This document shows positions 1 through 38,221 of a stretch of 38,221 nt of DNA, piece by piece. Made by a program: the position numbers and the translations under genes. The notes under the pieces are model-generated. The model searched no databases. It saw only the letters and a list, made by a program, of their open reading frames with translations, and was not told the origin of the DNA. The stretch lies in the IMG/VR virus record IMGVR_UViG_3300050821_004882, positions 1 through 38,221 of that record; one strand, 5' to 3'. How positions within the stretch are numbered: the stretch's first letter is position 1; every line of letters starts with the position of its first letter. The stretch is from a virus.

Positions 1-98
1 TCGACTCTTCACGAATGGCAGACGGATGCTTTGAACGCTCCTTCCGCGAATGCATCTATTGAAGGAAATGATAGCTCGGCCACCGCAGTAACGCCGAC
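1..98. repeat. Terminal direct repeat, left copy (assembly closure)
   Basis: Bases 1-98 are identical to bases 38124-38221. The repeat lies inside one open reading frame (major capsid protein) that continues in frame across the join, so the contig is a circular or circularly permuted molecule opened at an arbitrary point. An overlap of this size fits an assembler k-mer overlap. It is not good evidence for a biological terminal repeat. Confidence 0.95.
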
Positions 99-765
99 GA
101 CCCGTCTTAATAATGATACTCAGATCCTAACCAAGAACTTTATTATCTCTGGTACGGAAGAGATCGTTCGTAAAGCCGGACGCGCCTCTGAAATCGGGTA
201 CCAAGTTCAGAAATTGACCAAAGAGCTTGCAACCGATATCGAGTATGCGCTTGTCATCAATACGGCAGCGGTTACCGGAGCATCCGCGACCGCTCGGCAG
301 ATGGAAGGTATTGCTGGATGGGTGACGACTAATGTCAATTCAGCGACGGCGAATCGAGCTTTGACGACTTCAATCCTTGATTCTCTCCTGGAAACCATTT
401 GGCTTGCTGGCGGTGATCCGGACGTGATCCTGGTCGGTGGAACCGAGAAAATAGCGATTGCTGGATTTACGTCCAACACTCGTTACATTTCGGCAGAAGC
501 GGCGAAAGTTGTGAATGCGGTCGATATTTATCAATCGAGCTTCGGAACGCTCAAAACCGTTCTTTCGCATGTGATCCAAAATAACTTGGCGAATACCTTG
601 TTCTGTTTGGATATGAGCTATTGGCGTAAAGCATGGCTTCGTCCAGTCGGATTGGCAGAACTAGCCCGGACTGGAGACGCTCGTAAATTCCAGCTTGTAG
701 CGGAATTGACTCTCGAAAGCCTGAATCAAGCGGCTTCGGGAACGGCGACACAGCTACTTAATTAA
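1..765 (+). CDS. Major capsid protein, SU10-like, 3' part
   Basis: This is the C-terminal 254 residues of the capsid protein that starts at 37992; joined across the circular closure the protein is 298 aa. It builds the procapsid shell. The whole protein fits the SU10-like/DUF5309 major capsid family: an N-terminal segment predicting helix, the TLHEWQTDAL stretch, a GTEEIVRKAGRASEI-type segment and a C-terminal stretch listing backbone-like positions (SYWRKAWLRP). The reading frame is open from base 1, so the TTG at 31 is an internal Leu codon and not a start. A GC-rich stem-loop follows the stop. Family assignment is by recognised sequence pattern and by position after portal and scaffold. 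Confidence 0.88.
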   Translation, partial: STLHEWQTDALNAPSANASIEGNDSSATAVTPTTRLNNDTQILTKNFIISGTEEIVRKAGRASEIGYQVQKLTKELATDIEYALVINTAAVTGASATARQMEGIAGWVTTNVNSATANRALTTSILDSLLETIWLAGGDPDVILVGGTEKIAIAGFTSNTRYISAEAAKVVNAVDIYQSSFGTLKTVLSHVIQNNLANTLFCLDMSYWRKAWLRPVGLAELARTGDARKFQLVAELTLESLNQAASGTATQLLN

Positions 766-783
766 GGAATTGAACTAAGGGGG

Positions 784-806
784 GCGGGAGAGTGTAGGGC
801 TCCCGC
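784..806 (+). terminator. GC-rich stem-loop after the capsid gene (weak terminator or mRNA stabiliser)
   Basis: GCGGGAG (784-790) pairs perfectly with CTCCCGC (800-806) around a 9-base loop, 19 bases after the capsid stop codon. The downstream sequence is only moderately T-rich (TCCCTCATGTTCTTT), so it is not a classical strong terminator. Its position suggests partial termination or 3'-end protection of the capsid message, which would set capsid output above that of the following genes. That role is inferred. Confidence 0.5.
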
Positions 807-826
807 TCCCTCATGTTCTTTAAAAT

Positions 827-1144
827 ATGATTTTACGCTCATCGCGCTTAAAAGAAGAAACGATTATTACTGAAGGAAAAGACGGTATTACGATGCAAAA
901 GATCGTGAATCTTGAACCCGTTTTAGCGAATAATTATTTGCAGAAAAAAGAATTAAATAATGGATTTACCAAAGATAGATCTATGAGAAAGATAGCCTCA
1001 ATTCCTTTTGAAACATGGCTGAATTTAACTCAGAGATTTCCTGAATTGTTGTTAGGCGATAAAGAGTTAAAAGAAAAGACTTTGAATAAGTGGCTCCATA
1101 GTGAAGAAGGGAAAATGTTTTGGTCAGTGGAAAAAGGCGTCTAG
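827..1144 (+). CDS. Small conserved virion-region protein
   Basis: A 105-aa protein directly after the major capsid gene. The C-terminal half (about residues 52-105) has the pattern RKIASIP, an aromatic/Leu helix, then LNKWLHSEEGKMFW. This resembles a short protein often seen downstream of capsid genes in podoviruses, where a 'replaced by row number in a short helical repeat' type of tail (Leu-x-x-Trp-Leu) ends near an Arg/Lys-rich tip. Function is unknown. No good ribosome binding site precedes the ATG at 827; an internal ATG at 893 has GAAGGA 15 bases upstream and is an alternative. The stop overlaps the GTG start of the next gene. Confidence 0.6.
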   Translation: MILRSSRLKEETIITEGKDGITMQKIVNLEPVLANNYLQKKELNNGFTKDRSMRKIASIPFETWLNLTQRFPELLLGDKELKEKTLNKWLHSEEGKMFWSVEKGV

Positions 1145-1821
1145 TGAATATAAAAGATATCGATATCGATATCCTTCTGCCTACTTCGAAAAAGTTGGAT
1201 AGGTTAGATAATTTGCTTTGCCAAATTTATGCATGCCTGAATTCAGGGCTTAAGACACGTGTAACTATTGGCATGACAGGCGATTACCGAGAACTTTACG
1301 CAAGGTTGACGAAAGATCAGATCGATAAAATAAGATTCATAAAAGATTGCCCAGAAGGAGGCGAGGTAGGACATCCGGCTTTAAAGTATATGCTTGAGAA
1401 TTTCGATTATTCCGATTGGATTACATTCGTAAATGACGATGATTGCACTCCGTCATGGGCACTTAAGCATCTTTGGGATAAGAGAGAAGGCGTCTCAATG
1501 GTATTGGGCCAAGCTATTGGCGTTTCACGTGAACGGCATTTCAATTTGTCAGCTTGGAAGTTGGGGCCAATGCCGGATATTTCAATTAATCACATTTGCG
1601 CCGGGAATGGAATTTACAACATGCGATCACTTGAGAAACTTCCCAAGCCATGGTGGAATTTAATTAGAACTGGTGATTATGATTTTGTTAAACGAATGGA
1701 GAAACATTTTCCGTATAAAATCATTCCCAGCGTGGTTCTGATGCTTTCATTCGCTGAGTTATCGAATCTTGGCGTTGAATTCAATTTCAATTTTAACAAG
1801 GCTTACGGTAAGATTTTGTGA
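1144..1821 (+). CDS. Glycosyltransferase, GT-A (family 2-like)
   Basis: A 225-aa protein expected to transfer a sugar from a nucleotide-sugar donor in the cytoplasm. It starts with a beta-strand pattern (DIDILLPTSKKLDRL) typical of GT-A folds. Around residues 91-106 it has WITFVNDDDCTPSW, an acidic DDD triplet (98-100) in the place of the metal-binding DxD motif. It is shorter than most GT2 enzymes, as is usual for phage versions. The GTG start overlaps the previous stop (TAGTG) and has AAAAGG upstream; a TTG at 1120 would extend it but lacks support. The next gene, also a glycosyltransferase, overlaps it by four bases, so the pair is probably translated together. Acceptor unknown: virion protein, or host surface glycan. 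Confidence 0.75.
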   Translation: MNIKDIDIDILLPTSKKLDRLDNLLCQIYACLNSGLKTRVTIGMTGDYRELYARLTKDQIDKIRFIKDCPEGGEVGHPALKYMLENFDYSDWITFVNDDDCTPSWALKHLWDKREGVSMVLGQAIGVSRERHFNLSAWKLGPMPDISINHICAGNGIYNMRSLEKLPKPWWNLIRTGDYDFVKRMEKHFPYKIIPSVVLMLSFAELSNLGVEFNFNFNKAYGKIL

Positions 1822-2987
1822 AGAAAATTTCAGTTTTCAGGAATGAAAATGGCGGCTGTGATTTCTATCGCGCATGGCTTCCTATCAATACAGCAATGAA
1901 AAATGGCGCTTGGAACATGAAAGAGATTTGGGCGTCCAATCTTCTTTTCGAGATTTCAAATAACACGGATAGATTCCTTGAAGTGATGAATAGTGATATC
2001 TATCTGATTCAGCGTTTGGCCGGGGAAAAATTAATCAAACGCATTCGAAGCTTTGCCGCGGAATGCAAGCTTTCACCTAAAATTATTATTGACCATGATG
2101 ATGACGTTTTCAATGTTTCGCCACTTTCCAATCATTATTGGGAATACGGAACCAAGGAAATAAAAATAGTTCATGACGGTAAAATCATTCACGAATGGAA
2201 AGATGGCGTTAATATAGACATCAAGAAAAATATAAAAGTGTTGGATGAAGTTAAAACAACGTTAGGCCATGCGGATATGGTGACGGTAACTACCGATATT
2301 TTGGCCGATGTTTTTCGTCAATATAACGACAATGTGAAAGTTCTTCAAAATTGTCTAGATCTCAATCAGTGGAATCGACTTGATGTCAAACGCAAGAATC
2401 CTGATGAAGTGAGGATTTGCTGGGCTGGCGGCCATTCCCATTGGGAAGATTTGTATCTTATTCGTGAACCACTTCGAGAGATTGGCGAAAAATATCAGAA
2501 CGTAAAAATTATCATGGTCGGATATATGCCTCAGGGAATGAAGAAACATTTTAGAGAAGGTCAAATCGAATTCCATGAATGGGTTGAAACTCCCGCACAT
2601 CCATTCCGCATGGCAGCGCTCGATATTGATATTGCCCTGATTCCTTTGGCTGAAACACCTTTCAATAGATCCAAGAGCGCTATCAAATGGATGGAGTTTG
2701 GAGCCTTAGAAATTCCTTCCGTCACTTCTTTTGTTCCACCTTATAGTGAAATAAAATCAGATGAATACCTGAATAATGGAATTTTCATAGATGGGAATGA
2801 CAAAAATGGATGGATCAAGGGACTTGAACTTTTAATTGAAAATCATGAATTGAGAAAACAACTTGGAAAGAATGCGCGCGAATTCGTGAAAAATAATTTC
2901 GATATCAACACCCAATATAATCAATGGGTCAAAGCTTATGAGGAGGTCCAATGCCCGTCGTCATCCCACCTAACCCGAACCTCCTAG
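1818..2987 (+). CDS. Glycosyltransferase, GT-B (family 1/4-like)
   Basis: A 389-aa protein with the two-domain layout of GT-B enzymes. The N-terminal domain includes PKIIIDHDDDVFNVSP. The C-terminal nucleotide-sugar domain begins near residue 193 (RICWAGGHSHWEDL) and continues with VKIIMVGYMPQ, DIDIALIPLAETPFN, the acceptor-loop-like SKSAIKWMEFGALEIPSV, and a C-terminal helix (LRKQLGKNAREFV) seen in many group 1 glycosyltransferases. The GTG start overlaps the upstream stop as GTGA. Its 3' end overlaps the adaptor gene by 37 bases. It lies among virion genes, which suggests modification of virion or exported fibre proteins; that is inference. Confidence 0.8.
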   Translation: MKKISVFRNENGGCDFYRAWLPINTAMKNGAWNMKEIWASNLLFEISNNTDRFLEVMNSDIYLIQRLAGEKLIKRIRSFAAECKLSPKIIIDHDDDVFNVSPLSNHYWEYGTKEIKIVHDGKIIHEWKDGVNIDIKKNIKVLDEVKTTLGHADMVTVTTDILADVFRQYNDNVKVLQNCLDLNQWNRLDVKRKNPDEVRICWAGGHSHWEDLYLIREPLREIGEKYQNVKIIMVGYMPQGMKKHFREGQIEFHEWVETPAHPFRMAALDIDIALIPLAETPFNRSKSAIKWMEFGALEIPSVTSFVPPYSEIKSDEYLNNGIFIDGNDKNGWIKGLELLIENHELRKQLGKNAREFVKNNFDINTQYNQWVKAYEEVQCPSSSHLTRTS

Positions 2988-3895
2988 CGCTTGTCACAGA
3001 AGGAATCAATCAGGCGGGCGAATATAACCCGTCATCAACTTTATTGAATCGCGCCCAGAATGAATGGATAGAGGAAATAAAAAATGAGATTTGGCATCTT
3101 TCAAAGAAGCCGAAGATCCTTCATGTAACAGCCTATGCAATTTCAAATAAAGGCCAATCTCGCTATGCCTTCCCGAAGGATTATTCAAGCGATCTATTTT
3201 TGACTCTACTATGGGGAAGTTTTACGGGAACTTGTCAGGGTGGTTCAACCAATACAATCACATTGGCTACCAATGATGTATCGGGAGATAACGTTATCGG
3301 TAAGGAAATTTTGATGATGAGCGGAGGGAGTGCCGGCAGTTACGCTCAAATCGTTAATATCGATGCAACTATTCCTAGTGCAAAAGTAGCCAATATGATC
3401 CCCAATTTTAATGTCGCTCCGTCTCCTGGCGACACTTATATGATTATCGATGTCGAGTATCCGGTCGAGACACGTCCTATCTGGGATTGGGAAGCACGTC
3501 AAAAACTTGTCGCGCCCGGCCTTCCGCAGTTTCTTTATCCATTGGGAGATGACCAGGAAGGGTATTTTGTTTTTAATTGCCCTCCTGATTTCACAAGAGG
3601 GATGAGGCTCCGTTATTATTCCGATATAAGTCAGTTAGACGTGAACTCAACCTTAATGAGTGTCCTCTACCGTAAATGGCGCAATATTTGGATCAAGGGA
3701 ATAAAGTTTAGAAAGTTGGCCGATGAGAATGATGACTTAGCTCCTGCGGCTCAACAGGATTACAAGATGGAACTTCGGAATCTTATTTACCGTGAAATGT
3801 ACGGAATGGATATCAGTAACCTAACGGATCGGATCATGGATTTCGATTTTGGAGCTTTGGACAATTATGGCGGCGCAGGAGGGACCAAGTGGTGA
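2951..3895 (+). CDS. Head-tail adaptor (P22 gp4 / T7 gp11-like)
   Basis: A 314-aa protein expected to bind the portal ring and form the head-to-tail joint. The N-terminus has the helical pattern LLNRAQNEWIEEIKNEIW typical of podovirus adaptor proteins, followed by a beta-rich middle with YAFPKDYSSD (the 'PxDF/Y' turn seen in this family). The C-terminal half returns to helices (RKWRNIWIKGIKFRKLADEN). A strong ribosome binding site (GAGGAGG) precedes the ATG, which lies inside the end of the glycosyltransferase gene. Position after capsid and before tail genes supports the call. The family name is recognised by pattern, not by search. Confidence 0.65.
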   Translation: MPVVIPPNPNLLALVTEGINQAGEYNPSSTLLNRAQNEWIEEIKNEIWHLSKKPKILHVTAYAISNKGQSRYAFPKDYSSDLFLTLLWGSFTGTCQGGSTNTITLATNDVSGDNVIGKEILMMSGGSAGSYAQIVNIDATIPSAKVANMIPNFNVAPSPGDTYMIIDVEYPVETRPIWDWEARQKLVAPGLPQFLYPLGDDQEGYFVFNCPPDFTRGMRLRYYSDISQLDVNSTLMSVLYRKWRNIWIKGIKFRKLADENDDLAPAAQQDYKMELRNLIYREMYGMDISNLTDRIMDFDFGALDNYGGAGGTKW

Positions 3896-4833
3896 AGAAA
3901 CTGATTTGGTGCATATTGGCAGTTGGATCGGTCCTGATTGTGCCGAATCTTTATTCAGCTATTGGAGGAGGTCCAGGCGGGATATCCATTAACTTTATAG
4001 AAAATCAGGGTTCTACCGTAACTCAGCGCCAATATTTGAATTTTACAGGGACAGGAGTTACAGCAGTTGATAACTCAACCATGTCGCGGACCGATGTCAT
4101 TATTAATGGAAGCACAGGGACAGGAGGTGGATTGGTTGTGACTGGAACTCCCCAGATAAATTATGAAGTTGTTTGGAATGGGTCGGGTGCAGTTTGGGCA
4201 GCGGAAGGGACAAGTTTTTCTTTTGGGATAAATTCTTTCTCTGATTCTCAACCGGGAACGATTGAGGAAGGCGTAGGAGTCTGGAAATCAACCGGGAATA
4301 TTTCTTTCACTGCAAGTTATAACAATGGCCCAGCAACCGGCGGTTATGTCTCTTTCGGAGGGTGGTCTAATCTTACTCTAACGAATACATTCCAGGGTCC
4401 TACGGTAACAGTCGCAAATACAAATTTCCCTTCTGTAGGGGGAACCGTTGTTTTTACTCTGAATGCGACGAACGGGACCAGTTCTCCGACAGCAACAATA
4501 ACCCACACATTTAACAATGATCGATATTATGGAGTGAGTACTCTTCAAAGCGGATGGACCTCCGGACAGGTTTTGGCTTTCGGTACAAACGATTTGGTCA
4601 ATTCTATACCGAATACGTTTACGGTAAATCCTGGAGCCGGCCAATATATCGTAAATGCCTATCCTTCTCGCCTGGGGACCTCATCTTATAGTGTTGGCGG
4701 GTTTTCGGGAGGATTCAATTCTCCTCAAACTGTTTCAGTGACGAATGCATCCGGTTTCACAGAAAATTATTACGTCTATTCGAGTGTTAATTCAAATCTA
4801 GGCAGCACCACGGTGGTGGTTACAACTCCATGA
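3892..4833 (+). CDS. Exported tail-fibre-like protein with signal peptide
   Basis: A 313-aa protein whose first 24 or so residues form a Sec-type signal peptide (MKKLIWCILAVGSVLIVP, then a short polar stretch). The body looks like a phage tail-fibre or appendage protein: N-terminal LNFTGTGVTAVDNST, Gly/Ser/Thr-rich beta repeats, and a C-terminal domain with RYYGVSTL, YPSRLGTSSYSVGGFSGGF and SGFTENYYVYSS, a pattern I associate with phage appendage C-termini. The GTG at 3892 overlaps the upstream stop as GTGA; the GTG one codon earlier is possible. AGGAGG lies at the right distance. It heads a five-gene run of proteins with the same N-terminal feature, coupled by ATGA to the next gene. Confidence 0.72.
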   Translation: MKKLIWCILAVGSVLIVPNLYSAIGGGPGGISINFIENQGSTVTQRQYLNFTGTGVTAVDNSTMSRTDVIINGSTGTGGGLVVTGTPQINYEVVWNGSGAVWAAEGTSFSFGINSFSDSQPGTIEEGVGVWKSTGNISFTASYNNGPATGGYVSFGGWSNLTLTNTFQGPTVTVANTNFPSVGGTVVFTLNATNGTSSPTATITHTFNNDRYYGVSTLQSGWTSGQVLAFGTNDLVNSIPNTFTVNPGAGQYIVNAYPSRLGTSSYSVGGFSGGFNSPQTVSVTNASGFTENYYVYSSVNSNLGSTTVVVTTP

Positions 4834-7800
4834 AAAAATTACTGTTATCCCTTATCGGATTGGCTTTAAGTTCAATAGCCTTCGGGAATCCCGGAGACGT
4901 AACCACAATTAACACGATCAGCCCACAAAACTACCCGAATTCATTTCAATATATCGTTCGCTCAACTGACGTTTTTGTAAGCACTTTGACTTTTACGAAG
5001 AACCTTGGATCAGCCGATGTCAATCTCCAACATGCCATGAACACGATTGACCAATTAAGTTCAAGCGCAGGGACCATCAGTACCATCACGGCTGGAACTG
5101 GAATAACTGTGACCAATTCAACCGGACCCATCGTTACTATATCAGCCACAGGAACAGGAAGCGGCAACATCAGCACGATGACCGCTGGGCCAGGAATCAC
5201 TTTGACAAACTCAACGGGTCCAGTAACAATCATTCAGGTGACCAGCACTACGGTCTCAGCGGGATCCTACACTAACACAAACCTGACGGTGAATGCCCAA
5301 GGTCAAATAACCGCTGCCTCTAACGGATCGGCGGGAAGTTCAGGATCGATCAGCACGATCACGGCGGGCGTGGGAATCAGTGTTGTGAATTCAACAGGTC
5401 CCAACGTGACCATTTCCGCAACGGGCGCCGGCGGTTCTGGTTCCATCAGTACCATAACAGCAGGAGCCAATATCGTTGTTACCAATTCGACAGGCCCAAA
5501 TGTAACTGTTGCGCTTTCTTCAAATGTATCTATCGCTACAATAACCGTTACAAATTACGGATCATTCACGAATGTTTCTACTATGACTTTCTCTTTAGGA
5601 ACAGATTTGAATCTTGGGTATCTAACTCCAAGCACCTATTTGGGTGTAGATGCTAATGGGAACGTGATAAGTACAACAACTCCAACCGGTAGCGGTGGGT
5701 CTATTGGAACTATAACGGCAGGATCAAATATTATTGTTACTAATTCAACAGGACCGAATGTAACAGTGTCATTGTCTTCAAACGTAACCGTATCTACATT
5801 AACTGTTACTAGCTACGGTGCTTTTACAAATGTGTCATCTATGACCTTTTCGGCGGGAACTGATCTTATCTTAAATTATTTAACCCCAAATAGTTATTTG
5901 GCTGTTGATGGGAACGGGAATGTTATCAGCACAACCACGCCGACCGGAGGAGGTGGTGGAGGTGGAAGTGGTGCTTTGAATACTCAACTCAATGGTTCTG
6001 GGGTCGTAACTACATCCACGCTTAATGTTCTGAGCCCATTAACCATGACAAATATTGGTGGCGTTGGAACGTTAGGAGCAAACGTTATAAATAATCAAAG
6101 TTCAAATCAGAGTGGCTCTGTTTTCAATGTTTCAAGTGGAACAGATCAGGGAACGCTTTATGTATCTACATTGGCTCTTATTGGTTCAACTACATATGGA
6201 CAGTATGCAATCGATGAAACCGGGACTGGAATAAATCAGCAAATGAATTTTACCCTTGCAGGAACAAATATGGCTTATTTTGATAATGGGGGTGGACTAA
6301 ATTTAATTGGTACCGGGAATGCCTTATCTTTTCGTGATCGAACCTTACCCGTATATACAACCGTTGATTTTACCAATAACAAAACTTGGCAAATCTATTC
6401 TGTTGGGACTAGCGGCGGTAATTTTGGTCCCATGTTTGATATGGGACTTGATAATGGGCAAGCAACTATCGGATCGGTGGCGTATGGTTATGATGGAAAT
6501 ACAGCTGGAGCACAATTATTGATTCTTCCCTACACATCTAGCACGATAGGGCAAATTATAAAAGGACAATCTGGACAGAGCGCAGATTTGTTGGATTTGG
6601 AAACAAATTCGGGACTTGTTTTGGGATCTTTTAACAGTTCCGGATTTTTGACCAACGCTCAGATAAGCACCCAATATATAACAGATTACGCGAATGCAGT
6701 TGGCTATTGGGCAATGGCTCAGATTTCTGGAACTTCAATCCAAGCTGTCAATAGGGTCGCGACAATGACAGTGGTGGGCGTACAGGGGGCATCCGGTCAA
6801 TCTGCGGATTTGCAAGATTGGAAAAATTCATCTAATAGTGTTTTAGCTTCTGTTTCTTCGGTTGGATCTATAACTACGCCAAATTTAACCGATAGTGCTT
6901 TGACTTCCGGGCAATGTGTACAGGCTGGTAGCGGCGGTCTACTTGAGACAACGGGTTCTCCTTGTGGTTCTGGCGGTGGGGGGTCTGGTGGAACAACGAA
7001 TTGGCAATCAAATGGGTCATTCATTGTAAATTCTGCCTCAGCAAATTTTGTTTCTCCTCTTACCCTGACGAGCGTGGGTGGCGTAGCGACGATCGGAGAC
7101 AATTCCATTTTCAACCAAACTACACGCCAAGCCGGGGCGGCTCTTTACGTAGATTCAGCGACAGCTGGGATCGGTACAATTCTTCAGCAAAACGATGAAA
7201 CCGGGAACGGACCAATATCCATAAATCTTTTTACGACCACCGAAAATGAACCGAATCAATTTATTCATGATGCGGTGATTCATGCCATCATTCCCAATCC
7301 ATCGGGGAACGATCCTGAACTTGGCGGTGGTTTTGTTATTAGCGCTGGGACAATGCCATTTAATCAGAATGATATAAATTATCGCCAACCCTATATGGCT
7401 CTTTCGCCAAGTAATACGCCATCAACCAATCCTGGATTTATTTCTTTTTTCAATGGCAGCACAACGCCAGAAGTTGAATTGACCAGCACAACCGTTCAAG
7501 CAACAAAAAAGATTTTGGTTTCACCAACGGGCGCACAGGGTGAAATTGATTTAGGTGCATCCTCCGGAGGAACTTATGTTGGTCTGAAATCGAGCGCGAC
7601 CATAGCGACATCGACTGTTTGGACGCTTCCGAATGCCGATGGATCTTCTGGACAAGTGATGGCAACCGATGGGAATAAAAATCTTTATTTTACAACGATT
7701 AGTGGTGGTAGCGGGAGCGGGATTGTTTCTCCGGGAACATTTACATGGATCAATAATTTTGGAATGTCTGTTTCAACATTAGTTGCGACTTCTTCCATTA

Positions 7801-8816
7801 CTTTAACAAATGGGAACCTTATCCTACCGTCGGCTACCGCTTCCCCTCCTGGCGCAGGACTATCATTACAGTTTAGCGATGGTGGAGGTTTCTGGGAAAA
7901 CACATTAGATTCAAATTCCCTTAATTATTCTTATGATGGGACGATAACAAACAGACTTTTCCGTTTCGGTGGATCGAACGCTAATTTCTACAAGCCTCTT
8001 TATCTAGATGTTGGTACTCTTTCGATGTCCGGAGGTTATACACCAACGATTAGTTTGCAATCTGACTATACCAGCAATTCGTCTTCGTATACGGTTCTTT
8101 CTCTTAATCATGGCATATCAAATGGGGCCAATGCGTATATGGCTTTAAAAGATTCCGGTCCGAATCCAGCCGGTTCTTCAGTAGGCCAATATTTTGTTAT
8201 CGGTACCAATCAAAGCGCAAGACAGAATCAAAGCACTGTCGCGCCCGGAACAGATCTTTTGACTATCGATGTTAGCACTCAATCGACAAATGGGAATACT
8301 CAGATTAACGGTGTGCTTACCGTTGTCAGCGCAAGTACACAACCTTCAACATTAACTACTGGCCTTATCGTGAGTGGCGGCGCTGCCATTTTGCAAGGAA
8401 TGAATTCGTCGACGCTATCATCTGCTGGTAATTATGGGGAGAGATTTTCTAGTAGCGTCCTAACTGCTACAAATATCCCAACTACAACGCAGTGGGGTGA
8501 TTTAGCATCTATAAATTTAACAACGGGTGCATGGATTGTTACGCTTCAGGAATGCGAACAATCTGCGGGTGCAACCATAACCAGTGGCGGATTTATTGCC
8601 ATTAGCACAACCTCCGGTAACAATTCCGGTGGTCTTAATTATCCAGATAATGAGATTGAATTACCTTTAGCGGCCACAACCGATGGATGCGGGACCATAT
8701 CCGGATACCAACTTAATCTAGCTTCCAATACAACCATATACGCAAAAATGCAAGATGCTTATAGTCTGGGTCAGCCGACAATGAAAGGGCGGATCTCAGC
8801 GAATCGGATCTATTGA
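4830..8816 (+). CDS. Giant tail-fibre-like protein with signal peptide and internal repeats
   Basis: A 1328-aa protein, the largest in the genome. Residues 1-19 are a textbook signal peptide (MKKLLLSLIGLALSSIAFG). After it come repeated 20-30-residue units of the form STITAGxGIxVxNSTGPxVTI from about residue 85 to 300, including an 86-residue tandem duplication. Later segments repeat GQSADL...LASxSSxGxxT blocks and SPLTLTSVGGVATIG blocks typical of fibrous beta-structures. The last 130 residues (WGDLASINLTTGAWIVTL ... TTIYAKMQDAY ... KGRISANRIY) match the usual receptor-binding C-terminal domain of phage fibres. The start overlaps the previous stop (ATGA). The signal peptide is unexpected for a protein normally assembled in the cytoplasm. 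Confidence 0.78.
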   Translation: MKKLLLSLIGLALSSIAFGNPGDVTTINTISPQNYPNSFQYIVRSTDVFVSTLTFTKNLGSADVNLQHAMNTIDQLSSSAGTISTITAGTGITVTNSTGPIVTISATGTGSGNISTMTAGPGITLTNSTGPVTIIQVTSTTVSAGSYTNTNLTVNAQGQITAASNGSAGSSGSISTITAGVGISVVNSTGPNVTISATGAGGSGSISTITAGANIVVTNSTGPNVTVALSSNVSIATITVTNYGSFTNVSTMTFSLGTDLNLGYLTPSTYLGVDANGNVISTTTPTGSGGSIGTITAGSNIIVTNSTGPNVTVSLSSNVTVSTLTVTSYGAFTNVSSMTFSAGTDLILNYLTPNSYLAVDGNGNVISTTTPTGGGGGGGSGALNTQLNGSGVVTTSTLNVLSPLTMTNIGGVGTLGANVINNQSSNQSGSVFNVSSGTDQGTLYVSTLALIGSTTYGQYAIDETGTGINQQMNFTLAGTNMAYFDNGGGLNLIGTGNALSFRDRTLPVYTTVDFTNNKTWQIYSVGTSGGNFGPMFDMGLDNGQATIGSVAYGYDGNTAGAQLLILPYTSSTIGQIIKGQSGQSADLLDLETNSGLVLGSFNSSGFLTNAQISTQYITDYANAVGYWAMAQISGTSIQAVNRVATMTVVGVQGASGQSADLQDWKNSSNSVLASVSSVGSITTPNLTDSALTSGQCVQAGSGGLLETTGSPCGSGGGGSGGTTNWQSNGSFIVNSASANFVSPLTLTSVGGVATIGDNSIFNQTTRQAGAALYVDSATAGIGTILQQNDETGNGPISINLFTTTENEPNQFIHDAVIHAIIPNPSGNDPELGGGFVISAGTMPFNQNDINYRQPYMALSPSNTPSTNPGFISFFNGSTTPEVELTSTTVQATKKILVSPTGAQGEIDLGASSGGTYVGLKSSATIATSTVWTLPNADGSSGQVMATDGNKNLYFTTISGGSGSGIVSPGTFTWINNFGMSVSTLVATSSITLTNGNLILPSATASPPGAGLSLQFSDGGGFWENTLDSNSLNYSYDGTITNRLFRFGGSNANFYKPLYLDVGTLSMSGGYTPTISLQSDYTSNSSSYTVLSLNHGISNGANAYMALKDSGPNPAGSSVGQYFVIGTNQSARQNQSTVAPGTDLLTIDVSTQSTNGNTQINGVLTVVSASTQPSTLTTGLIVSGGAAILQGMNSSTLSSAGNYGERFSSSVLTATNIPTTTQWGDLASINLTTGAWIVTLQECEQSAGATITSGGFIAISTTSGNNSGGLNYPDNEIELPLAATTDGCGTISGYQLNLASNTTIYAKMQDAYSLGQPTMKGRISANRIY
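5080..5963 (+). repeat. Tandem repeats inside the giant fibre gene
   Basis: The protein unit ISTITAGxGIxVxNSTGP recurs beginning near 5083, 5167, 5350, 5443 and 5700. Two adjacent blocks of 258 bases (5448-5705 and 5706-5963) encode 86-residue units that share most residues, including NSTGPNVTV, MTFSxGTDL and GNVISTTTPTG. The nucleotide copies have diverged at third positions, so the duplication is not very recent. Such blocks lengthen a fibrous shaft. Confidence 0.85.
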
Positions 8817-9409
8817 TGAAAAAGTTTATGTATTTTATTTTATTATTATTTTTATCATGCTCCGCATGGTGTACGTCCTATGGTCCTTTTTTCCCATCGG
8901 CATGCACAAATGCGGTTAGTGTAGGTGGTGTAGGGGATTGGGCCAATCCGACCAATGCTGAAGTAGAAGATAGTGTTTATTCTACTTTCAATGAAGTTGA
9001 ATCTTATTATTTATACTGTAGTAATTTTGATTTTTCTAGTATTCCTCCTAATTTTTTTATTACTGGAATTCAAGTAGGTATGAAAAGAATAGATATAAAT
9101 GGTAATGGTGTTGTAGATACATTTGTTCAATTATTTGAATCTGGCGGTCCTGTTGGTAATAATTATGGAGACAATGTTGATCCATGGCCTACCGTTGATA
9201 CATGGAATTATTATGGTGGACAGAATGATTTATGGGGATTACCAATAACATTGGCTACCATCAAAGATTCTTCTTTTGGATGCGGAATAGAAGCTGGTAA
9301 AATTAATGGACCACCATTATTTGGCATTGACGCTGAATCGATAACTGTTTTTGGTCAGAATCAGACAACAATTTATAAGGGGAATATTGACAATGCGAAT
9401 ATTCGTTGA
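8816..9409 (+). CDS. Exported beta-sandwich protein, phage appendage-like
   Basis: A 197-aa protein with an N-terminal signal peptide (MKKFMYFILLLFLSCSAWC) and a single beta-rich domain. Phrases such as GDWANPTNAEVEDSVYSTF, FFITGIQVGMKRID, VQLFESGGPVGNNYGDN and YYGGQNDLWGLP belong to a domain often found in phage tail appendages and bacterial surface proteins (alternating strands with a final DAESITVFG strand). Role unknown, probably glycan or surface binding. The ATG at 8816 overlaps the previous stop as TGATG; a TTG one codon earlier is less likely. The gene is visibly richer in A/T than the fibre gene before it. A Cys at the end of the hydrophobic run could indicate a lipobox (SAWC is a poor match), so ordinary signal peptidase cleavage is favoured. 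Confidence 0.65.
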   Translation: MKKFMYFILLLFLSCSAWCTSYGPFFPSACTNAVSVGGVGDWANPTNAEVEDSVYSTFNEVESYYLYCSNFDFSSIPPNFFITGIQVGMKRIDINGNGVVDTFVQLFESGGPVGNNYGDNVDPWPTVDTWNYYGGQNDLWGLPITLATIKDSSFGCGIEAGKINGPPLFGIDAESITVFGQNQTTIYKGNIDNANIR

Positions 9410-9432
9410 GTTTAAAATGGTTCAACGTTAAT

Positions 9433-11124
9433 ATGAAAAAGATTTTGTTCTTACTTTTTTTATTAAGTGTTCCATGTTTTGGATCAGGAATAACAATTTC
9501 CGGTAAAGGTAATGGAACAATATCTATAAATCCATTATCTAATACCTCATTCCCTTCAACACCTATTTATATCCAGAATGCGATAACAAGCGGAAGCTCT
9601 TTCGTCACAAGTATTTCTGTGTCTTCTACTCAGCCTGTTGTTACTGGGGATTTGATCGTTATCGGAGTTTCATCTCTGATGTCGCAAGGATCTACTGCAA
9701 CGATCAGTGTTACAGACGGAGTTAATAATTATCAACGCATCTCCTGTTTGCCAGCTCAGATTATCGGTAACGCTCTCTATGGCATAACTTGGTTCTATGC
9801 CACTGCATCCAAGAATCAAATTGTAACGGCGACAGCAACACTTAATAATCAGTCTTTTTCAAATATGTGGCTTTCAGAATGGGGTGGTGGTCCGTTCGCT
9901 TTTGATGGCGCGACACCATTCACATCATACCAGTTGAGTTCAACGCCATCTCTAACTCCTTATTTATTTGGATCATCCTCTAATCCGGACCTAGTATTGA
10001 ATATGGCAAATCAGAGCAACGGAATTTCATCATGGACTCCATCGAGCGGATATACAATGCTGGTAAACCAACCTTTTACAGGAGTGGCGCCAGCAGGGGT
10101 AGCATGTGAATATTCCATTGTTGCCGGTACATTTTCAAATTCAGGTTGGACCATGCAATACAGTACATTGCCAGTTCAAATGGGAACTATCGCATTTACA
10201 GCTGGTAAAAAAACGACAGTACAAAAATATATCGCTGAATTTTTTACAAATTCGTCTCCAAATTATTCTTCAACAACATATTGCGCTCTAGGGATGGCGA
10301 CAAATTCAGATGGGATTTCAAGGTGGAATCCTCTCCCAGCGGATCTCATAATGAACAATGTGGCTTCCGGGAATATAAGCCTTCTGCGTGACCCATCAAC
10401 TATTTTACATTGGAACGGAAAATATTACATGGCCTATACCAATGCTTCTGGGAATACAACTAATACCATATCGGTTTCTTCATCGTCAGATATGTTCAAC
10501 TGGTATCATAATTGTGATATAGATTTTTCAGGATTTGTAGGATCTGGTAGTGAGGAAGCCGTTGCCGGACCGCAATGGTTCGTCGATACCAATAATCAGC
10601 TATATTTGTTCGAATTCGGTGGAGTGCATTATTTTGATTTGAATGCAGATAGTATGACCTATGTTACACCAACAGATAATATTGGATTAACAACATGGGG
10701 TTCTCCTTCCATCGTTCATTTCAACAACAGTCTTCCTCCGCCAGCAATTTTTTATGACCCATTCCCAATATTGGTTGGAACAACTTATTATATGTATTCT
10801 GGAAATTTAACAACAAATTCTTTTAACCATGCGTTGCTGGTTTCGATTTCAAGCTCGGTTGTAGGTCCATATACCGTCTTTTCCACGACAACATTTGGGT
10901 TTTCTAATTACGAAAGCCCTTGTACAGTAAATACCAGCGGTAATAATTTCACTGTTTATCTTGATGCACTTGGAGATGGTGAATATTACTCCTTATCAAC
11001 TTCTGGTCCTACTGGTCCGTATACAAATCCAACTCCGCTTCAACCAATTTACGGTAATTCAATCCTTATGCAAGGTTTGAGTGTTAATCAAACTTCTGTC
11101 AATTCGATAATAATAAGTCCATAG
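9433..11124 (+). CDS. Exported protein with GH43-like propeller domain, candidate glycan depolymerase
   Basis: A 563-aa protein with a signal peptide (MKKILFLLFLLSVPCFGSG). Residues about 25-240 form a beta-rich domain (VTGDLIVIGVSS, TISVTDGVNNYQRI, LSEWGGG) common in surface and tail proteins. Residues about 270-560 look like a five-bladed propeller of glycoside hydrolase family 43/32 type: SLLRDPSTILHWNGKYYMAY (Asp320), IFYDPFPILVGTTYYMY (Asp442) and NYESPCTV (Glu494). The Asp-Asp-Glu spacing (122 and 52 residues) fits a GH43-type catalytic set. The ATG at 9433 is chosen because it starts the signal peptide; an in-frame TTG at 9406 overlaps the previous stop (TTGA) and is an alternative. 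Enzyme activity and substrate are inferred. Confidence 0.62.
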   Translation: MKKILFLLFLLSVPCFGSGITISGKGNGTISINPLSNTSFPSTPIYIQNAITSGSSFVTSISVSSTQPVVTGDLIVIGVSSLMSQGSTATISVTDGVNNYQRISCLPAQIIGNALYGITWFYATASKNQIVTATATLNNQSFSNMWLSEWGGGPFAFDGATPFTSYQLSSTPSLTPYLFGSSSNPDLVLNMANQSNGISSWTPSSGYTMLVNQPFTGVAPAGVACEYSIVAGTFSNSGWTMQYSTLPVQMGTIAFTAGKKTTVQKYIAEFFTNSSPNYSSTTYCALGMATNSDGISRWNPLPADLIMNNVASGNISLLRDPSTILHWNGKYYMAYTNASGNTTNTISVSSSSDMFNWYHNCDIDFSGFVGSGSEEAVAGPQWFVDTNNQLYLFEFGGVHYFDLNADSMTYVTPTDNIGLTTWGSPSIVHFNNSLPPPAIFYDPFPILVGTTYYMYSGNLTTNSFNHALLVSISSSVVGPYTVFSTTTFGFSNYESPCTVNTSGNNFTVYLDALGDGEYYSLSTSGPTGPYTNPTPLQPIYGNSILMQGLSVNQTSVNSIIISP

Positions 11125-11127
11125 AAA

Positions 11128-12813
11128 ATGAAAATAAATTATATTTATGGATTAATCATAATGCTTATTTTGATAGTGATTAAATTAAGTTATCTATATG
11201 CTCTAGATCCAACACGTATTTTGATTGTTTATAATCTTGACTTTACGGACGATCAGGACGGAGATGGAGTGCAAGACTCCTCCGAAGTTGCCAATTATTA
11301 TTCCATGAAGAGAGGTATACCGGCTGGGAATATTTTTGGAATTCACGTAGGAGCAGGAACAGCATCTACAACAGAAAATTTTGCTACTCTAACAGATTTC
11401 TTTAATGATCTTGCTACCCCCCTTAATAACTATCTGATTTCCATCGGATCGGAGACTATCGATACCATTGTTCTTTGTTATGGGGTTCCTTATTTTATAA
11501 CGGATTGGGGCACATCCGTGGATAACGCGATCATGCAACTTCCAATAACTATTCTTACAGGACCAGATTTTCAGTCAACATTTATTTCTTTTGGAGGTGC
11601 TAGGATTTATGGCGGGTATACCGCAGCAGGTCCGACATTCGAAACCGATCAACCAAATTTTGCTCACTATAATACGCATATGTCAACTTATCAGGGCGGC
11701 GCATTTATTTATGATGAATATTTGGTCAGTCGTCTAGATGGGCCGTTGGGAGTATTGGGAGCGATGGGACTTGTAGATATGGCCAAATGGTCAGATGTTT
11801 ATGTTTCTTCTCAGCCAGGAGGATATTCAGGAAATATCTACATTAACACGAATACAGAGAATGGATTATCTTATTTACAGACACTTCCTAATGTACAGTA
11901 TGGGAATTTTTACGGTGACGGTGATGTGGACAACAATATAAACATGGAACCGTATTATGCAGAAGATGACAATTTTTTTAATTTCTATACAATACTATGG
12001 AATGGAAGCGAAACAGTTCTTCCTAACGCTAATAATTTCACAAATGGATCTCCTTGTACTTCTGCGCCAAAGTGTCTTCTGTATGGTGGATGGTATTGGC
12101 AGCACACCACTAACATATTCGGATTATTGGCGGGTTCCGTATTCTGTGATTTCAATAGCTTCTCATTGCAAGGATTAAGAGAAATTGCAAATGCTCAATA
12201 TACCTCTGGAAATATAGGGTCTACTCAAGTCGAAGCATTGATGAATGGCGCTGCGGCCGTAACAGGTTCGATGGCAGAACCAGAAACCACTGGCGCTCCT
12301 CGTCCGAACGTTCTTCTTTATTATCTTATGAAAGGATATTCTTTCGGAGAGTCAGCGATGCTTTCAGCTCAGATGCTAGGATGGATGCAAGGAAATGTGG
12401 GCGATCCTATGTATGCACCTTTCCAAACAAAAACTTTTACTCTAGATACTTCATCCCCCACAATGTCTTCCGGGTACCCACGCGTTCAATTTGTTTCCAC
12501 TACATCTGTCAATATTTTAATAGCTGCTAGCGATTCATCTGAGCCGGAAGTTGTAAGAAGTTCAATAAATTTTGGACTGAGTCCATCCTACGGATCAAGT
12601 ATTAATACAGGTCTTCCTTATTTTCGTATAGAAGAGGTTACGTTGACGGGATTAACCTATAATTCAAGATACCATTATAATGTTGTAATGACCGATCCTG
12701 AGGGATTAACTTCAACGAGCCAAGATTTTACGTTCAATCTAGGAACTCCACCACCTTCAGCAAATCCTTCTTCGGTAGGGAAAGGTAAAATTTACAATGG
12801 AATTTTGCAATAG
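11128..12813 (+). CDS. Exported TIGR03790-like protein with C-terminal fibronectin-like domain
   Basis: A 561-aa protein with an N-terminal hydrophobic export signal (residues about 5-25). The mature start, LDPTRILIVYNLDFTDDQD, then VANYYSMKRGIPAGNIFGIH and DTIVLCYGVPYFIT, matches the pattern of the TIGR03790 family: bacterial proteins of unknown function mostly from environmental bacteria with large genomes. Residues about 450-545 look like a fibronectin type III domain (PRVQFVSTTSVNILIAASD ... LTYNSRYHYNVVMTD). It lies three bases after the previous stop and belongs to the signal-peptide cassette. I know of no defined enzymatic role. Capture of a host surface gene by the phage is plausible. 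Confidence 0.62.
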   Translation: MKINYIYGLIIMLILIVIKLSYLYALDPTRILIVYNLDFTDDQDGDGVQDSSEVANYYSMKRGIPAGNIFGIHVGAGTASTTENFATLTDFFNDLATPLNNYLISIGSETIDTIVLCYGVPYFITDWGTSVDNAIMQLPITILTGPDFQSTFISFGGARIYGGYTAAGPTFETDQPNFAHYNTHMSTYQGGAFIYDEYLVSRLDGPLGVLGAMGLVDMAKWSDVYVSSQPGGYSGNIYINTNTENGLSYLQTLPNVQYGNFYGDGDVDNNINMEPYYAEDDNFFNFYTILWNGSETVLPNANNFTNGSPCTSAPKCLLYGGWYWQHTTNIFGLLAGSVFCDFNSFSLQGLREIANAQYTSGNIGSTQVEALMNGAAAVTGSMAEPETTGAPRPNVLLYYLMKGYSFGESAMLSAQMLGWMQGNVGDPMYAPFQTKTFTLDTSSPTMSSGYPRVQFVSTTSVNILIAASDSSEPEVVRSSINFGLSPSYGSSINTGLPYFRIEEVTLTGLTYNSRYHYNVVMTDPEGLTSTSQDFTFNLGTPPPSANPSSVGKGKIYNGILQ

Positions 12814-12822
12814 GAGAATAAA

Positions 12823-13356
12823 ATGGCAGCGATAATTTCATCTCAAATGGCCTACAGTGGCGTATCAATTTACGCCATCGTTAGAGCGCAAGCCGTACCC
12901 GGAGTGACATTGGGTAATGTTGCAAATGGATCAGGTCTAGAATCTTATCTTCTAGCTAATTATTCAACCTATAAAATACCAATGTCAGAACAAGTTCCTA
13001 CGGGATATTTTCAGGCCGCTTTTCCTACTTATCTTCCAGCGGGGACATATTCTTTCTCGATTCATCAGGGAACAGGAGTTGCGGGAGATCCTTCTGTTGA
13101 TAGAGGCATACTGGACTGGAATGGACTTTCTGAAAATTATACAGGAGTCCTTGCAAATACAATCCCTGAATTAACAGCAGTTCCATCGGCAACCCCGACA
13201 ATCGTACAGGCCATCATGTTTCTATATATGGCTCTCCGGAATCTTAGAACAACAAACGCAACCAATGTCAATATTTGCAATGCCGGTGGGGCCACGATTA
13301 CAACCGCGATACGTTCCGATGATGGTACTACGGGAACGAAAGGACGCTTTAACTAA
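12823..13356 (+). CDS. Virion-associated protein, tail region, unknown function
   Basis: A 177-aa protein without a signal peptide, with a good ribosome binding site (AGGAGA) before ATG. The pattern is familiar from phage tail regions: MSEQVPTGYFQAAFPTYLPAGTYSFSIH, then DRGILDWNG, and a helical segment PTIVQAIMFLYMALRN ending with TTAIRSDDGTTGTKGRF. The N-terminal half predicts an Ig-like beta-sandwich. Genes of this kind often sit next to nozzle or fibre genes. Its stop overlaps the start of the following gene (TAATG). Function is not known. Confidence 0.6.
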   Translation: MAAIISSQMAYSGVSIYAIVRAQAVPGVTLGNVANGSGLESYLLANYSTYKIPMSEQVPTGYFQAAFPTYLPAGTYSFSIHQGTGVAGDPSVDRGILDWNGLSENYTGVLANTIPELTAVPSATPTIVQAIMFLYMALRNLRTTNATNVNICNAGGATITTAIRSDDGTTGTKGRFN

Positions 13357-13586
13357 TGGCCGATAGCGCACAATCACGAATGACAGTCCTGGAAGTTCCT
13401 GGGCTTATGATGACGCCATTGCCTCATGGCTCCGAGTCTGCGGCAGATAGGGCGCAACTTGACGATATTTACTCCGGTATATTGGCAAAACCACCGATGT
13501 TTCAAAATATGACCTGTTGGGTTAATGAACAAGAAGAACAACAAATATGGGTTCCTGAAATTGAAATTGTTCCGTGTGATGACTAA
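13356..13586 (+). CDS. Small protein between tail genes, unknown
   Basis: A 76-aa acidic protein coupled to both neighbours through TAATG overlaps. It contains no recognisable domain; a central amphipathic stretch (RAQLDDIYSGILAKPP) and a Glu-rich tail (NEQEEQQIW) are visible. Its position between a virion protein and the nozzle suggests a minor tail component or chaperone. Confidence 0.55.
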   Translation: MADSAQSRMTVLEVPGLMMTPLPHGSESAADRAQLDDIYSGILAKPPMFQNMTCWVNEQEEQQIWVPEIEIVPCDD

Positions 13587-15139
13587 TGGGATTTAAATCA
13601 AATATTCTCCATGTCCCAATGCCTGACTCTGGCTTTAATTTTAGCCGGAACTTTGAGCTATTGCCCGATGCGGCTCTTATCGATCCTTCGACGAATTACA
13701 ATCTTCATAATTTGGGTGTTGAGTGCAGGGGTGGAACATCGATCATTGAGAATTCAACGGTTAATGATCGAGTCATGGGTGGCTATGATTTTCGACAGTC
13801 AAACGGTGATCAAAATATGGTTTATGCAAAACAAAATGGTGTTGTGTATGCAAATACCGATTCGAATCCGATAGCGACCGGAATGTCGATTAGCAACTTC
13901 TTTAGCTTCAGCCAATTTTATGACACTCTTTATATAGCTGATGGCTCAACGACTCCACAGGCTTGGACGGGAGGTGGCCTAGCAACGCCTGTGACTCCCG
14001 CGTCCGATTGGGCTGTTTCCGGGAATCCTTTCCAGATTGTCTTTCATCCGAGAGGAGCGAACTTTAGGAATTGGGCTATAACAAAAAATGGTGTTTATGC
14101 TTCTGCAAGTAACAATGGTTCTGACTTTGCGGACGCGGATGTAACCTATATTCCAGTTTACAGCAAGTCTGGTTTAATCGGGGGCTATACCTTTGGGACA
14201 GAATTCTTTGTCTGTAGCCTAACTGAAACTTTCAGAATTGATGATTCAAACTCAGATCCAACACAGTGGGGATACGAAAACGCAATTTGGAGTGGTGGCG
14301 CAGCTCATTGGCGTCTCATGGTTCATGCCGATAATGACATGTACATTATGACAGATGACCTCACGATTTATTCACTTCAAGGTGTTTTCCAGACGGGAGA
14401 TTATCGCTCCGCTTCCGTTTCACGTCCGGCTCAGATTGATAGATATCTTCGCGAAAATTCAACTTTTGTGAATATCCAAAATTGGCACGCAGCCTATGAT
14501 CCAAAGATTCGAGCGATCAAATGGTTCATTCAGATATCCGGAACCAATACGAATACTGCACTTGTTCAATTCATAGACCGTGCGCCAGATAAGATGTGGG
14601 CAATTCATAACAATCTGAATTTCCCTTCTGGTTATACATGCTCATGTTCTTTTACTGACAGGAAAACAACGAGCGATTGGAGAATAAGAACCGGAGATTA
14701 CTCTGGGAATATATGGGAACTAGAACAGATTTCACGCAATGATAATAATCAGGCCATTCCGTCCGTGATGAAGTTTAAGCCTTGGGAGTTCACAAATCCA
14801 GTGATGCACAAGCGATTTAATAAAGGAGTTCTGCGCGTTCGCTCAAACACAAACATGAATTTCGTTATCAATGTTTGGGTTGACAATGTGAGAATACCCG
14901 ATATTGACGTGACGGTAGCCGGATCGGGAGCGGTATTTGATACAGCGCGATTTGATATCGATGTATTCGCGGCAGATCAGATAAGCAATACGCCTTTTGA
15001 TATTAAGACATTCGGAAAGCTAATGCAGTTTCAAATCAATCACAATACTTTAAATGAAGATTTTTTCTTTGCTGAAATACTAATCGCTTATAAAGAAAAT
15101 GGGATAAGGATATACGATGGTCAATTATCTGGTATATGA
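13586..15139 (+). CDS. Tail nozzle / stabilisation protein (P22 gp10 / T7 gp12-like)
   Basis: A 517-aa beta-propeller-like protein expected to form the hexameric nozzle below the adaptor. It begins with a short N-terminal arm (MGFKSNILHVPMPDSG) and has repeated blade motifs: TLYIADGSTTPQAW, FQIVFHPRGANFRNWAI, TEFFVCSLTETFRIDDSN and NDMYIMTDDLTIYSL, then a C-terminal beta-sandwich (MHKRFNKGVLRVRSNTN ... FFFAEILIAYKENG). Layout and size fit podovirus nozzle proteins. It starts at an ATG overlapping the previous stop. The call rests on pattern and on position between adaptor/fibre and ejection genes. Confidence 0.6.
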   Translation: MGFKSNILHVPMPDSGFNFSRNFELLPDAALIDPSTNYNLHNLGVECRGGTSIIENSTVNDRVMGGYDFRQSNGDQNMVYAKQNGVVYANTDSNPIATGMSISNFFSFSQFYDTLYIADGSTTPQAWTGGGLATPVTPASDWAVSGNPFQIVFHPRGANFRNWAITKNGVYASASNNGSDFADADVTYIPVYSKSGLIGGYTFGTEFFVCSLTETFRIDDSNSDPTQWGYENAIWSGGAAHWRLMVHADNDMYIMTDDLTIYSLQGVFQTGDYRSASVSRPAQIDRYLRENSTFVNIQNWHAAYDPKIRAIKWFIQISGTNTNTALVQFIDRAPDKMWAIHNNLNFPSGYTCSCSFTDRKTTSDWRIRTGDYSGNIWELEQISRNDNNQAIPSVMKFKPWEFTNPVMHKRFNKGVLRVRSNTNMNFVINVWVDNVRIPDIDVTVAGSGAVFDTARFDIDVFAADQISNTPFDIKTFGKLMQFQINHNTLNEDFFFAEILIAYKENGIRIYDGQLSGI

Positions 15140-15506
15140 CGAATTTGGATTGAAAGAAGTTCTCTGTATTAATTGCGGAAAGGCAATTAAAACACGGATT
15201 GAAATCCGCAGTTCTTCCGACGACAAAGTCATTATTCGTGAGATATCAAAACATGCGGATTATCGGGAGATGCCATTTATTTTAGATACAAATCAAATCG
15301 CTTTCATTATGGTTTGCGATGACTGTAAATTTAAAGAAATGGAAATGGAAATAATATCAGAGAGACTTACGAATGCACTTCGTGAACAGTTGAAATGGGA
15401 AGGAAAGATTCCGGAAGTTATTGAGGCGATTGTGGAACAAAAGAAATTTAACGTTCAACGTAGAGCAGAAACGTCAGAAGTAGTGGAAGCTCTCAAAGGA
15501 AGATAA
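15117..15506 (+). CDS. Small zinc-ribbon protein
   Basis: A 129-aa protein starting inside the end of the nozzle gene, with AAGGA 8 bases before ATG. Two CxxC pairs (Cys17/Cys20 in CINCGK and Cys67/Cys70 in CDDCK) enclose a beta-rich segment and should bind one zinc ion. The C-terminal half is charged and helical (residues 72-129). Function unknown; its place in the tail module suggests an assembly factor. Confidence 0.6.
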   Translation: MVNYLVYDEFGLKEVLCINCGKAIKTRIEIRSSSDDKVIIREISKHADYREMPFILDTNQIAFIMVCDDCKFKEMEMEIISERLTNALREQLKWEGKIPEVIEAIVEQKKFNVQRRAETSEVVEALKGR

Positions 15507-15507
15507 C

Positions 15508-16452
15508 ATGCCGGCGCAATTTACAATCCCACTTATCGTCGTTGTTCCAGGGCAGATTATAGCAGCTTCGCTATGGAATAATGAATGGAATAATATTTTC
15601 GTAAATCTAACTCCATTGGGAGTAGATACCTATTCAAATACAGATTCACAAATGCAAACCGCAACAGATCCATACCCGTCTGGATCGACTTCTCGTCCGA
15701 CTTCATTGGCGGGCGAATTGGAAAGGCTAAGATTTATCATTGATGCTATTACAGGAAACACATACTGGTATCAACATCCAGTTATAAGTATTTCTGCGCT
15801 AAATGCTCTTTTCCCTCTTGGTCCAACCAATCTTGGTCCTAATTCGGTAACTGACACCCAAATTGCTGCTAGCGCGATTGGGGCAGGTCTAACTGGTGGT
15901 GGAGGATCTCAAATATCGGCAGTTGTTGATAATTCAACAATAGATATAAATGGATCAAACCAAATTGAAGTTAAGGCGAATGGCATAACATTATCGCAAT
16001 TAGCTACAGCATTAGTAGGTTCCGGTCTATCTACGTCAGGATCATCTATCATAGTTTATATAGACAATACGACAATCGATTTAAATGGCAGTGGCCGTCT
16101 TGAAGTAAAAGCGAATAGTATTGGAACAGCGCAAATTAATACAACTGGACTACCTCCTCTGGTTGGATTGAAATCAATTCAAACAGTTAATGCTTCAACG
16201 GTAACCGTATCAACCGGACAAACTCAAGGAAATTCAAATACAACCATAGCATCTGTGAATACGGCAAAAGTTGCTTTATGCGTGGTAGCCGTGACGATTG
16301 CATCAAGTGCTAATACCGCCCATATTTCACCCATGGTGTCAGTTTCTTTAACTAATGCGACAACTTTGCATATAGTAATTAATACGACAGAGGCCACCGC
16401 TGGCGGTGCTATTTCTTATAACGTCACTGTCACAATTCTAGAATTCAATTAA
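15508..16452 (+). CDS. Tail fibre protein (no signal peptide)
   Basis: A 314-aa protein with the features of an ordinary cytoplasmically assembled fibre. The N-terminus (VVPGQIIAASLWNNEWNNIF) is the usual 'GQxIxAxxWNxxF' fibre start that attaches to the tail; a helical trimerising stretch follows (LAGELERLRFIIDAITG). The C-terminal two thirds repeat GGSQISAVVDNSTIDINGSNQIEVK-like beta units (two copies near residues 131-155 and 175-205). It has no signal peptide, in contrast with the cassette at 3892-12813. Start ATG has AGGA upstream. Confidence 0.65.
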   Translation: MPAQFTIPLIVVVPGQIIAASLWNNEWNNIFVNLTPLGVDTYSNTDSQMQTATDPYPSGSTSRPTSLAGELERLRFIIDAITGNTYWYQHPVISISALNALFPLGPTNLGPNSVTDTQIAASAIGAGLTGGGGSQISAVVDNSTIDINGSNQIEVKANGITLSQLATALVGSGLSTSGSSIIVYIDNTTIDLNGSGRLEVKANSIGTAQINTTGLPPLVGLKSIQTVNASTVTVSTGQTQGNSNTTIASVNTAKVALCVVAVTIASSANTAHISPMVSVSLTNATTLHIVINTTEATAGGAISYNVTVTILEFN

Positions 16453-16461
16453 GGGGATTTT

Positions 16462-17517
16462 ATGAGCTGGCTATCCAATACTCTAGGGACATCGCGCCCG
16501 AACGCGCCGACGCTTCCACAGGCTCCGACGCTTCAAGCACCGCAGCTTCCACAATATCCGGGATTCACTCCTCAGCAAACTGCACTCTTGGGCCAACAAC
16601 AGCAGACTTTGACGGGGGCGCAGAACGCTTTGAGTGCGTATGGCTCAAATCCCTATTTGCAGCAAAGCCAACAAGCAAGCCAGCAAGCTTTAACCAATTA
16701 TCAAAATTCCTTGACGGGCAATATTCCTCAAAACCAAATGATAGCCCAGCAGCAGCAAGAGGCGTGGAACCAAGCTGTGCAGCAAGCGGCTCAGCAAGGG
16801 ATTAGGATAACAGGAAGCACTCCCGGGGGTGCCATTTCACAATCAACGGCAGGGAATCAGATTATTTCTGATTTTAATAAGACATGGGGAGCTTTGAACC
16901 AAAACTATAATTTGGGTCAACAGCAAATTGGATTGCAAGCTCAACAAGCTGGAAATCAACAAGCTAACACACAATTCCAAAATCAACTAGGTGGCGCTAA
17001 TACGGTTTCCCAACTGAATCAAAATCTTCAAGCACCATATTTACAACAATCTTTAGGTCAATATGGTCAACAGACGCAACAGGTATTAAGTAATACCGAT
17101 ATTGCTAACCAGAATGCTATGAATGCTTACCAGCAACAACTTCAGCAGATTGGGTTAAACTATAATAGCCAACTTGCCGGATATCAGAATTCCATGGGTC
17201 TTTTGAGTGGTGGTTTGCAATTAGGTGGGATGGCTCTCGGTGGGGCATTGGGATCAGCGGCAGGACCGATGGGAACGCTTTTAGGTTCTCAAATTGGCGG
17301 ACAAATCGGTGGACAGGTAGGCCAAGCGACCACAGGTCAAGGTGGGGGGAGTTCATCAAATTTTCCTTCTTTGATTAGCGCCTATCAGCAATTAACCCCA
17401 CCAAATACGCAAATGGGAATGCAACAACCCTCTCCGAGTTATGGAGGAGGATATCAGGGTGGAACGGGTTCCTATGGTCCTAATCCATATCTTTATGCTC
17501 AATATGGAGGCCAATAA
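16462..17517 (+). CDS. Gln-rich internal virion (ejection) protein
   Basis: A 351-aa protein very rich in Gln, Ala, Gly and Asn, with long helical Gln stretches (PQQTALLGQQQQTLTGAQ) and a hydrophobic Gly-rich segment near residues 250-285 (LGGMALGGALGSAAGPMG) that could enter a membrane. This composition is common in podovirus ejection proteins, which leave the capsid first and form a conduit across the envelope. It starts after AAGGGGATTTT and is the first of three similar genes. No specific family is claimed. Confidence 0.55.
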   Translation: MSWLSNTLGTSRPNAPTLPQAPTLQAPQLPQYPGFTPQQTALLGQQQQTLTGAQNALSAYGSNPYLQQSQQASQQALTNYQNSLTGNIPQNQMIAQQQQEAWNQAVQQAAQQGIRITGSTPGGAISQSTAGNQIISDFNKTWGALNQNYNLGQQQIGLQAQQAGNQQANTQFQNQLGGANTVSQLNQNLQAPYLQQSLGQYGQQTQQVLSNTDIANQNAMNAYQQQLQQIGLNYNSQLAGYQNSMGLLSGGLQLGGMALGGALGSAAGPMGTLLGSQIGGQIGGQVGQATTGQGGGSSSNFPSLISAYQQLTPPNTQMGMQQPSPSYGGGYQGGTGSYGPNPYLYAQYGGQ

Positions 17518-17519
17518 TC

Positions 17520-18740
17520 ATGGCTAACGATCTTCCGCAATATCCTTTGCCGAATCCTGGTTTACCTTTAGGCCAACAGGCCGTTCCGATGGTCGCTCAA
17601 ACGAATCCGTTGATGTCAGCGGCTTCGGGAATTAATACAGGCGCACAACTTGGATTACAAGCTCAACAACAAAAATTGCAACAGGCTCAATTAGCAGCAC
17701 AGATCAAACAACAGCAAGCGGCTATCATGAATCAGACATTAACAACGGCGCATAGCTATTTTGATTCATTGGCGAAAGTTGATCCTGATATGGCGGTTGA
17801 TTTTTATCATCAAAAAATCGCCCCACTTCAAGATGCTTTTTGGAATCAGCATGGTGTTTCAATGGACTCAACGCAAATTCCACCAAGCCATAATAATGCG
17901 GATACTTTGGAGAAAGCAAATAAATTGACTCAAAATGCGATCAACGATCCTTCTCAAATTGGGGCTTCATTGGCAGGAATGAGCTATCTAAATAATCAGA
18001 TGAATATTGGAGAAATGACTCAACAGCGGTTAGCAGCGAATACGAAAACGCTTGAAGATATAAAATCGGCTCAACAATTTCAGCAAACTCAAACATTTGA
18101 GCAGCAAAAGCATATAGATCAGGCCGAACAAGAATATGCTTCTTCAATAAATGCAATGAAAGGTAGATCCGGTGGTTTTGGATTACAGGACCAAAAAGTA
18201 GATCAGGCTATTCATCTTCGCCAAATGATAAATCAAAGTTATGATCCGCAAACTGGAAATTACAATGTGAAAGCTGGAAATTATCCTGAGCTTGTTATGG
18301 GCCTTGCGAATCTTATGTCTCCGACAGGAACAGCAGACGCAGAAACAAGAAAAAATCTTGAATCTATGACAGCTTCGGGTAAATTAAACCAAGCGATTCA
18401 ATATATAACAGGTCAACCGCAAGTAGGGAATACTCAAGCTGTTATTAAAAGCCTTGTCGATTCTATAGATAGGCAAGGACAAACTTCTCAAACACTTCGG
18501 GATAATTATGTCTCTCAAGTTCAGCCCCCATCAATTTTACCGCCAGATCGAGCGGCCAGAATTTTTAATCAAGGACGCGGATCGAATTATGTGGACTATC
18601 TTCCCGGAGGAGTTCAATCAAAACTTGGTCCAATCCCAGCAAATACGCCATCTTTCAATTCAGAAGCGCAAGCGATGGCGGCCAATCTTCCTAAAGGTTC
18701 CATTGTTATGATTAATGGAAGAAGGGCGCGGATAGATTAA
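17520..18740 (+). CDS. Probable ejection protein, coiled coil, Gln-rich
   Basis: A 406-aa protein with a long helical Gln/Ala region near residues 45-75 (LGLQAQQQKLQQAQLAAQIK) and further charged coiled coil around 160-210. The end (residues about 390-406) is short and basic (MINGRRARID). It follows the Gln-rich protein by two bases and overlaps the next start (TAATG). Order, size and composition suggest the second internal virion protein; no enzymatic domain is visible. Confidence 0.5.
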   Translation: MANDLPQYPLPNPGLPLGQQAVPMVAQTNPLMSAASGINTGAQLGLQAQQQKLQQAQLAAQIKQQQAAIMNQTLTTAHSYFDSLAKVDPDMAVDFYHQKIAPLQDAFWNQHGVSMDSTQIPPSHNNADTLEKANKLTQNAINDPSQIGASLAGMSYLNNQMNIGEMTQQRLAANTKTLEDIKSAQQFQQTQTFEQQKHIDQAEQEYASSINAMKGRSGGFGLQDQKVDQAIHLRQMINQSYDPQTGNYNVKAGNYPELVMGLANLMSPTGTADAETRKNLESMTASGKLNQAIQYITGQPQVGNTQAVIKSLVDSIDRQGQTSQTLRDNYVSQVQPPSILPPDRAARIFNQGRGSNYVDYLPGGVQSKLGPIPANTPSFNSEAQAMAANLPKGSIVMINGRRARID

Positions 18741-20161
18741 TGCCTATCACATATCTTGATGATTCTGGATCTCCGCAAAAAATAACTTATTTAGATGATT
18801 CGGATCAGAATCAGCCATCTCAAACAGCAGTTGATATTTCGGCACTTGCGCGTCCTTTATTGACGGGAGGAGGCGCAATAGCTGGAATGGTGGCTGGCGG
18901 AGGGCCAGAGACGCCCGTAGGCTTCGCTGGCGGCGCTTTGGGTTATGGTGCTGGTAAAGCGGCAGCGGATTTGCTTGATAGAAAACTTGGCCTAAAAACT
19001 GCGATACAAAGTCTTCCGGGAGCCATCCAGGAAACCGCAGGAGATATCAAATCCGGTGCAGAATCCAGCACGGCCAATCTTTTGGTTAATCCAATTATGC
19101 GCGGAGCAGGCAATCTGGCTTTAAAAGGTGCAAGCGCTTATTTTGGACCATCCGAAGGAGCGATTAACGCTCAGCTTACAAATCCGGATTTGCAAGAATC
19201 CTCATTTCCGAAAACAGCGGATGATTTAGCAGACAATCTCAATACGCTTCAAACAAATTTAAAAGCGATTGAAGATAAAGTTTGGGGATCATTGGTCAAT
19301 TTAAAAACCGTCCCAAAGAATGTTATTGATGGAATGCTTGATAGTGTGAAAGCCGATATTGCTGGATCGGGTGGTGCTGGTGCTATTAGTGATGCAGATC
19401 AGGCGGCCTACGATGCTCTGGATAGATTATCTGGGAAAGTGGATAAAATTGTTCCTACGAATGCCGGACAAACTTCTGTCGCTGGGAATAAAGTCTTTTC
19501 TACCTCTTCTCAACCACAATTAAATCAAACTCAAATCCGTGAGATGCTTCAATCAGCGAGGAATGATGTCAACTTTTCAGATCCTACGGCTTCGCCTAAA
19601 AATGAGGCGCTTTTGGCTTTCACTCACAATTTAAGTGATTATCTAAAAAGCCAGAATCCTCAATACGCTGAATTGATTCAACAGTCTGCGGACAGAACAG
19701 CTTTGCTTGATAATGCAGAACGAGCTTTTTCTCTTAATAAACAATCAGGTCAATTTGTTCCTTCAAATACCACGGCATCAAAACTTCAAGGATTGCTTAA
19801 ACCGGGGAATGTTCAAAATCAGCAAGTCGCTAATCAAGTTCAGAATTTAACCGGAATGAATCTCCAACAAGAAGCTCAAAACGCTCAATATGCAGGAGAA
19901 TTTCAGAAAACAGCAACGCAAGGATCAAGACGAGCCGTTATGGGTAGCATGATGGGTGGTGCTATTGGTGGAGTATTTGGACATTCAGCGGGTGGGGCGG
20001 CTATGGGAGCTATGGCAGGAGGGGCAGTTGATAAATTTGGTGCTCAGAATCTTGGCAATATTTTAAATCTTGTTCAAAGATTAGGATTGAATCAAACCGC
20101 AAATCCTATTGCATCATTAGGAATTCTAGCGGCATTAGCTGGTGGACAAGAAAATAAATAA
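18740..20161 (+). CDS. Probable ejection protein with ITYLDD repeats and Gly-zipper segments
   Basis: A 473-aa protein. The N-terminus carries a short direct repeat, ITYLDDSGSPQK then ITYLDDSDQNQ, a motif I have seen at the start of other phage ejection proteins. Two glycine-zipper hydrophobic regions are visible: residues about 36-70 (LLTGGGAIAGMVAGGG) and about 405-435 (GSMMGGAIGGVFGHSAGG). The middle is helical. Glycine zippers suit insertion in the host inner membrane during DNA entry. It is the last gene of the ejection set and is followed by a 100-base gap. Confidence 0.55.
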   Translation: MPITYLDDSGSPQKITYLDDSDQNQPSQTAVDISALARPLLTGGGAIAGMVAGGGPETPVGFAGGALGYGAGKAAADLLDRKLGLKTAIQSLPGAIQETAGDIKSGAESSTANLLVNPIMRGAGNLALKGASAYFGPSEGAINAQLTNPDLQESSFPKTADDLADNLNTLQTNLKAIEDKVWGSLVNLKTVPKNVIDGMLDSVKADIAGSGGAGAISDADQAAYDALDRLSGKVDKIVPTNAGQTSVAGNKVFSTSSQPQLNQTQIREMLQSARNDVNFSDPTASPKNEALLAFTHNLSDYLKSQNPQYAELIQQSADRTALLDNAERAFSLNKQSGQFVPSNTTASKLQGLLKPGNVQNQQVANQVQNLTGMNLQQEAQNAQYAGEFQKTATQGSRRAVMGSMMGGAIGGVFGHSAGGAAMGAMAGGAVDKFGAQNLGNILNLVQRLGLNQTANPIASLGILAALAGGQENK

Positions 20162-20269
20162 TTCTTAGATCTGTTTTGTGAAAAGCAAATATAAAATGAA
20201 TACCGCAAATAACGTTTCCATATTTTCTCCTCTCTTCTCATTAGTTTACACCCGATGTCAAGGGTTCCG
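20162..20269 (+). promoter_or_regulatory. Gap before lysis cassette; possible weak promoter
   Basis: This AT-rich gap separates the ejection genes from the lysis genes, one of few breaks in the late region. It contains TATAAA (20190-20195) as a possible -10 element, with TTAGAT (20165-20170) at a long 19-base spacing. No terminator hairpin is seen. A separate lysis promoter is possible but weakly supported. Confidence 0.2.
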
Positions 20270-20497
20270 ATGACTCAAATGGATCGAAGAGAAGAAATTA
20301 AGCCTAAATGGTTTGAAGAATATCAAGAAGAAAACAGGGCTTGGCGTGAATCGGTCGACCGTGATCTTGCAACGATTATGGGACCTTTTAGGAAAGCTGT
20401 TCGCATTCTTTCTGCCACCGGAATCTTGGTAGCGGGCGCGATTGTAACGGAGATTGTTCAATTCGTTTGGAAATTTATGGCAAGGCATTTTCATTAA
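20270..20497 (+). CDS. Small membrane protein, holin candidate
   Basis: A 75-aa protein with a charged N-terminal half (EEYQEENRAWRESVDRDL) and one hydrophobic segment near residues 45-66 (AVRILSATGILVAGAIVTEI). One transmembrane helix next to a peptidase gene suits a holin or a spanin-like component. The ATG at 20270 has AAGGG just upstream and is preferred over an ATG at 20255 that lacks a binding site. It overlaps the next start (TAATG). Confidence 0.55.
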   Translation: MTQMDRREEIKPKWFEEYQEENRAWRESVDRDLATIMGPFRKAVRILSATGILVAGAIVTEIVQFVWKFMARHFH

Positions 20498-20688
20498 TGG
20501 ATCAATCGGAACTCATCGCTAATCTTCGTGAACGAATCGCAAGGCTTGAAGAAAGGCTTTTAGGAACAGAAAAAGCGCTTGAATTAGCACAGAAAGAAAA
20601 AGATAACAAGATTGGGAATATCGGAATTGTTGTTTCTCTAATAATTGCCATTTCTTCAGTTATTATGCATTTGGTTAAAAAGGGGTGA
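20497..20688 (+). CDS. Small coiled-coil membrane protein, lysis cassette
   Basis: A 63-aa protein: residues 1-40 form a charged coiled coil (ERIARLEERLLGTEKALELA) and residues about 43-60 a transmembrane helix (IGIVVSLIIAISSVIMHL) followed by a KKG tail. Such a soluble coil plus C-terminal anchor is seen in holin accessory or spanin proteins. Start overlaps the upstream stop; the stop is 3 bases before the M15 peptidase start. Confidence 0.55.
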   Translation: MDQSELIANLRERIARLEERLLGTEKALELAQKEKDNKIGNIGIVVSLIIAISSVIMHLVKKG

Positions 20689-20690
20689 AT

Positions 20691-21041
20691 ATGGGAACTC
20701 GCTGCCCGGATTTTACAGATGAGCAGACAGCAAATATGACGGACGAATTTTGCCAGATGATGAATGTCGCACGTGAAATATATGGATTCCCGATTGTTTG
20801 GGTTGATGGATTCCGCACTCCGGAACACAATGCAGCAGTAGGCGGTAAGTCTGATTCACCGCATTTAACCGGCGAAGCTTTTGATGTTCAGGCTCCGCAA
20901 GATCCACTTATTCGGGAACGTTTGGCGTGGGCGTTGGGACGCGCGGGATTTACGAATGTTGAAAGCGCTCCCAGACATTTCCATTTCACATGTAGCAAAA
21001 AAGTTCCGCAAAATGCTTATTATGCGGGAACGGATAACTAG
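20691..21041 (+). CDS. M15-type peptidase, endolysin
   Basis: A 116-aa zinc peptidase expected to cut peptide cross-links in peptidoglycan. The zinc site is clear: His58 and Asp65 in SPHLTGEAFDVQ (HxxGxAxD) and His98 in RHFHF, in the spacing of the peptidase M15 (L-Ala-D-Glu / D-Ala-D-Ala) family. The WVDGFRTPEHN segment is also typical. It lacks a signal peptide, so it needs a holin, and two small membrane proteins precede it. The ATG at 20691 has AAGGGG; an in-frame GTG at 20685 is less likely. Confidence 0.88.
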   Translation: MGTRCPDFTDEQTANMTDEFCQMMNVAREIYGFPIVWVDGFRTPEHNAAVGGKSDSPHLTGEAFDVQAPQDPLIRERLAWALGRAGFTNVESAPRHFHFTCSKKVPQNAYYAGTDN

Positions 21042-21049
21042 GAGAAATT

Positions 21050-21301
21050 ATGGCAGATGAGACAATCCAGACTCCAACTGTAAGTGTCACGATCCCACCG
21101 CAGGGAAATGATATTGAAGACATGGGAACTTATACGGCCAAATTTGTGGCGGCATTTCTTGCCGGCCCTGTAGGGAGCAAACTTTTAAACAAAATCGGTG
21201 TCCCGCTCGATCCAGCTTCGACAACAGTGTTTATTGCAATGGCGCTTCATAAACTACACGACGTTTTAAAAAAGCAATATCCGAATTCGAATTGGCTCTA
21301 A
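21050..21301 (+). CDS. Small protein in lysis region, unknown
   Basis: An 83-aa protein with a strong ribosome binding site (AGGAGA). A moderately hydrophobic central stretch (TAKFVAAFLAGPVGSKLL) and a second one (ASTTVFIAMALHKLHDVL) could be two weak membrane helices, which would make it another holin candidate. No family is recognised. Confidence 0.5.
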   Translation: MADETIQTPTVSVTIPPQGNDIEDMGTYTAKFVAAFLAGPVGSKLLNKIGVPLDPASTTVFIAMALHKLHDVLKKQYPNSNWL

Positions 21302-21310
21302 AGGAGAATT

Positions 21311-21772
21311 ATGAAAAAGTTAATCTTGTCTTTCTTTGGTCTTTTGTGTGTTTCAGCTTCGACGTGGTGTTTAGCGGCAGATCCAACGATTATTCCTATC
21401 GGCACACAGATCCAGTTATCGTTGCTTTCTCATGTGACAGCCGTAGCGGAACGGAGTACGGATGGAACGGACCGGATGGAATTCTTGGATGGATTGGCGC
21501 AAATCGGTTCCTATAAGGGCAGTTATATCCTGGCAGTTGATGCTGGATTCTTGGATTCGACCGCGCCGGATTCGAACGGAAATTTTAAAGCCACATACGG
21601 AATTCATCTCCATGCCATTGATACATTCATCAAGTTGGCGAATGTCCAGATTAGTCCCTCCGTTCAAACTCTTCTTAATGATCTTGAACTTTCCCCGCGT
21701 TATTCATTTGATACCGATGTTCATCATGGTGTCCTTGGATTAACTTTCGGGGCTGTAATCCCATTTAATTGA
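21311..21772 (+). CDS. Exported small protein, possible outer-membrane or spanin-like protein
   Basis: A 153-aa protein with a clear signal peptide (MKKLILSFFGLLCVSASTWC, then LAADP, a good cleavage site after LAA). The mature part shows alternating strands and ends in LTFGAVIPFN; ending in an aromatic residue followed by Asn is not a strict outer-membrane beta-barrel signal. It lies directly after the peptidase genes with a good AAAGGAG site. It could take the place of a spanin or modify the infected envelope; both are speculative. Confidence 0.5.
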   Translation: MKKLILSFFGLLCVSASTWCLAADPTIIPIGTQIQLSLLSHVTAVAERSTDGTDRMEFLDGLAQIGSYKGSYILAVDAGFLDSTAPDSNGNFKATYGIHLHAIDTFIKLANVQISPSVQTLLNDLELSPRYSFDTDVHHGVLGLTFGAVIPFN

Positions 21773-21954
21773 ACGGCCATAAATATCCAAGAGACTGGGA
21801 AATACTATCCGAAAATACGGAACGGTTACTGGTTCCTGGCGGCTGGCTTGTCAGAAACTTGACAGTTTATTTAGAGCCTGGTAAAATGTGTTGTTCGGAA
21901 GCGATGATATTTTTCCCGGATGAGGAGCATACATGGATTTTAGCACCCAAATAA
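21769..21954 (+). CDS. Small protein, unknown
   Basis: A 61-aa protein starting at a TTG that overlaps the previous stop (TTGA), consistent with the coupling style of this genome. It contains RLLVPGGWLVRNLTVYLEPG, a short beta-rich pattern also seen in small phage proteins of unknown role. No binding site other than coupling. Confidence 0.45.
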   Translation: MNGHKYPRDWEILSENTERLLVPGGWLVRNLTVYLEPGKMCCSEAMIFFPDEEHTWILAPK

Positions 21955-22142
21955 TCGGAAGATCAGTTCGTCAAATGCATTGGACGGATTGCGCGGTCAT
22001 TGTGCAAGATGTGGGAGCTTTCTCGTTTTGGGGGAAGCTTGTTGATATCAAAAGCGGCCATCAAATTGGCGAAACCTATATCGGCTATTTCTCCGATCCA
22101 TGGCAGCTGGTTTTGGATGCTGATTTAATTTCCGCTTTATAG
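21933..22142 (+). CDS. Small protein, unknown
   Basis: A 69-aa protein with a strong binding site (GAGGAG, 6 bases before ATG) located inside the end of the previous gene. It predicts a small beta fold (SVRQMHWTDCAVIVQD, FSFWGKLVDIKSG). No family recognised. Confidence 0.5.
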   Translation: MDFSTQIIGRSVRQMHWTDCAVIVQDVGAFSFWGKLVDIKSGHQIGETYIGYFSDPWQLVLDADLISAL

Positions 22143-22150
22143 GAGGCAAT

Positions 22151-22468
22151 ATGAAACAAGAGATAGAAGCTCAAAATAGTCTAGATAATGGGAATCCGAC
22201 TGGCGGATGGGCCAGGGGAACTGGGATCGATATAAGATGGCAAGATGGGCCGCTGGGACGCGGTGATGAAAGGAACCGGCCGAATGGCGCTTTCATAGAA
22301 GGAGTTCTGGAAGCAGCGCGTCAGCGTCTTGTTTTCTTCCAATCTTCAAAATTCGCTTGCCGGGAGAATGCTATTGCTTTGACGAAAATAGAGGAAGCAT
22401 TGCACTGGCTCGACCATCGAACGAGAGACAGAGAAACTCGTCAAGTTGAAGGAACGCATTCAGTTTAA
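22151..22468 (+). CDS. Acb2/Tad1-like small helical protein, candidate cyclic-nucleotide sponge
   Basis: A 105-aa protein with an ideal ribosome binding site (AGGAGG). The N-terminal part is Gly-rich and basic (NPTGGWARGTGIDIRW). Residues about 46-95 form a helical hairpin containing FQSSKFACRENAIALTKIEE and ALHWLDHRTRDRE, ending in VEGTH. This is a common small phage protein whose RENxxALTKxEEAxxW helix resembles the Acb2/Tad1 hairpin family; members of that family bind cyclic nucleotide signals and block CBASS or Thoeris defence. I recognise the pattern but cannot run a search, so the anti-defence role is an inference. It is the last gene before the strong terminator. Confidence 0.55.
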   Translation: MKQEIEAQNSLDNGNPTGGWARGTGIDIRWQDGPLGRGDERNRPNGAFIEGVLEAARQRLVFFQSSKFACRENAIALTKIEEALHWLDHRTRDRETRQVEGTHSV

Positions 22469-22513
22469 ATCCGGTTGAGAAATCTCGGGCGAAATTCCTC
22501 TGCCCTTACGCAG

Positions 22514-22551
22514 CCCCTATCGGCTCCCATTGCCGGTAGGGGTTTTTCTTT
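22514..22551 (+). terminator. Strong intrinsic terminator ending the late region
   Basis: An 11-bp stem (22514-22524 with 22532-22542, one T-G wobble) closes a 7-base loop and is followed by TTTTTCTTT. It is the clearest terminator of the window and separates the late genes from the early region. Confidence 0.93.
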
Positions 22552-22564
22552 GTGAAAATAGTTC

Positions 22565-22593
22565 TTGCTTTTGTGGCAGCATCATACTACCAT
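22565..22593 (+). promoter_or_regulatory. Possible early promoter after the terminator
   Basis: TTGCTT (22565-22570) and TACCAT (22588-22593) are 17 bases apart, just after the terminator and before the first early gene. Both elements are imperfect. If used, transcription would begin near the ATG at 22599, giving a nearly leaderless message. A promoter is required here by layout, but this exact one is uncertain. Confidence 0.3.
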
Positions 22594-22598
22594 TGGCC

Positions 22599-22748
22599 AT
22601 GGACAAAAAAACAAAATTCAATTTGCCGACGGTGATGTGTAGGAATTGCGGACATGAATGGTCGCCACGGATTCCATCAAAACCAAAACGTTGCCCTGAT
22701 TGTTTTACAAGAAAGTGGGAAGGGAAAAAGGAGAAATCGCGTGACTGA
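22599..22748 (+). CDS. Small zinc-ribbon protein
   Basis: A 49-aa protein with two knuckles (CRNCGHEW and CPDCF), a classical zinc-ribbon spacing, followed by a basic tail. First gene of the early region. The open frame reaches back into the terminator, so the ATG at 22599 is taken as start. Such mini zinc ribbons can bind nucleic acid or host RNA polymerase; function here is unknown. Confidence 0.6.
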   Translation: MDKKTKFNLPTVMCRNCGHEWSPRIPSKPKRCPDCFTRKWEGKKEKSRD

Positions 22749-22971
22749 AATCCAGGAACTAACCGAGATGATTAAAGAAACGACACAAGCTGTTGCCAAA
22801 CTTAAATCTGATCGGGATGTGCTTTTGGCGAGCATGAAGAATATACGTGAAAATATCGAGGAGCTTCCTTCGATTATCAATCGTGGGGGATGCATAGCAG
22901 GCGATTGGGAATGCATTGAATCAATGAGGACATGGGCCAAAGAATCTATCGCTCAAGCGGAATCAAAATAA
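22741..22971 (+). CDS. Small coiled-coil protein
   Basis: A 76-aa mostly helical protein (LTEMIKETTQAVAKLKSDRD) starting at GTG with GGAG 8 bases upstream, overlapping the previous gene by 8 bases. An ATG at 22654 in the same frame lies deep in the upstream gene and is rejected. Function unknown. Confidence 0.5.
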   Translation: MTEIQELTEMIKETTQAVAKLKSDRDVLLASMKNIRENIEELPSIINRGGCIAGDWECIESMRTWAKESIAQAESK

Positions 22972-23150
22972 TGTTCACCGTCCCCGTCTTCACCAACACT
23001 TGCAAAGAATGTTTGCGGCTTTGGCTAGATGTATGGGAGCCTAAGATGTGTTTTTACTGTGGGACGAAAGAGATTCAAAGCTCAATGATCTTTGTTGATA
23101 AACATGCGTGGGAATTAAAATGCGAAGAGGAGGAGGACGGAATCGAATGA
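22971..23150 (+). CDS. Small zinc-ribbon protein
   Basis: A 59-aa protein with CKEC and CFYC pairs separated by an aromatic strand (LRLWLDVWEPKM), a zinc-ribbon pattern, and an acidic tail. It starts within the previous stop (TAATG) and overlaps the next start (ATGA). Confidence 0.55.
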   Translation: MFTVPVFTNTCKECLRLWLDVWEPKMCFYCGTKEIQSSMIFVDKHAWELKCEEEEDGIE

Positions 23151-23818
23151 AAGCTTTTTTAGGCAATCCGAAGATCAAAGCTAAATATCTCGCACGGCTT
23201 ACGGCTCATGCGAAAGGGGATGAGATTGTTAAGGGGAAATATTGGGAAAATGGAAAAGGCTGCGCGGTGGGCTGTACAATTCATTCGTCAGATCACATGG
23301 CTTATGAAACCGAATTAGGAATTCCAGTTATGCTCGCAAAACTGGAAGATGAAATTTTTGAGAATCTTCCCAACGGGACAGCGATGGAATGGCCGTTTCG
23401 ATTTCTTTCCGCGATTAATATAGGCGTTGACTTGTCAATGGTTGGATCTCAATTCCTTTATTGGCTTTTGATGGATAAAAAAGATGGTGTAATTCGATTC
23501 TCGAACAAAAAAACGCGAGCGAGCATCATTATGGTTGGGGATTTATACAAGCAACGGTTGAATGGAAATGAACCGAATCAAACTACCTGGAACGCCGCCC
23601 GAGACGCCGCTAGGGAGGCCGCTGGGTATACCTGGGCCGCTATCTGGGCCACCAAGGACGCCGCTAGGGCCTCCGCCTGGGCCTCCTTCTGGGCCTCCAG
23701 GGGTGCCGTCAGGAGTGCCGCCAGGGGCGCCGCCAGGGACAGCCACCCAGACGCTACCAGGGACGCTCATCATGAAAAGATGGGCGATAAGCTTATTGAA
23801 TTAATCGAAGCATGTTAA
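23147..23818 (+). CDS. Conserved phage protein with Ala/Arg/Trp tetrad-repeat tail
   Basis: A 223-aa protein of two parts. Residues 1-140 match a family common in phages: LARLTAHAKGDEIVKGKYW, GKGCAVGCTIHSSDHMAYE and ELGIPVMLAKLEDEIFENLP; its function is not known to me. Residues about 143-210 are a low-complexity helix with a four-residue period (NAARDAAREAAGYTWAAIWA and similar), encoded by a strikingly GC-rich tract. Such tails are seen in relatives and vary in length. ATG overlaps the upstream stop, after a GGAGGAGGA tract. The tail could form an amphipathic helix or rod. Confidence 0.68.
   Translation: MKAFLGNPKIKAKYLARLTAHAKGDEIVKGKYWENGKGCAVGCTIHSSDHMAYETELGIPVMLAKLEDEIFENLPNGTAMEWPFRFLSAINIGVDLSMVGSQFLYWLLMDKKDGVIRFSNKKTRASIIMVGDLYKQRLNGNEPNQTTWNAARDAAREAAGYTWAAIWATKDAARASAWASFWASRGAVRSAARGAARDSHPDATRDAHHEKMGDKLIELIEAC
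23585..23770 (+). repeat. GC-rich periodic tract with seven CCWGG sites
   Basis: This tract encodes the Ala-rich tail. CCWGG occurs at 23586, 23631, 23676, 23697, 23721, 23733 and 23757, with spacings that are all multiples of three (45, 45, 21, 24, 12, 24). GC content is visibly higher than in flanking DNA. Because units are multiples of three, another + frame (23562-23804) and the reverse strand also stay open with collagen-like Pro/Gly patterns. Confidence 0.75.
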
Positions 23819-23830
23819 AGGAGGAAGACA

Positions 23831-24034
23831 ATGAATAAGCAGATGATTACTCGCGGACAATATGAATATCTGAGATCTCAGGGTGCTAAAAATAATGTCA
23901 AAGTTTGTTATGTGGTTCGAGACTTGTTTCCTTATATCCATATCCATAATCATGAATTCGACAATTTCGCAATGGCGCTTCGGTATCTTCAGCAGGATTC
24001 TTTAAACGTGATTCAGATGGAGGCGGTAGCGTGA
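23831..24034 (+). CDS. Small protein, unknown
   Basis: A 67-aa protein with an excellent binding site (AAAGGAGG). It predicts a small alpha/beta fold (YEYLRSQGAKNNVKVCYVV). Coupled to the next gene by GTGA. Confidence 0.5.
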   Translation: MNKQMITRGQYEYLRSQGAKNNVKVCYVVRDLFPYIHIHNHEFDNFAMALRYLQQDSLNVIQMEAVA

Positions 24035-24300
24035 AAAAAAGTTTTCAAGCTTGCGATAAGAAAGGATTCCATCTTACTTTTCCCAACGGGATTGTTCTAT
24101 CAACACAATTTGGGCCTGGGAATTATGGTGATAATTATGATTCTCCATTTGATGGAGAAAAGTCTTTTGATGCCAATATGGTTGAAGTGGCAATTTTCAA
24201 GGCGGATGGGTGCAGCTGGATAACAAAAGAATACCGGGATCTTGGGGATGATGTCTTAGGAAGAATTGATTTCGGGGAATGGTTAAAAATATTCGATTGA
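24031..24300 (+). CDS. Small protein, unknown
   Basis: An 89-aa protein starting at GTG in a GTGA overlap. Contains FHLTFPNGIVLSTQFGPGNY, a beta-hairpin pattern found in small proteins of many phages; end is acidic. Function unknown. Confidence 0.5.
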   Translation: MKKSFQACDKKGFHLTFPNGIVLSTQFGPGNYGDNYDSPFDGEKSFDANMVEVAIFKADGCSWITKEYRDLGDDVLGRIDFGEWLKIFD

Positions 24301-24323
24301 TGTCGTGCATACAAGGCTAAGCC

Positions 24324-24467
24324 ATGAGTCAATTGCAACCGATAGACCTAGCCTATTATCAAAGTTGGTACTTTTGGATTTCTACTTTAATTTTGATTGT
24401 TGGATTAGGACTATGGTTAAAGCCGAAGAAGAAATGGAAGCGTGATGATATAGGCGGGGGGCAATAA
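24324..24467 (+). CDS. Small single-span membrane protein
   Basis: A 47-aa protein: a short polar N-terminus, one transmembrane helix (residues about 14-32, SWYFWISTLILIVGLGLWL) and a basic tail KPKKKWKR, which suggests the tail stays in the cytoplasm. No good binding site. Its stop overlaps the start of the ATPase gene (TAATG). Confidence 0.45.
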   Translation: MSQLQPIDLAYYQSWYFWISTLILIVGLGLWLKPKKKWKRDDIGGGQ

Positions 24468-25492
24468 TGGGACTTTTGAAGGAAGCGACAAACCAATCAG
24501 CCTATCTTAAAGCTGGAATCCAGGGTTTTGCTGGATCAGGTAAAAGTATGACAGCAGCTAAAATTGCGATTGGATTACATAAATATATTAAATCCACAAA
24601 ACCTATTGCTTTTATCGATACGGAAACGGGATCGGATTTTGTTTTGCCTCTTTTCAAAGAAGCTGGAATTGAATTGGTAACAATGAAAAGCCGGGCTTTC
24701 GTTGATCTTTTGGAAGTAACTAAAGAAGCGGAAAAAACATGCGATGCGATTATTTACGATTCCATTACTCATTTTTGGGATGAATTGGTGAAAGCTTATG
24801 AAAATAAACGTGAAAAGAAAAAACTTCGGGTCTGGGATTGGGGGCCTATTAAAAAAGAGTGGCGACAATTCACTGACCTTTATCTCACTTCCAAAATCCA
24901 TTCGATAATGTGCGGGCGTAGTGGATGGGTATATGGAGACAAAGAAGATGAGGAAGGCGTTTTGGAAACGCATCGGGTAGGTACCAAGATGAAAGTTGAG
25001 ACGGATATGGGGTATGAACCTTCTTTACTTATTGAAATGGAAGTAAAAAGAACGACTGATTCAACACCTATTGGTTCTAAATTCGTGAATCAGGCATGGA
25101 TTCTTAAGGATCGTTTCGACAAGATCCAAGGGAAATGTTTCCAGTTTCCTAACTTCGAAGATTTCTTGCCGCATATTAAACTTTTGAACTTAGGGGGCGA
25201 TCATGTTGCATTCGATCAAGCAGCTAATTCTCAAGATTTATTCGATGGTCCAGCATCGCGTGTGGAATGGGAGAAACGACGCGCTATCGCATTGGAAAAT
25301 ATCGTCAACGAGCTTCTTAAGCGCTGGCCGGGACAGACGGCGATTGAAAAAAAATCGAAGCTCGCTTGTCTCGAATCGATATTCAAAACCGGATCTTGGA
25401 CTGAGATAGAAGGGAAAAGTGTTGAAGAATTAGAAGGTGGGCTAATAATGATTCGAGAGATTCCAGAATACCAAAAGGAGCCAGTTAAATGA
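24467..25492 (+). CDS. Sak4-like RecA-fold ATPase (AAA_24 type)
   Basis: A 341-aa ATPase with a Walker A motif at residues 20-27 (GFAGSGKS) and a Walker B near Asp98 (DAIIYDS). The N-terminal layout, with Walker A about 20 residues in and FIDTETGSDFVL after the first helix, fits phage nucleotide-binding proteins related to Sak4 single-strand annealing/recombination ATPases. It likely loads on single-stranded DNA with the product of the following gene, which overlaps it by four bases (ATGA). The C-terminal 100 residues (from about 255) are a helical extension of unknown role. Confidence 0.72.
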   Translation: MGLLKEATNQSAYLKAGIQGFAGSGKSMTAAKIAIGLHKYIKSTKPIAFIDTETGSDFVLPLFKEAGIELVTMKSRAFVDLLEVTKEAEKTCDAIIYDSITHFWDELVKAYENKREKKKLRVWDWGPIKKEWRQFTDLYLTSKIHSIMCGRSGWVYGDKEDEEGVLETHRVGTKMKVETDMGYEPSLLIEMEVKRTTDSTPIGSKFVNQAWILKDRFDKIQGKCFQFPNFEDFLPHIKLLNLGGDHVAFDQAANSQDLFDGPASRVEWEKRRAIALENIVNELLKRWPGQTAIEKKSKLACLESIFKTGSWTEIEGKSVEELEGGLIMIREIPEYQKEPVK

Positions 25493-25842
25493 TTGAAAGA
25501 ACAGATACGAATATAGGATTGCCGGTTGGACATTATGTCTTTACTGTCTCTAGTCCTGTTGAAAAAAGGAAATTTGAGAATAATGACAAAAAGTTTTATC
25601 TATTCAAATTTACTGTGCAAATAGGTGAAAATTTAATGGAACATCAAGAAAGAATCCCGGTGTGGATGGCAGCGGAAATAATTAAAGCTGTAGGTGGGAA
25701 AGAAATAACGCCGGGTGTTTTTGAGTGGGACCGAGATGGAGTAATAGGAGAACAAATTGAGGGCGATATCGTCCTAGAGAAAGTTAAAGATGGGAAAGAA
25801 TATAAAAGACTTCGAAATATTAAACAGAAGTTACCATTTTGA
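25489..25842 (+). CDS. Probable single-stranded DNA-binding protein (OB-fold)
   Basis: A 117-aa beta-rich protein directly coupled to the Sak4-like ATPase. It has GHYVFTVSSPVEKRKFENND, YLFKFTVQIGEN and EGDIVLEKVKDGKEYKRLRN, consistent with an OB-fold, and ends in LPF, reminiscent of SSB tips but without the acidic stretch. In other phages Sak4-like genes are often paired with SSB genes. The call is from context and fold pattern, not motif. Confidence 0.45.
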   Translation: MIERTDTNIGLPVGHYVFTVSSPVEKRKFENNDKKFYLFKFTVQIGENLMEHQERIPVWMAAEIIKAVGGKEITPGVFEWDRDGVIGEQIEGDIVLEKVKDGKEYKRLRNIKQKLPF

Positions 25843-25925
25843 TTTATTGTAAAAAATGTCATTGGATTTGTTGGAATCTTGACCAACTATTAAGACATAT
25901 TATGGACTGTTGGGATGGATGTTAA
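25839..25925 (+). CDS. 28-aa putative C2HC zinc-finger microprotein
   Basis: A possible gene below usual size cut-offs. TTG overlaps the previous stop (TTGA), and the product has Cys4, Cys7, His20 and Cys24 in CxxC-x12-HxxxC spacing, typical of a single zinc finger (MIYCKKCHWICWNLDQ then LLRHIMDC). The coupling style matches its neighbours. Short length keeps confidence low. Confidence 0.35.
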   Translation: MIYCKKCHWICWNLDQLLRHIMDCWDGC

Positions 25926-25977
25926 TTTTCCCGTCGCTCTTACCGTAACCTGCCAAGGATCTGGGGGAGCGGCGGGA

Positions 25978-26074
25978 TGGGGTCCGAAGAGAGTTCGGTG
26001 CGATCACTCCCCGCGCTGCTGACGAGCAGAAGGCGCAGTGACTCAATAGGAGAGTTCAAGTCTCTCCAACCCCG
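25978..26074 (+). ncRNA. tRNA-like element 1
   Basis: A closing helix TGGGGT (25978-25983) with ACCCCG (26069-26074); a D-arm-like hairpin CCGAA/TTCGG with loop GAGAG (25984-25998); a long central arm TCACT/AGTGA (26004-26008 with 26037-26041), GCGC/GCGC and TGCT/AGCA capped by GACG; and a T-arm-like hairpin GAGAG-TTCAAGT-CTCTC (26050-26066). The T loop has the canonical TTCAA start. There is no 7-base anticodon loop, so charging is unlikely. Confidence 0.5.
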
Positions 26075-26082
26075 CGAATTTT

Positions 26083-26223
26083 GCGGATGGCGGCGTAAAC
26101 GGTGACACGCTTTACGGAGCGTTGTATTCACTATAAGGTTCGATAGAATCGATGAGTAAATTCTCCGATCCTAACGGAATATCAAAAACGAATACAAGTC
26201 GGTTCAATTCCGGCTCATCCGCA
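26083..26223 (+). ncRNA. tRNA-like element 2 with extended central arm
   Basis: An acceptor-like 8-bp helix GCGGATGG (26083-26090) with TCATCCGC (26215-26222), then A at 26223; a D-arm-like hairpin GCGT/ACGC whose loop has GG (26093-26110); an 8-bp perfect stem TTGTATTC/GAATACAA (26122-26129 with 26190-26197); and a canonical T arm GTCGG-TTCAATT-CCGGC (26198-26214) joined without gaps. Inside the long stem are hairpins at 26140-26152 and 26164-26178; the latter has a 7-base loop ATCCTAA that looks like an Arg (CCT) anticodon loop. A competing hairpin CGTAAA/TTTACG exists at 26094-26116. Confidence 0.55.
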
Positions 26224-26228
26224 TAGAT

Positions 26229-26298
26229 TTGCCGTGGTGATGGATCACCTATAAGCCCTTCACTAAAAGGCAATCACGCTCGATTCGTGACACGGCAA
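26229..26298 (+). ncRNA. tRNA-like element 3 (tRNA-sized, degenerate)
   Basis: At 70 bases this unit is close to tRNA size. TTGCCGTG (26229-26236) pairs with CACGGCAA (26291-26298). A D-like hairpin GTGA-TGGA-TCAC follows at once, a middle hairpin GCCCT/AAGGC (26255-26271) has one mismatch and a 7-base loop TCACTAA, and a T-arm-like hairpin TCACG-CTCGATT-CGTGA (26274-26290) abuts the closing helix. The missing positions 8-9, the C at loop position 33 and the short variable region argue against a functional tRNA. Confidence 0.45.
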
Positions 26299-26317
26299 TT
26301 AATTTTAGGAGGCCAGC

Positions 26318-26575
26318 ATGTATAAGTTTGTGAAGCGGGAAGATATTGATAATGCTTTTGGTGGTTTCGATCAGGATGCTTCTGAAATAAAATTAAATAA
26401 ATTGGCTTTGCGTCTTCTCTCCGAGCGCGATGTTTACCGGGAAATGGCGACCAAATTTTATCGGGACGAATTACCTTATTGCACAGGAGAAGATGGCGAA
26501 TGTTATTGCGATCCACAATGCCAACTTGAAATAGTCGACGCCGAAGCCGCGAGGATCATGGAGGGGAAGAAATGA
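26318..26575 (+). CDS. Small protein, unknown
   Basis: An 85-aa acidic protein with a strong AGGAGG site. It has a Cys cluster (YCTGEDGECYCDPQC) near residues 54-68 that may bind metal. First gene after the RNA locus; coupled to the next by ATGA. Confidence 0.5.
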   Translation: MYKFVKREDIDNAFGGFDQDASEIKLNKLALRLLSERDVYREMATKFYRDELPYCTGEDGECYCDPQCQLEIVDAEAARIMEGKK

Positions 26576-26781
26576 ACTGTAAAATCTGTGGAAAAGAGGA
26601 TATGTTTACCTATGTTAGCGGGAAACCGGCTTGTGCCATTTGTGTTGTTAAATACATCGGTGGTGGGCCAATTACCAATGAAAGAGTTCAGAGGGTTCGG
26701 TATATGCTCGGCCTAAAAGATGACGAATATTTAAAGCAAGACAATGCCAAAGAAGCGGCTAAAATACTTGGATTGTCATGA
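26572..26781 (+). CDS. Small zinc-ribbon protein
   Basis: A 69-aa protein with CKICGK near the start and CAICV at residues about 21-25, a compact zinc ribbon, followed by a helical tail (NERVQRVRYMLGLKDDEYLK). ATGA overlaps join it to both neighbours. Function unknown. Confidence 0.55.
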   Translation: MNCKICGKEDMFTYVSGKPACAICVVKYIGGGPITNERVQRVRYMLGLKDDEYLKQDNAKEAAKILGLS

Positions 26782-27137
26782 CCCTCGCGCCCGAAAGGAG
26801 CAGTAGGGAAATAGCGGAAGAACTTTTCTGGCTCTGTTACAAAATTTACAAAGGCGACATAGACCCTGGAAAGTATAAATGGTGCCATGATCCAATAACA
26901 GCAGCCCTCGACGCCGCGAAGGAAGAAGGCCGAATGGAAGGCGTTAGATCATGCATCGCATATTATCAAGCGGGCTTTGTTAAAGGACAAGAGAGGATGA
27001 GGGAAAAAGCGGCGAAATCAATTGGATCTTGTATGCAGCCTTATTTTATGAATCCGAAGTGTGGTTGCCCAGCGTGTATATGGTCAATAGCTATTCGCGC
27101 CATCCCAACGATCCCGGAGAAGGAGACGGAGAAATGA
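26778..27137 (+). CDS. Small helical protein with Cys cluster, unknown
   Basis: A 119-aa protein; a helical N-terminal two thirds (SREIAEELFWLCYKIYKGDI, ALDAAKEEGRMEGVRSCIAY) and a Cys group NPKCGCPACIW near residue 92-102. Such 'AAxxEGxxxGxxxxxxAY' helices are common in small phage proteins. Coupled by ATGA. Confidence 0.5.
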   Translation: MTLAPERSSREIAEELFWLCYKIYKGDIDPGKYKWCHDPITAALDAAKEEGRMEGVRSCIAYYQAGFVKGQERMREKAAKSIGSCMQPYFMNPKCGCPACIWSIAIRAIPTIPEKETEK

Positions 27138-27358
27138 ACGAGAAAGAGGCGAGAGAGATTGTCGCCAATTTTAAAAATAAACCGGCTTACATTTATGACA
27201 TCGCTAATTTTGAGAAAGCCAAAGGCTACCTCGAGGCTATCGAGAAGGCGGAGCGGATTTTTACAGTCGCTTTGAAAGGTTTGATTGAATGTCCTGGCCA
27301 TTGCGTCCATACAGATGATGCCAAAGAAGCCGTCGCCAAATGGGAGGCAGAGAAATGA
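27134..27358 (+). CDS. Small protein, unknown
   Basis: A 74-aa helical protein (EKAREIV-type start, then FEKAKGYLEAIEKAERIFTV). The ATG at 27134 overlaps the upstream stop; a longer in-frame start at 27029 lies inside the previous gene and is rejected. Contains CPGHCVH near the end. Confidence 0.5.
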   Translation: MNEKEAREIVANFKNKPAYIYDIANFEKAKGYLEAIEKAERIFTVALKGLIECPGHCVHTDDAKEAVAKWEAEK

Positions 27359-27546
27359 AAGACGGCGGACCAGCATTTCCGACACATCCCGAATATATTA
27401 AAGGCATGTCCATCCGCGATTGGTTTGCGGGGATGAGCTTAATGGGCCGTCGAGCAAATCCTCATATTGCCCAGAGCGCAAACCAATCAGATGAATGTTA
27501 TGGAGATGCCGATGCCATGCTGGCTGAGAGGGAGAAAGAAAAATGA
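27355..27546 (+). CDS. GGPAFP/RDWFAG family small phage protein (copy 1)
   Basis: A 63-aa member of a widespread small phage/prophage family: KDGGPAFPTHPEYIKGMSIR, DWFAG and DADAMLAEREKE. Function unknown. ATG at 27355 overlaps the previous stop (ATGA) and has GGAGG upstream; an ATG at 27340 is in frame but would place the binding site inside the gene. A longer relative follows immediately. Confidence 0.6.
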   Translation: MKDGGPAFPTHPEYIKGMSIRDWFAGMSLMGRRANPHIAQSANQSDECYGDADAMLAEREKEK

Positions 27547-27845
27547 AAGCTGAAATTATGGGTTGTGCGAAACATCAGTTAGTAAATTGCCATGAATGCA
27601 TGGCGCCGGAATATAGACAACTAAGAGACGGCGGATCAGCTTTTCCAGTAACTCATATGGTTGATCTACCAAGGCCAATGGCGGATCTTGTTATTAAAGG
27701 CGGCATGTCCCTCCGCGATTGGTTTGCGGGGAAATTTGCGCCAGGAATATTAAGAATTATGGGAGAAGCAAAGAACGAAGATATTGCACGCCAATGCTAT
27801 TCATTGGCCGACGCCATGCTGGCTGAGAGGAAGAAAGAGAAATGA
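27543..27845 (+). CDS. GGSAFP/RDWFAG family small phage protein (copy 2)
   Basis: A 100-aa paralogue of the preceding gene. Residues about 30-100 share the pattern RDGGSAFPV, GGMSLRDWFAG and ADAMLAERKKEK. The N-terminal 25 residues add a Cys/His cluster (CAKHQLVNCHECM). Coupled by ATGA on both sides. Confidence 0.6.
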   Translation: MKAEIMGCAKHQLVNCHECMAPEYRQLRDGGSAFPVTHMVDLPRPMADLVIKGGMSLRDWFAGKFAPGILRIMGEAKNEDIARQCYSLADAMLAERKKEK

Positions 27846-27949
27846 AAGCAGGAGATGTCTTTTTATTATCCGTCTTCGTGATGATCTTCATTTATTTTGG
27901 TGGGCTATTTATTTGGGAAGGACTTTTTAAAAAGAGGAAAAGAGATTGA
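27842..27949 (+). CDS. 35-aa single-span membrane protein
   Basis: A very small gene: residues 5-27 are a transmembrane helix (DVFLLSVFVMIFIYFGGLFI) and the end is basic (KKRKRD). It overlaps the previous stop by ATGA. The stop codon overlaps the -35 box of the promoter that follows. Confidence 0.45.
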   Translation: MKAGDVFLLSVFVMIFIYFGGLFIWEGLFKKRKRD

Positions 27950-27975
27950 CAAATTTAATGAATTTGCGGTAAATT
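27946..27975 (+). promoter_or_regulatory. Sigma-70-type promoter before the initiator gene
   Basis: A perfect TTGACA (27946-27951) and TAAATT (27970-27975) with an 18-base spacer lie in the only large gap of this part of the early region. It would express the replication initiator and resolvase independently of the upstream small genes. Confidence 0.6.
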
Positions 27976-28102
27976 AAATTAATGCGAGGCTCAAAAACAT
28001 CTTTAAAAATCGACAGGGTTAATTCCTTGCCAGTCTTTTTTTGCCCTCGCGGCGCTATCGGGCCTCGCAGTTCGTTCGCGCATAAGTCGGGGGCATCTTT
28101 TT
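27976..28102 (+). promoter_or_regulatory. Structured 5' leader of the initiator gene
   Basis: This 127-base leader has TGCGAGGC (27983-27990) matching GCCTCGCA (28062-28069), an 8-bp perfect long-range helix, and a T7 run at 28036-28042 on the + strand between. Such a leader may set translation or stability of the initiator mRNA. No known riboswitch is recognised. The ATG at 28103 has only GGGGG 9-13 bases upstream. Confidence 0.4.
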
Positions 28103-28885
28103 ATGTGGATTGAATCACACGCTGATCTGGGAGAACATCCTAAATTGGCAGAATTATGTTTTAATTTAGCGATTAAAAAGCATGAAGCTATTGGGTATTT
28201 ACATCTTCTTTGGCACTTCACTTTGAAGTACGCTTGGCGTGACGGCGATTTACGCCGTTTTACGGCGCGCGTCATTTGTGAGGCCGTTGGATGGGATAAA
28301 GATCATGATACATTCATCAATACTTTGATGCGATGTGGTTGGATTGATGAAAGCACAATGATGGTACATGATTGGTTGGACTACGCGGGAAAATTGGTGA
28401 AAGACAGGCTTTATAATGAAAAACGCCGTAATACGCCGTTAAACGACGTTTTACGCCGTAAAAGTGCCGCTACCATACCTAACCATACCATACCTAACAG
28501 AAAGACAACTACATCTTCATCAACTGACGTTGATGGATTTGAAGAGTTTTGGAAAGCGTACCCGAAAAAAGTGGGGAAAGGGGCGGCTGTTAAAGCTTGG
28601 AAACGAGCTATAGGTTCTGGGGGCATCGAACTTTCAGCCGTTTTAAATGCTATTGCTTCTCAAAAGCGGTGTGAGCAGTGGCAGCGTGATGGAGGGCAGT
28701 TTATCCCGCATCCGGCGACTTGGCTCAATCAATCACGCTGGCTTGATGAGATGCCGATAGCTAATCATTCCGCGCATTTAAATGGGTTTGTTGAAAATTT
28801 CGCTGAGAAATTGGCTCAAAAAAAGCAGGAATTAGATATGATCAGGGAAAAAGAATATACGCGGAGGAAGATAACAAATGGATAA
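28103..28885 (+). CDS. Replication initiator / replisome organiser
   Basis: A 260-aa protein. Residues 1-105 look like a winged-helix DNA-binding domain as in DnaD/phage initiators (WIESHADLGEHPKLAELCF, GYLHLLWHFTLKYAWRDG, ICEAVGWDKDHDTFINTLM). Residues about 148-225 have the C-terminal pattern of phage replication proteins: FEEFWKAYPKKVGKGAAVKA and QFIPHPATWLNQSRW, shared with DnaT/O-type proteins that recruit the helicase. The gene holds iteron-like repeats, as expected for an initiator that binds an origin in its own gene. With no phage polymerase present, host replication proteins must do synthesis. Confidence 0.75.
   Translation: MWIESHADLGEHPKLAELCFNLAIKKHEAIGYLHLLWHFTLKYAWRDGDLRRFTARVICEAVGWDKDHDTFINTLMRCGWIDESTMMVHDWLDYAGKLVKDRLYNEKRRNTPLNDVLRRKSAATIPNHTIPNRKTTTSSSTDVDGFEEFWKAYPKKVGKGAAVKAWKRAIGSGGIELSAVLNAIASQKRCEQWQRDGGQFIPHPATWLNQSRWLDEMPIANHSAHLNGFVENFAEKLAQKKQELDMIREKEYTRRKITNG
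28242..28470 (+). repeat. Iterons, candidate replication origin within the initiator gene
   Basis: Four 10-bp units in exact phase lie at 28421-28460 (AAACGCCGTA, ATACGCCGTT, AAACGACGTT, TTACGCCGTA), with a degenerate fifth at 28461-28470. A second cluster upstream has CGCCGT at 28253-28258 flanked by inverted copies (ACGGCG at 28242-28247 and 28262-28267). Just downstream, CCATACCTAAC is repeated at 28473 and 28488. The arrangement resembles lambda-type origins placed inside the initiator gene. Confidence 0.6.
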
Positions 28886-29075
28886 AATTTTTACTTGGAA
28901 AGGGAAATCGTCATCCGAATGTTCACGCGAAGAACTTTTGGAATTAATCGATCAAATGACTATTAATATAAATCAATTACAGCAAGTTTATGAATCACAT
29001 GAAATTAAAAAACTACAACATGAAATTGAAAAACGTGATGCGGTGATCGAATTTGCGAAATCGTTAAAACGATGA
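28878..29075 (+). CDS. Small coiled-coil protein
   Basis: A 65-aa helical protein (NINQLQQVYESHEIKKLQHE) overlapping the end of the initiator gene by 8 bases and the resolvase start by 4 (ATGA). Function unknown; may help the initiator or RusA. Confidence 0.5.
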   Translation: MDKIFTWKGKSSSECSREELLELIDQMTININQLQQVYESHEIKKLQHEIEKRDAVIEFAKSLKR

Positions 29076-29428
29076 AAACGCTGGCGTTTGTGGTTGAAGG
29101 GAAGCCAAAAAGCTGGAAAAGAGTATCAACTAACAAATATAGGGCTAAATTTGATCCAAATGCGCCGTATAAACGTTATATCGGGCAAATTGCGTTGGCT
29201 CAACGTAACGGGATGGGCTTTAAACTCACTAGGATGCCCGTAGAGGCACGATTAGGGTTCTTTGGTGTAAATATGCGGTCGGACGTTGATAACCTCGCAA
29301 AAACGATCCTGGATGCCTTAAACGGAGTCGTGTGGTTTGATGATTCGCAAGTTAAAAGCTTGATTGCCACAAAAACAGCGTTCGGACCGCCTAAAACTGA
29401 AATTGAAATCACTTGGGATGAAGAATGA
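29072..29428 (+). CDS. rusA: RusA-like Holliday junction resolvase
   Basis: A 118-aa endonuclease expected to cut four-way junctions formed in replication/recombination, clearing DNA for packaging. Motifs: VEGKPKSWKR near residue 8 and NMRSDVDNLAKTILDALNGV followed by FDDSQV, giving catalytic-site residues Asp71, Asp73 and Asp91 and Lys77, in RusA spacing. Length is typical. ATGA overlaps on both sides. Confidence 0.9.
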   Translation: MKTLAFVVEGKPKSWKRVSTNKYRAKFDPNAPYKRYIGQIALAQRNGMGFKLTRMPVEARLGFFGVNMRSDVDNLAKTILDALNGVVWFDDSQVKSLIATKTAFGPPKTEIEITWDEE

Positions 29429-29541
29429 GTAGCGACGGAAAACAATGGATGGTTTTAATTGCTGTCATCGGAGGTATAATTTTGATTACTGTTATTGGGT
29501 CAATTATATTTACCAAATTGCTTATGTTAATATCCTGTTGA
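29425..29541 (+). CDS. 38-aa single-span membrane protein
   Basis: A small gene coupled to rusA (ATGA). Residues 8-36 are hydrophobic (MVLIAVIGGIILITVIGSII), ending in Cys. Function unknown. Confidence 0.45.
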   Translation: MSSDGKQWMVLIAVIGGIILITVIGSIIFTKLLMLISC

Positions 29542-29554
29542 CAAGATAACCGAT

Positions 29555-29659
29555 ATGTGCAAAACTTGCTTGGAACTTTATCAGCTTGACTTGCATCCAC
29601 AAACATGCACATGCGAATGCCATTTTGAAGATTTGCCTATTTTTGGTAATGTTGCGTAA
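29555..29659 (+). CDS. 34-aa Cys-rich microprotein
   Basis: A short open frame with CKTC at residues 2-5 and CTCECH at residues 18-23, which could bind a metal ion. No strong binding site. TTGACA (29538-29543) upstream has no convincing -10 partner. Real gene status is uncertain. Confidence 0.35.
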   Translation: MCKTCLELYQLDLHPQTCTCECHFEDLPIFGNVA

Positions 29660-29660
29660 T

Positions 29661-29768
29661 ATGTGGACATTTGATGATTTTAGAGCGCCAACAGAATGGG
29701 AAATGGATGAATACGCTTATCCGGAGCCTTTAATGACTTTTAGAGAATGGGAATCGATATTTCGTTAA
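29661..29768 (+). CDS. 35-aa acidic/aromatic microprotein
   Basis: Starts one base after the previous stop. Trp/Tyr/Glu-rich product (MWTFDDFRAPTEWEMDEY). A longer in-frame start at 29586 lies inside the Cys-rich frame. Weak ribosome binding site, so confidence is modest. Confidence 0.35.
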   Translation: MWTFDDFRAPTEWEMDEYAYPEPLMTFREWESIFR

Positions 29769-29771
29769 ATC

Positions 29772-29954
29772 ATGAAGCCACCAAGGAAATGTTTATGGTG
29801 TCATGCTAAAGTCAAAAATAGAAAATGCATTAAATGCAACACAGAATATTCTCAAAGCTCAACTCACCCGAATTATACCGCACGCAAGAAACCAAACCAA
29901 GATCTACGCAATACTTCAGGACGGTGGGTTGACAAAATAAGGTACATAGACTAA
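29772..29954 (+). CDS. 60-aa zinc-ribbon protein
   Basis: CLWCHAK and CIKCN form a compact zinc ribbon at residues about 7-22; the rest is basic and polar (HPNYTARKKPNQDLR). Last gene of the early region before the late promoter. Could bind nucleic acid. Confidence 0.5.
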   Translation: MKPPRKCLWCHAKVKNRKCIKCNTEYSQSSTHPNYTARKKPNQDLRNTSGRWVDKIRYID

Positions 29955-29963
29955 AATGCGTAC

Positions 29964-30016
29964 TTGACAAACTAAAATTAAAATGGTAAGAGTCTCGCTT
30001 AGGTCAATCCTGAGAC
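29964..30016 (+). promoter_or_regulatory. Late-operon promoter candidate with overlapping inverted repeat
   Basis: TTGACA (29964-29969) lies 17 bases from TAAGAG (29987-29992), a weak -10. An inverted repeat GTCTC (29992-29996) / GAGAC (30012-30016), with inner AGG/CCT, covers the expected start point and may be an operator or a 5' hairpin. It sits directly before the small terminase gene, where the late region begins. A weak -10 next to a perfect -35 could reflect activator dependence; that is inference. Confidence 0.5.
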
Positions 30017-30035
30017 GCACCTACTAGAGCTAACT

Positions 30036-30557
30036 ATGGATAATGTTGAACCAGAAAACATAACATCAAATCCAAATCAATTCACAGATTTATCAACACA
30101 ATCCACATCAATTCCATCAAAACCTAAACGTAATTACGACAAGAAAGTCCATGGAAAGCGATACAATCTAGCAACAAAGATCGCTATTGCTGCAATGCAA
30201 GGAACAGGATTGAGTGCGACTCAAGCTGCTGCCGCTACTGGCGCTCACATTTCGACAATAAGTAGAGCATGGGATAATCCAGAGCTTGCAGAGCTTACAC
30301 CTCAAGTAGTGCAAAAGACTAAAAGTGGATTAGGTGGACTTTTTTACAAACGTGCATTAGGAAGCTTACTTGAGCTTACACATGAAAAGCTTAGAGAATC
30401 AAGCGCTTTACAGCTTGCAACCACAGCCGGAATCATGGTTGACAAGGCAAGATTGATGGAAGGATTGAGCACAGAAAATGTGTCGTTCCGTGGTGTCACA
30501 GAAGCTATTGAAAGCGACCGAGAGAAGCTTATGAAGCGCATTGAGGAACTTGGTTAG
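30036..30557 (+). CDS. terS: Terminase small subunit
   Basis: A 173-aa DNA-binding protein expected to recognise the packaging site. After a basic polar arm, residues about 45-85 form a helix-turn-helix (LATKIAIAAMQGTGLSATQA, AAATGAHISTISRAW) and the rest is a helical oligomerisation/motor-binding part (LLELTHEKLRESSALQLATT). Position about 2 kb before the large terminase and first in the late operon supports the call. The gene is filled with AGCTT repeats. Confidence 0.65.
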   Translation: MDNVEPENITSNPNQFTDLSTQSTSIPSKPKRNYDKKVHGKRYNLATKIAIAAMQGTGLSATQAAAATGAHISTISRAWDNPELAELTPQVVQKTKSGLGGLFYKRALGSLLELTHEKLRESSALQLATTAGIMVDKARLMEGLSTENVSFRGVTEAIESDREKLMKRIEELG

Positions 30558-30608
30558 CTTCTGATAATAACAATTATGTTCTAAAATATGAGAAGTTCAC
30601 GTAAGCTT
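30283..30608 (+). repeat. Cluster of AGCTT repeats in terS, candidate pac site
   Basis: AGCTT occurs at 30283, 30292, 30363, 30373, 30388, 30412, 30526, 30556 and 30604; several extend to AGCTTRCA. Pairs are spaced 9 and 10 bases. Four are AAGCTT palindromes. Nine copies in about 330 bases is far above chance, and small terminase genes often contain the packaging site. Confidence 0.45.
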
Positions 30609-30609
30609 C

Positions 30610-30915
30610 ATGTTTAAGCGAAAGGGAAAAGCCAAAAAACCATCCCTCACTTCCACCCCAGGTGGGGAGGGTCGGGGGCATGGGGGTAGGGGTAATTTTA
30701 ATATACCCCCCTCTTCCAACGCACTAAACAAAAAGATTCGTCCATATAAGGAACCTATTTGTTCCTGTTCCCATAATTATGGGATTCTTGGGGTTGGTTG
30801 TATCTGTGTTTTCAGGACGGCAGGATTCATTCCTGAGTGCCACTTTCGCAATGGTGAATCGTTCTCCTTGGTTCGCAGTAAGATAGATGAGATGCGCTCG
30901 AAGATTAAGGTGTGA
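30610..30915 (+). CDS. Possible Cys-rich small protein
   Basis: A 101-aa open frame. The first 35 residues are basic and Gly/Pro-rich because they run through a G-rich tract. The rest has Cys/His pairs (CSCSH, CICVF, ECHFRNG) that might bind metal. No ribosome binding site is visible at the ATG (30610). It may be real or fortuitous. Confidence 0.35.
   Translation: MFKRKGKAKKPSLTSTPGGEGRGHGGRGNFNIPPSSNALNKKIRPYKEPICSCSHNYGILGVGCICVFRTAGFIPECHFRNGESFSLVRSKIDEMRSKIKV
30664..30716 (+). other. G-quadruplex-capable tract with facing C-run
   Basis: Five G-runs occur within 29 bases: 30664-30667, 30669-30671, 30674-30678, 30682-30686 and 30689-30692, with 1-3-base loops, meeting the usual G4 pattern. 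An AT-rich spacer and a C6 run (to about 30716) could instead pair with the last G-runs as a hairpin. It lies between terS and the small basic genes. Confidence 0.65.
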
Positions 30916-31066
30916 ATTTTTTGCAAAAAACAAAAAACAAAGGAATAATATGAAGCCGAAGAAAAAGCCGAAGTATTGAGCTAATGCGAATATTTTATAA
31001 TGTGGTAGAAAAGCGGGACGGCTACAATTTTGTCTAGCTTACTATGTTTCATGTGAGGATAAGGGA
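30916..31066 (+). promoter_or_regulatory. Intergenic region with perfect -10 box
   Basis: A TATAAT at 30996-31001 in TTTTATAATG context is a good extended-type -10; the best -35 at 17 bases (GTATTG, 30973-30978) is poor. It would transcribe the small basic genes from 31067. A 9-codon frame (30950-30979, KPKKKPKY) with AAAGGA upstream ends inside this promoter region and may be a leader peptide or chance. Confidence 0.35.
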
Positions 31067-31264
31067 TTGGCAGAACCTAAAGGCGAAAAGAAAGTAGCGA
31101 AGGTGATGCATGAGTTTGGTTCCGGGAAGCTTCATTCAGGATCGAAGCATGGTCCGGAGGTAAAATCGCGCAAACAAGCTATTGCGATTGGAATGAGCGA
31201 AGCCGGTCTATCCAAGCATGTGAAAAATTTTCATAAGGAAGCGAGGAGCGAAGGTGGATACTAA
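31067..31264 (+). CDS. Small basic protein, DUF6496-like
   Basis: A 65-aa protein of a small phage/bacterial family: KVMHEFGSGKLHSGSKHGP, then VKSRKQAIAIGMSEAGLSK. Basic and unstructured around a helix; function unknown. TTG start with GAGGA 7 bases upstream. C-terminus is FHKEARSEGGY; the final codons hold the next gene's binding site. Confidence 0.62.
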   Translation: MAEPKGEKKVAKVMHEFGSGKLHSGSKHGPEVKSRKQAIAIGMSEAGLSKHVKNFHKEARSEGGY

Positions 31265-31436
31265 ATCAGATTCAGGCGCATCTATTGACTCAGGAGACGA
31301 TAAGATATTGAATGGCGGGGAGTCTCCGGCGCCCGGATCTTATCCTATTGAGGTCCCGGCGATAGTCGGGGATGGTGGTAGTTTGAAGGACAAAGCGAAA
31401 GAATTTCATAAAGCTGCCAGTTTCGGAGGATATTGA
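31254..31436 (+). CDS. Small protein with FHKAA...GGY end
   Basis: A 60-aa protein starting at GTG (GAGGAG upstream) inside the end of the previous gene. N-terminal part is acidic/polar (DTKSDSGASIDSGDDK); the end KAKEFHKAASFGGY resembles the end of the previous protein, suggesting a shared short module. Function unknown. Confidence 0.5.
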   Translation: MDTKSDSGASIDSGDDKILNGGESPAPGSYPIEVPAIVGDGGSLKDKAKEFHKAASFGGY

Positions 31437-31437
31437 T

Positions 31438-31632
31438 ATGGCCGAGAAATGGATACAGAGCGCTATCAAACATCCCGGAGCGCTACATAAGGAATTGGGC
31501 GTGCCTGTAGGCGATAAGATCCCGCTTAAAAAGCTGCATAAGGCTGCTGGGATGGGTGGGGTTGAGGGTAAACGAGCAAGATTAGCTGAAACGTTGAAGC
31601 ATATCAATAGCTCTCATAAAGGGGAGAAATAG
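31438..31632 (+). CDS. Small conserved basic phage protein
   Basis: A 64-aa protein of a recognisable small phage family: AEKWIQSAIKHPGALHKELG, then KIPLKKLHKAAGMGG and KRARLAETLKHINSS. Very basic, suggesting DNA or RNA contact or packaging with DNA in the virion; role unknown. Start follows TGAT of the previous stop with GGAGG upstream. Confidence 0.65.
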   Translation: MAEKWIQSAIKHPGALHKELGVPVGDKIPLKKLHKAAGMGGVEGKRARLAETLKHINSSHKGEK

Positions 31633-31802
31633 TGCATCCTTTGGTTAAGAAAGCGATGCGTGGTCCAGAGTCAAAAGTACCGTTCCCATTCAACAAATCA
31701 ATTTCACTCAAAGATCACAAAAAGGAACTTCCGAAAGGCGAGCCGATTTCAGTTAAGAAGGGAGTTAAGGAAGTTTCAAAGGGGAGGCGTGATGGTTACT
31801 GA
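31632..31802 (+). CDS. Small basic protein, unknown
   Basis: A 56-aa protein starting at a GTG that overlaps the previous stop (TAGTG). Basic and Pro-rich (MHPLVKKAMRGPESKVPFPF; LKDHKKELPKGEP), ending in RRDGY. It fills what would otherwise be a gap, and its end overlaps the next start by 11 bases. Confidence 0.5.
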   Translation: MHPLVKKAMRGPESKVPFPFNKSISLKDHKKELPKGEPISVKKGVKEVSKGRRDGY

Positions 31803-31983
31803 TAAGCTATTTTTTAGCGCGGTTGAATCTCAGGGCAAGAAAGCGCGTGAAGCGTATATGCGGGCGAGGGGTGCGCATAATATTAAGGATACAGGCGAGA
31901 AAGATTTGAGAAAAGAGACGAAAGAGAAGCCGGTCGAAGGATCACGCGATCCCCAGCGGCAAAATACAGTAGGAGGTTATTAA
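31792..31983 (+). CDS. Small protein, unknown
   Basis: A 63-aa protein; ATG at 31792 has GGGGAGG upstream, which excludes the longer frame from 31660 (inside the previous gene). Helical start (VTDKLFFSAVESQGKKAREA), charged middle, and the end QRQNTVGGY. Confidence 0.55.
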   Translation: MVTDKLFFSAVESQGKKAREAYMRARGAHNIKDTGEKDLRKETKEKPVEGSRDPQRQNTVGGY

Positions 31984-31984
31984 G

Positions 31985-32248
31985 ATGGACGGAGAAAAGA
32001 TCAGTATCACAGGCAACAAGCCCGGCATCACGTCTTTTGAGGATTTCGATGTTTTTTCAGGTAAGGACGGGTTGAGCCGTGACGAATACAAAGCCTCAAC
32101 CTTCCGGAACGGAAGCCAGGACGATTCCGACCCGCAGTTCGAAAAGATGTCGGACCTAATGGAATCGACGGGTGGAACCGAGCATGGCGAAGAGAAGGTA
32201 GGTCGCACAGCCACCGAAACCGAAGAGGAGTCCAAGCTTGAACCCTAA
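31985..32248 (+). CDS. Small acidic protein, unknown
   Basis: An 87-aa acidic protein two bases after the previous stop, with GGAGG (encoding Gly-Gly) upstream. Contains GLSRDEYKASTFRNGSQDD; the end is Glu-rich. No family recognised. Its end overlaps the next start. Confidence 0.5.
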   Translation: MDGEKISITGNKPGITSFEDFDVFSGKDGLSRDEYKASTFRNGSQDDSDPQFEKMSDLMESTGGTEHGEEKVGRTATETEEESKLEP

Positions 32249-32543
32249 AGCGGTAGTAGGTAAAATCCCGCTTAACGACGATACTCCTCCGTCAGAGCTT
32301 CCCGTCCGGGATGAAATGGACGAAGGTCGTCGATGTTTCAAGAAAGGACGTTTGGAGTTTATGGGCGGACCCGTTTATTTCGAGCAAGCGCACGACTATG
32401 AAGTCAAAGGAATGAATATGGAAACCCTAGCCATGGAAACCGAACGAATCATGGACAATAATCGGAAGATGGGCTATGGTCCGATGAGCGCTAACAATGA
32501 TGACATAGCCAAAGACCTGGGCGTAGATATAACGGAGCAATAG
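32238..32543 (+). CDS. Small protein before terminase, unknown
   Basis: A 101-aa protein with TTG start and GAGGAG 7 bases upstream. Segments GRRCFKKGRLEFMGGPVYFE and METERIMDNNRKMGYGP look like a compact domain. Function unknown. Confidence 0.5.
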   Translation: MNPKAVVGKIPLNDDTPPSELPVRDEMDEGRRCFKKGRLEFMGGPVYFEQAHDYEVKGMNMETLAMETERIMDNNRKMGYGPMSANNDDIAKDLGVDITEQ

Positions 32544-32545
32544 CG

Positions 32546-32644
32546 GTGGAACATTCCTGTATTGTGCGTTCTATGGTTAGCCTTATCAAATCTTTGGGCA
32601 TTGAGTTGGAAATTATCCAGATCCTAACGCATCAGAAGTCATAA
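32546..32644 (+). CDS. 32-aa microprotein, uncertain
   Basis: A short frame starting at GTG two bases after the previous stop (CGGAG about 10 bases upstream). Product MEHSCIVRSMVSLIKSLGIE then LEIIQILTHQKS. Plausible by packing but not supported by any family. Confidence 0.35.
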   Translation: MEHSCIVRSMVSLIKSLGIELEIIQILTHQKS

Positions 32645-32677
32645 GAAGTACTCCCACCATCCCGGAAGGGGTTATCG

Positions 32678-32704
32678 GAGACGCTAGATTCAAGGCGGCG
32701 TCTC
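32678..32704 (+). promoter_or_regulatory. Stem-loop upstream of the large terminase gene
   Basis: GAGACGC (32678-32684) pairs perfectly with GCGTCTC (32698-32704) around a 13-base loop, in the 154-base region between the last small gene and terL. No T-run follows, so it is more likely a regulatory or RNA-processing hairpin than a terminator. Confidence 0.45.
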
Positions 32705-32798
32705 TATCATTCAGCTTTCCAAAGAAACAAATAAGATTCTTCATAAGGAGCCTATCAACCGCTCCCCGGAAGAAAAGGCCAAAGCGAAAGCTGAGCTA

Positions 32799-34394
32799 AT
32801 GGAAGCGCTAAAAGCGCTTGATGAGCTTGACGCGCGGAACCGCGCAGCCAACCCTTTTTGGCATTACACTCCCGTTACCGGCGAAATTGCGGGCGAGCGC
32901 CGTAGTTTCCTCAAGGAATTCCTGAAAGATGATGATATCCCGCCCAAACTCCATGGCGCGATAGACGTTCACCTATCAACCGCCTCAATCCGTGGCGCGT
33001 CCGGTGGCAACCAGAGCAGTAAAACCACCATTGGTTGCATCGAAGCCTTTATTAAGGCTACCGGCAGTCTCCCTTTCTGTTTTGATCCAACCCGAAAAGA
33101 CTTCAAATACACTTATCCTTCCCATCGACTTATTAGGAGCGGTCCTCAGCATGTCCGGGTCATAGGCGAGGACTACCAAAACGGTGTTTTGCGTAATTTG
33201 ATTCCAACTTATAGGAAATGGGCGCCGCGCGAGCATCTTATTGACGGGAATTGGGAGAAATCCTACTCAGCCGGTGAACAAACCTTGCGTTTGATCGATC
33301 CCAAGACCAAACAAATCTGCGGAACTATCGAGTTTATGTCCAATAAGCAGGATTTAGGCACTTTCCAAGGCCCTCCGCGCCATATGCTTATTTTTGATGA
33401 AGAACCTGACCATGAGGTGTACAAAGAAAACCTCATGCGCTTCACAACTGCTAGCAGTCTTGATGTTTTATTTTGCATGACGCCCACCAAAGGCCTAAGT
33501 TGGACATTTGACCTATTCACACGCGGTACTGATGAGATCGGCAACAATATCGATTGGTTTCAAATCGCCAGCGTATGCAACCCTTATGCCAATATCAAGG
33601 TTCTTCGCGAGATCCTTAAAGAGATGGAAAGCTATGAAGAGCTAAAAATGCGTCTCCTAGGCGAGTTCGTCTCTCTCTCCGGGCTTGTCTATGGCAAACT
33701 TTTCCAGCATTCAACCCATGTGATTAAGCCTTTTGAAACCGGATGCACTTGTGGCGCCGCCCGCGATACCCATACCGAATCCTGCCCCTACAATCAGTAC
33801 ATGGGCTTCATTGGAATCGATCCTCATATGGTCAAAGACTCCTGCGCTGTCATGTGTTTCATCGACCGGGAAGATAATTTCTATGTAGACACCTGCTACA
33901 AGCGCGGCGTTACCGTGGAAGAACTTAAACGTGACCTAACCCTTTTGAGCCAGGATCACCGTATCGTTAAGAATATAGCCGATCCTTCCAGCGATTCAAG
34001 TCTCACGATCCATGACAACGTAAACATTTTCGAATTGATGAAACGTGGCAAGAACGCTCTGCGGAACCTAACCAAAGCCGATAAATTCCAAGGTTCGATA
34101 GCGGCCGGAATCTCAAATATCAAAGAACGCCTCAAACTTACCCGGACCGGCAAGCCCCGTTTATTTATCTTTGACCGACCAGAAAACAAACTTTTAATCA
34201 AAAGCTTTAAAACCCTACAACGTGAAACATGGGTTGATGAAGGTGAACGCGGCCAGAAAGACAAAATAGCCGAAGGTCTTCACGATCATCACGCTTGCGT
34301 CCGCTATATCCTTCAGCGCCGTTTCTCATGGCGCACAACCGAAGATCCAGTGATTAAGAACGAAATTCCCGATGACGAGTTGATCCTTGTTTAA
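32799..34394 (+). CDS. terL: Terminase large subunit
   Basis: A 531-aa packaging motor with ATPase and nuclease domains. Walker A at residues 69-76 (GGNQSSKT), Walker B at 197-202 (LIFDEE). The nuclease domain starts near 336 (MGFIGIDPH) with acidic residues Asp341, Asp395 and Asp496 (in LHDHHACVRY), as in RNase H-like terminase nucleases. A Cys group (CTCGAARDTHTESC) near the domain border may bind zinc. The frame stays open 37 codons upstream of the ATG with a helical Ala/Lys/Glu pattern, and the ATG lacks a good binding site, so the true start is uncertain. Codon choice looks C-richer than in neighbouring early genes. Confidence 0.9.
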   Translation: MEALKALDELDARNRAANPFWHYTPVTGEIAGERRSFLKEFLKDDDIPPKLHGAIDVHLSTASIRGASGGNQSSKTTIGCIEAFIKATGSLPFCFDPTRKDFKYTYPSHRLIRSGPQHVRVIGEDYQNGVLRNLIPTYRKWAPREHLIDGNWEKSYSAGEQTLRLIDPKTKQICGTIEFMSNKQDLGTFQGPPRHMLIFDEEPDHEVYKENLMRFTTASSLDVLFCMTPTKGLSWTFDLFTRGTDEIGNNIDWFQIASVCNPYANIKVLREILKEMESYEELKMRLLGEFVSLSGLVYGKLFQHSTHVIKPFETGCTCGAARDTHTESCPYNQYMGFIGIDPHMVKDSCAVMCFIDREDNFYVDTCYKRGVTVEELKRDLTLLSQDHRIVKNIADPSSDSSLTIHDNVNIFELMKRGKNALRNLTKADKFQGSIAAGISNIKERLKLTRTGKPRLFIFDRPENKLLIKSFKTLQRETWVDEGERGQKDKIAEGLHDHHACVRYILQRRFSWRTTEDPVIKNEIPDDELILV

Positions 34395-34462
34395 TTTATA
34401 TACATTTGCCTGTATATATGTATACAAAACGGTAAATTTTATACATATCTTAGGTGGTTCTC
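34395..34462 (+). promoter_or_regulatory. AT-rich gap with inverted repeat between terL and portal
   Basis: TATATACA (34397-34404) and TGTATATA (34411-34418) form a perfect 8-bp inverted repeat around TTTGCC; a second palindrome-rich run (TGTATACA) follows. The gap could hold a promoter or operator for portal and capsid genes, but no clear -35/-10 pair is seen. Confidence 0.35.
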
Positions 34463-36421
34463 TTGTCTAGATCAGGCGAAAATTCAGGAACCGCTACTCC
34501 CCCTCCCGATAATCCGAGGAGTTCAAATGATATCAGGATCACGAAAAAGAGCCAGATCACTGACGCTTTATTGCTTGGACAGGGTCGTTTACTCTTCGAC
34601 AATGCGAAAACAGGTCATCAATTATTCTTTGAGCGGATGCGCAAAGACATGGACCAATACGACGGGAAGTTCCAATCCGATGAGCGCAAGTATTCCGATA
34701 TCCTCGGCGTTCCGCGCCTCTTCATCCCTAAAACTTTCGTCAATACACAGCGTATCGCCGTCGATGTCCTCGAATCGATCTTCTTCGAACCGAAAGGAAT
34801 CGTCGATGTGGAAGTCAACAAAGCGATCCCACTAGAGCATGTCAACCTCGTCAAGGTCCTTCTTAACCATAGACTGAGCGGACACCCTATCGATTTCTAT
34901 CAGGAAGCCTATGAAGCCACAATCAACGCTGTTAGGAACATGATTTGTGTTTTCAAGGTTTGGCCTCAAGTTGAAACAGAAACCGTAACTGAGCAGAGAA
35001 TTCAGAATAACCAACTTGAGGATGGAACCAAATACCAAACCTACGTTGACGCGAAAGTAAAGAAAATAAAGTATTTCGAGCCTCGAATCGAATGCGTCCC
35101 TCCCGAAGATTTGTATTTCTCAAAACGCGCTACTTGGAAGAATTATTATAAGTATCCATTGATTCATAGGTACAAACGGACCAGGGCAGAATGCAGACTT
35201 TTAGGCTACAAAAACATTGATTTTGTAGCAGAAGTACACATGGAAGACCAGCTAAACGATGTGGTCAAGTATCAGCGCAGGCAGGATTATCAAACACTTT
35301 TTAACGATGCCACCGAAGTGCAGGACCAGGAGGAAGTTTGGGTATTTGAAGTCTGGGATTTCATGCCGGACGAGGACGGTAAACTTAAAAGCGGCTCCTA
35401 CATACTCCTAGGGGACCAGCTCAACGCAACGGTGGTGGGTCGCGGCTGGGTGGAGAACGATCTACCCTACCGCTTCTCGCCTTTTGAACATAATCGTCCG
35501 CCAATCATTTTGGGCGAAGCTTACCCTGAGCCGCATAGGCTTGAAGGTAAGTCTTATCCGCAAATTACAGAAGCATTACAGAAGGAAACCAATGCGCAGA
35601 GAAACCAGGAAAGAGAGGCGATTGCTAGGGACCTTAGGCGAACCATGTACATCAATCGTGATAGTAACGTTGACCTTCTCGCTCTTACTAATCGCCGTAT
35701 TGGTTCTTACGTTCTAGGGGACGGACCGGCCAGTGAAGCGATGCAGGAGATCCCTACCAACAACTCAGCGGCGATCCTTTCACGTACTCAGGCTCGCACG
35801 GATAATGATTACGCGGAGACGGGCCTACCGCCCTTACTCCAAGGCCAGGACACCAACTCCGAAAGCGCCACCGAATCGAGCAACCAGCTAACCAACGCCA
35901 ACAAGAAAATAGCCTTTGTTATAAAAAATCTTGCTTATTCAGCTTTCCTACCCGTATTCCGATTCCTTCTCCGATTGGAGCAAGCCTATGAAACCGAAGA
36001 ATACATTCGTGACGTTGCTGGAAAATATTTTGGTCCGCTTATTTGGGATAGTGGAATTCCTCCTCGTACTGCTATTCAGGGCGATTTTGATTTGCAAGTC
36101 AATATCGGGGTCAACAAACAGGCGCAAATGAACCAGTTTTTGCTTATGATGGATCGGGCAACGCAAGCCAATCAAGCGACCGGCCAACTTCTACAGATGC
36201 GCGTCCTTCCTCCCCAGAAAGCTACTTTTATCGATCCCGTTAAAATCTTCAAGCAAGTTTTGCCTCTTGTCGGCGTTCAGAAGCCCGACGAGTTCGATTT
36301 ACCGGGGATGGCTCCTCCCATCGAGCAGGGAGCGCCTCAAGGGGGGCAAGCTTCCCCTCCTGCCCCGATTTTGAATACAGCAGCCCAGAACGGGAACATG
36401 ATTCCCACGGCACCGGCTTAA
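34463..36421 (+). CDS. Portal protein
   Basis: A 652-aa protein expected to form the dodecameric DNA gate. Features: long N-terminal region with FERMRKDMDQYDGKFQSDER, a beta-rich wing (KYFEPRIECVPPEDLYFSKR), EVWVFEVWDF and SPFEHNRPPIILGEAYPE, the long stem/clip-type helices (EALQKETNAQRNQEREAIAR) and a Gln/Pro-rich C-terminus. This is the podovirus portal pattern with position between terminase and scaffold. The TTG at 34463 has AGGTGG 5 bases upstream and is preferred over GTG at 34454. Confidence 0.78.
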   Translation: MSRSGENSGTATPPPDNPRSSNDIRITKKSQITDALLLGQGRLLFDNAKTGHQLFFERMRKDMDQYDGKFQSDERKYSDILGVPRLFIPKTFVNTQRIAVDVLESIFFEPKGIVDVEVNKAIPLEHVNLVKVLLNHRLSGHPIDFYQEAYEATINAVRNMICVFKVWPQVETETVTEQRIQNNQLEDGTKYQTYVDAKVKKIKYFEPRIECVPPEDLYFSKRATWKNYYKYPLIHRYKRTRAECRLLGYKNIDFVAEVHMEDQLNDVVKYQRRQDYQTLFNDATEVQDQEEVWVFEVWDFMPDEDGKLKSGSYILLGDQLNATVVGRGWVENDLPYRFSPFEHNRPPIILGEAYPEPHRLEGKSYPQITEALQKETNAQRNQEREAIARDLRRTMYINRDSNVDLLALTNRRIGSYVLGDGPASEAMQEIPTNNSAAILSRTQARTDNDYAETGLPPLLQGQDTNSESATESSNQLTNANKKIAFVIKNLAYSAFLPVFRFLLRLEQAYETEEYIRDVAGKYFGPLIWDSGIPPRTAIQGDFDLQVNIGVNKQAQMNQFLLMMDRATQANQATGQLLQMRVLPPQKATFIDPVKIFKQVLPLVGVQKPDEFDLPGMAPPIEQGAPQGGQASPPAPILNTAAQNGNMIPTAPA

Positions 36422-36439
36422 GATCAATCGATTGACTCT

Positions 36440-36781
36440 ATGATTAATTTCCCAGACAAGGATATTAAAGTCTTAGAAGCTCAAGCATTTGCTGGCGATA
36501 AAGCAAAGAGCGTAAGAGATTCTAAGGAATGGGCATGGATCAAACAATTTATTTTGGGGGCCTTGCATGATCAGGCCGTCAACACTTTAAAGAACGCCAA
36601 GACCGATGAAGACCGAATGAGAGCGCAGCAGATGTTTTTGGCGGCAGACAAGCCCGAAGGGCTTCTAGATTTTTTAATTTCCCAGGGAGACGCGGCTATC
36701 GCATCCCTCAAGGAACTAGAGAGTCAGGCATCGAACGATGCTAATCCGACCCTAGATAATCAGGAGGACATATATGCCTAG
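36440..36781 (+). CDS. Small protein between portal and scaffold
   Basis: A 113-aa mostly helical protein (DSKEWAWIKQFILGALHDQA, DRMRAQQMFLAADKPEG). Such a gene often lies between portal and scaffold in podoviruses; function unknown. Weak binding site at its ATG. Overlaps the scaffold start by 8 bases. Confidence 0.55.
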   Translation: MINFPDKDIKVLEAQAFAGDKAKSVRDSKEWAWIKQFILGALHDQAVNTLKNAKTDEDRMRAQQMFLAADKPEGLLDFLISQGDAAIASLKELESQASNDANPTLDNQEDIYA

Positions 36782-37967
36782 AGGTAGACCAGTAGGAAGC
36801 AAGAATGTATCAAAAATTGAAATCCCAGTGATTCATCCTATTAATTCCAATCCCGGAGATACAAGAGCAATTAGTCTTGGAGTTCGTACCGCCATTGTTG
36901 ATAAGCCACCACAAGCGGGAGTAGCGAATGAGGGTATTTTCGCGGTTAAACAAACCCCTGGCGATGAGGATATGAGTACAACACAAAAACTATTCGGTGA
37001 TGTCAGGGCAGCATTTGAGGAAGGAGATGCAAGCGAAGTCAGCCAATCACCCGCTGAATTGCCACCGTTGCCTCCCGTCCAGCATGTCCAGCAGACACCA
37101 GAAGAACCGATTTCAGAAGAAACGCCAGAAGTCCCGGCACCGACGAAACCAAACGCCCAAACTGAGGGAGATGATTTCATCGATTGGGATAAGCTGGCGG
37201 GCAAGAAAGTAAGACTCAAAGTTGATGGAAAAGAAGTCATTGCCACCGCCGAAGACCTTAAAAAGTATTCGGATCAGGAGCAAATCAAAAGGCACTTGGC
37301 AGAGGCAGCGGATAAAGTAGGTGACGAACGCAGGAAATTAGCAGAAGAACGACGGCAAATTCAGGAATTGAGGAATCAACGGCAAGACCAATACCAGGCA
37401 CCATTGCAGAATGGTCAACCTTATCAACAGACTTATCAAGGTCTTCCACAAGGACTACCGAATCAAATTCCTCAGCCTGATTATTCAAATCCGGTTCTTC
37501 AACGCATTCAATTTCTTGAGCAGCAACTACAGCAGATGTCAAACAATACTGCGCCCGTCATTTATCAATCAAACCGCATTGCATTGGATCAGAGTTTAAA
37601 AGCTAGAGGATTCAATGATTTCAATGATCTATGGCCTGAGATAGTAGCCAATACCAGCCCGCAACTTATCCAAGAAATGAATGGAAATGAGATGCGAGCA
37701 GCGGAATTGACCTATTTCCAGATAAAGGCGAAACAAGGAACAAGGCCACAACAGGTACAGCAAGCGCCTCAAATTGTTCCACGTAGAATAGAAACCCCAG
37801 TTCCTATTCCCGCCGTTCAAATTGACGGAGGCTCAGGAAGCATGGGCGCAAACAATGATGATTCCGCAGGGAATTATCGACAGGCATTCCGTAGGGCCGT
37901 GGCTTTGGTTGACGACCGGGAAGCCTGGAATGAGGTTTTAAGACAGAAAGGCGTTTTGCCTTCCTGA
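36774..37967 (+). CDS. Scaffold protein
   Basis: A 397-aa protein expected to guide procapsid assembly. N-terminus PRGRPVGSKN is AT-hook-like. A Pro/Glu-rich acidic region (residues about 80-130) precedes a coiled coil (EAADKVGDERRKLAEERRQI), then a Gln/Pro-rich linker and a second coil (QRIQFLEQQLQQMSNN). The C-terminal helix ALVDDREAWNEVLRQKGVLP is typical of scaffold/capsid-interaction ends. It lies directly before the capsid gene. Strong AGGAGG site. Confidence 0.72.
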   Translation: MPRGRPVGSKNVSKIEIPVIHPINSNPGDTRAISLGVRTAIVDKPPQAGVANEGIFAVKQTPGDEDMSTTQKLFGDVRAAFEEGDASEVSQSPAELPPLPPVQHVQQTPEEPISEETPEVPAPTKPNAQTEGDDFIDWDKLAGKKVRLKVDGKEVIATAEDLKKYSDQEQIKRHLAEAADKVGDERRKLAEERRQIQELRNQRQDQYQAPLQNGQPYQQTYQGLPQGLPNQIPQPDYSNPVLQRIQFLEQQLQQMSNNTAPVIYQSNRIALDQSLKARGFNDFNDLWPEIVANTSPQLIQEMNGNEMRAAELTYFQIKAKQGTRPQQVQQAPQIVPRRIETPVPIPAVQIDGGSGSMGANNDDSAGNYRQAFRRAVALVDDREAWNEVLRQKGVLPS

Positions 37968-37991
37968 AATTCAGATAAGAGGTAAATTAAA

Positions 37992-38221
37992 ATGGCAGCT
38001 CCCACAAATACATATCAGACGTACCAGGCGAAAGGTATTCGCGAGGATTTGATCGATATTATCGTCAATATTTCTCCGACGAAAACGCCGGTCCTTTCGA
38101 TGACTGAATCCGTTCGCGCCTTCTCGACTCTTCACGAATGGCAGACGGATGCTTTGAACGCTCCTTCCGCGAATGCATCTATTGAAGGAAATGATAGCTC
38201 GGCCACCGCAGTAACGCCGAC
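37992..38221 (+). CDS. Major capsid protein, SU10-like, 5' part
   Basis: The first 76 codons of the capsid gene, continuing at base 1 of the window after the duplicated end. The start MAAPTNTYQTYQAKGIREDL followed by IVNISPTKTPVLS and TLHEWQTD is characteristic of the SU10-like major capsid family. AGAGGTAAATTAAA precedes the ATG. Counting the join once (38123 to 1), the protein is 298 aa. Confidence 0.9.
   Translation, partial: MAAPTNTYQTYQAKGIREDLIDIIVNISPTKTPVLSMTESVRAFSTLHEWQTDALNAPSANASIEGNDSSATAVTP
38124..38221. repeat. Terminal direct repeat, right copy
   Basis: Identical to bases 1-98; marks the circular closure of the assembly. Confidence 0.95.

Follow-up and report, generated by a model that had tools for sequence, protein, structure and literature searches.

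The window, by which we mean the whole stretch of DNA analysed (38,221 bases, an apparently complete IMG/VR virus record), is a soil-type phage genome. It encodes an SU10-type major capsid protein and portal as well as a terminase, with the main genes on the plus strand. A 98-base direct repeat is found at its ends (1-98 and 38124-38221), and the contig appears to be a complete genome that was circularised and then cut inside the capsid gene. Searches for an integrase and for a Ro60/TROVE gene identified neither in this phage, and ARAGORN found no tRNA gene in the window. The genomes with relatives of the AAA gene are proteobacterial, so the host is probably a proteobacterium. The replication cluster comprises, in this order, a Sak4-like AAA ATPase, an SSB-like ORF, the array studied here, small ORFs, an initiator, and RusA. 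The array is framed by the following features:

24467-25492, plus strand: Sak4-like AAA ATPase (Pfam AAA_24, 5e-10; PHROG Sak4-like, 1.6e-7), which opens the replication/recombination cluster upstream of the array
25489-25842, plus strand: SSB-like ORF, the 5' neighbour of the gap, named for its position rather than for any family match
25843-26317, plus strand: non-coding gap of 475 nt that holds the array
26307-26312, plus strand: AGGAGG, by sequence the Shine-Dalgarno of ORF 26318, 9 nt past the end of unit 3
26318-26575, plus strand: ORF, the 3' neighbour of the gap

This gap is the largest on the plus strand of the window when ORFs of at least 50 aa are counted, and the ORFs lying wholly within it have only 24-42 aa. 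No promoter or terminator candidate was seen on its plus strand. It contains a leader hairpin and three tRNA-like units, with these parts:

25929-25977, plus strand: leader hairpin, directly 5' of unit 1, with a 13-bp outer stem (CCCGTCGCTC.../...GAGCGGCGGG) and no T arm
25979-26073, plus strand: unit 1, tRNA-like, about 95 nt
25979-25983 with 26069-26073, plus strand: unit 1 acceptor GGGGT/ACCCC, 5 bp only
25984-25998, plus strand: unit 1 hairpin A
26004-26041, plus strand: unit 1 long arm B, with a GACG tip
26050-26066, plus strand: unit 1 T arm, GAGAG-TTCAAGT-CTCTC (26049-26067 when its 6-bp stem is included), with one unpaired A before the acceptor
26083-26223, plus strand: unit 2, about 141 nt
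26083-26089 with 26216-26222, plus strand: unit 2 acceptor GCGGATG/CATCCGC, 7 bp, countable as 8
26094-26116, plus strand: unit 2 hairpin A, CGTAAA/TTTACG, with GG in the loop
26122-26129 with 26190-26197, plus strand: unit 2 helix B, 8 bp (TTGTATTC/GAATACAA), next to the T arm, with 60 nt enclosed
26164-26178, plus strand: CCT anticodon-like hairpin TCCG-ATCCTAA-CGGA, enclosed by helix B
26198-26214, plus strand: unit 2 T arm, GTCGG-TTCAATT-CCGGC
26223, plus strand: unit 2 discriminator A
26229-26298, plus strand: unit 3, about 70 nt, with an 8-bp acceptor (TTGCCGTG/CACGGCAA)
26237-26248, plus strand: unit 3 small hairpin GTGA-TGGA-TCAC (4-bp stem, TGGA loop)
26255-26271, plus strand: unit 3 weak third arm, GCC/GGC
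26274-26290, plus strand: unit 3 T arm, TCACG-CTCGATT-CGTGA

The original prediction, made from the sequence, was of three tandem non-canonical tRNA-like structures; their T arms lie at the predicted coordinates and are the only full ones in the 38 kb. The T-loop-like motif G[TC]TC[AG]ANYC occurs 19 times in the window (both strands); a full 5-bp stem accompanies three of these occurrences, which are exactly the T arms of the array and all lie inside the 475-nt gap. A strict search of the whole window for a T arm with a 7-bp acceptor returned two matches, units 2 and 3, where 0.1 per strand would be expected by chance (order-1 random sequence). The same kind of scan on T4 recovered most tRNAs and flagged the T arm of rnaC, for which the upstream acceptor strand that it chose is internal to the RNA. 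The stretch 25926-26300 (375 nt) folds with a z-score of -4.27, and none of 100 dinucleotide shuffles was as low. Sliding z-score scans along the window (one of them with a poor shuffle) did not single out the array region; the evidence for the array is the geometry of T arms and acceptors, not stability alone.

The predicted structures of units 1 and 2 can be held with high confidence. The helices of unit 1 have pair probabilities of 0.85-1.0, except for the GCGC/GCGC segment of arm B (0.15), and its fold z-score is between -2.3 and -3.0. In unit 2 (fold z-score -3.35), the pair probabilities are 0.99-1.0 for the acceptor and 0.91 for the T stem. The 8-bp stem proposed next to its T arm, helix B, is present, with a probability of 0.8-0.9 in seven of the eight pairs. 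A loop resembling a CCT anticodon loop had also been proposed in this unit: the sequence is there, but the stem of the ATCCTAA hairpin has a pair probability of merely 0.17-0.19. The leader hairpin alone has a fold z-score of -5.2. We considered it as a terminator and rejected this, there being no T run after the hairpin on either strand.

The predicted structure of unit 3 is held with moderate confidence. Its cloverleaf has an energy of -20.3 kcal/mol against -21.4 for the minimum, i.e., 1.1 above it. The T arm is not the most stable fold of the unit alone (in the free ensemble, its T stem reaches a probability of only about 0.17), and in its loop a C replaces the first T of the TTCRANY type. 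The acceptor helix of unit 2 can be extended by about 8 pairs (26074-26089 with 26216-26232), taking acceptor bases from unit 3, so that the two units compete at 26229-26232. Such an extension at the expense of unit 3 is a possible switch between both units.

Neither ARAGORN nor Rfam gave a tRNA, tmRNA, or other family match for the array, and a short stretch of it that includes the tRNA-sized unit 3 had no Rfam match even at E 10. This silence is weak evidence against a tRNA-like RNA because both programs miss T4 rnaC: in a control on T4 they found eight of the eight tRNAs and missed rnaC and rnaD. A 7-bp acceptor together with a 5-bp T stem and a TTCRANY-type loop is found in units 2 and 3, not in unit 1. 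A 5-bp anticodon stem with a 7-nt loop is absent from the units, as judged from pair probabilities and sequence, and none of them encodes CCA. As originally proposed, none of the three looks chargeable as a standard tRNA. The further suggestions of membership in known classes did not hold: no Rfam model of tmRNA, GOLLD, ROOL, or other large phage RNAs matched in the window, and a link to large phage RNAs near tRNA genes fails because this genome has no tRNA gene.

We searched for homologues of the array by its sequence and by the genes around it. Exact 22-mers of the array retrieved none in IMG/VR. The AAA gene as query led to one relative and then to 57 viral and 3 bacterial loci, none of which has the array. 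The SSB-like ORF retrieved no relatives, ORF 26318 gave only two short 16-residue matches, and the initiator retrieved the same phage and two distant relatives, neither of which has the array. Among 50,697 phage records (blastn), we found only T-arm-sized matches to real tRNAs and chance matches. One of the blastn matches, in Ochrobactrum phage vB_OspM_OC (L025, 574-659), is annotated as tRNA-Met(CAT) and has a long variable arm like those of serine and leucine tRNAs. The 299 sampled genomes, from one phylum, yielded no homologue and six weak matches; the three that we examined (L099, L100, L101) are not tRNA-like, and the first two lie in coding genes.

The closest phages give the same picture. 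No similar RNA was found in the stretches searched of the AAA relative (G001, 46% identical), nor, where covered, in the structural relatives G003, G004, and G006 (75-83% identity in terminase and portal). One further record (G002) is the same phage by protein identity and ends short of the array. Related phages likewise have long gaps between ORFs on the coding strand of the early region (L012, 2389-3177; L004, 5113-5575; L020, minus strand), and these gaps have no T arms.

Our preferred explanation, to which we give a probability of roughly 45%, is that the gap encodes three tRNA-like stable RNAs that are excised by the host and act in trans as tRNA mimics. RNAs of about 95, 141, and 70 nt, arrayed behind the leader hairpin, would be co-transcribed with the same-strand operon, cut out by the tRNA-processing enzymes of the host, and would then persist; that the units are processed stable RNAs is held with moderate confidence. 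As mimics in trans, they may occupy a host protein that binds tRNAs, perhaps a defence nuclease aimed at tRNAs, although such a decoy function is speculative. The T arm/acceptor part of a tRNA is the binding site for RNase P and the 3' processing enzymes as well as for the CCA-adding enzyme and EF-Tu, and each unit keeps it, with a T loop that is canonical or nearly so. The units cannot decode because other helices replace the D and anticodon arms. With the part used by the processing enzymes kept and the decoding part gone, host excision and mimicry make the most economical reading. Several defence systems cut tRNAs, which makes a counter-defence target attractive. Several points count against it: the array has no homologue, and hence no covariation support, in IMG/VR, the 50,697 phage records, and the 299 genomes; no CCA is encoded; no plus-strand promoter was seen; and the T arm of unit 3 is suboptimal.

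The array lies between two same-strand gene clusters and stops 9 nt before a Shine-Dalgarno, and its strongest rival explanation is therefore punctuation in cis, which we regard as unlikely but worth serious consideration. The folds would be sites for RNase P and the 3' tRNA endonuclease in a polycistronic transcript, detaching the Sak4-SSB message from the operon that follows and giving ORF 26318 a short leader ahead of its AGGAGG, and the excised pieces would have no job. It fits this scheme that the plus strand of the gap showed neither a promoter nor a terminator candidate. Yet a single site would be enough for it, so that three units with elaborate long arms exceed the need, and neighbouring phages with related genes do without such an element.

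A variant of the trans-acting reading, which we think doubtful, is a multi-unit decoy array: three non-decoding shoulders, each mimicking a different class of host tRNA, within a wider unannotated class that includes rnaC. These would soak up defence enzymes that target tRNAs, or else block the quality control of tRNAs.

The units could instead be the remains of a former tRNA cluster in decay, with arms lost or enlarged by insertions. Phage tRNA genes can decay, the T arms look tRNA-derived in both loop and stem, and the spacing of units 2 and 3 is tRNA-like. We find this improbable: units 2 and 3 keep intact acceptors and T stems and differ in the decoding parts alone, and units 1 and 2 have new arms in the shape of long, well-formed helices. 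Moreover, related phages have no tRNAs in the stretches scanned, and the tRNA-sized unit 3 is unmatched at E 10.

The position within the replication cluster (Sak4-like AAA, initiator, RusA) would suit a cis-acting DNA or RNA element for replication or integration, such as a structured origin or an attP-like tRNA piece, which we consider very unlikely. The phage has no integrase; an att site copies the 3' half of a tRNA only, whereas the array also has the 5' acceptor strands; and the 3' half of unit 2 has no match, at up to three mismatches, in the 299 sampled genomes. Least plausible of all is that the units are working tRNAs of a very unusual form, for instance carrying a long insertion. 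Unit 2 could then stand for Arg(CCT), given its 8+5 or 7+6 bp acceptor/T stack, its ATCCTAA loop, and the D-loop-like GG in hairpin A. Against this, its anticodon-like stem is improbable (0.19), helix B leaves no room for a variable loop, a 5-bp stem carrying a 7-nt anticodon loop is missing from units 1 and 3, and there is no CCA.

The presence of three RNAs with the architecture of T4 rnaC in an independent phage without tRNA genes argues that phages have repeatedly made use of non-decoding, tRNA-shaped RNAs, which escape standard annotation (ARAGORN, Rfam). If the units are mimics, as we favour, they would suggest a way to test whether phages counter immune systems that target tRNAs, and further cases could be sought by a simple rule, a T arm with a distant acceptor.

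Several known systems resemble the array in part. The tRNA-like domain of tmRNA shares with unit 2 a helix that adjoins the T arm and replaces the anticodon arm; unit 2, however, is too short, and a search for a tag frame in it gave nothing convincing. YrlA, a bacterial Y RNA, is a non-coding RNA with a tRNA-like module, as in the array, but the window has no YrlA match and the phage has no Ro60/TROVE partner gene. Among the phage loci, L071 (IMGVR 3300011715_000009, 1346-1461) has a 116-nt element whose acceptor is 8 bp long and whose T arm, GTTCGAATC, is perfect. Like the array, it has odd internal arms and no standard cloverleaf, and ARAGORN is silent on it; its sequence is unrelated. Its tRNA-likeness may be incidental because the related L030 shares only the outer helix: its inside differs and lacks a T arm.

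The nearest precedent is T4 rnaC (species 1 RNA; NC_000866 70908-71046, equal to L026 909-1047, minus strand), which folds into an acceptor, a long arm, a hairpin next to the T arm, and a canonical T arm. We know of no function found for it over decades. It occurs in 716-720 phage records (blastn) and, among the matches listed, is mostly unannotated or lies under 'hypothetical protein' or tRNA calls. We aligned nine diverse Tevenvirinae copies (T4 and the homologues L091-L098), in which 92.5% of the cells are paired. The covariation is strong: both sides have changed in 24 of the 49 pairs, some of them in the acceptor and some in the T stem, whereas shuffles gave 8.4 and sliding the partner gave no more than 6. 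The counted structure came in part from the T4 fold, which puts it at an advantage in the comparison with the slid ones. The acceptor is 7 bp and perfect or wobble-paired in two Yersinia phages, and the other copies have two U-U mismatches. The RNA was detected in infection and is expressed late (PMC9697503), and its role is given as unknown (PMC3014915).

Like unit 2, rnaC is phage-encoded and about 140 nt long and stacks an acceptor-like helix on a canonical T arm; where a tRNA would have its D and anticodon arms, both have other helices, in rnaC a long arm plus a hairpin that adjoins the T arm. Both encode no CCA, and ARAGORN and Rfam miss both. In contrast, their sequences are unlike, and rnaC stands alone next to a tRNA cluster, while the window carries an array of three and lacks tRNAs. 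We built a covariance model from the nine rnaC sequences; run without filters over 24000-32000, it placed units 3 and 2 at the top. Unit 3 scores 17.7 bits, unit 2 scores 9.0, and the remaining unit 2.5, against 158 for T4 rnaC itself. Since ordinary T4 tRNAs reach the same values (tRNA-Ser 18.2, tRNA-Gly 9.2 bits), the scores of the units reflect generic tRNA-likeness, not kinship with rnaC, and do not place them in its family. Judged by its predicted fold, the RNA of the window has an rnaC-like architecture, i.e., an acceptor and T arm with the other arms replaced, but not the sequence of rnaC. The feature is real and unusual. It varies a type of RNA that is already known, though not explained, and the class that matches it best is that of T4 rnaC.
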